Shown here in pieces: positions 1 to 40,547 of a stretch of 40,547 nt of DNA. The stretch's first letter is position 1. Every line of letters begins with the position of its first letter. Made by a program: the position numbers and the translations under genes. This stretch comes from a bacterium (lineage in GTDB: Bacteria > Myxococcota_A > UBA9160 > SZUA-336), in assembly GCA_024226335.1 (NCBI GenBank), contig JAAELY010000454.1, forward strand, positions 1 to 40,547. Direction: 5' to 3'. The notes below the pieces were generated by a model. It had not been told where the DNA came from, did not search any database, and worked only from the letters and a program-made list of their open reading frames with translations.

Positions 1-282
1 CCTGCGAAGTTCGGTGGAAATCACACTCTGGGTTGGGGCAGAAGGGCGGCTTTGGACAGGTCGGGAGTTCGCGCATTCCCGGTCACTACGCACACCCCGT
101 GCCAGGCACATTCTTCGGACCACAACTCTTTGATTCCAGGATTTGTCCGACTACGCCACTCGATACCACACGGAACCGAGTCGCGGACCATTTCTTCGAG
201 AAGTCGGTCGCCGTGAATTCCGGACGCGTCGATCCGTGCCGTAGCGAAGAGTGCGCCCGGCGGCAGGTCTCGAATCTTCCGG
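1..282. other. left-edge region without a recognisable gene
   Basis: This stretch lies downstream of the response-regulator gene on the minus strand. Frames that stay open here (for example minus strand 350-21) overlap the regulator in another frame and show no family motif, so I do not call them genes. The only structured element I see is a 24-base block at 105-128 that recurs in inverted orientation at 40256-40279. No clear terminator hairpin was found. Confidence 0.5.
105..128 (+). repeat. 24-bp element, near-identical inverted copy at 40256-40279
   Basis: The plus strand here begins GGCACATTCTTCGGACCACA and continues with ACTC. The minus strand of 40279-40256 carries the same 24 bases with one difference (T to C at the seventh base). 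A weaker shared string, TGGGGCAGA followed by GG after one base, lies upstream of both copies at different distances. Its function is unknown; it could be a dispersed intergenic repeat or the trace of a mobile element. Confidence 0.6.
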
Positions 283-660
283 CTACTTCCGGTCCTTCGG
301 AAGTCGCTCGAGCGCCATGTCGAGCGCGGCCCGCAACTCGTCCAGGCCAAAGGGTTTGGCCAGAAGAGATATCTCGTCGTTCGGTTCGACCCCGGGTAGT
401 TCGAGCCAGGGATTGCCGGAGATGATGATCGTGATCATTCCAGGCGATTGCTCGCCGATTAATCGCGCTACCTCGAGCCCGCTCATCGAGCCGCCCAATT
501 TCCAGTCGGCGATCAGGATATCGGACTGAAAGTGCTGGCCCCGCTTTACAGCGTCGTTGCCATCCCCGGCTGCTTCAACCTCGTGTCCGAGGCGAACCGC
601 CATTCTGCACAAAACATCTCGGAATTCCGGTTCGTCGTCCACGATCATGACACGTGCCAA
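283..660 (-). CDS. single-domain response regulator (receiver only)
   Basis: This is a 125-residue stand-alone CheY-like receiver that should be phosphorylated by the histidine kinase encoded just upstream; their spacing is 12 bases. The acidic pair is D8-D9, the phosphoacceptor is D52 (within ADWKLGG), the switch Ser is S81 (ISGN) and the conserved Lys is K102 (AKPF). No output domain follows, so it must act through protein contacts or pass the phosphate on. The start used is a TTG at 660, with AAGGG about nine bases upstream; GTG or ATG at residues 4-5 are alternatives. Receiver assignment is firm, physiological role unknown. Confidence 0.9.
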   Translation of the reverse strand: MARVMIVDDEPEFRDVLCRMAVRLGHEVEAAGDGNDAVKRGQHFQSDILIADWKLGGSMSGLEVARLIGEQSPGMITIIISGNPWLELPGVEPNDEISLLAKPFGLDELRAALDMALERLPKDRK

Positions 661-672
661 GTCGGGTTCCCT

Positions 673-1566
673 TCAGCAGGAATTCGCGATCGGTGGAACC
701 GCATAAGCCGCGAGTTCCACCGTTACCGTCGTGCCCTTTCCCGCTTCGCTTTCAATCCAGATTCCGCCGCCATGTTGCCATACGATCCCGCGTCCTACGC
801 TCAGCCCCAACCCCGTACCGGCCGTTTCGCCCTTGGTCGAATAGAAAGGCTCGAATGCGCGGGTCAATGTCTCGTCGGTCATACCGGAGCCTTCGTCGGA
901 CACACTCAAACGCAGGAGATCTCCGAACCGGATCAGCGTTACGAGCACGCACGCTCCCGAGGCGCTCGCATCGACGGCATTGCAGAGAAGGTTGATGATG
1001 ACCTGCTCCAGCTCCGTCGCGTTTCCCAACACCAGGGCGGATTCCGTGTCGTTCTCGTAGCTGAGGTCGACTCCCGATTGTGCCGCGTAGCAGTGAGTGA
1101 GTTTTATCGAACGCCGAGCGATCTCGTCGAACTCGACCTCGATCATCTGCGGATCTTCTCGGCGCGAGTACCGCAGGACGCCCCGTGCGATCTCGGCACA
1201 GTGCCGCACCTGTTGGCTGATCGTGGCCAGAGCTTCTTCCCGCGCTCCCTCGTCGCGATTCAGCAGAGCATCCTCTGCCAGTAACTGGATGATTCCCAGC
1301 GGATTGTTCAGTTCATGCGCCAGACCCGCTGTGAGAGTGCCGAGCGAGGCCAGCCGGTCCGTTCTGGGCTGGACCTGATTCAGCTGTTCCAGTTCGGTTT
1401 TCGCCCGGCGAAGCCCCGCGTTCTGGGTTTCGAGCTCTGTCTGGCGGATCTGGAGCTCGCAGACCTGCCGCTCGAGATCTTTTTGCCGCTTTCTAGAGCT
1501 CATCATCCCCGAAATGCCCCTGATCGTCCTCTCTGGCGGCAACCTGCGAACTCTGCACCGGCCCAT
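673..1566 (-). CDS. soluble histidine kinase (coiled coil-HisKA-HATPase)
   Basis: A 297-residue cytoplasmic sensor kinase with no membrane segment and no recognisable input domain. Residues about 25-68 form a charged, heptad-like coiled coil. HisKA follows with the H-box AHELNNPLG (His84), then the N-box INLLCNAVDA (about 191-200), the G1 box DEGSGM (about 224) and the G2 box GTGLGLS (about 250). The H-box resembles NtrB/ZraS-type kinases. The next gene downstream encodes a lone receiver, its likely partner. The start is uncertain: ATG at 1566 has no clear Shine-Dalgarno, and ATG at 1506 or 1503 would still leave the full coiled coil. Signal and target genes are unknown. Confidence 0.92.
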   Translation of the reverse strand: MGRCRVRRLPPERTIRGISGMMSSRKRQKDLERQVCELQIRQTELETQNAGLRRAKTELEQLNQVQPRTDRLASLGTLTAGLAHELNNPLGIIQLLAEDALLNRDEGAREEALATISQQVRHCAEIARGVLRYSRREDPQMIEVEFDEIARRSIKLTHCYAAQSGVDLSYENDTESALVLGNATELEQVIINLLCNAVDASASGACVLVTLIRFGDLLRLSVSDEGSGMTDETLTRAFEPFYSTKGETAGTGLGLSVGRGIVWQHGGGIWIESEAGKGTTVTVELAAYAVPPIANSC

Positions 1567-1586
1567 TCTCGATGATGAGTCTACGA

Positions 1587-1655
1587 AAGTGAGGTTGATC
1601 TACTTGAAGTGAGGTTGATTTTTTTCTGAATTGCAATTCACTCGTGCGAGCTCGC
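1587..1655. promoter_or_regulatory. direct repeats and palindromes in kinase/regulator divergent region
   Basis: AAGTGAGGTTGAT occurs at 1587-1599 and again at 1607-1619, exactly 20 bp apart (two helical turns), the geometry used by dimeric response regulators of the OmpR/PhoB class. A perfect 14-bp palindrome, TGAATTGCAATTCA, follows at 1627-1640, and the 10-bp palindrome GCGAGCTCGC is at 1646-1655. They sit just upstream of the minus-strand kinase and about 290 bp upstream of the first plus-strand regulator, which itself carries a PhoB-type winged helix. Operator function is inferred from geometry only. Apart from these sites and the candidate -10 and leader ORF further right, I see nothing in 1656-1871. 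Confidence 0.5.
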
Positions 1656-1799
1656 TAGAACGCTTGAGGGCCCGATGTCATCGAGAGTTCCGAGGGTCTG
1701 GGGTTTTCAAGGTTTTCGAAGCGGCAGAAATGGCCGAAAATGACCGGGAATGGTCGGAAATTCAGGCATTACTCATGGAATATTGCCCTTGTGACGGCG

Positions 1800-1805
1800 T
1801 ATGAT
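1800..1805 (+). promoter_or_regulatory. candidate -10 box shared by the tandem regulators
   Basis: TATGAT lies in a short stretch (CGTATGATG, then ATTGAGA a few bases on) that is repeated upstream of the second regulator at 5257-5275. The distance from this box to the leader ORF start is similar in both copies (72 and 80 bases). No good -35 hexamer is visible at 17-bp spacing, so either an activator or another sigma factor would be needed. Confidence 0.3.
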
Positions 1806-1871
1806 GTTCCATTGAGATTGGAACTGGGGCTGGGGTTTCTTGGCGAGAGGCGGAGCCTGACCCAGCCGAAA

Positions 1872-1943
1872 ATGCGCCTTTCTGGACGGCCTGATCAGGA
1901 TCAGGGACAGGATCTTCTAGTGATCTGGTGCGAGTCGAGATGA
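1872..1943 (+). CDS. putative 23-residue leader peptide, stop overlaps regulator ATG
   Basis: A short ORF starts ATGCGCCTTTCTGGACGGCC, and its stop TGA (1941-1943) overlaps the ATG of the regulator (1940) as ATGA. The paralogous regulator at 5401 has an equivalent ORF beginning ATGCGCGTTTCTGGATGGCC that ends TGA overlapping TTG. The two differ in length by exactly two codons and both end in a Cys-X-Ser motif (CESR and CGSS). The SD is poor. Conservation of start, frame and stop/start overlap suggests translational coupling, but common descent of non-coding leader DNA is an alternative. Confidence 0.35.
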   Translation: MRLSGRPDQDQGQDLLVIWCESR

Positions 1944-4900
1944 TTTATCGATTCCTCGAATTCGAGCTTTCTGAGGAACGCTTCGAGGTTCGGAGGAACG
2001 GAGAGCCTGTGCTGACTCAGCGCAAGGCTTTTGACTTCGTGCGTTTTTTGCTCGTGAATCGCGATCGCGTAGTCACGCACGAAGAGTTGATCGACGCGCT
2101 CTGGGGAGGGGCGGCCCGGAGCCTGAGCACCATTCCGCAGTGCGCTGCCTCTGCTCGCCGGGCTCTCGGAGACAGTTCGACTCGACAGGCCGTGTTCCAG
2201 ACCGTCCGTGGGCGAGGCTATCGGTTCGTGGCAGAGGTCGAGGAGGCGGATTCGACGACACCTTCACTGCGGGTGATTCCCCGCGGTGAAGCCGGAGACG
2301 AAAGCGACTCCGCGCCATTCGTGGGCCGCGAGGAATTGATGTCCACTTTGTTTGCAACGCTGGGTGTGAGCCTGTCCGGCGAGGCGCGTGTTGTTTTTCT
2401 GTCTGGTGAGCCGGGCATCGGCAAGACACGCGCTGTAGAGGAACTCTCGCGCAAGGCGTTGGAGCACGGCGCCTCGGTGTTGACCGGGCGTTGCTATGAA
2501 GGGGAAGGCGCGCCTGCTTTCTGGCCCTGGATCCAGATAATTCGGGAATGGAATCGAAACAACGACTTCGCAGATCTCTCCGAGGACCTCAAGGACGAGG
2601 CGAGGTTCTTCTCGAAATGGCGTCCAGAGGTCGCGGGGAAGAACTCGAATAACTCGGCACAGGCGGGTGAGGGCGCGGAGCTGCGCTTCGGGCTTTTCGA
2701 CGCGGCCACCCGGGGGCTGAGAAAGTTCGCGGCGGACACCCCACTCGTCCTGGTGCTCGAAGACCTGCACTGGGCGGATCCCGCTTCTCTGGGTCTGTTG
2801 CGCTTCATCGCGGCGAGCCTGCGCCACGATCCGATACTCTTGGTGGGGACTTTTCGAGAAGACGAGCTGTATCGGACCTCGGAGTTGGCCCAGACCCTGG
2901 CCGGGTTGGCCCGGGAGCCGTCGTTCTCTTCCTTTTCGATGGAAGGTCTGGGACGTGAGGACGTAGGAGCGCTTCTCGAGCAGACCGTCAGTCGGGAGAT
3001 CCCACCGGACCTGGTCGATTCCGTGGCGACGATGACCGAAGGCAACCCGTTCTTCGTGGTCGAGCTCGCGCGACTTCTCAATGCCGACGGGGCAGGGGCC
3101 AATGTCAAAGACCTGCCTCGAAGTGAAGGTCTTGAGTTGCCGGCGAGCATCACCGCCACCATCGAACGCCGACTGGGAAAACTGACTGCCGCTTCGCGGC
3201 GGCTACTTGCGACAGCTTCGGTCATTGGGCGCGAGTTCACGCTGGCGCGTCTTTCGGAAGTCGCGGGTCCCGACTATCAACCCGTTCTCGAGCATCTCGA
3301 GGAGGCGGTCGAGGCACGAATCATCGAACCGATGCGTCGTGTCCCCGGAACATACCGCTTCAGTCACGCCCTGATCCGCGAGACTTTCTACCAGGGGATT
3401 ATGGGTCCCGCTCGGGCTCAGCTCCACCGGTCCGTCGCGGAGGCCCTGGAGCATCGCCATGGCGATTCGAACGACCCTCCCCTGGCCGCACTGGCCCACC
3501 ACTGGTACGCGGCCGTGGCAACGGGTGCAGTCGAGAAGGCCGCCGAGTACAGCAGGCTTGCGGGGCTGGCGTCGGCGGCGAGGCTCGCATTCGAGGAAGC
3601 GGCCTTCCATCTGAGGCGCGCACTCGAACTCGCGGATCTTCGACCGGTTTCCAACGAACGCGAGCACTGCGAAAACCTTCTCGACCTGGGGAAGGCTGAG
3701 TGGAATTCCGATAACCCTCGGCTCGCGCGCGCCACTTTCGCGCGAGCCGCAGCGCTTGCGCGCCAAATTGACTCTTCCCAGCTTTTCGCGAGAGCCGCGA
3801 TCGGCTACTACGGCTTCGAGCAGGGAATCTCCTCCGATGCGACGACGCGTGCGCTGCTCGAGGAGGCTGTCGGCTGGCTGGACGCGGATTCACCCGAACT
3901 TCGCGCGTGTGTGCTGGCCAAGCTCCAGCACATGACTCCCCACGCCGACCGAATGGAGACGCGACGCTCCATGAGCTTGGAGGCGCTCGATCTCGCCCGC
4001 AGCTGCCAGGATCCCCAGGCAATGCGCGACGCCTTTCGGGCTCGCGAAATGGCCACGGTTCCCACCGGGTTCCTCGATGAGCGACTCGAGTGGGAGGCGG
4101 AGTGTCGCGAGTGGGGCGAGAGACTCTCTGATCCGTGGCTTTCGTTGCTTGGAAACGACGTCGTCTCGTCACTTACCCAAGGGGACCGTGCGGGAGTGCT
4201 GCATTCGATGCAACAGAGTTCCCGTTTCGCAGCCGCCTCCGGAGACCGAATGAGTCGGTTCGTCTCCATTCTCCAGCAGTCCGGGTTCGCCATGATGGAA
4301 GGGCGCTTCGACGATCTGGGTCCGCTCATCGAATTGATTCCCGAGGCGGGCAAGAACTGCGTTTCCTGGTCCCAGAGTGCCTACTTCGGTTATCTCTTCG
4401 TCGAAACCCTCGAACTCGGAAAGTTCGATCAGCTGAAGCAGGATTGGTTGTCATTCTTCGACGACATCGTTTTGAGCTTCCCGAGTCGCGAGGTGATCGG
4501 TCACGCATCCATTGCCGTCATTCATTCACTGACTGATGATCATGCAGCGGCGATGAAAGAACTGGACCAGCTCCAGGATTGCTTCGGGATGGGGGCCGAG
4601 AACACGCAACATAATGAGAACTGGATCTTCGCGATGCGGTTGTTAGGCGACGTGATCGAGCGTTTGGGGACGAAGTCGCACGCCGGGATGCTTGCGCACG
4701 CCCTTGAACCGTCTGCCGAACAGGTCGTCTGTCATTCGTCGTTCCGCTGGGCAGGTGGCAGCGTCGCTTCCACGCTCGGTCTGCTCTCCTCCGTTCTCGG
4801 CAATTTCGAGGCTGGAATCGCCCAGTTTGAGGCCGGCCTGGCCAGGGAAACAGCGCTCGGAGCGAAACCCGCCATGTTGCGCAGTCAGGCTGGGTTGGCG

Positions 4901-5038
4901 CGCTTGCTGATGCGCCGTGGCACCAATAACGATCGATCAGATGCGCTCGCCTTGATGGATGAAGTCGTCACTGGGTGCGAACAGCTCGGGATCGATCCGC
5001 GCGAGAAGTACATCGCACCTTTCGAGCGTGTCCAGTGA
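1940..5038 (+). CDS. winged-helix STAND-type ATPase regulator, copy 1
   Basis: A large one-component regulator of 1032 residues from ATG 1940 (a GTG at 1928 would add four). Residues about 3-100 are an OmpR/PhoB-type winged helix with the recognition-helix and wing region ending QTVRGRGYRFVAEV. An ATPase module begins at the PFVGRE motif (about 126), with Walker A GEPGIGKT (about 156-163) and Walker B LVLVLEDLHWAD (about 269-280). The rest is helical repeat-like (TPR-like), as in MalT/LAL STAND regulators, but those use a LuxR-type HTH. Signal binding by the repeats and ATP-driven oligomerisation are expected from the family. A full-length paralogue follows in tandem, and an overlapping leader ORF precedes it. 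Targets unknown. Confidence 0.88.
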   Translation: MIYRFLEFELSEERFEVRRNGEPVLTQRKAFDFVRFLLVNRDRVVTHEELIDALWGGAARSLSTIPQCAASARRALGDSSTRQAVFQTVRGRGYRFVAEVEEADSTTPSLRVIPRGEAGDESDSAPFVGREELMSTLFATLGVSLSGEARVVFLSGEPGIGKTRAVEELSRKALEHGASVLTGRCYEGEGAPAFWPWIQIIREWNRNNDFADLSEDLKDEARFFSKWRPEVAGKNSNNSAQAGEGAELRFGLFDAATRGLRKFAADTPLVLVLEDLHWADPASLGLLRFIAASLRHDPILLVGTFREDELYRTSELAQTLAGLAREPSFSSFSMEGLGREDVGALLEQTVSREIPPDLVDSVATMTEGNPFFVVELARLLNADGAGANVKDLPRSEGLELPASITATIERRLGKLTAASRRLLATASVIGREFTLARLSEVAGPDYQPVLEHLEEAVEARIIEPMRRVPGTYRFSHALIRETFYQGIMGPARAQLHRSVAEALEHRHGDSNDPPLAALAHHWYAAVATGAVEKAAEYSRLAGLASAARLAFEEAAFHLRRALELADLRPVSNEREHCENLLDLGKAEWNSDNPRLARATFARAAALARQIDSSQLFARAAIGYYGFEQGISSDATTRALLEEAVGWLDADSPELRACVLAKLQHMTPHADRMETRRSMSLEALDLARSCQDPQAMRDAFRAREMATVPTGFLDERLEWEAECREWGERLSDPWLSLLGNDVVSSLTQGDRAGVLHSMQQSSRFAAASGDRMSRFVSILQQSGFAMMEGRFDDLGPLIELIPEAGKNCVSWSQSAYFGYLFVETLELGKFDQLKQDWLSFFDDIVLSFPSREVIGHASIAVIHSLTDDHAAAMKELDQLQDCFGMGAENTQHNENWIFAMRLLGDVIERLGTKSHAGMLAHALEPSAEQVVCHSSFRWAGGSVASTLGLLSSVLGNFEAGIAQFEAGLARETALGAKPAMLRSQAGLARLLMRRGTNNDRSDALALMDEVVTGCEQLGIDPREKYIAPFERVQ

Positions 5039-5044
5039 CCGTCG

Positions 5045-5060
5045 ATCCTCGCTCGAGGAT
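5045..5060 (+). terminator. short hairpin after regulator copy 1
   Basis: ATCCTCG-CT-CGAGGAT is a perfect 7-bp inverted repeat six bases past the stop codon of the first regulator. There is no T-tract, so intrinsic termination is doubtful. The remaining intergenic DNA up to 5338 holds only the candidate -10 at 5259 and a G-rich run just before the second leader ORF. Confidence 0.3.
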
Positions 5061-5258
5061 GCTTGCTGATGTAGCTCGATATTGAGGCGATAAGTCCTGT
5101 TCTGGATCTTGATCTCTTTGGCGTGATTCGGCTTTGAAATTCAGCTCAGCGACGGAAATGCGCGGTTCTTCTCTGGCTATATACTCACCCGCGCCCTCTC
5201 GAGGTCTGCAAACCGGAGAAAGAGCGCAAAAATTTATTCAGAATTCACGGTAGGCACG

Positions 5259-5264
5259 TATGAT
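5259..5264 (+). promoter_or_regulatory. candidate -10 box upstream of regulator copy 2
   Basis: TATGAT in the context CGTATGATGGTTGATTGAGA matches the corresponding context at 1798-1816 upstream of copy 1, while most of the surrounding intergenic DNA has diverged. This makes it the best promoter candidate. No clear -35 is seen. Confidence 0.3.
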
Positions 5265-5338
5265 GGTTGATTGAGAGCAATCTCCCCGACCTTTTCGATG
5301 AGCGGGTCGGGCCAAGTTCAAAATTTCTTGGGGGGGGG

Positions 5339-5404
5339 ATGCGCGTTTCTGGATGGCCGGGATTGAAAGCCCATTCTCGAACTATCGGCTGTGGTTCGAG
5401 TTGA
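5339..5404 (+). CDS. putative 21-residue leader peptide, stop overlaps regulator TTG
   Basis: The ORF starts at ATG 5339 directly after a run of nine G and ends at TGA 5402-5404, which overlaps the TTG at 5401 (TTGA). The start motif matches that of the leader ORF at 1872 in 18 of 20 bases, and the shared residues are MR, SG and P near the start and C-X-S near the end. A longer reading of the regulator from ATG 5353 would run through this same motif in another frame. Confidence 0.35.
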   Translation: MRVSGWPGLKAHSRTIGCGSS

Positions 5405-8400
5405 TCTTTCGTTTCCTCGACTTCGAGCTCGACGAAGAACGCTTCGAGATCAGAAGAGGTCAAAGACCAGTTCACACGCAGAGAAGGGCCTTTGATTTTC
5501 TGCGCTATCTGCTGTTGAACAGGGATCGCGTGGTCAGCCACGATGAACTCATCGAGACTCTCTGGGACGGAGCTGCTCGGAGCGAGAGCAACATCCCCCA
5601 ATGTGTGGCTTCCATCCGTCGATCCATGGGTGAGCAAGTCGACCGCGATGCCGTGATTCAGACGGTACGGGGTCGGGGCTATCGTTTTGTGGCGGAGATC
5701 GAGGAGATCGCACCGGCCAGAAACTCTGCGGACGCACCTCCGCGCGTGGATCCAATACAGGCAGACTCCAGCTCATCGCCCTTCGTCGGACGCAGGGAGG
5801 TGATGGCGACACTGCGCTCTGCACTAGGAGAGAGTCTGTCCGGTGAGACTCGTGTCGTCATGCTCGTCGGGGAGCCGGGAATCGGCAAGACACGCGCGGT
5901 CGAAGAGCTGGCCCGTGAAGCCGCCGACCGCGGCGCAACGGTCTTGACCGGACGATGCTACAAGGGCGAAGGTGCGCCGGCCTTTTGGCCGTGGCTTCAG
6001 ATCGCCGATGAATGGGTAGGGCTCCACACGACCTCGATGTTACCCGTGGAATTCAAGGCCTTGGCGAAGGCTCGTAGGCGCTGGTTTTCCGAAAAATCTC
6101 CCCGTACCCCGGCGATAGGCATGGAAGCGGTGGAGGCGCGCTTCCAGCTCTTTGACGCCGGGGCTCGCGCCCTGCAGCGTGGTGCTCAGTATGCGCCGCT
6201 CGTCCTCGTGCTCGAAGATATTCACTGGGCCGACCCGGCTTCCCTCGGATTGCTTCGCTTTGCTGCTGAACAGATACATCACGTTCCCCTGCTCATGCTT
6301 GGGACCTATCGTGGAAATGAACTCGACAGCACGCCCGAGCTTTCCCTGACCCTGGGTGAACTATCGCGCGAGTCCACGTTCCGGCGCATCCCCGTCGAAG
6401 GTCTCGGGGCAGAGCACGTAAATGAACTTCTGTCGCAGATCGTCAGCAAGGACATCCCCACGGCATTGTTTGAATCGGTGGCTTCGATGACCGAAGGCAA
6501 TCCTTTCTTTGTCATCGAACTCGCGCGGATCCTCGATGCGGCGGAAAGTGCTCCGGAGTCCGGTGACCCCGGCGGAAGAGGATCGATCGGACTACCGGCG
6601 AGTGTGTCCGATGCAATTGCGTTTCGACTCGGCCGGTTGACGGACGGATCACGACAACTCCTGACACTGGCCGCGGTGATCGGCCGGGAGTTTGGAGTGA
6701 CGCTGTTGTCGGAGGTTGCGGGACAGGAATGCGAGCTGATTCTGCAACTTCTGGAAGAGGCGGCCCTCCTCGGGATCGTCGAGCCCGTTCGCAACGCACC
6801 GGATACATATCGATTCAATCACGCCCTGACTCGCGAGGCGTTGTACCAGAGGGTTGAGGCGACGAGCAGAGCTCCACTCCACGGATCCGTCGCGAAGACG
6901 TTGGAGCGTCTTCACGCCAATTCGATGGCTCCTCCGCTAGCGGCGCTGGCGTATCACTGGTACGAGGCGTTAGAGACCGGTGAACTCGAGAAGGCGGCCG
7001 AGTACTGCAGGCGGGCAGGAGTGTGGGCGTTGTCAAAGCTCGCGTTCGAGGAGGCCGCCCACCAGCTGAAGCGGGCGCTCGAGCTTGCGGACCTTCGGCC
7101 TTCGTCTGGGGAGTCTGAGAGTTGCGAGCTTCTGCTTCACCTCGGGCAAGCCCAGTGGAGTGTCGGCGAACGCGCGGAGGCCCAGGCCACGTATGCCAAG
7201 GTGGTGGCCCTCGCTCGTCGAATCGGTTCTGCTGAGTATCTCGCGAGAGCCGCGATCGGCAATTTCGGGTTCGAACAAGGCCACACTGAGGACGCGACGG
7301 CCCGCGCGCTGCTCGAGGAGGCGGCTGCAGTCCTGGATGACGACCTACCGGCGCTTCGCGCGCAGGTGCTCACCAAGCTCGTATTCATGGCTCCATACGC
7401 GGACCTGATGGAAACGCGACAGTCCATGAGCCTGGAGGCACTCGAACTCGCCCGAAACTGCGGGGATGTCAGGGCCCTTCGCGAGGCATTCCACGCTCGG
7501 CTCTGGGCCACGCCCACGCCCATGTTCCTCGAGCAGAGACGCGTGTGGACAAAAGAGTGTCTCGCCTGGGGCGAACAACTCGATGACCCGTGGTTGTCGT
7601 GGCTCGGCACCGACTCGGTCTTGGCTTTCTCGCTGGGAGACCGAGCTGAGCTAGTCCGTGCGATGCAGGAGAGTTCCCACTTTGCAGGTCTGTCCGGCCA
7701 TCGTTCAGGGCAGTTCGTCATCCTCCTCGAGCAAACGGGCTTTGCCCTGTTGGAGGGACGCTTCGACGACTCGACCCGCTTCATCGGGCAGATCCTCGAG
7801 GCGGGTAAGGACTGTACTTCTTGGGCTCCAGAATCCTACTACGCCTATCTCTTCCTCGAGGGCTGGCAACGAGGCATACTCCATCAGCCGGGCCAGGACT
7901 GGCCGACGTTTTTCGAAGGCCTGATCGCGGGACTTCCTGGACGTGAAACGATCGGCCATGCCGCCATCGCGTTGCTCAAGGCTTTTGGCGAAGACCGAAA
8001 GGGCGCGTTGGCAGAACTCGATTGGCTCACCGGGTCAATCGGGCCCGAGTTTCGCGAAGTGCCGCAGAATGAAAACTGGCTCAGTGCGATGTATCTGATG
8101 TCAGAGGTGATCGAGCGTCTCGATGCACAGCCCTACGCCGAGCTTCTCGCCCCCGCTCTCGAGCCTTTTGTCGACCAGATGGTATGCCATCCCTCGCACC
8201 GTCTGCCCGGAGGCAGTATCGCAACCATGCTTGGCCTGCTTTCATCCGTTCTCGGGGATTTCGAAGCAGGGGAGGCCTATTTCGAAGAAGGTTATGCGAG
8301 GGAGAAAGCGTTCGGAGCAAGACCCGTCATGTTGCGCAGTCGGGCGGGACTAGCGTGTCTGCTCCTGCGCCGGGGTGCGAGGGGTGACCGATCTCGCGCA

Positions 8401-8499
8401 GACGCCTTGATGGAAGAAGTCTTGAGTGGTTGTGAAGACCTGGGCATCCATCCTGACGTGAAGTACGTCGAGCCTTTCGAGCGCCTTTTGCAGCGATAG
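5401..8499 (+). CDS. winged-helix STAND-type ATPase regulator, copy 2
   Basis: This paralogue of the preceding gene is similar along its whole length. From TTG 5401 it is 1032 residues, exactly the length of copy 1 from ATG 1940, and TTG 5401 aligns with that ATG; an ATG at 5353 would add 16 residues with no counterpart in copy 1. The PhoB-type winged helix spans about residues 3-100 (ends QTVRGRGYRFVAEI), followed by PFVGRR, Walker A GEPGIGKT, Walker B LVLVLEDIHWAD and a long helical C-terminal half. The near-identical recognition region (NRDRVV, IPQC, TVRGRGYRFVAE) suggests overlapping DNA targets, while the C-terminal sensing half differs more. The gene ends at a strong hairpin facing the nirK operon. 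Confidence 0.88.
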   Translation: MIFRFLDFELDEERFEIRRGQRPVHTQRRAFDFLRYLLLNRDRVVSHDELIETLWDGAARSESNIPQCVASIRRSMGEQVDRDAVIQTVRGRGYRFVAEIEEIAPARNSADAPPRVDPIQADSSSSPFVGRREVMATLRSALGESLSGETRVVMLVGEPGIGKTRAVEELAREAADRGATVLTGRCYKGEGAPAFWPWLQIADEWVGLHTTSMLPVEFKALAKARRRWFSEKSPRTPAIGMEAVEARFQLFDAGARALQRGAQYAPLVLVLEDIHWADPASLGLLRFAAEQIHHVPLLMLGTYRGNELDSTPELSLTLGELSRESTFRRIPVEGLGAEHVNELLSQIVSKDIPTALFESVASMTEGNPFFVIELARILDAAESAPESGDPGGRGSIGLPASVSDAIAFRLGRLTDGSRQLLTLAAVIGREFGVTLLSEVAGQECELILQLLEEAALLGIVEPVRNAPDTYRFNHALTREALYQRVEATSRAPLHGSVAKTLERLHANSMAPPLAALAYHWYEALETGELEKAAEYCRRAGVWALSKLAFEEAAHQLKRALELADLRPSSGESESCELLLHLGQAQWSVGERAEAQATYAKVVALARRIGSAEYLARAAIGNFGFEQGHTEDATARALLEEAAAVLDDDLPALRAQVLTKLVFMAPYADLMETRQSMSLEALELARNCGDVRALREAFHARLWATPTPMFLEQRRVWTKECLAWGEQLDDPWLSWLGTDSVLAFSLGDRAELVRAMQESSHFAGLSGHRSGQFVILLEQTGFALLEGRFDDSTRFIGQILEAGKDCTSWAPESYYAYLFLEGWQRGILHQPGQDWPTFFEGLIAGLPGRETIGHAAIALLKAFGEDRKGALAELDWLTGSIGPEFREVPQNENWLSAMYLMSEVIERLDAQPYAELLAPALEPFVDQMVCHPSHRLPGGSIATMLGLLSSVLGDFEAGEAYFEEGYAREKAFGARPVMLRSRAGLACLLLRRGARGDRSRADALMEEVLSGCEDLGIHPDVKYVEPFERLLQR

Positions 8500-8580
8500 A
8501 TTCCCCGGCCGATGGCCGTTCCAGCCCTGTCGGAGTTGAAGATGCTCGTGCGGTGTTGCGGGGGGAACTCCCGAAACGCA

Positions 8581-8612
8581 AACGCGGGAGGAGCCTGGGC
8601 TCCCCCCGCGTT
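8581..8612. terminator. strong bidirectional hairpin between regulator and nirK
   Basis: AACGCGGGAGGAGCC (8581-8595) pairs with GGCTCCCCCCGCGTT (8598-8612) over 15 bp with a single A-C mismatch and a minimal loop. It lies between two converging genes, 81 bp after the regulator stop and 31 bp after the nirK stop. T-richness beyond the stem is limited (TTCTT on plus), but the stem strength makes terminator function for one or both units likely. Confidence 0.65.
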
Positions 8613-8643
8613 CTTCGGCGATGGGCCGAATTGGAAATGGTCG

Positions 8644-9777
8644 CTATTTCTTGATCCCCCTCGGCGCGACGACCTGCTCGAGCAGATCGTTATTCCACGG
8701 ACCTTCTACGTTGATGTGCGCCGCGGCACCCTTGAGAACCGCATCGATCAGATTGTGGTTCAGGTAGACGTAGAGACCGGGCTGCTGGAAGGTATAGAGA
8801 GCCGCACCTGCGGAGCCGCCGGCGATGAACCAGGTCTCCAGATCGGTTGCGGGGGCATCCGCGATGTTGCCCCGTTCCCATACATAGTCTCCGTGACCGC
8901 CGATCAGATGGGGGCGTGTGTCGCGATTGGCCTGCGAGTGAACGAAGAGGACCATCTCGCCGACCTTCGCCTTCATTGCGGCATCACCCGTGATTGCACC
9001 CACAGCGCCATTGAACACCACATGAGAGGGCTCATTGGTCTTCATCACCTCCATGACGTCTCCGATGGCTTCAGCAGGTGAGTTGTACTTCACGTAGTTT
9101 CCGGCCACGCCCTTCGGTACGTAGAAGTCCTGTTCGCCGATGTAGTAGGCCTTGTCGTAGGTGAGGGAATTACCCTTTCCGTCCTTCAGGCCGTCCCGCG
9201 GCAAGACCATGATGGCACCGTTCATTCCCGATACCACGTGGTAGGGAATCATCACGCCGCCCGGAGCGCAGTGATAGACGAAGACGCCGGGCTTGGTTGC
9301 CTTGAAACGAATCGTGGCTTCCTGGCCCGGGGCTACCATCGTGAGTCCCGCACCTCCCAGCGCACCGGTCACGGAGTGCAGGTCGATGTTATGGCTCATG
9401 ATGTTGCCTTCGCCGCCCTCCCAGCCTTCGACGCCGTAGTAGATTCCTTCTCCCTTGGGATTGGCCAGCGTGAGCTCCACATAGTCGCCTTCATGGACGA
9501 CGATCATCGGGCCGGGAACACTGCCCATGAAGGTCAGGGCGTTGACCTCGGTTCCCCTCGGGTCGATGACGAGTTTCCGCTCGGAAACCTCCAGGCGAAC
9601 TTCAACGATGACCGGCCCGCCTTTGGCCTTCTGGGTGTGTTTTGGAAAAGCCGGGGGCCTCACCATCTCTTGCTTGACCCGTTTCAGCCCTTTCGCTTTA
9701 GAGGCTGTGTCCGCCTGGGCGGGAGCCGCGCTCATTCCCAAAGCGATGGCCATGATCACAAAGAGCACTCGCTTCAT
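8644..9777 (-). CDS. nirK: copper-containing nitrite reductase NirK
   Basis: This periplasmic enzyme reduces nitrite to nitric oxide in denitrification. The 377 residues begin with a Sec signal peptide (hydrophobic core [19 protein letters not shown]). Two cupredoxin domains follow with all expected ligands: type 1 copper H129, C170, H180 and M185 ([17 protein letters not shown]); type 2 copper H134, H169 and H341 (YLNHNL); and the catalytic pair D132 (HNIDLH) and H295 ([10 protein letters not shown]). The motifs match class I NirK. The ATG overlaps the stop of the upstream SCO-family gene as ATGA, so the two are co-translated. No nor, nos or nnrR-like gene is visible nearby. Identification is very secure. 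Confidence 0.96.
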
Positions 9778-10538
9778 CTCTTCTTCTCCTCGATGCCCTC
9801 AATTTGTGAATCGCCCGTGGGGTGGTCAGGGCATGCCATCCCCCCGGAAGTGCAATCCGTAGAGACCGGCTCGGGCGTGCCGTGCGACTCTGCCACGGTT
9901 GTTTGTACGGCCGGCGCACTCGCCGACTCCTTCAATAGCGCCAGCACCGCCCCTGTCATCTCGTCGATGGGAGAGCCGGTGAAAAACAGGGCGCGCGTCC
10001 GACCCGATCCGTCCAGTAGATAGATTTGTTGCGAATGCGCGTAGAGGTACGACTTTTTCGCAAAGGCCTTTGAGCGGTTGTGCTCGGTGGTCAGTTCGAT
10101 GCCGTGACTCCGGTCGTACTTGAACAGGAAGAGTTCGGCGATGCGGTCGGTCTCCTCGCGCTGTCCCGTGAGCCCGACGAATCGCGAATCGAAGCGAGCC
10201 AGGTATTCCTTCAAGTGTGCCGATGTGTCGTTTTCCGGGTCGACCGTTACGAACAGGACCTGGACGTGTTTCGCCGCTTCTTCCAGGCGCTTCATCAGAA
10301 ACTGTAGATGCGCCAGTGTCGTTGGGCAGATGTCCTGGCAGCTCGTGTAGCCAAAGGAAATCAAGACGATCTTGCCGCGGTAGTCCGACAGACTCACCTC
10401 GCGCCCGAGGCTACTGTTCGCGCTGAATTCACCCCCGACCCCGTCGTGGATGGGTAGCGTCTTCTCGTCGCTCGTCCATCCGATTCCCGGAATCAGGAGA
10501 ATGGAAAGCAACGACAGAAAGAGGATTCTGGCACGCAC
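9774..10538 (-). CDS. SCO1/SenC/PrrC-family copper chaperone-like protein
   Basis: A thioredoxin-fold, membrane-anchored or periplasmic protein of 254 residues from GTG 10538. It contains the SCO copper site C67-x3-C71 (TSCQDICP) and H168 (YAHSQQ), after an N-terminal hydrophobic segment ([18 protein letters not shown]). SCO proteins deliver copper or act as redox factors for CuA and related copper enzymes. Coupling to nirK by a 4-base overlap points to NirK maturation here, which is an inference. A C-terminal tail of about 40 residues carries extra Cys, Met and His ([12 protein letters not shown]) outside the usual fold. The start is chosen by GGAG seven bases upstream; the ATG at 10610 would overlap the previous gene by 59 bases and break the signal peptide. 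Confidence 0.92.
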
Positions 10539-10545
10539 TGCGAAA

Positions 10546-10549
10546 CTCC
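10546..10549 (-). promoter_or_regulatory. ribosome binding site deciding the SCO start
   Basis: GGAG on the minus strand, seven bases before GTG 10538, lies just beyond the stop of the upstream lipoprotein gene. It supports GTG rather than the upstream ATG and yields a typical signal peptide with a short n-region. Confidence 0.6.
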
Positions 10550-10551
10550 GA

Positions 10552-11136
10552 TCAGTAACAGACGACCTGAGGTCCGGTTCCCGGGAAGGCCAGCAACGGG
10601 CGCTCGTCAATCCGAAGGATTACGGGCGCTCCGCCTGGAACGTCTCGAACCAGCCAGTCGTGTTCTCTGCGGGCAATATGAGGAATGCCTTCGCTATCCA
10701 CGGCCCGTCTTTCCAACTCGAAATGGGCCCGGAAGAGCCCACTGTCGACTAACTCGACTGCGATCGGGTCGAGCCGGTATTCGAGTCGGGGATGGGTGGA
10801 GTGGAGGTTGGCCCGCCAGGCTTCGAGTTCTACCGGGGTCTCGAGAGTCTCCTCGCCGACCAACGAGAGTTCGAAGGACGATCGAGCCAAGAAGCGTTCC
10901 AGCTTGCCCGCCTCGGGGTCTTCGCTTTCAAGCACGGCAAACCAGTCGCGAACAAGTGCAACAATCCGTTGCTCCATAGCAGGAACGGTTGATGTCGAGG
11001 CGTCCGGAGCGAGGTCCGTGCTGGAATTCGCGGCACAACTCGGCAGAAGTGAGACGAAAGACATCAGCACGACGAGCCAACCCCCGCTCGAAATCACCCG
11101 TGTACGGCGCTTTGCAGTCCCGATCGCCTCGCCCAC
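10552..11136 (-). CDS. putative lipoprotein with NTF2-like domain
   Basis: A 194-residue protein with a hydrophobic stretch (WLVVLMSFVSLL) ending in the lipobox LPSC (Cys34), so it is probably lipidated and anchored facing the periplasm. After a Ser/Thr-rich linker, residues about 54-180 look like a SnoaL/NTF2-type alpha+beta cone (helix VRDWFAVLESEDPEAGKLERFL, then strands with FRAHFELERR and HDWLVRDV). No catalytic role is evident. GTG 11136 is preceded by GGAAGG. It is the first gene of the lipoprotein-SCO-nirK unit, with SCO starting 13 bases after its stop, so a role in nitrite reduction or copper handling is plausible but unproven. Confidence 0.72.
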   Translation of the reverse strand: MGEAIGTAKRRTRVISSGGWLVVLMSFVSLLPSCAANSSTDLAPDASTSTVPAMEQRIVALVRDWFAVLESEDPEAGKLERFLARSSFELSLVGEETLETPVELEAWRANLHSTHPRLEYRLDPIAVELVDSGLFRAHFELERRAVDSEGIPHIARREHDWLVRDVPGGAPVILRIDERPLLAFPGTGPQVVCY

Positions 11137-11246
11137 ATTGCCTTCCCGTCTATTTCTTCGACCTGACCCGCGAGCGAGTCTTCCCGCGGGACAATCAGGC
11201 TCAATCCCGTGGGGCAGAATGCTACGCCGAAGAAAAGCCGATCGAA

Positions 11247-11262
11247 TCGGTCATTTGACCGA
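11247..11262. promoter_or_regulatory. perfect 16-bp palindrome, candidate operator for nirK operon and/or crotonase
   Basis: TCGGTCATTTGACCGA is a perfect inverted repeat (7-bp arms, TT centre) in the 220-bp divergent region between the nirK operon (start 11136) and the crotonase gene (start 11357). It does not match the FNR/NnrR half-site TTGAT, and the size fits a dimeric regulator such as a TetR-type protein. Apart from this site I see nothing else distinctive in the region. Confidence 0.45.
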
Positions 11263-11356
11263 GGGCGCAAATTGCCACAAGGTCGGGCTGAGATGGCCTG
11301 TCGATGGCGCCGTGTGTGAACCGGTTCCACCGGTTGGCGCCAGAGAGGTTAAAGAG

Positions 11357-12163
11357 ATGAGCGATCTGGTGACGCTTGAGCGCCCGCATGACGGTGTCGC
11401 GCTCGTGACGATGACAAATCCGAAGATCCAGAACTTCGGCTCCTGGGATGCGATCGAAGCACTGGCCGCGGCCCTCAAGGAGGCACGAGAGTCCGGTGCG
11501 CGCGTGTCTGTTTTGGCCTCGGGAGCTGAGGGCCACTGGTACGAGCACGCCTGGTTGACCGATCTGAGTGCGACGCTGCAGGGCAAGCCCTCGAGCGGGA
11601 ATCCGATCTGCTGGTTTCAGGCGTTGTCCGAGATCACCTCGATCGATGTCGTGACGATTGCCGCGGTGTCGGGGGATTGTTCCGGAGGCGGGGCCGAACT
11701 CGGTTGGGCATGTGATCTGCGCGTGGCCGAAGACCAGGTGCGCTTCGGACAACCCGAAGTGATGATCGGGGTCGCAACGGGTCTCGGGGGTACCTGCCGC
11801 GTCTCGCGCTTGATCGGCCGCACCGCGACAGCAGAACTCGTGCTCGACGGCGCGCCGATGACCGCGCGCCGCATCTATGAGCTGGGGGGCGTGAACCGTA
11901 TCGTCGAGACGGGGCGCGCCGTCGAAGTCTCGGTCGCCTGGGCCCAGCGCCTGGCATCGCGGCCACCGGGTTCGCTGCGGGCGCTGAAGCAGATGCTCTC
12001 CGACGCGGACAATCTGCATCTGAACGACGCGATGGCGAATGAGCAGAAGGTGTTCCAGGGCGTGGCCGGTACGCCAGAGGCATTCGACGGCATGGCGCGG
12101 ACGCAAGTGCGCTTCGATGCGGGCGAGTCGGTGCGTGACGTATACGGAGATCCGCAGGAATAG
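11357..12163 (+). CDS. enoyl-CoA hydratase/isomerase family protein
   Basis: A crotonase-fold protein of 268 residues from ATG 11357 (AGAG seven bases upstream); the frame is open far upstream but that part is antisense to the lipoprotein gene. The oxyanion-hole segment CSGGGAELGWACD contains E114 and the second segment FGQPE contains E134, so both hydratase glutamates are present. The N-terminal half is unusual: the common N-A-L and F-x-A-G-A-D motifs are replaced by NPKIQNFGSW and GAEGHWYEHAW, which may change substrate or CoA contacts. The specific acyl-CoA substrate cannot be told. It stands alone on the plus strand before the converging VOC-Rieske pair. Confidence 0.88.
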   Translation: MSDLVTLERPHDGVALVTMTNPKIQNFGSWDAIEALAAALKEARESGARVSVLASGAEGHWYEHAWLTDLSATLQGKPSSGNPICWFQALSEITSIDVVTIAAVSGDCSGGGAELGWACDLRVAEDQVRFGQPEVMIGVATGLGGTCRVSRLIGRTATAELVLDGAPMTARRIYELGGVNRIVETGRAVEVSVAWAQRLASRPPGSLRALKQMLSDADNLHLNDAMANEQKVFQGVAGTPEAFDGMARTQVRFDAGESVRDVYGDPQE

Positions 12164-12174
12164 CGGACGGGTTG

Positions 12175-12642
12175 TTAGTCGCTCAGGTCGGGGCGATAGG
12201 CGGCGATGTCGTCGCGTTCGACGAGTTCGATTGCGTTGCCTTCGGGATCGCGGAAGAACGCGATCTTCATCGCAGGTGCGCCTTGCAGAGCGGGATCCGA
12301 CAATAACGTCGCTCCCGTATCGAGCGCCCGTTTGACGACGGAACCCAGTCTTTCACAATAGAAGGTCAGGTAGGCGATTCCCGCGGTCGCGGTCAAATGC
12401 ACCCGTGGCTCCGAGGCCGGCGGCGGCTCCGGCGGTCCCAGCAATTTCAGGCGCTCGCCCCAGGGGGTCTGTAACCAGACCATCTCGAAGCCATCCGGTC
12501 CCATGCCCGCGGGATCGCTGATGGGGGGCGGGATCGGTGCGCGCATGACTTCGCGACAACCGAAGACGTCGGAGTAGAAGTCCACCATCGACGCCAGGTC
12601 GCGCACGCAGATTCCGACTTCGAGTGGTGCGTTCTGTTTCAC
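12175..12642 (-). CDS. VOC (glyoxalase/extradiol dioxygenase-type) family protein
   Basis: A 155-residue vicinal-oxygen-chelate protein with the paired beta-alpha-beta-beta-beta layout: EVGICVRDLASMVDFYSDVFG at the start of the first half and FFRDPEGNAIELVE near the end, where the last Glu is a usual metal ligand. The first ligand position, often His or Gln, reads E8 here. The GTG start at 12642 is preceded by GAGGAG located inside the last codons of the Rieske oxygenase gene, so the two are translationally coupled. Members act as isomerases, lyases or ring-cleavage dioxygenases; the pairing with a Rieske enzyme suggests a role on an oxygenated intermediate. Confidence 0.88.
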   Translation of the reverse strand: MKQNAPLEVGICVRDLASMVDFYSDVFGCREVMRAPIPPPISDPAGMGPDGFEMVWLQTPWGERLKLLGPPEPPPASEPRVHLTATAGIAYLTFYCERLGSVVKRALDTGATLLSDPALQGAPAMKIAFFRDPEGNAIELVERDDIAAYRPDLSD

Positions 12643-12646
12643 GTGA

Positions 12647-13873
12647 TCAGCTCCTCTCGACCCACTCGGAAAGCAGTTGTTTGACCCGCAGCTCCTCCGG
12701 GACGTTTTCGATACCGATCAAGCGATCGAGTTCTTCGTGCAGGTGGTAGATGCGCCTCTCCTGATAGCTGAGTGCCACGCTCTTGAAGCCCTCTGATTCG
12801 AGTGAATCCTGGATTCCCGCCAGGTTCTGCGTGTCTTCGTCAAAGACGATGTCGAAGAGTTTGATTCGTCCCTGCCAGCTCTCGGGCATCTCGCCGTTGT
12901 CGAGTTCGAAGTCAGGACCGCCGAACCAGAGCACGTCCATGCGCGTACGGCGAATATCGAGTGGCCAGAACAACAGAATTGGAAAGCCGGTCAGGTCGAG
13001 TGGAGTTACGAAGTTGGGGAAGAGGTTGTACGCCAGATTGGTGGTGCGCGGAATCTCGCCCGCGTGGCCGAATTCCGCGAAATCGCTGGGGACCTTTCCG
13101 TCGACCATGTTTTCGGGCCTGATCGGCGTGGCCATGCGCGAATGACCGGACGGCAGCAGACTCATTGCCGATCCGCGATGGTCGATGAAGCGATGCACCG
13201 TGTTCGGGTGGATATGCCTAAGATGATAGACCTCGAGGAACGCGTCGATCGCGACCTTCCAGTTGCAGGCCAACTCGATGCTGTGTTTTTCGACGAAACG
13301 CAGCGACTCCGGTTCGAGATCGCTCCACTGATCGGGCACAGGCGCCAGGTAGTCCAGCAATGGGATTGCATCGGGGTCTTCGTTCAAGAAAATGAACCCT
13401 GCCCAGAGTTCGCAGCGGACGGAACGCATCTTCCGGCACGAACGATCCATATTGGAGAAGTCGCGCTCGTCGGGTACGCCAACAAGGGCTCCCTGCAGAT
13501 CGTAAACCCAGCTGTGGTACTTGCATTGAAACCGCGGCACCGTGCCGTCGACTTCGCGCACCAGTTGAGCACCTCGATGCTGGCAGGTGTTGTAGAAGGC
13601 GCGGATTTCCCGGTCCTCGCCGCGCACGATCACGATCGGCGCGCCCGAGTCGGTCCAGAGCAGGTAACTGCCTACCTCGGGCAGTTGATCCGTGTGACCG
13701 GCCAGGACCCAGCAGCGCGGCCAGATGTGAGTCTTCTCCAACTCGAAGAACGTGGGGTCCGTGTAGCGTCCAGCGGGTAGATCTGCGAGTTCGGGAAAGC
13801 CCTCGGGCGGTGCCTCGCGCTGAAACTCGAATTCGATCTGTTTCTTGATCCGCTGTGTCGTAGCTTCGTCCAC
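12647..13873 (-). CDS. Rieske aromatic ring-hydroxylating oxygenase, alpha subunit
   Basis: A non-haem iron oxygenase of 408 residues. The Rieske [2Fe-2S] ligands are C97-x-H99 (CQHRGAQ) and C117-x2-H120 (CKYHSW). The mononuclear iron site is D210..H217..H222 (AIDAFLEVYHLRHIHP) with the third ligand probably in QNLAGIQDSLES. GTG 13873 is preceded by AGGAGG at ideal spacing and is preferred to an ATG at 13981 that adds 36 residues unrelated to the family. No beta subunit, ferredoxin or reductase gene is adjacent, so electrons must come from elsewhere, as in many single-component (homotrimeric) Rieske oxygenases. Substrate unknown; the SDR and crotonase on the divergent side suggest ring or side-chain catabolism. 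Confidence 0.93.
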   Translation of the reverse strand: MDEATTQRIKKQIEFEFQREAPPEGFPELADLPAGRYTDPTFFELEKTHIWPRCWVLAGHTDQLPEVGSYLLWTDSGAPIVIVRGEDREIRAFYNTCQHRGAQLVREVDGTVPRFQCKYHSWVYDLQGALVGVPDERDFSNMDRSCRKMRSVRCELWAGFIFLNEDPDAIPLLDYLAPVPDQWSDLEPESLRFVEKHSIELACNWKVAIDAFLEVYHLRHIHPNTVHRFIDHRGSAMSLLPSGHSRMATPIRPENMVDGKVPSDFAEFGHAGEIPRTTNLAYNLFPNFVTPLDLTGFPILLFWPLDIRRTRMDVLWFGGPDFELDNGEMPESWQGRIKLFDIVFDEDTQNLAGIQDSLESEGFKSVALSYQERRIYHLHEELDRLIGIENVPEELRVKQLLSEWVERS

Positions 13874-13879
13874 CAGATA

Positions 13880-13885
13880 CCTCCT
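13880..13885 (-). promoter_or_regulatory. consensus ribosome binding site for the Rieske gene
   Basis: AGGAGG on the minus strand, six bases before GTG 13873, fixes the start of the Rieske oxygenase. Confidence 0.7.
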
Positions 13886-14073
13886 GGGTTTTCGCTCCAG
13901 AGCATCATCCCTGAACCCTCGCCCAAAAACTGCCCGAGGCCCAACCCCCAGGTGGATCGCGGTCTGATACGCTGCTTCCATTCTACTGGAGGAGAGCGCT
14001 TCCTGTGAAGCTCGGTCCGAGCACGCGACCTGCGCTGCCCGGGCTCCGAACCTCGAAACAAAGGAGTGATGGC

Positions 14074-14832
14074 ATGGAACTCGGACTCAAAGGGCGACGC
14101 GCCCTGATCACCGGAGCGAGCCGCGGTATCGGTCTCGCAATCGCACGGTCCTTTGTCGACCAGGGGGCCGAAGTTGCGATCTGCGCGCGTGGCGCCGAGG
14201 GGCTGGAGAGCGCGGTCAAGGATCTGCAGGAACGCGGTGGGCGTGTCTTCGGAAGAACCGTCGACGTCGCCGATGGCGACGCGTTGAAAACATTCATCGT
14301 CGAAGCGGCCGGGGAACTCGGTGGGCTCGACGTCTTTGTCTCGAATACCAGCGGCGGCGCGGGCATGGGTGAAGCTGCCTGGAAGGCGGGCTTTGAAGTC
14401 GATGTGATGGGGGCGGCGCGCGGTGTCGAGGCTGCGCTGCCATTCCTCCAGAAGTCCGATGCCGGGAGTGCGGTCTTCATCAGCAGTACTGCGGCCCTCG
14501 AGTATCTCGGCATGCCCCAGCCGTACGGAGCGATCAAAGCGGCGCTGATTGCGCACGCGAGCGATCTATCGCAAGCCCTGGCTCCCAGCGGAGTGCGCGT
14601 GAACGTGGTCTCGCCGGGACCGATCTATTTCGAAGGTGGAAACTGGGAAATGATCAAAACGGCCATGCCGCAGATCTACGAGAAGGCACTCGAGCAGTGC
14701 GCGATCGGTCGCATGGGTACACCCGAAGAAGTTGCGCAGGCCACCGTATTTCTCGCCAGCCCGGCTGCCAGTTTCATCACCGGTGCAAATCTGGTCGTGG
14801 ACGGCGGCTTCACCAAGCGTACCGCGTTCTAG
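14074..14832 (+). CDS. short-chain dehydrogenase/reductase
   Basis: An NAD(P)-dependent oxidoreductase of 252 residues. The cofactor motif is TGASRGIG (13-20), the N-A-G region is altered to SNTSGG (90-95), and the catalytic residues are S137/S138, Y151 and K155 (YGAIK). The C-terminal part has the classical VSPGPI and ends with VDGGFTKRTAF, as in FabG-like enzymes. ATG 14074 has AAGGAG eight bases before it; a GTG at 14005 with GGAGGAG is an alternative longer start. The next gene (crotonase) begins at the base after its stop codon, so they are co-translated. Probably oxidises a hydroxyacyl-CoA or diol in the same pathway as the divergent Rieske oxygenase. Confidence 0.93.
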   Translation: MELGLKGRRALITGASRGIGLAIARSFVDQGAEVAICARGAEGLESAVKDLQERGGRVFGRTVDVADGDALKTFIVEAAGELGGLDVFVSNTSGGAGMGEAAWKAGFEVDVMGAARGVEAALPFLQKSDAGSAVFISSTAALEYLGMPQPYGAIKAALIAHASDLSQALAPSGVRVNVVSPGPIYFEGGNWEMIKTAMPQIYEKALEQCAIGRMGTPEEVAQATVFLASPAASFITGANLVVDGGFTKRTAF

Positions 14833-15657
14833 ATGTCGGATTCGGAACTGATCCTGGTCGACCAGCCCGCACCGCTGGTGCGGCGAATTACTCTGAACCG
14901 CCCGGACAAGCGCAATGCGCTCAGCAACCCGCTGCGCGGGGAAGTCTTCCGCGCGCTGGAGGAGGCCGATCGCGACGATGCGGTGCGGGTCTGCATCATT
15001 CGCGGCGCGGGCAAGTGCTTTTCGGCCGGCTACGATCTGGGGGCGAATAACGCCGTCGACCAGCCTTATTACACTTCGGGAGGGGACGGCAACTGGTCGC
15101 GCCACGTCGTCGAGGGCTGGTTTCATATCTGGGATCTGCAGAAGCCCGTGATCGCGCAGGTGCACGGTTACTGTCTGGCCGGTGGCAGCGAACTCGCCAC
15201 CGCCTGTGATCTGGTCTACGTGGCTGAAGACGCACAGATCGGCTACCCGCCCGTGCGCCTGATGAGTCCTCCGGACATGCAGTTCCACCCCTGGATGGTC
15301 GGCATGCGTCAGGCCATGGAGTTGATGTTGACCGGTGATGCGATCGACGGCGTGGAGGCGGCGCGCATCGGCTTTGCAACTCGAGCTTTTCCAACCGAGG
15401 AACTCGAATCGAGCGTTGTCGCGATCGCCGAACGGGTGGCCAAGATCCCGAGCGACCTGCAACAACTCAATAAACGCAGCGTTCACCGCGCGATGGAGAT
15501 CATGGGCATGCGCGCCGCGTTGCGCTCGGGAACGGATATCCAGGCTCTGGGCTTTCACACGCGCTCGACCCGCGAGTACATGAAGAGCTTCGCCGAAGGA
15601 GTGACGAAGGCATTGAACGAACGCGACGCCAAGTTCGGTGACTATCGAACGAGCTAG
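14833..15657 (+). CDS. enoyl-CoA hydratase/isomerase-like (crotonase) protein
   Basis: A crotonase-fold protein of 274 residues starting directly after the SDR stop (TAG-ATG). CoA-binding and oxyanion motifs are intact: NRPDKRNALS, FSAGYDLG (63-70) and LAGGSELATACD with E120. The segment that carries the second catalytic Glu in hydratases (Q-P-E) reads GYPPVR, so that Glu is missing, which points to an isomerase, lyase or other crotonase chemistry rather than classical hydration. The insertion NNAVDQPYYTSGGDGNWSRHV between the two motifs is typical of the longer crotonases linked to ring or steroid catabolism. Substrate not determinable. Confidence 0.9.
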   Translation: MSDSELILVDQPAPLVRRITLNRPDKRNALSNPLRGEVFRALEEADRDDAVRVCIIRGAGKCFSAGYDLGANNAVDQPYYTSGGDGNWSRHVVEGWFHIWDLQKPVIAQVHGYCLAGGSELATACDLVYVAEDAQIGYPPVRLMSPPDMQFHPWMVGMRQAMELMLTGDAIDGVEAARIGFATRAFPTEELESSVVAIAERVAKIPSDLQQLNKRSVHRAMEIMGMRAALRSGTDIQALGFHTRSTREYMKSFAEGVTKALNERDAKFGDYRTS

Positions 15658-15668
15658 ACACCGATTCG

Positions 15669-16877
15669 TCAGACTTCCTCTTTCGATTCGATCTCGCGGG
15701 CTCGCTTCAAATCGCCCTCGAGGACGTCACGCAAACCCGTGCTACCGCACAGAGTTAGCGTGATCCTGCCTTCATCCTGGATGTCGAGCTGACGCTCGAT
15801 CCACGGGAAGGTGTTCTGTAGGAACTCGCCAAGCTCCTTCAGATCGTCCACAAGTCCGGGACGGCGTGAGAAGTGCAGCCGGTAGCCGTCATCGAGGGGT
15901 TGAGGGTGTCTGCACTCTCGAAACAGGCTCTGGCGAAGCTCCACGAAGCGGATCGCCCTCGAGTCGTCGTGGCCGCGAATCTCTTTCAGTAGAGGGAAAT
16001 CCTTCGGGTCGATCGCGATGCGTGCAATCGGAACGACCGGCTTGCGGTTGCTGAACTCGAGGCCGATCGGACTGAAACCAGCTGCTCGCACCCGCTTGAA
16101 TCCGTCGGAAGGCAGAAGGTACACGGATCCGCTGGTGAACGGACCGGGACTAGCGTGCAGGAAGGTCTCTCCGATCGAGAAGTGATACAGACGAACCTCC
16201 GTGCCGTCCCGCTCGAAGGGCATGACCACATTGTGAAACGATCCCCGGTAGCGAGCGCGGTCGAGGATTGCATACGCCATTGCCCAGGTACCGTCGGCGC
16301 AGGCGGAGATTCCACTGTCATTTTGATCGCGTGCGGACCCCATCGTTCGGCGCTTCGGTTCGAGGCGAGCAATCGAAGTATCGTTGGATCCGTGTAGGAG
16401 CAGGCCGCGCTCTTCGCACAACCACTGCAAGAAGAGGTGTCTCTGGTAGGGCAGGTCGTAGTCGATGTTATCGCCTCCGGCCCCGGACACGTAATCATCG
16501 TAGAAGGCCGAAAACGCGCCGTCGATCGCCGCGCCGATGGGCTCGACGGTCTTGCAAAGATAGGTCAGTCCGTCGGGGACTACGCGTTCAAAGCGCATCA
16601 ATCCGGCCAGGTTGACTCCCGCGATCGCGCCATCCACATCGCGGTCGAAGTTCAAAGGGACGCCTTCGAAAGCTCCGGATGCGAACTCAAGCCGATCGGT
16701 AGCGTCGGACTTCGCGGGCCGCAGGGACATGTCGACCCAGGCCGGTGCGCCCGGTAGATGAAACATCAGACCGGAAGGCTGCTCCAGGATCTCGAAGCCG
16801 GGGCCGCCGCGGCCTCCATAGGGTCCTGTGTAAGCCCGGCCATCATCTCCATCCATCGTCACCCCCGGGGGTGTCAC
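15669..16877 (-). CDS. conserved unknown protein, coupled to ATC-hydrolase-like gene
   Basis: I do not recognise the family of this 402-residue protein. It is soluble: no signal peptide or membrane helix. A central block is rich in residues that could form an active site (LLLHGSNDTS at about 183-192, GSARDQNDSGISACADGTW, SFHNVVMPFERDG, RLYHFSIGETFLH). The N-terminal third is beta-rich with several GPG turns, and the C-terminus is charged and helical. The GTG start overlaps the stop of the upstream gene (GTGA), so the two proteins are made together and may form one functional unit. It converges on the crotonase gene with only 11 bp between stops. Confidence 0.75.
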   Translation of the reverse strand: MTPPGVTMDGDDGRAYTGPYGGRGGPGFEILEQPSGLMFHLPGAPAWVDMSLRPAKSDATDRLEFASGAFEGVPLNFDRDVDGAIAGVNLAGLMRFERVVPDGLTYLCKTVEPIGAAIDGAFSAFYDDYVSGAGGDNIDYDLPYQRHLFLQWLCEERGLLLHGSNDTSIARLEPKRRTMGSARDQNDSGISACADGTWAMAYAILDRARYRGSFHNVVMPFERDGTEVRLYHFSIGETFLHASPGPFTSGSVYLLPSDGFKRVRAAGFSPIGLEFSNRKPVVPIARIAIDPKDFPLLKEIRGHDDSRAIRFVELRQSLFRECRHPQPLDDGYRLHFSRRPGLVDDLKELGEFLQNTFPWIERQLDIQDEGRITLTLCGSTGLRDVLEGDLKRAREIESKEEV

Positions 16878-17362
16878 TCCATCCTGTTGATACGATAGCA
16901 GAAGTCGCAGTGGCTCCCGCCCTCCATGATCGTCTGGCTGCGCTGGAACTCTACCGCCGCTCCGCCAATCTCGGCCACATACGCGTCGCCGTCGCAGAGC
17001 AGCATGGTGCCGATCTCGGTCTCGCCCAGAGCCTGGAAGAGTTCGGCGTACTTGCAGCGCTTGACATCGAACTGCATCGATTCGGGACCTACTTCGCGAA
17101 ATTCCATCTCCAGCTGGGGTCCGTTGACACTCGCCGATCGACTCATCATGGACCGGAACCTTTCGAGCGGCGATCCTCCCAGCTGTTCTGCCTGATCGCG
17201 AATGCGCGCGCGCGATACTTCTTCGATCGCCGCTTGTAGCAATTCTCGAGTGCGCTCCTCGCCGATTTCTTCGCGCAGGGCGCGGGCTAGCGGAAGCAGA
17301 ACCTGGGCCTGAATCTTCACGTAGTCCATGGTGGTGATGTCAGCGCTGGTCGCGAGTTCCAA
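16874..17362 (-). CDS. L-2-amino-thiazoline-4-carboxylic acid hydrolase-like protein
   Basis: A 162-residue protein whose C-terminal half matches the ATC_hyd pattern: CKYAELFQALGETEIGTMLLC, then D-G-D, then VEFQRSQTIMEGGSHCDFCYR. The conserved Cys, Asp and His-Cys positions are present. Named members hydrolyse a thiazoline ring in D,L-ATC conversion to cysteine, but most relatives have no known substrate and many occur as small partner proteins. The N-terminal part is helical (ALREEIGEERTRELLQAAIEEV). The start may be TTG 17362 (GGAGG four bases upstream) or ATG 17329. It overlaps the downstream unknown gene by four bases. General family call is good; the reaction is inferred. Confidence 0.78.
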   Translation of the reverse strand: MELATSADITTMDYVKIQAQVLLPLARALREEIGEERTRELLQAAIEEVSRARIRDQAEQLGGSPLERFRSMMSRSASVNGPQLEMEFREVGPESMQFDVKRCKYAELFQALGETEIGTMLLCDGDAYVAEIGGAAVEFQRSQTIMEGGSHCDFCYRINRME

Positions 17363-17448
17363 GAGGCCTCCGGCGTGTATTCCGGAGATGCTATCACCGT
17401 CGCGTACTTCGCGCGAAGCTATGCGTTGGGCTGCGGCTCGGCCAGACC

Positions 17449-18576
17449 TCAGTCGTCCTCTGTCTTTGGAGTTTCCTCGGCGGGAGCCAGCGTGGCGTAG
17501 AAAGTACTCCCGCCCGAGTCACCCGACTCTACCCAGATCTGGCCTCCGTGGTGTTCCACTACCTTGCGGCAGGTCGAGAGGCCGAGGCCGCTGCCTTCGA
17601 ACATCGTCTGTGAATTGAGCCGCTCGAAGGTTCCGAAGATCCGCTCGCGATCCGCTCCTGGAATGCCGATCCCATTGTCCGCGACTGCTATATGCCAGCG
17701 ATCCCCGATCCGTTCAGCTGAAATCTCGATCGACGGGTGCTCTTCCGTCCGGAACTTGAGTGCGTTGGCGATCAGATTCTGCAATAGCTGGATCAGCAAC
17801 GTCTCGTCACCCCAGACGCTCGGAAGATCCGCGATCTTGATGCTGGCTTCCGTTTCCGCAATTTCGGTTGCCAGGTTCTCGAGCGCCCGAGAGGCGATCC
17901 CGGCCAGTTCGAGCGCGCGCATCGGCTCGCCCGATTTTCCCACCCGGGCGAACTGCAGCAGGTCTTCGACCAGATTCGTGAGCCGACAGCTATTGCGCTG
18001 GATGGTCTCGATGTACGTGGTCACGTCTTCAGAGACGTTCAGATCGGCGAGTTCTTTCTCGAGGAACCCCGAGAATGTCGCGATGCGGCGAAGTGGGGCC
18101 TTGATATCGTGGGCCGCAACCGACGCGAATTCATTTACTTCCCGGTTCTTCTTTTCCAACGCGCCGTTTGCTCGATCCAGTTCGCGCCGGCTCTCGTATA
18201 GTTCGAGAAAAACTCGCACCTTCGAGAGCAGTATGTCGGGGTTCAACGGCTTGAATAGAAGGTCAACCGCACCTGCGGAATAGGCGGACAGCACGATGCT
18301 GTCGCTCTTGTTCAGCGCCGTCAGAAAGACGATGGGCGTGACCTGAGTCTTCGAGTGGTTCCTCAGCAAGCTTGCGACTTCATACCCGTCCATCTCCGGC
18401 ATCTGGATATCGAGCAGGATGAGTGCGAACTCGTTGTTGATCGTCAACTCGAGTGCTCGCTGGCCGGATGTGGCCTTGACCAGTTCGGCATCGCACTCGT
18501 CGAGCAGGGCTTCGATCGCGATCAGATTGGCCGGTTGGTCATCGACGATCAGAATACGGGGTCGTGGATCGCTCAT
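17449..18576 (-). CDS. receiver-histidine kinase (REC-HisKA-HATPase)
   Basis: A cytoplasmic 375-residue protein with an N-terminal receiver (D12-D13, phosphoacceptor D56 in LLDIQMPEMDG, T86, K109 in FKP), a short coiled coil (130-150), HisKA with H156 (VAAHDIKAPLRRI) and a HATPase (N-box LIANALKF at 268-275, G1 DNGIGIP at 300-306, G2 GSGLGLS at 328-334). In related clusters such a protein closes an operon of hybrid kinase, CheR and CheB, and accepts signals from the first kinase through its receiver. Its ATG overlaps the stop of the upstream kinase-CheR gene (ATGA). All catalytic residues are intact, unlike those of its neighbour. The phosphorelay partner is unknown. Confidence 0.93.
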   Translation of the reverse strand: MSDPRPRILIVDDQPANLIAIEALLDECDAELVKATSGQRALELTINNEFALILLDIQMPEMDGYEVASLLRNHSKTQVTPIVFLTALNKSDSIVLSAYSAGAVDLLFKPLNPDILLSKVRVFLELYESRRELDRANGALEKKNREVNEFASVAAHDIKAPLRRIATFSGFLEKELADLNVSEDVTTYIETIQRNSCRLTNLVEDLLQFARVGKSGEPMRALELAGIASRALENLATEIAETEASIKIADLPSVWGDETLLIQLLQNLIANALKFRTEEHPSIEISAERIGDRWHIAVADNGIGIPGADRERIFGTFERLNSQTMFEGSGLGLSTCRKVVEHHGGQIWVESGDSGGSTFYATLAPAEETPKTEDD

Positions 18577-21500
18577 TCGTCACCTCGTCTGCGGTAGATC
18601 TGTTGATCCTTTGAAAAATCGTCGAAGTCCTTGCGACAGCTGGAGAAGCAGAGGGCTTCCCGAGAGCCCAGGCAGAGGAAGCCGCCCGGTTGGAGGCTGT
18701 CCTTGAACAGTTCGATGGCTCGATGCTGTAGCTCCGGGTCGAAGTAGATCAGCACGTTCCGGCAGATCACCACGTCTACCTCGGTGAAGACGTCATCATT
18801 GGCCAGGCTATGGTGAGAGAAGACGATGTTCTTCTTCAACGCGGAGTTCACGATGGCCGCGTCGTAACGCGCCAAATAGTAGTCGGAGAACACACCGGTC
18901 CCACCCGATTGCTGGTAGTTCGAAGTGGAATCTCTGATTCGCGTGATCGGGAAGATTCCTTCGCGTGCTTCCTGCAGTGCAGCTGCGTCGATATCGGTCG
19001 CGTAGAGGAGCGACCGGTCGTACAGGCCCGTCTCTTGTAGAAGAATGGCCATGGAGTAGACCTCTTCCCCGGTGGCGCAACCGGCGTGCCAGAACTTCAG
19101 ATGCGAGCGATCCTGAAGCGAAGGCAGAAGCCGTTCCCGGGTCGCCCGGAAGTAATCCGGATCGCGGAACATCTCGGTAACATTGATGGTGAGGGCACCC
19201 AGTAGCGTATTGAACAGCGGGCGGTTGGCGAGGATCTCCTTTCGCAACTCTTCGATGCTCCCGAGTCCGGACGAATTGAGAGTACGCTGGACCTGACGCT
19301 TGAGCGATGAACTCCGGTACTGGCGGAAGTCGTAGTTGTAGGTCTGGAGAACCGTTTCGAGAAGACCGAGGAGTGCCCGGTCTTCTTTCGTGGCCTTGGC
19401 CGTTATGGCGATGATCGGAAGCTGGTTGAAGTTCTCCCGGGCTCGAGTGCGTCGCATCGCCTCGTAGCCGTCCATTTCCGGCATCATGATGTCCATCAGT
19501 ACCAGGTCGATTCCTGGCTCCCGCTCCAGAGATTCGAATGCATCCAGGCCGTTTGCGGCCATCACGATTTCGGCACCGTACTGCTCGAGGGTACTGCTGA
19601 TCGCGAACAGATTGCGCATGTCATCATCTACGAGCAGCAAGGTCTTCCCTGCGAATGTGGTGTCCTCGTCGTGGATGCTTTCGATCTTTCTCTGTTGCTC
19701 CTCTGGAAGCTGCCGATTCACGCGATGCAGGAACATCGCGGTCAGGTCCAGCAGTTTCTGCTGGGCTGAGGCGTCCTTGTGGATGATCTGGGTGGCGGGA
19801 TGGTCGAGACGTGCGAGCTCATCGCGACTGAGTTCCCTTCCGAGCAGCGCGGCGATGCCGCTGCGAGCCGACGGATCGTCATCGACCAGGAGCAACTTCC
19901 TGAAAGGTCTGTCGAGCTGGCCTTCGATCCGTTCGAAAACCTCACCGAGCTGGATTGGATCGAATGCCCCCCTCAGGATCGTTACCTGCTCTGACTCTGG
20001 TATGCCACTACCACCCCTTTCAGTGGCGATGATATGGACCGGAATGTCTCGAGTCGCGCGGTCTCCGTGGAGATGTTCGAGGAATACCTGTTCATCGAGA
20101 TTCGATTCAGCTGCATCCAATAGGATTGCGCTCGGGAGCTGGCGTCTTGCCATCTCGAGTCCGGACCCTCCGGTGTCTGCAAATAGACACTCGAAGCCCC
20201 GCTGACCTGCGAACTCGCGCAGGGTTTCTCCCAGTATGCGGTTCTCGCCAATCACCAGAACGGTTGGTGCATCTGGGCGAAGAATCACGCTGGTTTCCCG
20301 AGCCGGATCGACGGACGTACTCGGCTCCGCCGAAGTTGCGATTGACTCGGGCAGGATGAGCGTGAAGCAGCCTCCGACTCCCTCTTCGCTCTCGAGATGC
20401 AACTTCCCACCTAGCAACCGGGCAATCTGGAGGCTGATGGAAAGGCCGAACCCCGTTCCTCCGTACTCGCGCCCAGTTGTCCCGCCCGCCTGGTTGAACG
20501 CATCGAAGATGGTCCCGCGTTGGGCATCTGGAATTCCTGAACCCGTATCGGTGACCGAGATCGCGATCTTGGAGGATCCGTTGGCGGAGCTTCTGTCCCA
20601 CTCGCCACGCTCTTCCGGTCGGCCGATGCTCAAGCGGATGCTGCCGCGCTTGGTGAACTTGAGGGCGTTGGAAAGCAGGTTCTTGGTCACCTGGCCGACG
20701 CGTTGTGCGTCCGTCGAGATGTGACTCGGCAAGCCATCTTCGATTTCGAGTTCCAGGGCAAGCCCGTTTCTTTCGGCTCCCGCCTTGAAGCGGCGTTCCG
20801 CCTCCACGAGGATCTCGGCCAGTTCGACCCGCTCCGTGTTCACCTTCATCTTTCCGGCTTCGATCTCTCGTTTCTGCAGCTCCAGGGATCGGGTCTTCTC
20901 CTCCAGTTGTTCGTTGCTCGACTGCAATTCCTCGTTCTGTGCCTGTAGTGATTCTTCCGAAGCCTGGAGCATCTGAGTCTGGGATTGCAGCTCTTCGGAC
21001 TGGGCCTGACTCTCTTCAAGCAGTTCTTGCAAACGAATCCGAGACTGCATTGCTTCGATGCTGACCGCGATGCTCTCCTCTGTCCGCTTGAGGAACTCGA
21101 TGCAGCGATCCTCGAAGGGTTCGAACGCTCCCAGCTCGACCACTCCAGCGACCACACTGTCGCGAACGAACGGCCAGACGATGATATTGCGCGGTGACGA
21201 ATCGCCCAGCCCTGAGCGGATCGTGAGAGAGTCATCGGGCGCGTCGGTGAGAAGGATGTGCTGCTTTTCCAGCGCGGCCTGGCCGACCAGACCCTGGCCG
21301 TATTCGAACCTGTTGGCGAGGTTCTTGCGCGTCTGAAAGGCGTAACTTCCAACTAGTTGGAGCTGGCGTTGTCCGCTGGCGACGTAGAGCGCACCTACCT
21401 GGGCATTCAGATATTTGGCCAGATAGGTGACCGTATCTCGCGCTAGTTCGGTGATGTGTTTGTCGCCGCGCAATTTCTCGCTGAGTTCTGTCTGGCCTAG

Positions 21501-22178
21501 CTTGAACCAGTTCTGTCTGTCCTGGATATTCGCGCCCTCGCGCAGATCGGACACCATATCGGCGAAACTGCGACTCAGTCCTCCGAGTTCATCTCTGCGC
21601 GCACTCTCGATCTCCTGCTCGAGTTTGCCGCTGGCTATCAGGCCGGCCGCGTCCGAGAGCTGTTCGATGGGTCGAACGATTCGGCGGGTAACCAGGGTCG
21701 CGATTGCCAGGACGAGCAGCGCAGTGAACGCAAGAGTACTCAGAATCAGAATCTTCAACTCGTTGGCCGGGGCGAGGATCGTCTTTTCCTGGACCTCCGA
21801 GATCACGGCCCAGCGCGTGCCGGCAATCTCCAGATTCAGATGAATGCCCAGGACCCTTTCACCGTTCGGTCCGGGATAGACGGATGCGGCCTTAGCCCCG
21901 TCGCGGACCGCCGTTCTATCTGCCTCCTGCGCTGTTAGCCAGAGCCGAGTCTGTTCAGTGTCAATGCGGTGGTTCAGGTATGCCCCCGAGCCAGGTTCTT
22001 GCGGGCGGGCGATCCGTTTCGGGCTATCGGTCGGGTCTGACTCGGGCATCGGGGAGCGAAGGCTCAGACCCCACTCGGGAGTGAATCCGACCAGATAACT
22101 TGCGGCTCCCAAGTCCATGCCGCCCGTCTCCATCACGCCCTCGCCGATCTTGTCGGTGTTGTTCTGGACTGCGACCAC
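18573..22178 (-). CDS. rearranged sensor kinase-CheR fusion, C-terminal part after frameshift
   Basis: The ORF has 1201 residues and continues the protein begun at 22876 after a one-base frameshift. Order: rest of dCache sensor (1-135), TM helix (141-164), HAMP (165-220), GAF (about 240-380), coiled coil (380-438), HATPase (N-box LLSNALKFT at 501-509, G1 DTGSGIP at 544-550, G2 GTGFGLS at 574-580), degenerate REC1 (637-755, acidic pair replaced by GEN, LLD kept, Lys lost), remnant REC2 (760-815), REC3 (846-934, phosphoacceptor D896 in LMDIMMPEMDG) and CheR methyltransferase (935-1195, HAGCATGEE, CRNVLIYFDP). No HisKA H-box exists: the coiled coil runs straight into IEAGKMKVN, the segment that normally follows HisKA. 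REC2 lacks its phosphoacceptor region and REC3 lacks the K-P end. ATPase and CheR motifs are intact. Confidence 0.88.
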   Translation of the reverse strand: MVAVQNNTDKIGEGVMETGGMDLGAASYLVGFTPEWGLSLRSPMPESDPTDSPKRIARPQEPGSGAYLNHRIDTEQTRLWLTAQEADRTAVRDGAKAASVYPGPNGERVLGIHLNLEIAGTRWAVISEVQEKTILAPANELKILILSTLAFTALLVLAIATLVTRRIVRPIEQLSDAAGLIASGKLEQEIESARRDELGGLSRSFADMVSDLREGANIQDRQNWFKLGQTELSEKLRGDKHITELARDTVTYLAKYLNAQVGALYVASGQRQLQLVGSYAFQTRKNLANRFEYGQGLVGQAALEKQHILLTDAPDDSLTIRSGLGDSSPRNIIVWPFVRDSVVAGVVELGAFEPFEDRCIEFLKRTEESIAVSIEAMQSRIRLQELLEESQAQSEELQSQTQMLQASEESLQAQNEELQSSNEQLEEKTRSLELQKREIEAGKMKVNTERVELAEILVEAERRFKAGAERNGLALELEIEDGLPSHISTDAQRVGQVTKNLLSNALKFTKRGSIRLSIGRPEERGEWDRSSANGSSKIAISVTDTGSGIPDAQRGTIFDAFNQAGGTTGREYGGTGFGLSISLQIARLLGGKLHLESEEGVGGCFTLILPESIATSAEPSTSVDPARETSVILRPDAPTVLVIGENRILGETLREFAGQRGFECLFADTGGSGLEMARRQLPSAILLDAAESNLDEQVFLEHLHGDRATRDIPVHIIATERGGSGIPESEQVTILRGAFDPIQLGEVFERIEGQLDRPFRKLLLVDDDPSARSGIAALLGRELSRDELARLDHPATQIIHKDASAQQKLLDLTAMFLHRVNRQLPEEQQRKIESIHDEDTTFAGKTLLLVDDDMRNLFAISSTLEQYGAEIVMAANGLDAFESLEREPGIDLVLMDIMMPEMDGYEAMRRTRARENFNQLPIIAITAKATKEDRALLGLLETVLQTYNYDFRQYRSSSLKRQVQRTLNSSGLGSIEELRKEILANRPLFNTLLGALTINVTEMFRDPDYFRATRERLLPSLQDRSHLKFWHAGCATGEEVYSMAILLQETGLYDRSLLYATDIDAAALQEAREGIFPITRIRDSTSNYQQSGGTGVFSDYYLARYDAAIVNSALKKNIVFSHHSLANDDVFTEVDVVICRNVLIYFDPELQHRAIELFKDSLQPGGFLCLGSREALCFSSCRKDFDDFSKDQQIYRRRGDE

Positions 22179-22876
22179 ACCCTTTTTCCACCGTCTTTGT
22201 CGGCAATGATGGAGACCAGGAAACCGGCTGCCATATCGTTCGACGGGCTGTAGTGCTCCAGGTCGGAAGATGTGAGTCTTCCGGTTTCCAGCGTCTCGCG
22301 AACGGCGTGCCCGAAATGCGTATCCGCGTAGGGTCCGTCGAAGAGGTTGGTGCCCAGATCATCTTCCTCGGTGATCGAGAACAGGATGTTGCCTTCGAAG
22401 TCGATCAGGAAGACGTCGTGGTAGTCGTACGTCCGCTTGAACGACCTGAGGTCATCGCCGCCCGGGCCCGCGATCTGGGTCCAGCGGAGGCTGCCGACGA
22501 AGTCACCGGCGTCCTGCCCGCTCTTTTCGAACCCTTCTCGAAGTCTGGCCAGGAAACGGCCGTTGTCGACGCTCATCGCCAGCGTGCCCACGTCGATCAT
22601 CCGGTACTCGAACCAGTTGCTGATGAAGGTGGATTTCTGTTGCACGCTGCTGGTGAGTTCGCGGTAGGCCGCGGCGTTCAGAGTTTCGGTTGCTCTGGAA
22701 TAGCTGAGCAGGCTGACCGCGATGAGCGGGGCCAGCGAGACGCCGAGGAACCACGACAGCAGTTTCTGCTTGAGGCTCGTGCGCGGGCCGATAGAACCCG
22801 TCCGAGTTGAACCTGCAGCCAGGTGGCCGCGCTCCGTTGCGTCGGAATCGGACTCCATGATCGACTTCGTGCTCAT
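22133..22876 (-). CDS. sensor kinase N-terminal part (TM + dCache) before frameshift
   Basis: This 247-residue reading from ATG 22876 encodes the N-terminus of the kinase-CheR protein: a hydrophilic leader, a TM helix (LLSWFLGVSLAPLIAVSLLSY) and most of a periplasmic dCache-type sensor (YHDVFLIDFEGNILFS, AGFLVSIIADKDGG). At the A5 run on the minus strand (T5 at 22183-22187) the reading frame leaves the conserved path. Adding one A gives GGKKGVVAVQN and joins smoothly to the 18573-22178 ORF. The remaining residues after the shift are out of frame. An upstream start at 23143 is unlikely because it would run into hisH. Either a sequencing error or a true single-base deletion. Confidence 0.75.
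   Translation of the reverse strand: MSTKSIMESDSDATERGHLAAGSTRTGSIGPRTSLKQKLLSWFLGVSLAPLIAVSLLSYSRATETLNAAAYRELTSSVQQKSTFISNWFEYRMIDVGTLAMSVDNGRFLARLREGFEKSGQDAGDFVGSLRWTQIAGPGGDDLRSFKRTYDYHDVFLIDFEGNILFSITEEDDLGTNLFDGPYADTHFGHAVRETLETGRLTSSDLEHYSPSNDMAAGFLVSIIADKDGGKRVWSQSRTTPTRSARA
22183..22187 (-). other. frameshift site in the sensor kinase gene
   Basis: The run of five A on the minus strand lies in GGTGGAAAAAGGGTG. Sensor-domain sequence is in one frame before it and in the -1 frame after it. The heptamer A-AAA-AGG is a weak slippery site, since only the first tRNA could re-pair fully, so programmed shifting is less likely than an indel or base-calling error. Confidence 0.7.
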
Positions 22877-23132
22877 CCCCACCCCGGGCTGCAACGGTCG
22901 GTCGTAGGTCCTCGATCTTTGGCTGGAAACACCACTGGAAGCGCTTATCGTGAAGATGCGCAGCACCCTTGAACCGGTTCCTGCACTCTGGCTTCCTCGA
23001 GAGCACCGCTCGCGGGGCGCGGTTGGCGCCCCGAGTTCCTCTTCTTCTGCTTCGGTGCCATCGCGTACACGAGAGTTCGGGAGTGATTCTGTTTGGAGTG
23101 ATGCTAGCCTGCTCGTCCACGGGGAGGAGTTC

Positions 23133-23753
23133 GTGATCACCATCGTCGACTACGGTGCGGGCAATCTGCGCAGCGTGGAACGGGCTTGCCGGGCCGTAAA
23201 CATGGATTCCCGTTTCAGCCGCGATCCGAAGGAAGTTCTTTCGGCCGAGCGCATTCTATTTCCCGGTGTGGGCGCGGCCGCCAGCGCGATGCAGGCGCTG
23301 CACGAGCGTGGCCTGGGTGAGGCACTCGAGCAGGCGGTCGCCAGGGGAGTTCCAACCCTGGGGATCTGCATCGGTTGTCAGATCGTGCTCGATCACTCGG
23401 AGGAGGGCGATACTCCTGCGCTGGGTTTGATCCCGGGCCGTACGGTGCGCTTTCGGATCGACGACCCCGAGCTGAAGATTCCCCATATGGGCTGGAACGA
23501 AGTGCGCGTCGCGCGCCCGCACCCGCTGCTCGAGGGCATCGAAACCGCCGACGAGTTCTACTTCGTGCACTCCTACTACCCCAGGCCTGACGACGACGCC
23601 CATGTGTTCGCCACGGCCTCCCATGGCGGGGAGTTCGCCTGTGCAGTGGGCAGGGACAATCTATTCGCCACGCAGTTTCATCCCGAGAAGAGCGGGCGTC
23701 TGGGCCTGGCGATGCTGGAACGCTTCGCGCGCTGGGACGGTCAGTCGTGCTGA
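23133..23753 (+). CDS. hisH: imidazole glycerol phosphate synthase, glutaminase subunit HisH
   Basis: A class I glutamine amidotransferase of 206 residues that releases ammonia from glutamine for HisF. The catalytic triad is C79 (GICIGCQ, where the usual motif is GICLGMQ), H183 and E185 (FHPEKSG). The PGVGA oxyanion-strand motif is at 44-48. GTG 23133 follows GGGGAGGAG with good spacing; the frame is open further upstream only because it is antisense to the kinase gene. HisF follows with a 7-base overlap, as expected for subunits of one heterodimer. No other his genes are in the window. Histidine and AICAR biosynthesis is the expected role. Confidence 0.93.
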
Positions 23754-24526
23754 GCAAGCGCGTGGTGGCCTGCCTGGACGTGCGCGACGGGCGCCTCGTC
23801 AAGAGCGTGAAGTTCGTCGATACCAAGGACATCGGCGACGTGGTCGGGCGCGCGCGGCAGTACTACGAAGACGGTCTTGATGAACTGGTGCTCTACGACA
23901 TCACCGCTTCGAGCGATCACCGCAACATCATGCTCGAGGTCGTCGAGCAGGTGGCTTCGGAGATCTTCATTCCCTTCTCGGTCGGTGGCGGCATCCGCGC
24001 AGTAGACGACGCCAGCGCGTTGCGCCTGGCCGGCGCCGAGAAGATCAACGTGAATACCGCGGCCGTGGCCAACCCTCAGTTGATCGCCGACTGCTCCCAC
24101 GCGATCGGTGCTCAGAGCACGATTCTATCCATGGACGTGCTGCGCGTGGACGCCGCGCAGGGCTGTCCTTCAGGCTATGAGATCGTCACCCATGGCGGCC
24201 GAAACCATACGGGCGTCGATGCCCTGGACTGGGCAAAGCGCGGCGAGGATCTGGGCGCCGGCGAGTTGGTCGTCAACTCGATCGACGCCGATGGCACGAA
24301 GCAGGGGTACGAACTCAAACTCACACGCATGATCGTCGAGGCCGTCGGCATCCCCGTGATTGCCTCCGGCGGTGCGGGCGAACCCGAACACCTCTACGAC
24401 GTACTCACCGCGGGCGGTGCCGACGCGGCGTTGGTCGCCTCGATGGTTCACTACGGCACCCACACCGTGTCAGAACTCAAGCAACACCTGCACGAGCGCG
24501 GCGTGAAGGTGCGGATGGGCTACTGA
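23747..24526 (+). CDS. hisF: imidazole glycerol phosphate synthase, cyclase subunit HisF
   Basis: A (beta-alpha)8 barrel of 259 residues that converts PRFAR and ammonia into imidazole glycerol phosphate and AICAR. The catalytic aspartates are D11 (ACLDVRDGR) and D130 (LSMDVLRV). The phosphate-binding turns FSVGGGIR (78-84) and ASGGAGEP are intact, as is the segment [17 protein letters not shown]. The start is GTG 23747, inside the end of hisH. Some motifs deviate from the canonical text (ACLD for PCLD, NSIDADG for TSMDRDG), but all functional residues are present. Paralogous HisH/HisF pairs also serve in sugar amidination; no such sugar genes are nearby. Confidence 0.94.
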
Positions 24527-24556
24527 ACCGGGACCGTTGCCGAGAGACTCTCCGTC

Positions 24557-25573
24557 TCAGCTCCGCGAGGCGTGTGAGAGCTGAGATTCCAAGAGAGGCT
24601 CCAGCCACTGCCGGAGTGTCAGTCCTTCGGGGAACCACATCTGATTGCGTTGTCCGTAGAGCCAGATCACCACGCGGTCTCGAAGACTGTAGATTGCAAA
24701 CCGTTCGAGGAAATGAGCGCGGGGAGGACGGAGTTCACAGTAGGCGCGCACGAATGTGCGCATGAGTTCCGGATTGAGGCGTGCGAGTTCCCACGCAGTG
24801 CGTGAAAGATCCGCTTCGCCGTCTCCTGCGTGTGCTTCCTGTAGATCGAATACGCCGCTCACCCGCCAACCGCTCGCTCCGTTGCATTGTACGAGCGAGT
24901 TTCCGCGTTTGTAGTCGTGGTGCACGAAGCTCGGCTCGAAAGGCACGTCCAGCGCTTGCGAGCGCTTTTCGACTTCGTTGAGCAACCATGTGACGTCTTC
25001 TTCGGAAGTGGCGTCCGAAGCTTCCCGGCTCTCTCTTAGCTGATCTTCGATCCCGTCGACGATGTGTCTGCGGTAGGGCATCGAATGGCCCACGACACCA
25101 CCGACCGTCTCGTCGAGATGGCCCCAGACGGGCCAGCGTGGCGCCTGTAGTCTCGCCAGCGCAGAACCCATCGCCGCAGCGATTCCCAGATGATCCTCAT
25201 GGGAAAGACCGTTCCAGATCTCCGGGACGCCGCACATGACGCCCGGTAGTCTTGGCATGATTGCGTATTCCCAGCCGAAGAGCGTCGGATCCCGTTCGAG
25301 CAGATAGGGCCAGGGCACCGGTACGTCGGTATCCCGATGCAGCCTTTCGCAGAAGTAATGCTCCGTGCTCAACTGGCCCGTATGGGGGTACCCGCGCAGC
25401 ACGAACTCTCCTCGCGAGGTCGAAAGGAATACGATCTGCCCGAACAAACCCTGAGTTGCGGGTTCAGCGGCCCGCAGTCGACCGAGATCGAAGCGGTCGA
25501 TCGCACTCTGAAGCTGCTCGGCACTGAGTACGCCGAGACGATCGGAGTATCTGCGTGTGAGTTCTAGTGCCAT
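24557..25573 (-). CDS. aminoglycoside phosphotransferase (APH)-fold protein
   Basis: A 338-residue kinase-like protein. The catalytic loop is VHHDYKRGN (H219, D220, N225), and the second metal-binding Asp of the usual D-F-E/D-W-E motif is D243 in VFDLQEAHAGDGEADL. The N-lobe contains a short Gly-rich segment (QGLFGQIVFL) and the K-equivalent region FVLRG has Arg instead of Lys. Such proteins phosphorylate small molecules such as antibiotics, choline, homoserine or fructosamines; nothing here indicates resistance. It converges on hisF with 30 bp between stops and lies before an esterase gene on the same strand (60 bp apart). Substrate unknown. Confidence 0.88.
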   Translation of the reverse strand: MALELTRRYSDRLGVLSAEQLQSAIDRFDLGRLRAAEPATQGLFGQIVFLSTSRGEFVLRGYPHTGQLSTEHYFCERLHRDTDVPVPWPYLLERDPTLFGWEYAIMPRLPGVMCGVPEIWNGLSHEDHLGIAAAMGSALARLQAPRWPVWGHLDETVGGVVGHSMPYRRHIVDGIEDQLRESREASDATSEEDVTWLLNEVEKRSQALDVPFEPSFVHHDYKRGNSLVQCNGASGWRVSGVFDLQEAHAGDGEADLSRTAWELARLNPELMRTFVRAYCELRPPRAHFLERFAIYSLRDRVVIWLYGQRNQMWFPEGLTLRQWLEPLLESQLSHASRS

Positions 25574-25633
25574 CTAAAGCGCAGGGCATGTATCGAACAT
25601 CGAGTATTTCCGCCGGATGTTGCGAAAGATCGA

Positions 25634-26893
25634 TCAGGTGGAGCCGGTGGCGCGACGCTGCAGTTCGCGCGACCACGCCCAGCCGAGGAAGCGCTCCACA
25701 CCCCTTACGACGTGGGTCGTGCGCAGCGAATGGAAGGTTTCGAATGCGTGCTGTGCACCCGGAAGTTCCGCATAGCAAACAGGTTGCTTCGAGGTTTCGT
25801 GGAGGCGTCGGTAGAACAGTCGTGCCTCTTCTACGGGTGTCAGGCTGTCGTGGGTCCCCTGCAGGATGAAGAACGGCGGCGCATCGGGGTGGATTCTGTG
25901 TAGAGGCGAAGCCTTTTCCCAGTCTTTGTGGTGGTCTGCGAGTGAAGTCTTCATGACGTTCTTTTCGAGAAACTCGATCAGCCCATTGTGAAGCTGGCGT
26001 CCGTAGGTGTTTGTGAAGTCGTAGACGCCGTAGAACGGAACGCACGCCTGAACGCGCGTGTCCTCCGCTTCGAATCCCGGTTGCCACTCGGAATCGTTAC
26101 CCGTCAGTCCGACCAGGGATGCCAGGTGGCCACCGGCCGAGCCTCCGGTCGCCACGATGAATTCCGGGTCGCCGCCATACTCGGAGATGTGATTGCGGAC
26201 CCAGGCTAGCGCCCGCTTCACGTCGACGATGTGATCGGGCCATGTGGCTTTGGGCGAGAGTCGGTAGTTGATCGAAACGCAAACCCAACCGGCCCGGGCG
26301 AGTTGCAGCATCAGGGGCAAGGCCTGCTGGCGTTTCTGGCCGATCACCCATGCACCGCCGTGAATCTGGAAGAGCACGGGCGCACCCTGTGCGCCTGTCT
26401 TCGGCACGTACACGTCCAGCAGTCCTCGGAAGCCGTGCTCTGGGGCGAAGCTGATGTTTGCGTGTCGCCGGACTTCCCCGTCAAATAGCATGAAGGGTAC
26501 GAGCCTTCGGCCCTGTTGCAGAGGGCGTTCCATCGCTTCGGCCACTTTGGGTTCGATCTCGTCTCGATAGCTCTCGCCCAGTCCGTCCGCGAGCGCGAGA
26601 TCGATGGCGGGTGCCGCTTGCCGGGAGTTCACGGCCAGACCGAACAGGCCGACCCAGGATGCCAGAGTGATGCCCAGGCCCAACCAGCCCGGCCAGTCTT
26701 CAAGGGCCCCCGACGACACGAAGAAAACAGTGGCAATCACTTGCCAGGCGAAGTGATGCGAAGAGAGTTCAGAGGTGAGCCAGCCCGCCAGAAAGCTCGG
26801 CGCCGCAAGGCTGCCGCGCACCCGTGCGGGCAGATACGCATTGAAGGTGAAACACGCTCCGACGACGGTCACGATGAGAAACACCCATGGCAT
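25634..26893 (-). CDS. membrane-anchored alpha/beta hydrolase (HSL-type esterase)
   Basis: A 419-residue protein. The N-terminal 105 residues have about three hydrophobic helices (FLIVTVVGACFTFNAYL, AWQVIATVFFVSSG, WLGLGITLASWVGLFGLAV), and the rest is an alpha/beta hydrolase. The oxyanion motif HGGAW, nucleophile elbow GGSAGG, acid in GTHDSLTP and His in GAQHAFE form a complete hormone-sensitive-lipase-type active site. ATG 26893 is chosen because the longer reading to 27094 runs through the 16-bp tandem repeats and adds low-complexity sequence. Likely hydrolyses short-chain esters at the membrane; natural substrate unknown. Confidence 0.88.
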   Translation of the reverse strand: MPWVFLIVTVVGACFTFNAYLPARVRGSLAAPSFLAGWLTSELSSHHFAWQVIATVFFVSSGALEDWPGWLGLGITLASWVGLFGLAVNSRQAAPAIDLALADGLGESYRDEIEPKVAEAMERPLQQGRRLVPFMLFDGEVRRHANISFAPEHGFRGLLDVYVPKTGAQGAPVLFQIHGGAWVIGQKRQQALPLMLQLARAGWVCVSINYRLSPKATWPDHIVDVKRALAWVRNHISEYGGDPEFIVATGGSAGGHLASLVGLTGNDSEWQPGFEAEDTRVQACVPFYGVYDFTNTYGRQLHNGLIEFLEKNVMKTSLADHHKDWEKASPLHRIHPDAPPFFILQGTHDSLTPVEEARLFYRRLHETSKQPVCYAELPGAQHAFETFHSLRTTHVVRGVERFLGWAWSRELQRRATGST

Positions 26894-26917
26894 TTCTGGA
26901 GTCTGCCAGAGAATTCG

Positions 26918-26965
26918 CCTGTCTGCCGCATTGCCTGCCTGCCGCATTGCCTGTCTGCCGCATCG
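26918..26965. repeat. three 16-bp tandem repeats
   Basis: Units CCTGTCTGCCGCATTG (26918-26933), CCTGCCTGCCGCATTG (26934-26949) and CCTGTCTGCCGCATCG (26950-26965) are head to tail with one or two differences. They lie in the divergent promoter region between the esterase and the ThDP enzyme, 25 bp upstream of the esterase start. They could arise by slippage or serve as a repeated binding site. Confidence 0.85.
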
Positions 26966-27129
26966 GATTCCAGCCCCACCGGATTCCAGTGGCCGATACC
27001 CAGATCTTCTGGATTTCCGGGTAGACTTGCCCCGTGCGGGAGCGCGGCCGGGAAACGGCAGCCCGCGGGGAAATCCAGACTCGAGTTGTCCCATCGGACA
27101 GTTCGAATCAGAACACGGAGGGCATCGAG

Positions 27130-28818
27130 ATGGCGGTGATTGACGGTGGAGCCATGTTCGGCAGGGCGTTGCGCAATGAAGGCGTGGACAGGGCTTTCGT
27201 CCTGTGTGGCGGGCACATCATGCCCATCTTCTACGGCATGCGGGAAGCCGGTATCGAGATTATCGACATGCGCCACGAATGCGCGGCCCTCTACGCGGCC
27301 AGTGCCTATTCGCAGGTGACGGGAAAGCCTGGTGTCGTGGTGACGACCGCCGGACCGGGCGTGGGCAACACGGCGGCCGGCATGATGGAGGCGGATAGCC
27401 TGGGTGTGCCGATCTTGCACATCGGCGGTTCGGTGGCCGTGAACCAGGCGGATGCGGGCGATCTACAGGACATGTCCACTCTGAAGTTGATGGATTCCTG
27501 CTGTAAGTGGGCGCGCAAGATCACGAGCGTGGGGCGAATTCCGGAGTATGTGGCGATGGGCTTTCGTCAGGCGATGGATGCGACGCCTGGGCCGGTGTAT
27601 CTGGAGGTTCCGACGGATCTTCTGTTCCAGAAGATGGAAGAAGAGACCGTTCGTTTCCCGGTGAACTACCGGGCCAGTGCAATCCCCTGCGGCGACCAGT
27701 CTTTGGTGGATGAGGCGGCGCAGCTTCTGGCAAACGCCGAGCGGCCTGCAGTGATCGTCGATGATGGAGCGCGCTTCAACATCGGAGACCACGCGGAGGC
27801 CATCGCGGAACTCTCGGACTATCTGAAGATGCCGGTGGGTGTGAACCGGATGTGTCGCGGATTGTTCGGCGACGAATCGAAGAACCCGCAGCTCACGTTG
27901 AACTCGGCCATGGCGCGCGCCGATGTGCTTCTCACACTGGGCTGCCGTTTCGACTTCCGCCTGGCGCAGGGAAGGATCATCCCCAAGGACGCAAAGGTCA
28001 TCCAGGTGCATCACGATGCGCGGCAGATTGGTTTCAATCTCCGGGCAGACATCGGCATCGTCGGCGGTTCGGGCCCGGTGGCCAGCCAGATCCTGGGGGC
28101 GGTCAAGAAGACGCGGGCCAGGCAGGAGAAGAGTGAGTGGATGGATGCCGCCACACAGATCGCCGCGATCAGTTCGAAGGCCTACACCGACGGGTTTGCT
28201 GCAGAGGGATCGCCGGTGCATCCCGGCCGTTGCGCGGCCGAAGTCGCGAAATTCCTCGAAGAGGACGGTCGCGACTGGACGCTGATCACCGATGGCGGTG
28301 AGGCTTCGGTCTGGATGGGGGGCGCATCCACTGCTTACCGTTCGGGGCAGATTCTGGGTACGGGTCCAAACGGCACGATCGGCACCGGACCGGCCCTGGC
28401 GATCGGCGCCTGGGCGGCCAATCGGAAACCGGTGCTCTGGTACACGGGGGACGGGAGTTTCGGCTTCTATGCGATGGAACTCGACACCATGGCGAAGCTC
28501 GATATTCCGGTCGTGTGTGTGATTTCGAATGACTCCGCCTGGGGTATGATCCGGCTGGCCGAAAAGTACATTCGGCCAGAGGACGTCGGCGAGAACGGCC
28601 ATTGCAACGTCGACCTGCACCCGATGCGGGCCTACGAGAAGATGACGGAGATGTGGGGTGGGTACGGCGAGAGCGTCAAGGACCCGGCCGAGATCGTACC
28701 CGCCATCAAGCGGGCGGTGGCGCACGGGAAGCCCTCGATCATCAATGTCGAGGTGGACCAGGTAAGTCTGTCGCCGTTCATCGCGGGTTACGCCAAGTCC
28801 CTACAGGCTTCCGAGTAG
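27130..28818 (+). CDS. thiamine diphosphate-dependent enzyme, acetolactate synthase/2-hydroxyacyl-CoA lyase superfamily
   Basis: A 562-residue three-domain ThDP enzyme. The catalytic Glu is E50 in MRHECAAL, and the substrate-side segment TTAGPGVGNTAAG follows. The ThDP/Mg motif is GDGSFGFYAMELDTMAKL with the second half ISNDSAWGM, where the usual N-N reads N-D. The central domain (about 190-330) has the FAD/ADP-type Rossmann form, but cofactor use cannot be judged. ATG 27130 has GGAGGG seven bases upstream. No small regulatory subunit gene of acetolactate synthase is adjacent, so a C-C lyase or decarboxylase acting on a 2-keto or 2-hydroxyacyl compound is as likely as branched-chain amino acid synthesis. 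Confidence 0.88.
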   Translation: MAVIDGGAMFGRALRNEGVDRAFVLCGGHIMPIFYGMREAGIEIIDMRHECAALYAASAYSQVTGKPGVVVTTAGPGVGNTAAGMMEADSLGVPILHIGGSVAVNQADAGDLQDMSTLKLMDSCCKWARKITSVGRIPEYVAMGFRQAMDATPGPVYLEVPTDLLFQKMEEETVRFPVNYRASAIPCGDQSLVDEAAQLLANAERPAVIVDDGARFNIGDHAEAIAELSDYLKMPVGVNRMCRGLFGDESKNPQLTLNSAMARADVLLTLGCRFDFRLAQGRIIPKDAKVIQVHHDARQIGFNLRADIGIVGGSGPVASQILGAVKKTRARQEKSEWMDAATQIAAISSKAYTDGFAAEGSPVHPGRCAAEVAKFLEEDGRDWTLITDGGEASVWMGGASTAYRSGQILGTGPNGTIGTGPALAIGAWAANRKPVLWYTGDGSFGFYAMELDTMAKLDIPVVCVISNDSAWGMIRLAEKYIRPEDVGENGHCNVDLHPMRAYEKMTEMWGGYGESVKDPAEIVPAIKRAVAHGKPSIINVEVDQVSLSPFIAGYAKSLQASE

Positions 28819-28872
28819 GAGGCTTCGCGCCGCACTCCAGATAGGGAGCAGATATCTGAAAGGCTGGGCTAG

Positions 28873-28950
28873 CTGGTCATCGGTAGCGGTCTGGCCGCGA
28901 TCTCCTTACGCGCGCTGGCCGCAAATCGCGGTCGGCGCGCGCGGGTCTTC
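28873..28950 (+). pseudogene. possible remnant of a FAD/NAD-binding oxidoreductase N-terminus
   Basis: Between the ThDP enzyme and the converging SDR, the plus strand reads LVIGSGLAAISLRALAAN and then RGRRARVFME. This is the layout of a Rossmann beta-alpha-beta unit with G-x-G-x-x-A, ending at the acidic residue of the second strand. An in-frame TAG stands directly before it, and no such protein continues after it because the SDR gene begins at 28966. It looks like a decayed start of a flavoprotein gene that once followed the ThDP enzyme. The stretch is short, so chance resemblance is possible. Confidence 0.35.
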
Positions 28951-28965
28951 ATGGAGATCCGGATA

Positions 28966-29766
28966 CTACGAGCGAGCCTCGAGTTGTCTGCGAAAAACCG
29001 CTCGTGCGGCCGTTGGGAATAGCCGCGTCAGACGGTCGCTGATGCTCAGTTGCCGATTGCCGAACCAGTGCAGTTTCTCGCCGGACGCGGCCGCCCAGAT
29101 CAGTTCCGCGACTTCCGCCGGGGTGTGCTCGAGCCCCATGCTTTCGACCAGCTGACTGGTGTCTTCCTGTTCCGAGATCATTTCGGTATCGACGTAGGCA
29201 GGTAGCACGTCACAGACGACGATCCCCTGCGATTCGAACTCCAGGTTCAGTGCTTCGGTCAGCCCGCGCACCGCAAACTTGCTAGCCGAGTAGGTACTGT
29301 GATCGGGAGTCCCGTACAGAGAGGACGCGGAGCACATATTGATGATGTGCGCGCGTCCGTGTGCTCCTGCGTTCGCGCGCAAATGCGGGAGCGCGGCCGC
29401 GACGCCGTTGACCACGCCTCCGATGTTCACGTCTAGAGTGCGCGTGTGCATCTTGAGCGGTACCTGCTCGAAACGTCCCATCTGCAGAACACCCGCGTTG
29501 TTCAGTATTACGTCGAAGCGACCAAAGTGATTCTGGAACGAGTCCGCGGCCTCGGCAAACGCGTCTGCATCGGTCACGTCGAGTTCGGCGGCGAAACAGC
29601 GCGATCCGAGTTCTGCCGCAAGCGCTTCGACGCCCGGCCCGTTGACGTCGTACAGACCCACCGCGCAGTCCCGAGCGTGGAAGAGTCGCGCCGCTTCGCG
29701 ACCGATCCCTGTGGCTGCACCCGTGATGAATACCGTTCTGTGTGGACTCGCCAACTCATTCTCCAA
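28966..29766 (-). CDS. short-chain dehydrogenase/reductase
   Basis: A classical SDR of 266 residues: cofactor motif TGAATGIG (15-22), NNAG (89-92), catalytic S146, Y159 and K163 (YSASK). The C-terminal extension after residue 200 (HTPAEVAELIWAAASGEKLHWFGNRQLSISDRLTRLFP) is typical of the group acting on lipophilic alcohols and ketones. The first codon at 29766 is TTG; a second TTG at 29754 has GGAG six bases upstream and removes four residues, so it may be the true start. Substrate unknown. A membrane-protein gene lies 27 bp upstream on the same strand. Confidence 0.9.
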   Translation of the reverse strand: MENELASPHRTVFITGAATGIGREAARLFHARDCAVGLYDVNGPGVEALAAELGSRCFAAELDVTDADAFAEAADSFQNHFGRFDVILNNAGVLQMGRFEQVPLKMHTRTLDVNIGGVVNGVAAALPHLRANAGAHGRAHIINMCSASSLYGTPDHSTYSASKFAVRGLTEALNLEFESQGIVVCDVLPAYVDTEMISEQEDTSQLVESMGLEHTPAEVAELIWAAASGEKLHWFGNRQLSISDRLTRLFPTAARAVFRRQLEARS

Positions 29767-29793
29767 TCCGTCGATCCGATCGGAAACTCTAAC

Positions 29794-30414
29794 TCAGCCC
29801 GTCTTCTCTCCGCTGTAGCGTCGATAGCACCAGAAGACCAACCGGCTGAACACGGGCACCATCAAGACCCAGGGCAGTTGAGTCTGGAACGTGATGGCGC
29901 GCCCGTTGATCTCGAAGAGGACGAAGTTGAACCAGGGTCCGGTCGGGATCAGGGGAGCCCAGGAAAGGGGGAGCCCGGGTTTCACCTGATCGTGAATCAT
30001 GTATTCCACGTAGATGTTCTGTCCCACGAAAACGACGGCCAGTATCAGGAGGGCCGGGACTTTCCAGCGCCTGAAGGCCGTATCCCTGAAGCCGTAGAGC
30101 GACCAGATCAGGAACAGGCCGATCGCGCAGATGGCTGCATCGAAGAGCGAGGTCAGAACCCAGTTCAGATGCAGCGGAATCGCCTCCGACATCGCTGCTG
30201 CGCGGCGTTCGTCCACGGGCAAACCGCCCACCAGGCCGTAGGTGTACCAGACCTCCCAGCCCAGGGCGCAGATCGCGAAGGAATAGCCGTAGACCGCGAC
30301 GACCCACCTGGGCAGTTTCCCGAGCAGGTAGAGAACTGCGACGATGGCGGCTGGAACCAGGGCCGACAGATAGAGGTTTCGCACCACGAAAGCCTGTTCC
30401 TCGGTCAGTTCCAT
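29794..30414 (-). CDS. multi-pass membrane protein of unknown function
   Basis: A 206-residue protein with about five hydrophobic helices (YLSALVPAAIVAVLYLLG, WVVAVYGYSFAICALGWEVW, WVLTSLFDAAICAIGLFLIW, ALLILAVVFVGQNIYVEYMI, LPWVLMVPVFSRLVFWCY). Charged loops and several aromatic residues lie between them, and the C-terminus is short and basic. I recognise no transporter or enzyme motif. The codon use resembles that of its neighbours. It lies upstream of the SDR on the same strand with 27 bp between, so the two are probably one transcript. The assignment as a real gene rests on helix pattern and context. Confidence 0.75.
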   Translation of the reverse strand: MELTEEQAFVVRNLYLSALVPAAIVAVLYLLGKLPRWVVAVYGYSFAICALGWEVWYTYGLVGGLPVDERRAAAMSEAIPLHLNWVLTSLFDAAICAIGLFLIWSLYGFRDTAFRRWKVPALLILAVVFVGQNIYVEYMIHDQVKPGLPLSWAPLIPTGPWFNFVLFEINGRAITFQTQLPWVLMVPVFSRLVFWCYRRYSGEKTG

Positions 30415-30553
30415 TCCGCGATCCCCTGGACTGCTTTTCGGTGTCCCCGGGGGCCACTGTACTCGACTCTCGAAGGGATTGGCTTCCGGACTGGCTCGAT
30501 CCGTGGCAGGATCGTGGGGCTCTGCGAGTCATGCGGAGGGAGGATCGTGCGCG

Positions 30554-31360
30554 ATGGTCACCAGAAACTGTTGGAACGACGACACCGAATACGATTTCGC
30601 GGCGCTCGTGGCTGGTTTGAATCAGTTCCTTCGCTTGCGGGCCACGCCGGTGGGAATGAAGAGGTTCCGCGAAGAGAGCGAACTCGCGCAGATCCACCGC
30701 CTGCGCCGACCTGCGGACGGTGAAAAGCTCGCCACGGATCAGATCGTAGGCCAATCCCGCTGGCTCGGTTACACGATCGGAATCACGATGGAGAATCTGG
30801 TCGGATCACAGTGTGGCGCGGTAGTCGGGTTGCATCCGCGAGATGAGAACTTCCTGAGTGGCAATGCGTTCAATGGTGTCTGGTACGGCGATCTCGAAAG
30901 CAGTGCCAGCCACCAGTGCGAGATGTCCTGTGCGCCCTACGGTGAGTACGAAGCCCTGGTCGTCTCGCCGCTGACCTCCGCTCGCATCGACAACCCGGAC
31001 ATCTGTCTGATCTACGGAACTCCGGGGCAGATGATTACCTTGATGAACGGACTCCAATACCGGAACTACAAGAAATACGCCTTCACTTGTGTAGGCGAGA
31101 GTTCGTGTGCGGATTCCTGGGGCAATGCGTTAAAGACCGGTGAGCCCTCACTCTCGCTCCCTTGTTATGCCGAGCGCAAGTTTGGAGGAGTACAGGACGA
31201 CGAACTCCTGATCGCTCTGCCGCCCAGCTATCTGCCGCAGATCGTCGACGGACTCGCCTCCCTCAGCAAGAGCGGGCTTCGCTACCCCATCCCGAACCAT
31301 GGCCTCGACAAGTCACCGCTGGCCAGCCTCGCCCAGAGCTACGGGGACCGCTCGCGATGA
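30554..31360 (+). CDS. DUF169 family protein
   Basis: A 268-residue protein of the DUF169 type: an N-terminal helix with LNQFLRLRATPVGMKRFRE, then a region rich in Cys and Gly (CGAVVGL, CEMSCAPYGEYEALVVSPL), PDICLIYGTPGQM and a Cys-containing C-terminal half (CVGESSCADSW, LPCYAERKFGG, DELLIALP). The Cys residues may bind a metal or cofactor. ATG 30554 is preceded by GGAGGGAGG about ten bases away; the open frame upstream to 30479 is discarded. Its stop overlaps the ATG of the following C-S lyase gene (ATGA), so the two are co-translated. DUF169 function is unknown; the partner hints at sulfur or amino acid metabolism. Confidence 0.85.
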   Translation: MVTRNCWNDDTEYDFAALVAGLNQFLRLRATPVGMKRFREESELAQIHRLRRPADGEKLATDQIVGQSRWLGYTIGITMENLVGSQCGAVVGLHPRDENFLSGNAFNGVWYGDLESSASHQCEMSCAPYGEYEALVVSPLTSARIDNPDICLIYGTPGQMITLMNGLQYRNYKKYAFTCVGESSCADSWGNALKTGEPSLSLPCYAERKFGGVQDDELLIALPPSYLPQIVDGLASLSKSGLRYPIPNHGLDKSPLASLAQSYGDRSR

Positions 31361-32523
31361 GCGTTCATCTCGACGTAACGCTTGAAGAACTGCGGCTAAA
31401 GCGCGGAGGCAAGTGGACCTCTTACGATCCAGACGTCATCCCCGCATGGGTCGCCGACATGGATTTTCCGATCGCGCAGCCGATCCACGATGCAATTCGT
31501 GGAGTCCTGGGGCGCGAGGATTCCGGATACCCCGGGACACCCTCTCTGAGGAGCCTGGCTCCCGCCTTCGCAAATCGCATGAGCGAGCGCTACGGCTGGG
31601 ATCCCGCCCCTCCCAAGGTCTTGCCCGTCGGAGATCTCATCCAGGGAATGATTGCGGCCGTGGGCACCTTCACCTTGCCGGGCGAGGGCGTAGTCATCCA
31701 GACGCCCATCTATCCGCCTTTTCTCAAGATCGTGTCCACGTTAGGTCGCACACTGGTCGAGAATCCACTGGTGGCCGGTCCCGAGCGCTACGAGATGGAT
31801 CTGGACCAGCTTCGAAACGTGCTCGACGATCGGACCCGCGTGATCCTGCTCTGCAATCCGCACAATCCAACGGGCCGGGTCTTCGAACGGCGCGAACTCG
31901 AGGGAGTCGCCGAACTGGCCCTAGAATACGATCTGATCGTGGTTTCGGACGAAGTCCACTCCGATCTGGCCCTGGACGAACGGATGCACATCCCCTTCGC
32001 CTCACTCGGACCGGAGGTCGCAGCTCGCACGATCACCCTCATGGCCGCGACCAAGGCTTTCAATATCGCCGGTTTCAAGATTGCGCTGGTCCACTTCGGA
32101 TCCCGGGAGTTGAGGGATCGCCAGATGGCCGCCTTCCCGCAACGTCTTCTCGGAGTGCCCAATGTCTTTGGTATCGAAGCCACGCTCGCGGCCTGGCGCG
32201 ATGGAGGGGAATGGCTATCGGCGGTCGTCGAGCAACTGCAGGCCAACCGAACGACGCTCAGCGAGTATTTGAGGAAGCACCTTCCCGAAATCTCTTTTCG
32301 GCCACCCGAGGCCAGCTATCTGGCCTGGCTCGACTGCAGCGCCCTCGGCCTTTCCTCGCGGCCCGCGGAGTTCTTTCTTTCCGAAGCCCGGGTCGCATTC
32401 AACGACGGCCAGGAATTCAGCGAGCGCAGCGAGGATTTCGTGCGTTTGAACTTCGCGACATCCCCGCAGGTCTTGCACGAGATCCTGGAACGGATGAGAA
32501 GGGCAGTCGGCAACGCGGGTTGA
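31357..32523 (+). CDS. PatB/MalY-type C-S lyase (cystathionine beta-lyase-like aminotransferase fold)
   Basis: A PLP enzyme of 388 residues. The N-terminal signature KWTSYDPDVIPAWVADMDFP is characteristic of the MalY/PatB group, which cleave L-cystathionine or cysteine S-conjugates to pyruvate, ammonia and a thiol. The PLP lysine is K233 (AATKAFNIAGFK), with NPHNPTGR at 167-174 and SDEVHSD at 197-203. ATG 31357 overlaps the DUF169 stop. Exact substrate (cystathionine, S-alkyl cysteine or a conjugate) is not visible. The gene converges on the ABC transporter with 33 bp between stops. Confidence 0.92.
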   Translation: MSVHLDVTLEELRLKRGGKWTSYDPDVIPAWVADMDFPIAQPIHDAIRGVLGREDSGYPGTPSLRSLAPAFANRMSERYGWDPAPPKVLPVGDLIQGMIAAVGTFTLPGEGVVIQTPIYPPFLKIVSTLGRTLVENPLVAGPERYEMDLDQLRNVLDDRTRVILLCNPHNPTGRVFERRELEGVAELALEYDLIVVSDEVHSDLALDERMHIPFASLGPEVAARTITLMAATKAFNIAGFKIALVHFGSRELRDRQMAAFPQRLLGVPNVFGIEATLAAWRDGGEWLSAVVEQLQANRTTLSEYLRKHLPEISFRPPEASYLAWLDCSALGLSSRPAEFFLSEARVAFNDGQEFSERSEDFVRLNFATSPQVLHEILERMRRAVGNAG

Positions 32524-32556
32524 GGGGCGATCGTTCCCTGCGGCCGAGATCCGGGA

Positions 32557-34404
32557 TCAGGTAGCCGCGACGCTGGCGCCGGTTTCGGCTTCCGGCGGCT
32601 CGCTGGCAATGCCGAAGGTCTGCATTTCTACCAGCCGCCGGTAGTGGCCTCCAGGCCGCCGGACGAGTTCTTCGTGCGAGCCTTCCTCGACGATCCAACC
32701 CCTGTCGAAGACCAGTATGCGATCGACCTGGCGGATCGTCGAAAGCCGGTGCGCGATTACGACGGCGGTGCGCTTTTCCATCAGGGCGGTCAGCGCGTCC
32801 TGGATCAGCTGTTCGGTGATCGAGTCGAGGCTCGAAGTGGCTTCGTCGAGCACGAGAATCGGCGCGTCTGCCAGGATGGCGCGGGCAATCGCCACACGCT
32901 GGCGCTCACCTCCCGAGAGTTTTACGCCGCGCTCGCCGACCAGGGTGTCGTAGCCGCTTTCCAGTCCGACGATGAACTCGTGCGCGTGAGCGCGACGCGC
33001 GGCTTCGATGACCTGAGTCCGGCTGGCCTGCGCTCGGGCGTAGCCGATGTTGTCGGCCAGGGAGCGGTGAAAAAGGATGGGTTCCTGCGGTACCACAGAG
33101 ATTGCGCGTCGTAGGGATTCCTGCGTGACCTGTGAAACGTCTTGATCGTCGACGATCACACGCCCTCCGTCGACGTCGTAGAGTCGCTGCAGGAGCTTGG
33201 CGAAGGTGCTCTTGCCGGATCCCGATTCGCCGACCAGGGCGAGTTTTTCCCCTGGACGGATCTCGACCGCAAGGCTCTGAAAAACCGCCCTCGGCTGGTT
33301 GCCATAGCCGAACGACACGTTTTCGAAGCGAATGCTGCCCGTGCCCGGACGAAAGCCCGCAGCACCGGGAACGTCGTCGACCTGCGGTTCGGTCGCGAAG
33401 ATGGCGACCAGATCATCCAGTTCATTGATCGCCCGCTGCGCGTTGCGCACCTGCCAGCCGATGTTGCGCAGGTAGCTGTGAACCACCAGGTAGGTGGCGA
33501 TCACGTACACCGCTCCTTCGATCCTCGCTTCGCCACTGCCCGGGCGCAGCAGCACCAGACCCAGAAGCCCCCCCAGCAAGAGCAGGAGCATGAGCGATTG
33601 CGCGGCTCCGGCATCCATACTGCGCAACCAGGCGCGTCGTGACTCCAGTCGCCAGGTCTGGCTCGTCTGGTCGAAACGCTCGTCCTCGCGCTCTTCAGCG
33701 CCGAAGGACTTGACGACGGAATTACAAGTGATGGCGTCTGCGAGAGCGCCACCTACCTGGGTGTCAGCGTCGTTCGAGAGCTGGTTGGCCGGCGCCACGT
33801 ACTTGAGCGAGAGCGCGATGCTGATCGCGACGAAGATGACGACGGCGGTGCCGAAGTACAGCCCGAGTGCCGGATCCTTGATGAGCATCGCCACGGCAAA
33901 GCCGACCATGAGTCCCAGCGCGGGGCCGAGATCGATGACCAGAGTGTCGGCCAGCGAATCATAAGCCCACATCCCTCGCGTAATCTTTCGCTGCGTGGAA
34001 CCGGAAAAGTGGTTCGAGTGCCACGCGAGGCTGAAGCGCTGGACCTGGCGAAAGCCGTCGCTCACCAGCTTCTGCATGACCTGGGAAGCCAGGTACATCC
34101 AATTGCGCAAGTACAACTGCTTGACGAGGAAGACGGTCGCGAAGACGAGCACCAGAATCCCCGCGGTTCGCCAGGCAGCCTCGGGACTCCCGCTGCCGGA
34201 GAGGTGCTTTTCCGTGGCGACGACCAGTTCAGCGGAAACCCGCGGAATCTGGACCTCGAGAAGTACGCCCAGCGAGGTGCCGGCCAGCATCCCAGCCGAG
34301 CGCAATGGAACACTCCGCCAGTAACCCCACACGAAGGAGAGCACTTCGAGAACCGATGTGCGCTCCTCTGCGGATGGACGGATGCTCTCGCCGGACTCGC
34401 TCAT
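32557..34404 (-). CDS. ABC transporter, fused permease and ATPase (MsbA/lipid or drug exporter type)
   Basis: A 615-residue half transporter, expected to work as a homodimer. The membrane domain spans about 20-330 with about six helices (for example AGILVLVFATVFLVKQLYL and SLMLLLLLGGLLGLVLL). The ATPase follows with Walker A GESGSGKS (392-399), signature LSGGE (496-500), Walker B ILVLDE (516-521) and H-loop H552. The signature and D-loop ATSSLD are intact. It belongs to the exporter class; the substrate could be lipid, drug or peptide. It lies five bases from the nitroreductase-like gene upstream on the same strand, so they may be co-transcribed. Confidence 0.94.
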   Translation of the reverse strand: MSESGESIRPSAEERTSVLEVLSFVWGYWRSVPLRSAGMLAGTSLGVLLEVQIPRVSAELVVATEKHLSGSGSPEAAWRTAGILVLVFATVFLVKQLYLRNWMYLASQVMQKLVSDGFRQVQRFSLAWHSNHFSGSTQRKITRGMWAYDSLADTLVIDLGPALGLMVGFAVAMLIKDPALGLYFGTAVVIFVAISIALSLKYVAPANQLSNDADTQVGGALADAITCNSVVKSFGAEEREDERFDQTSQTWRLESRRAWLRSMDAGAAQSLMLLLLLGGLLGLVLLRPGSGEARIEGAVYVIATYLVVHSYLRNIGWQVRNAQRAINELDDLVAIFATEPQVDDVPGAAGFRPGTGSIRFENVSFGYGNQPRAVFQSLAVEIRPGEKLALVGESGSGKSTFAKLLQRLYDVDGGRVIVDDQDVSQVTQESLRRAISVVPQEPILFHRSLADNIGYARAQASRTQVIEAARRAHAHEFIVGLESGYDTLVGERGVKLSGGERQRVAIARAILADAPILVLDEATSSLDSITEQLIQDALTALMEKRTAVVIAHRLSTIRQVDRILVFDRGWIVEEGSHEELVRRPGGHYRRLVEMQTFGIASEPPEAETGASVAAT

Positions 34405-34409
34405 TCTGG

Positions 34410-34883
34410 CTAGGGGCGTGGCTCGCAGATGAACACGGGGATGTCCCGATCGGTGCGGGCCTGATAGGTCGCATATTCCGGGTAGTGCTCGCAGCAGATA
34501 GGCCAGACCTCGGCCTTTTCGTCGGGAGTCGCACGACGTGCACGCAGAGCCAGTGTTTCGCCCTTCACGTGGACGTCGATATCCGGATTCTTGACCAGGT
34601 TGTAAAACCAGGTCGGGTGTTTCGGAGCGCCGCCTAGCGATGCCACCAGGATCACGCCTCGGTTGAACGGCACGTACATCAGGGGTACGTCGCGTCGTTT
34701 ACCCGATTTGGCGCCAATCATCGACGCGACACAGATATCGCGACCGCCAAACGTACCCATGCTCGCGCCTTTTGATTTGATGTAGCGGCGCGCATTGAAA
34801 CGCGAGAATGGATTCATGATCCACTTCATCACCTTCAACTGGCCTTCGCTGATCGGCTTGGATTTGGAACTGGGTTTGGTCAT
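34410..34883 (-). CDS. deazaflavin (F420)-dependent nitroreductase family protein
   Basis: A 157-residue split-beta-barrel protein of the DDN type. Evidence: MIGAKSGKRRDVPLMYVPFNRGVILVASLGGAPKHPTWFYNL, then the NPDIDVHVKGET segment, and RARRATPDEKAEVWP near the end. In actinobacteria such proteins use coenzyme F420, but FMN or other use cannot be excluded here, and no F420 biosynthesis gene is in the window. ATG 34883 has AAGGAG seven bases upstream. Length is typical. The reduced substrate (quinone, nitro or lipid-peroxide) is not known. Confidence 0.9.
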   Translation of the reverse strand: MTKPSSKSKPISEGQLKVMKWIMNPFSRFNARRYIKSKGASMGTFGGRDICVASMIGAKSGKRRDVPLMYVPFNRGVILVASLGGAPKHPTWFYNLVKNPDIDVHVKGETLALRARRATPDEKAEVWPICCEHYPEYATYQARTDRDIPVFICEPRP

Positions 34884-34999
34884 GCCAGGGCTCCTTCAGG
34901 GGAAAGGATTCGGACCTGTAGTGTACGTCTTCGGGCAAGCCCGTCGACGCTAGTGCGACCAGGCTCCTGAATATCAGCTAGGGAAGCTCAGATCAGGAC

Positions 35000-36376
35000 T
35001 CAGATCAGGAGGTGGGGCATTTCTCGTTGCAGGCCCGGTTTGAGCTCAACCAGTGCGTCGTCCAGTGCGTCGATTGCGCGATCCACGTCGCTCTCGTTCA
35101 TGGCCGCAGACGTGCAGTACATGAGCCGGCTGGCACTCGCGATTCCGCGTTGCAGCATCAGCAGGTGCAGCAGTCCGTTCACGAAACGGGACGAGACCAT
35201 GCCCGCGATGCTGTCGCGCGGGTTGTCGAGGGAGGAATCGGTCAGATGCACGTTCGACAGCGAGCCGATTCCCGAGGTCCGCCCGCGTACGCCCTGGCGC
35301 GCGAATGCCCCGTCGAAACCTTCGCGCAGGCGGACACCGAGTGCATCGATTCGCCTCGTCAACTCATCATCGACCTGCGGCAAGGTCGCTGCGCCGGCCG
35401 CCATCGAAAGCGGGTTTCCGCTGAAGGTGCTCGCGTGCATCACCGGTTGCCTTTCGTCGGGATGGAACACGCGCATCAACTCTTCCGATCCACCGAAGGC
35501 GCCGATGGGCAGGCCGCCGCCGATGATCTTGCCCATGGCCGTCAGGTCCGGGATGACGCCCTGAAGCGCTTGCGCGCCACCGGGTGCGAGGCGCAGGCTG
35601 ATCACTTCGTCGAAAATGAGCAGCACGTCGTTGTCGCGGGTCGTCTCTCTGAGGGTTTGCAGGAACTCGCGTGTGGCCGGGATCATGCCCATGCTTCCAA
35701 GCACCGGTTCGACGATCACCGCCGCGAGTTCGTGCGCGTGACGCTCGATCAAGGCTCGCGCCCGCTCCGGCTCGTTGTACGGGCAGATTACGACATCCCC
35801 CAGAACACTCTCGGAGTGACTCCGATCGATCGGCACCGGTTGCGGGGCATCGAGAGGCCCCGCAAGACCGGGAAGCGGCGCCAGGCTGACCTCTGCCAGT
35901 TCGTAACTACCGTGGTAGCCGCCTTCCATCTTCATGATCTTGCCGCGTCCGCTGAAGGCGCGCGCGCAACGCAAGGTCATCAAGGTGGCTTCGGTGCCGG
36001 AACTCGTGAAGCGGAGTTGCTCAACCGAGGGAACCCGTTCGCGAATCAGGCGGGCCAGATCCACCTGGCTCCGCGTGGGTGCCGCATACGCAGAGCCACG
36101 CGCCATCTGTTCGCTGACGGCATCGACGATCTTTGGATTGGCATGCCCGAGAATCAAGGAGGTGTAGTTGTTCATGAAGTCGATCAACTCGTGACCGTCG
36201 GCGTCGAACAAGCGGCTGCCTTCCGCTCGTTCGATGAACAGGGGATAGGGCGCGTAGTGCGCACTCATACGCGTATCGCCGCCCGGGAAGCAGCGCCGTG
36301 CTTCCTCGATCAGTTGCGCCGAGTTCGGCGACCAGTGCGTATAGCTCTCGTGGATCGCAGTCTTCAGGTCGGGCAT
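35000..36376 (-). CDS. class III aminotransferase, glutamate-1-semialdehyde aminomutase-like
   Basis: A PLP enzyme of 458 residues. The opening RRCFPGGDTR and SLILGHANPKIVDA resemble glutamate-1-semialdehyde 2,1-aminomutase. The PLP Asp is D256 (IFDEVIS) and the lysine is K283 (AMGKIIGGGLPIGAFGG). In true HemL the DEV motif is followed by a different substrate pocket; here SLRLAPGGAQ suggests a HemL-like transaminase of unknown specificity rather than the tetrapyrrole enzyme. It is next to a CrtC/AttH-like gene (20 bp spacing, same strand), which gives no link to haem synthesis. Confidence 0.9.
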   Translation of the reverse strand: MPDLKTAIHESYTHWSPNSAQLIEEARRCFPGGDTRMSAHYAPYPLFIERAEGSRLFDADGHELIDFMNNYTSLILGHANPKIVDAVSEQMARGSAYAAPTRSQVDLARLIRERVPSVEQLRFTSSGTEATLMTLRCARAFSGRGKIMKMEGGYHGSYELAEVSLAPLPGLAGPLDAPQPVPIDRSHSESVLGDVVICPYNEPERARALIERHAHELAAVIVEPVLGSMGMIPATREFLQTLRETTRDNDVLLIFDEVISLRLAPGGAQALQGVIPDLTAMGKIIGGGLPIGAFGGSEELMRVFHPDERQPVMHASTFSGNPLSMAAGAATLPQVDDELTRRIDALGVRLREGFDGAFARQGVRGRTSGIGSLSNVHLTDSSLDNPRDSIAGMVSSRFVNGLLHLLMLQRGIASASRLMYCTSAAMNESDVDRAIDALDDALVELKPGLQREMPHLLI

Positions 36377-36396
36377 GTGTCGTGAATCCTCGGAGA

Positions 36397-37518
36397 TCAG
36401 CGGGCCGGGTCGAGCAGGCTCTTGAATCCGTAACGCGGATGGGGTCCGAGGTGAATCTGCTCCAGAACGCCAATCCCCTTTTGATCGCCGCTCGTCGCCA
36501 TGACGACTTGTTGGATGTGCTGGTTCTCGAGCGCGTTCTCATCCAGATCAGCGCACTTCCACTTCTCGCCCCCGATGACCAGTTCGCCTTTCCAGCGGCC
36601 GTGGCCCCACTCGGGATGCAGATAGCCGATGCCCTTCATGCGGAAGCAAAGGACCGGATCGAGCCGGATGTCTTCGCGCTTGCCGTCGGCCTTGAGCAGT
36701 GTGATCTCCGCCGCACTTGCCCTTCGCGTACCGGAAACGAAGCTCAGATGATGCTCGCCGCCCGCGAGGAACTCGGTCGCGGGATCCTCCGTGCCGGGGA
36801 TGTCGTCGGGATCTTCGTATACGGGGCAGATCATGCCGTCGGTATGCCAGCGCACGCCGTGTTCGTTCTCGAAAAGACCCAGGTGCGTGCACCGGTCTTC
36901 CCAGTGCAGCGGGGCCCACAGGAAGAAGATGCCCCCCGGAGTGGTCGGGGGGGCGCCCACCGGAGCGGGGTCGCCTACCGGTCGGATGCCCCAGCTCCGA
37001 TCCTTCGTGCCGTGCACGCGCCGCGGGTCGACTTGCACGGTCTTGCCGTCGTAGCGGATCTCACCTTCCCAGCGCCCGAACTGGTTGAAGCGCGTGGCTT
37101 CCATGCGCCCGACGCGTCGTCGCGAGAGCTGGTGACCTTCTTCGATATTCGCGGTGCGCGGGATCCACTGCAGTTCGCCCGAGATGCCGGTCTCGTTGTC
37201 AACGAGAGTGATCTTGAGCCGCTTCATGGGCTCCTGGATGTCTAGCTTCCACGGCCCGATACTCAGGTCGGTGGGCTCCTGCGGTGCGCGGCGGGAAGCG
37301 TGAAAAGAGTGCTGCTCGCCATCGATGACGATCGAAACCGCGCAGTCCATGGTCTCGAGGTTTGGATACAAGGCGGCGGCGACGGCGAAATAGAAGGCCC
37401 CGTCGTCCTGGTAGCCGTTGAACCAGTAGCGATCGTACACGTGCCGATCACTGGACGCCGGATGCGCGACGGGCTCTGATGTCTGGTGGATTGGGTAGTC
37501 GTCCATCTTGCTGAGCAT
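36397..37518 (-). CDS. AttH/CrtC-like (tocopherol cyclase-like) barrel protein
   Basis: A 373-residue beta-rich protein with the family signature GTKDRSWGIRP and repeated WFNGYQDDGAFYFAVAA/HTDGMICPVYED-type strands, as in AttH and carotenoid 1,2-hydratase-like lipocalin folds and the related DUF7064/7065 groups. These proteins bind or transform lipids or terpenoids. The conserved acidic and aromatic residues are present; no signal peptide is seen. ATG 37518 has GAGGA at good spacing. Many copies occur in terpenoid- or lipid-rich gene sets. Exact reaction unknown. Confidence 0.8.
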   Translation of the reverse strand: MLSKMDDYPIHQTSEPVAHPASSDRHVYDRYWFNGYQDDGAFYFAVAAALYPNLETMDCAVSIVIDGEQHSFHASRRAPQEPTDLSIGPWKLDIQEPMKRLKITLVDNETGISGELQWIPRTANIEEGHQLSRRRVGRMEATRFNQFGRWEGEIRYDGKTVQVDPRRVHGTKDRSWGIRPVGDPAPVGAPPTTPGGIFFLWAPLHWEDRCTHLGLFENEHGVRWHTDGMICPVYEDPDDIPGTEDPATEFLAGGEHHLSFVSGTRRASAAEITLLKADGKREDIRLDPVLCFRMKGIGYLHPEWGHGRWKGELVIGGEKWKCADLDENALENQHIQQVVMATSGDQKGIGVLEQIHLGPHPRYGFKSLLDPAR

Positions 37519-37679
37519 GAGTTTCCTCGCTTGGTGGCAGGCTGCGCGATCAGTGTAGCTCGGAACCCGTACGCAAGGGGATGCGGCACTTCGCTCCGGG
37601 GGACGGTCTCACGCCACGAAACCCCCGCTTTGCTGGGGTATGATGGGGTGGCGTTTCAGGCACGCAAAGGAGCTTCACC

Positions 37680-38873
37680 ATGCCCGGTCCACTCGATGGT
37701 ATTCGCATCCTCGACCTTTCGGCGGTCATGTCCGGTCCGCTCGCCGCGACCCTGCTGGCGGATCAGGGCGCCTCGGTCATCAAGGTCGAAGCACCCGGTC
37801 TCGGCGACATCTTGCGTTATGTCGGGACCAGTCGGAACGGCATGTCGGGCACGTTCCACCTGACGAACCGGGGCAAGCGCGGAATCGTGATCAACCTGTC
37901 GGAGGAGCGGGGCCTGGCCTTGTTGCGCGATCTCGCGAAGCAGAGCGACGTGGTGATCCAGAACTTCCGCCCCGGAGTCGTCGAGCGCATGGGCATTGGA
38001 TACGAAGCGCTGCGCGAGCAGAACCCCGAGATCGTCTATCTGTCAATCAGCGGTTTCGGAGCCGAGGGACCTCTTTCGGACAAGCGGGTCTACGACAATG
38101 TGATCCAGGCGTACAGTGGCCTGTGCGACACACAGGCGGATTCAGAAACCGGTCAGCCACAGCTGATCCGCCAGCTCATCTGCGACAAACTCACGGCCAA
38201 TGCTGGAGCGCAGGCCATCACTGCGGCGTTGTTCGCGCGCGAGCGAGGCCAGGGCGGCCAGCACGTGCAACTCGCGATGATCGATGCCGCCATTCAGTTC
38301 ATGTGGCCCGATGCCGCCGCGAACCACACCCTGCTCGAAGAAGGAGTCATGGCGCAGCCCACGATCGGCAGTCGCTACACCCTCACACGGATGTCGGATG
38401 GCTGGGCAACCGCGACGCCGCTGACGGACTCGGAGTTCCAGGGACTGTGTCGTGCGTTCAATCGCTCCGACGCGGCCGAAGATCCCCGCTTTGCCACCGT
38501 AACCGACCGCATGCAGAACCTGGGCGAGCTCGCAGAACTTCTGGGCTCGGGGATTGCCGAACAGGCCGCGAAGATGACCCGTGAAGATATCGCGACGCGT
38601 CTTCACGCCGAGGATGTGCCTTCGGGGATCGTATACACGCTCGACGAACTGCACCACGACCCGCAGGTGATCGCCAACGGTATCTTGCAGGAGAGCGAGC
38701 ATCCCAGTTGTGGGCGAATTCGCGAGACTCGGCCCGCACCCGTCTTCGCGAAGACACCGGCCGCTGCAGGCGGACCGGCGCCGACGCTGGGACAGCACAC
38801 AGACGAAATCTTGCGCGAGCACGGCTGGGGTGATCGGGTCGCCGAACTCAGGGAAGCCGGAGTCGTCGCCTGA
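37680..38873 (+). CDS. CaiB/BaiF-type (family III) CoA-transferase
   Basis: An enzyme of 397 residues that moves CoA between acyl groups through an enzyme-bound mixed anhydride. The N-terminal LDGIRILDLSAVMSGPLAATLLADQGASVIKVEAP, the NLSEERG segment and VVIQNFRPGV are family hallmarks, and the catalytic Asp is D169 (ICDKLTANAG), the same number as in formyl-CoA transferase. ATG 37680 has AAGGAG seven bases upstream. The gene converges on a MaoC-type hydratase, which together suggests activation and processing of a carboxylic acid. Substrate not determinable. Confidence 0.95.
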   Translation: MPGPLDGIRILDLSAVMSGPLAATLLADQGASVIKVEAPGLGDILRYVGTSRNGMSGTFHLTNRGKRGIVINLSEERGLALLRDLAKQSDVVIQNFRPGVVERMGIGYEALREQNPEIVYLSISGFGAEGPLSDKRVYDNVIQAYSGLCDTQADSETGQPQLIRQLICDKLTANAGAQAITAALFARERGQGGQHVQLAMIDAAIQFMWPDAAANHTLLEEGVMAQPTIGSRYTLTRMSDGWATATPLTDSEFQGLCRAFNRSDAAEDPRFATVTDRMQNLGELAELLGSGIAEQAAKMTREDIATRLHAEDVPSGIVYTLDELHHDPQVIANGILQESEHPSCGRIRETRPAPVFAKTPAAAGGPAPTLGQHTDEILREHGWGDRVAELREAGVVA

Positions 38874-38888
38874 TCTCTTCCGTCGATC

Positions 38889-38913
38889 GCGCGTAGGTCA
38901 GTCGTTTACGCGC
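38889..38913. terminator. hairpin between converging CaiB and MaoC genes
   Basis: GCGCGTA and TACGCGC pair over 7 bp with an 11-base loop at the junction of the two converging genes, overlapping the end of the MaoC gene. No T-run follows, so termination activity is uncertain. Confidence 0.3.
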
Positions 38914-39737
38914 AGGACTCCCTGATCGATCACGACCTGGCCGTCCTGGTCCTTCGTCTGGAACTGGCACTCGTTGCCATCGACCCAGATCGACACGGTC
39001 AGAGCGTCGCCCGGCATGACCGGCTTGGAGAAGCGCGCGTGCATCGAGCGGAAGCGCTTCGGATCGCTGCCGCACACGGAGTGCAGGAGGGCTCGCCCCG
39101 TGACCCCGTAACTGCACAGTCCGTGCAGGATCGGTCGATCGAAGCCGCCGATTTTCGCGAACGAGGGATCGGAGTGCAGCGGGTTGCGGTCTCCGGAGAG
39201 TCGATACAGAAGGGCCTGGTCGACGCGTGTTTCGTAGCGGACTTCGTGATCGGCCTTGCGCGAAGGAAGTTCCCAGGTGGGGGAGGGGCCGCGCTCACCT
39301 CCGAATCCGCCTTCGCCGCGCAGGAAGAGGTTCATCTCGGTCTTGAACAGCGGCTTGCCAGTGGCCACGTTGAGCGATTCGGAGACCAGGTCGACGACCG
39401 CGCCCTTGCCCTTGTCCCAGATACCCGCGATCGAACCGGTGCTTTCGATCTCGCCGTCCGCCGGGATCTCGTCGTAGAGTTCAATGCCCTGGCCTCCGTG
39501 GAGCAGGAGGGCCGGGTTGAAGTCACCGATCTTGCTGAACGGTACGCCGCCGCCGCCGAGGACCACACCCATGGTCGGCAGCACGCGCTGCGGAGTGTCC
39601 TTGGTGTTCTCGGTCGTGAATTGAAGCTCATCGGTTCCCGCTCCGACGCCTAGCGCGTAGAGCAGAGCGTCCTTCGAAGTCCAGGAGCGGCGTTGTGCTT
39701 CGCCTTTTTGTCCGACTGCATCGGGATTGACGGCCAT
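38898..39737 (-). CDS. MaoC-type (R)-enoyl-CoA hydratase, double hot-dog
   Basis: A 279-residue protein with two hot-dog domains, as in peroxisomal multifunctional hydratase 2. The N-terminal domain (about 1-145) lacks the hydratase motif, and the C-terminal one contains D183 and H188 (SGDRNPLHSDPSFAKIGGFDRPILHG), the catalytic pair for syn hydration of (2E)-enoyl-CoA to the (R)-3-hydroxy form. ATG 39737 has AAGGAA at good spacing. A PaaI-like hot-dog gene lies 34 bp upstream on the same strand. It fits beta-oxidation of bulky or steroid-like acids together with the CaiB gene, but that is inference. Confidence 0.93.
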   Translation of the reverse strand: MAVNPDAVGQKGEAQRRSWTSKDALLYALGVGAGTDELQFTTENTKDTPQRVLPTMGVVLGGGGVPFSKIGDFNPALLLHGGQGIELYDEIPADGEIESTGSIAGIWDKGKGAVVDLVSESLNVATGKPLFKTEMNLFLRGEGGFGGERGPSPTWELPSRKADHEVRYETRVDQALLYRLSGDRNPLHSDPSFAKIGGFDRPILHGLCSYGVTGRALLHSVCGSDPKRFRSMHARFSKPVMPGDALTVSIWVDGNECQFQTKDQDGQVVIDQGVLRVND

Positions 39738-39771
39738 GAGGGATTCCTTTCGCGTTTCTTCGTTGATTCAA

Positions 39772-40248
39772 TCAGGTCAGGATGCGGTACAGAACCGTAC
39801 CACGAGCGGTGATGTGTCCGTCGGTCGCGCTCGCGACCTCGACATCCGACCAGAAGATCTCGTTGTCTCGCTGTGTGCAGCGACCGAACGCCACGAGATC
39901 GTCCCTGGGCGCGGGGGTGAAGTTCTCGACTTGAAGAGAGGGAGTCGACGCCTTGAATCGACCGGGTCCGGACTCGGCCCAGGCAGCCATGGCGCCGGCC
40001 GTGTCCAGGAGCGCGAGTACGGCACCTTCGTGCACACCGCCCGACAGGTCTGCATTGTCTTCGCGATAGGGCATCACCAGGCGCGACGTGCCGCCGGTCA
40101 TGTGCTCGACGGCGATTCCGCGGTTGCCGATGAACGGCACCTGGCCGATGAACGGTCCCATGGAACCCGGTTCGGCCAGGCCGTGGTCGCCTTTCGAAAC
40201 GGGTGTTTCTATAGCGGTCGCACCCTTGCGCCCGCGCACCGTGGTCAT
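39772..40248 (-). CDS. PaaI-type hot-dog thioesterase
   Basis: A 158-residue single hot-dog protein from ATG 40248. The thioesterase motif GGVHEGAVLALLDTAGAMAAW (G-G-x-x-x-G with the catalytic acid D at the centre of the long helix) and LQVENFTPAPRDDLVAFGR mark the PaaI group that hydrolyses acyl- or aryl-CoA. The reading frame is open to 40326, but the upstream part contains the 24-bp repeat at 40256-40279 and is not conserved, so the later ATG is used; no good SD precedes it. Located upstream of the MaoC gene in the same direction. The acyl group is unknown. Confidence 0.85.
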   Translation of the reverse strand: MTTVRGRKGATAIETPVSKGDHGLAEPGSMGPFIGQVPFIGNRGIAVEHMTGGTSRLVMPYREDNADLSGGVHEGAVLALLDTAGAMAAWAESGPGRFKASTPSLQVENFTPAPRDDLVAFGRCTQRDNEIFWSDVEVASATDGHITARGTVLYRILT

Positions 40249-40255
40249 GATGTTT

Positions 40256-40279
40256 GAGTTGTGGTCCGAAGAGTGTGCC
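40256..40279 (-). repeat. 24-bp element, inverted copy of 105-128
   Basis: The minus strand here starts GGCACACTCTTCGGACCACA and matches the plus-strand element at 105-128 with one mismatch over 24 bases. It sits 8 bp upstream of the thioesterase start and 52 bp downstream of the partial gene at the right edge. No further copy was noticed in the window. Confidence 0.6.
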
Positions 40280-40331
40280 TTTCGAGTCCGCAGGTCTTCT
40301 CGGAGCAGGCCATCTGCCCCATTCACCAGCC

Positions 40332-40547
40332 TCAGTACGCGTAAGAGAGTTCGTGACTCCGCCCACCCGGAAGTCTGCGGGTCGGAATGCGCCGCTCGTA
40401 GCAGCTCTTCAACCAGACCGGAAGGTCCATCCGAGAAGCGAACAAGCGCTGACTCAGCAACGCTCGAACCGAGTAGCGCCGCTGCGTGATCCCCAGGTAC
40501 TGCGCCGGAGTCTCATCCCGGCGACGCTCCGAACGAGACTTCACGTA
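40332..40547 (-). CDS. C-terminal fragment of an unidentified gene, possibly a transposase
   Basis: The minus strand is open from the right edge to a stop at 40332, giving about 71 residues: YVKSRSERRRDETPAQYLGI, then a QRRYSVRALLSQRLF segment, and ending HELSYAY. The basic SRSERRRDETPAQYLG stretch followed by a short helix recalls the C-terminal end of some DDE transposases (R-x-TPA-x-x-LG), but the fragment is too short to prove it. The 5' part is outside the window. Confidence 0.4.
   Translation of the reverse strand, partial: YVKSRSERRRDETPAQYLGITQRRYSVRALLSQRLFASRMDLPVWLKSCYERRIPTRRLPGGRSHELSYAY

Follow-up and report, generated by a model that had tools for sequence, protein, structure and literature searches.

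An open hybrid-kinase reading frame lacking HisKA and fused in frame to CheR

Results

Organization of the locus

The window analyzed here is the whole stretch of 40,547 nucleotides. P0001 is an ORF of 1201 codons on its reverse strand (18573-22178), and the features of this ORF and of the flanking P0002 and P0003 are listed in Table 1. Pfam profiles identified HAMP, GAF, HATPase_c, Response_reg and CheR domains in P0001, and no HisKA match was obtained at E ≤ 1. The protein contains ...LEEKTRSLELQKREIEAGKMKVNTERVELAEILVEAERRFK..., in which the coiled coil runs into the ATPase with no HisKA between them. The CheR part was matched by CheR_N (residues 939-984) and CheR (residues 999-1177); the CheR_N match is below its cut-off, yet it spans positions 6-51 of the 53 in the profile. 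The ATG of P0003 overlaps the stop codon of P0001. Two tandem large regulators on the forward strand of the window (1928-5038 and 5353-8499) both carry Trans_reg_C followed by AAA_16, and probably represent a duplication.

Table 1. Features of the P0001 locus, in window coordinates and ordered along the coding strand.
Feature	Position	Strand	P0001 residues	Basis and remarks
P0002 ORF: first transmembrane helix and first half of the sensor	22133-23143	-		Translation; frame differs from P0001; homologues cross 22187 with a change of frame
Frame break in CCCTTTTTCC	22180-22189	-		Homology and codon usage; A5 on the coding strand at 22183-22187
HAMP (PF00672)	21537-21695	-	162-214	Pfam, E 3e-11
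GAF (PF13185)	21054-21458	-	241-375	Pfam; normally conserved, identity z +0.7
Coiled coil	20871-21044	-	379-436	Sequence; alignment with the coil of homologues
Junction 1 (REIEAGKM), HisKA missing	20847-20870	-		Alignment, tblastn and H-box count; about 92 conserved columns missing
HATPase_c	20346-20711	-	490-611	Pfam, E 4e-23
REC1, degenerate, Lys lost	19884-20261	-	640-765	Near-invariant columns, identity z
REC2 remnant	19689-19880	-	767-830	Alignment with homologues
Junction 2 (ALLGRELS), REC2 columns missing	19827-19850 (approximate)	-		Alignment and tblastn; about 61 columns missing, including the phosphoacceptor Asp
REC3, with Asp; cut short ahead of the conserved Lys	19377-19637	-	848-934	Pfam Response_reg, positions 2-85 of 111
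Junction 3 (KEDRALLG), gene fusion; loss from the REC3 end through stop and spacer into the CheR start	19365-19388	-		CheR separate in 37/37 relatives; CheR N-termini
CheR methyltransferase	18576-19364	-	939-1201	Pfam, E 2e-39; matches CheR structures
P0003: intact REC-HisKA-HATPase kinase	17449-18576	-		Translation, Pfam, conservation

Loss of the HisKA domain

The first-pass annotation had claimed that the sensor kinase lost its HisKA domain in frame at 20855-20867 and that its ATPase N, G1 and G2 boxes were intact. Both statements were borne out: junction 1 encloses these positions, the reading frame continues across it, and the three boxes are readable. When the whole genome was searched for HisKA, the only matches on the same contig lay in neighbouring kinases (17941-18135 and 1153-1344), and none lay in P0001.

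Homologues were sought in one genome per species across 84,980 species, and 80 loci from many bacterial phyla were obtained. An H-box was found in 78 of 79 homologous kinase ORFs, about 55 residues ahead of the point at which the P0001 ATPase alignment starts; in the 79th, from Niastella yeongjuensis, it sits in the ORF just upstream, split off by one in-frame stop. Counting this upstream ORF, HisKA sequence occupies the position of junction 1 in 79/79, and the supposition that homologues might all lack the domain was not borne out (0/79 lack it). Alignment with 40 homologues showed that 92 well-occupied columns are absent at junction 1, a block that extends from the last part of the coil through the H-box and the two HisKA helices, up to LINDILDLSK; because these 40 were chosen for the presence of an H-box, the unbiased statement on HisKA is the one based on the 79 ORFs. 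This gap and the one in REC2 (junction 2) were recovered by tblastn independently of the alignment, at window positions 20867 and 19840. Judged from these comparisons, chance does not explain the absence of HisKA from P0001.

The Niastella yeongjuensis locus comes from an isolate genome. One in-frame TAA (at about 6087-6089 of the locus) lies inside HisKA, between LIN and ILDLSK, and the two halves are otherwise intact. The locus was rejected as a HisKA-less homologue, its H-box being present upstream of the single stop. Within 91 genomes of the class, no convincing match across junction 1 and no other HisKA-less member were found. Matches that start ahead of junction 1 were not accepted as HisKA-less relatives, since the coil can line up with the last part of a HisKA helix. 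The relative G034 is a case in point, its kinase protein having a normal HisKA.

Receivers and fusion to CheR

Two in-frame deletions beyond the loss of HisKA (junctions 2 and 3) were missed in the first-pass annotation, as was the frame break at 22183-22187. In the alignment with 40 homologues, 61 REC2 columns are absent between ALL and GRELS, including the phosphoacceptor motif LDLgLPDM. REC1 has lost its conserved Lys (K737G), and REC3 breaks off at ITAKATKEDR; the residues that follow, ALLGLLETVLQTYNYDFRQY, align to the first CheR helix. No receiver of P0001 has both the phosphoacceptor Asp and the conserved Lys, since REC1 is without the Lys, the core of REC2 is deleted and REC3 ends ahead of its Lys. 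Phosphotransfer within the P0001 protein is predicted to be impossible, given that there is no phosphoacceptor His, that REC1 lacks its Lys, that REC2 lacks its core and that REC3 lacks its last part.

CheR is a separate ORF directly 3' of the kinase in 37/37 relatives and is fused to it in none. In G034, which provides the closest CheR match, the gene order is kinase, CheR and a REC-HisKA-ATPase gene like P0003. From the separate CheR of the relatives and the gene order in G034, it follows that P0001 lacks everything from the end of REC3 into the start of CheR, including the stop codon and the spacer.

Frame break in the sensor

Homologous proteins cross window position 22187 with a change of frame, and a codon-usage model placed the frame switch at about 22184, within CCCTTTTTCC. 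Programmed -1 frameshifting at GGAAAAAGGG was considered and rejected: no perfect in-frame slippery heptamer is present, and the downstream RNA folds no better than shuffled sequences (z -0.38). Were the break at 22183-22187 genuine, the protein would also have lost membrane sensing and the gene would be near to a pseudogene. On the reverse strand at 38898-40547 of the window, codon usage switches frame near 39765, with a stop overshoot of 138 bases; either a second frame break or genes that overlap in an unusual way could account for this.

Conservation of the individual domains

P0001 was compared with 40 relatives at near-invariant positions, that is, columns at least 90% identical among the other members of the family. 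In GAF, which offers few such columns, 0/5 were changed. Changes were found at 4/49 positions in the ATPase (2/40 relatives as bad), 9/18 in REC1 (1/40), 4/11 in the REC2 remnant (3/40), 3/33 in REC3 (2/40) and 2/65 in CheR (17/40). The mean identity to the 24 relatives holding both genes was also expressed as a z-score against the mutual comparison of those relatives, which are not independent of one another; REC1 scored -5.0 and the ATPase -2.8, the REC2 remnant stood at -1.5, REC3 and CheR both at -1.6, and GAF at +0.7. CheR is thereby somewhat diverged too, at rank 3 of 25. In P0003, HisKA and the ATPase are normal, and REC carries four conservative changes in 28 positions. Thus, the changes and the z-scores are uneven, with the phosphorelay part of P0001 diverged and CheR and P0003 near the family norm. 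REC1 is atypical in a paralogue of the same genome as well (contig C361), so part of its drift may predate the loss of HisKA.

No stop codon interrupts the 1201 codons of P0001; about 2.4 would be expected at a neutral divergence of 0.02 per site, with about 3.3% of random substitutions creating a stop. The three deletions are all in frame, which would happen by chance in 1 of 27 cases if the frame were random.

Related kinases and state of the assembly

Two further hybrid-kinase genes in this genome are broken. On the reverse strand of contig C361 (about 1700-3300), a paralogous ammonium-transporter-like/HAMP/HisKA/ATPase/REC gene has two frame breaks and an apparent join of REC1 to REC3. On the reverse strand of contig C52 (about 17,900-18,500), a HisKA with the altered H-box SHENRTPRN runs straight into a receiver, the ATPase is missing, and a frame break follows. 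The lineage may be losing such kinases, or the assembly may be handling them badly.

The rate of frame switches in codon usage was 5.4 per 100 kb here and 5.1 in one relative, G003, on which the comparison rests, two relatives of higher GC content having been left out as unsuited to the model. Genome-wide sequencing error as the sole cause was rejected on the equality of these rates. Among aligned regions, 7 clusters of frame breaks were counted in 116 kb here, against 0 in 90 kb of relatives; 2 of the 7 turned out to be adjacent genes. The apparent frame breaks in contig C336 are in fact two adjacent genes. Raw counts of deletion clusters (22 here, 11 in relatives) were set aside, as many of them reflect no more than normal variation in domain architecture. 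Displaced pieces of HisKA or REC2 were sought throughout the assembly, for HisKA with the corresponding segment of G034, its first residues slightly altered; only the C361 paralogue carries the HisKA subfamily of P0001, and no REC2 core was found.

Discussion

Origin of P0001

P0001 is probably a decaying hybrid kinase rather than a kinase of a new type, although we hold this with modest confidence; its frame would have been kept for the sake of CheR and a coupled gene further 3'. The ancestor would have been a widespread hybrid kinase of the order sensor-HAMP-GAF-coil-HisKA-ATPase-REC-REC-REC, with a separate CheR gene next to it. In the P0001 lineage, the phosphorelay half would have decayed through three deletions, probably between short similar stretches, of which one took out HisKA, one the REC2 core and one the end of REC3 with the start of CheR; REC1 would have drifted. 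The frame would have stayed open because the chain then ended in CheR, with a stop codon overlapped by the next kinase gene. An open frame with lost chemistry would be expected where the 3' end, meaning CheR and the coupling of P0003, depends on that frame; this step, the order of the events and slippage as the mechanism of deletion are what we infer. Deletions in the same phase, between stretches coding for the same residues (I-E-A at junction 1), would make three in-frame losses less surprising. The remaining product would be no more than a scaffold of GAF and coiled coil that includes an ATP-binding-like domain and bears a CheR methyltransferase; it would neither autophosphorylate nor phosphorylate its own receiver.

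Decay is favoured by the HisKA present in 79/79 homologues, the losses of 92 and 61 columns, the unfused CheR of 37/37 relatives, the uneven distribution of near-invariant changes and of identity z-scores, the normal P0003, the lack of a stop, and the broken kinases of C361 and C52. Counted against it are the normal GAF and HAMP, the readable ATPase boxes, the divergence of CheR itself, the atypical REC1 of C361, and the frame, which stays open through three deletions as it also would in a functional protein. Such a protein would have been rewired: either its sensor, coil and ATP-binding domain would serve as a pseudokinase controlling the fused CheR, or its ATPase would phosphorylate a partner in trans, in the manner of CheA4 and CheA3. 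Overall we consider it rather unlikely. The chance of 1 in 27 for three in-frame deletions, the HAMP, GAF, ATPase and CheR domains still recognizable by Pfam, the normal conservation of CheR, and the precedents of the CheA3/CheA4 split kinase (PMC3591291) and the ChrS pseudokinase (PMC9491836) are in its favour. It has to contend with a sensor split by a frame break, an ATPase with more near-invariant changes than in 38/40 relatives, and the lack of any other member convincingly crossing junction 1 in 91 genomes of the class; no adjoining gene encodes a candidate partner with a phosphoacceptor and no ATPase, P0003 being a complete kinase. The first-pass annotation had proposed that the ATPase might phosphorylate another protein, and this fares poorly given the broken receivers, the split sensor, the unusual substitution load of the ATPase and the ATPase that P0003 has of its own. 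Its suggestion of signalling through CheR is helped somewhat by the fact that no other catalytic domain of P0001 is normally conserved, but CheR is part of the chain only through a deletion that fused two genes. A functional fusion of a pseudokinase to CheR is possible, as a minority reading. One form of it, a one-protein device that arose from a hybrid kinase by in-frame removal of every phosphotransfer site and in which GAF sensor, coil and a non-phosphotransferring ATP-binding domain directly control the attached CheR, appears improbable. If the fusion works, a sensor kinase would have been converted into a sensor-linked methyltransferase.

An artefact, in which the organism carries the missing segments and sequencing or assembly dropped them, is unlikely. 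The genome is a draft of 556 contigs (97.4% complete, 3.7% contamination), the homopolymer frame break and the three losses are crowded into one gene, and the clusters of frame breaks exceed those of the relatives, all of which would suit an artefact. Most neighbouring genes with a Pfam match, however, show complete or near-complete domains, the rate of frame switches resembles that of G003, and the missing HisKA and REC2 segments do not lie elsewhere in the assembly; moreover, REC1 and the ATPase carry accumulated substitutions, which are not the product of an assembler. If P0001 is decaying, it offers a modest example of a multi-domain kinase dismantled by in-frame deletions, its last domain and the next gene preserved, and a warning against taking an open frame with a readable ATPase as evidence of a working kinase.

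Comparison with known systems

DivL of Caulobacter keeps the DHp fold, with a Tyr replacing the His. P0001 is akin to such pseudokinases, whose catalysis is lost or repurposed and whose role is regulatory; unlike DivL, it has lost the whole HisKA domain and not the His alone. Evolved ChrS of Corynebacterium glutamicum is a pseudokinase frameshifted in its ATPase domain (PMC9491836), whereas the ATPase of P0001 remains. In the split kinase of Rhodobacter sphaeroides, CheA4 is paired with CheA3, a protein that contains the phosphoacceptor but no ATPase (PMC3591291). Like CheA4, P0001 bears an ATPase and no phosphoacceptor domain of its own; unlike CheA4, it has no CheA3-type partner encoded adjacent, its neighbour P0003 being a complete kinase. 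Split kinases and pseudokinases demonstrate that part of a kinase can stay useful, so some function of the P0001 remnant is possible, and the split-kinase mode would need a partner, which was not found next door. In the part of the literature covered, no description of a HisKA-less GAF hybrid kinase fused to CheR was found.

The CheR part resembles CheR methyltransferases (PDB 5ftw, 1af7) in its nearly complete CheR_N and SAM-binding domains and in the conservation of family positions, and differs from them in being fused in frame behind a kinase remnant, without a start of its own. As to the kinase part, the HATPase_c domain with its N, G1 and G2 boxes is that of a hybrid histidine kinase, while the phosphoacceptor domain and a complete receiver are absent. 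P0001 shares with the (HAMP)-GAF-coil-HisKA-HATPase-REC-REC-REC kinases the domain order, the recognizable remaining domains and the neighbourhood (kinase and CheR, and in G034 also the REC-HisKA-HATPase gene); it departs from them in the loss of HisKA, the REC2 core and the REC3 end, the fused CheR, the REC1 without Lys and the split sensor. On its homology over GAF, ATPase, REC3 and CheR and on its gene neighbourhood, though not on a separate CheR gene, P0001 belongs by descent to the GAF hybrid-kinase/CheR operon family, with loci in Alcanivorax, Pseudacidovorax, Paenibacillus, Bacteroidota, a Calditrichota MAG and the relative G034.
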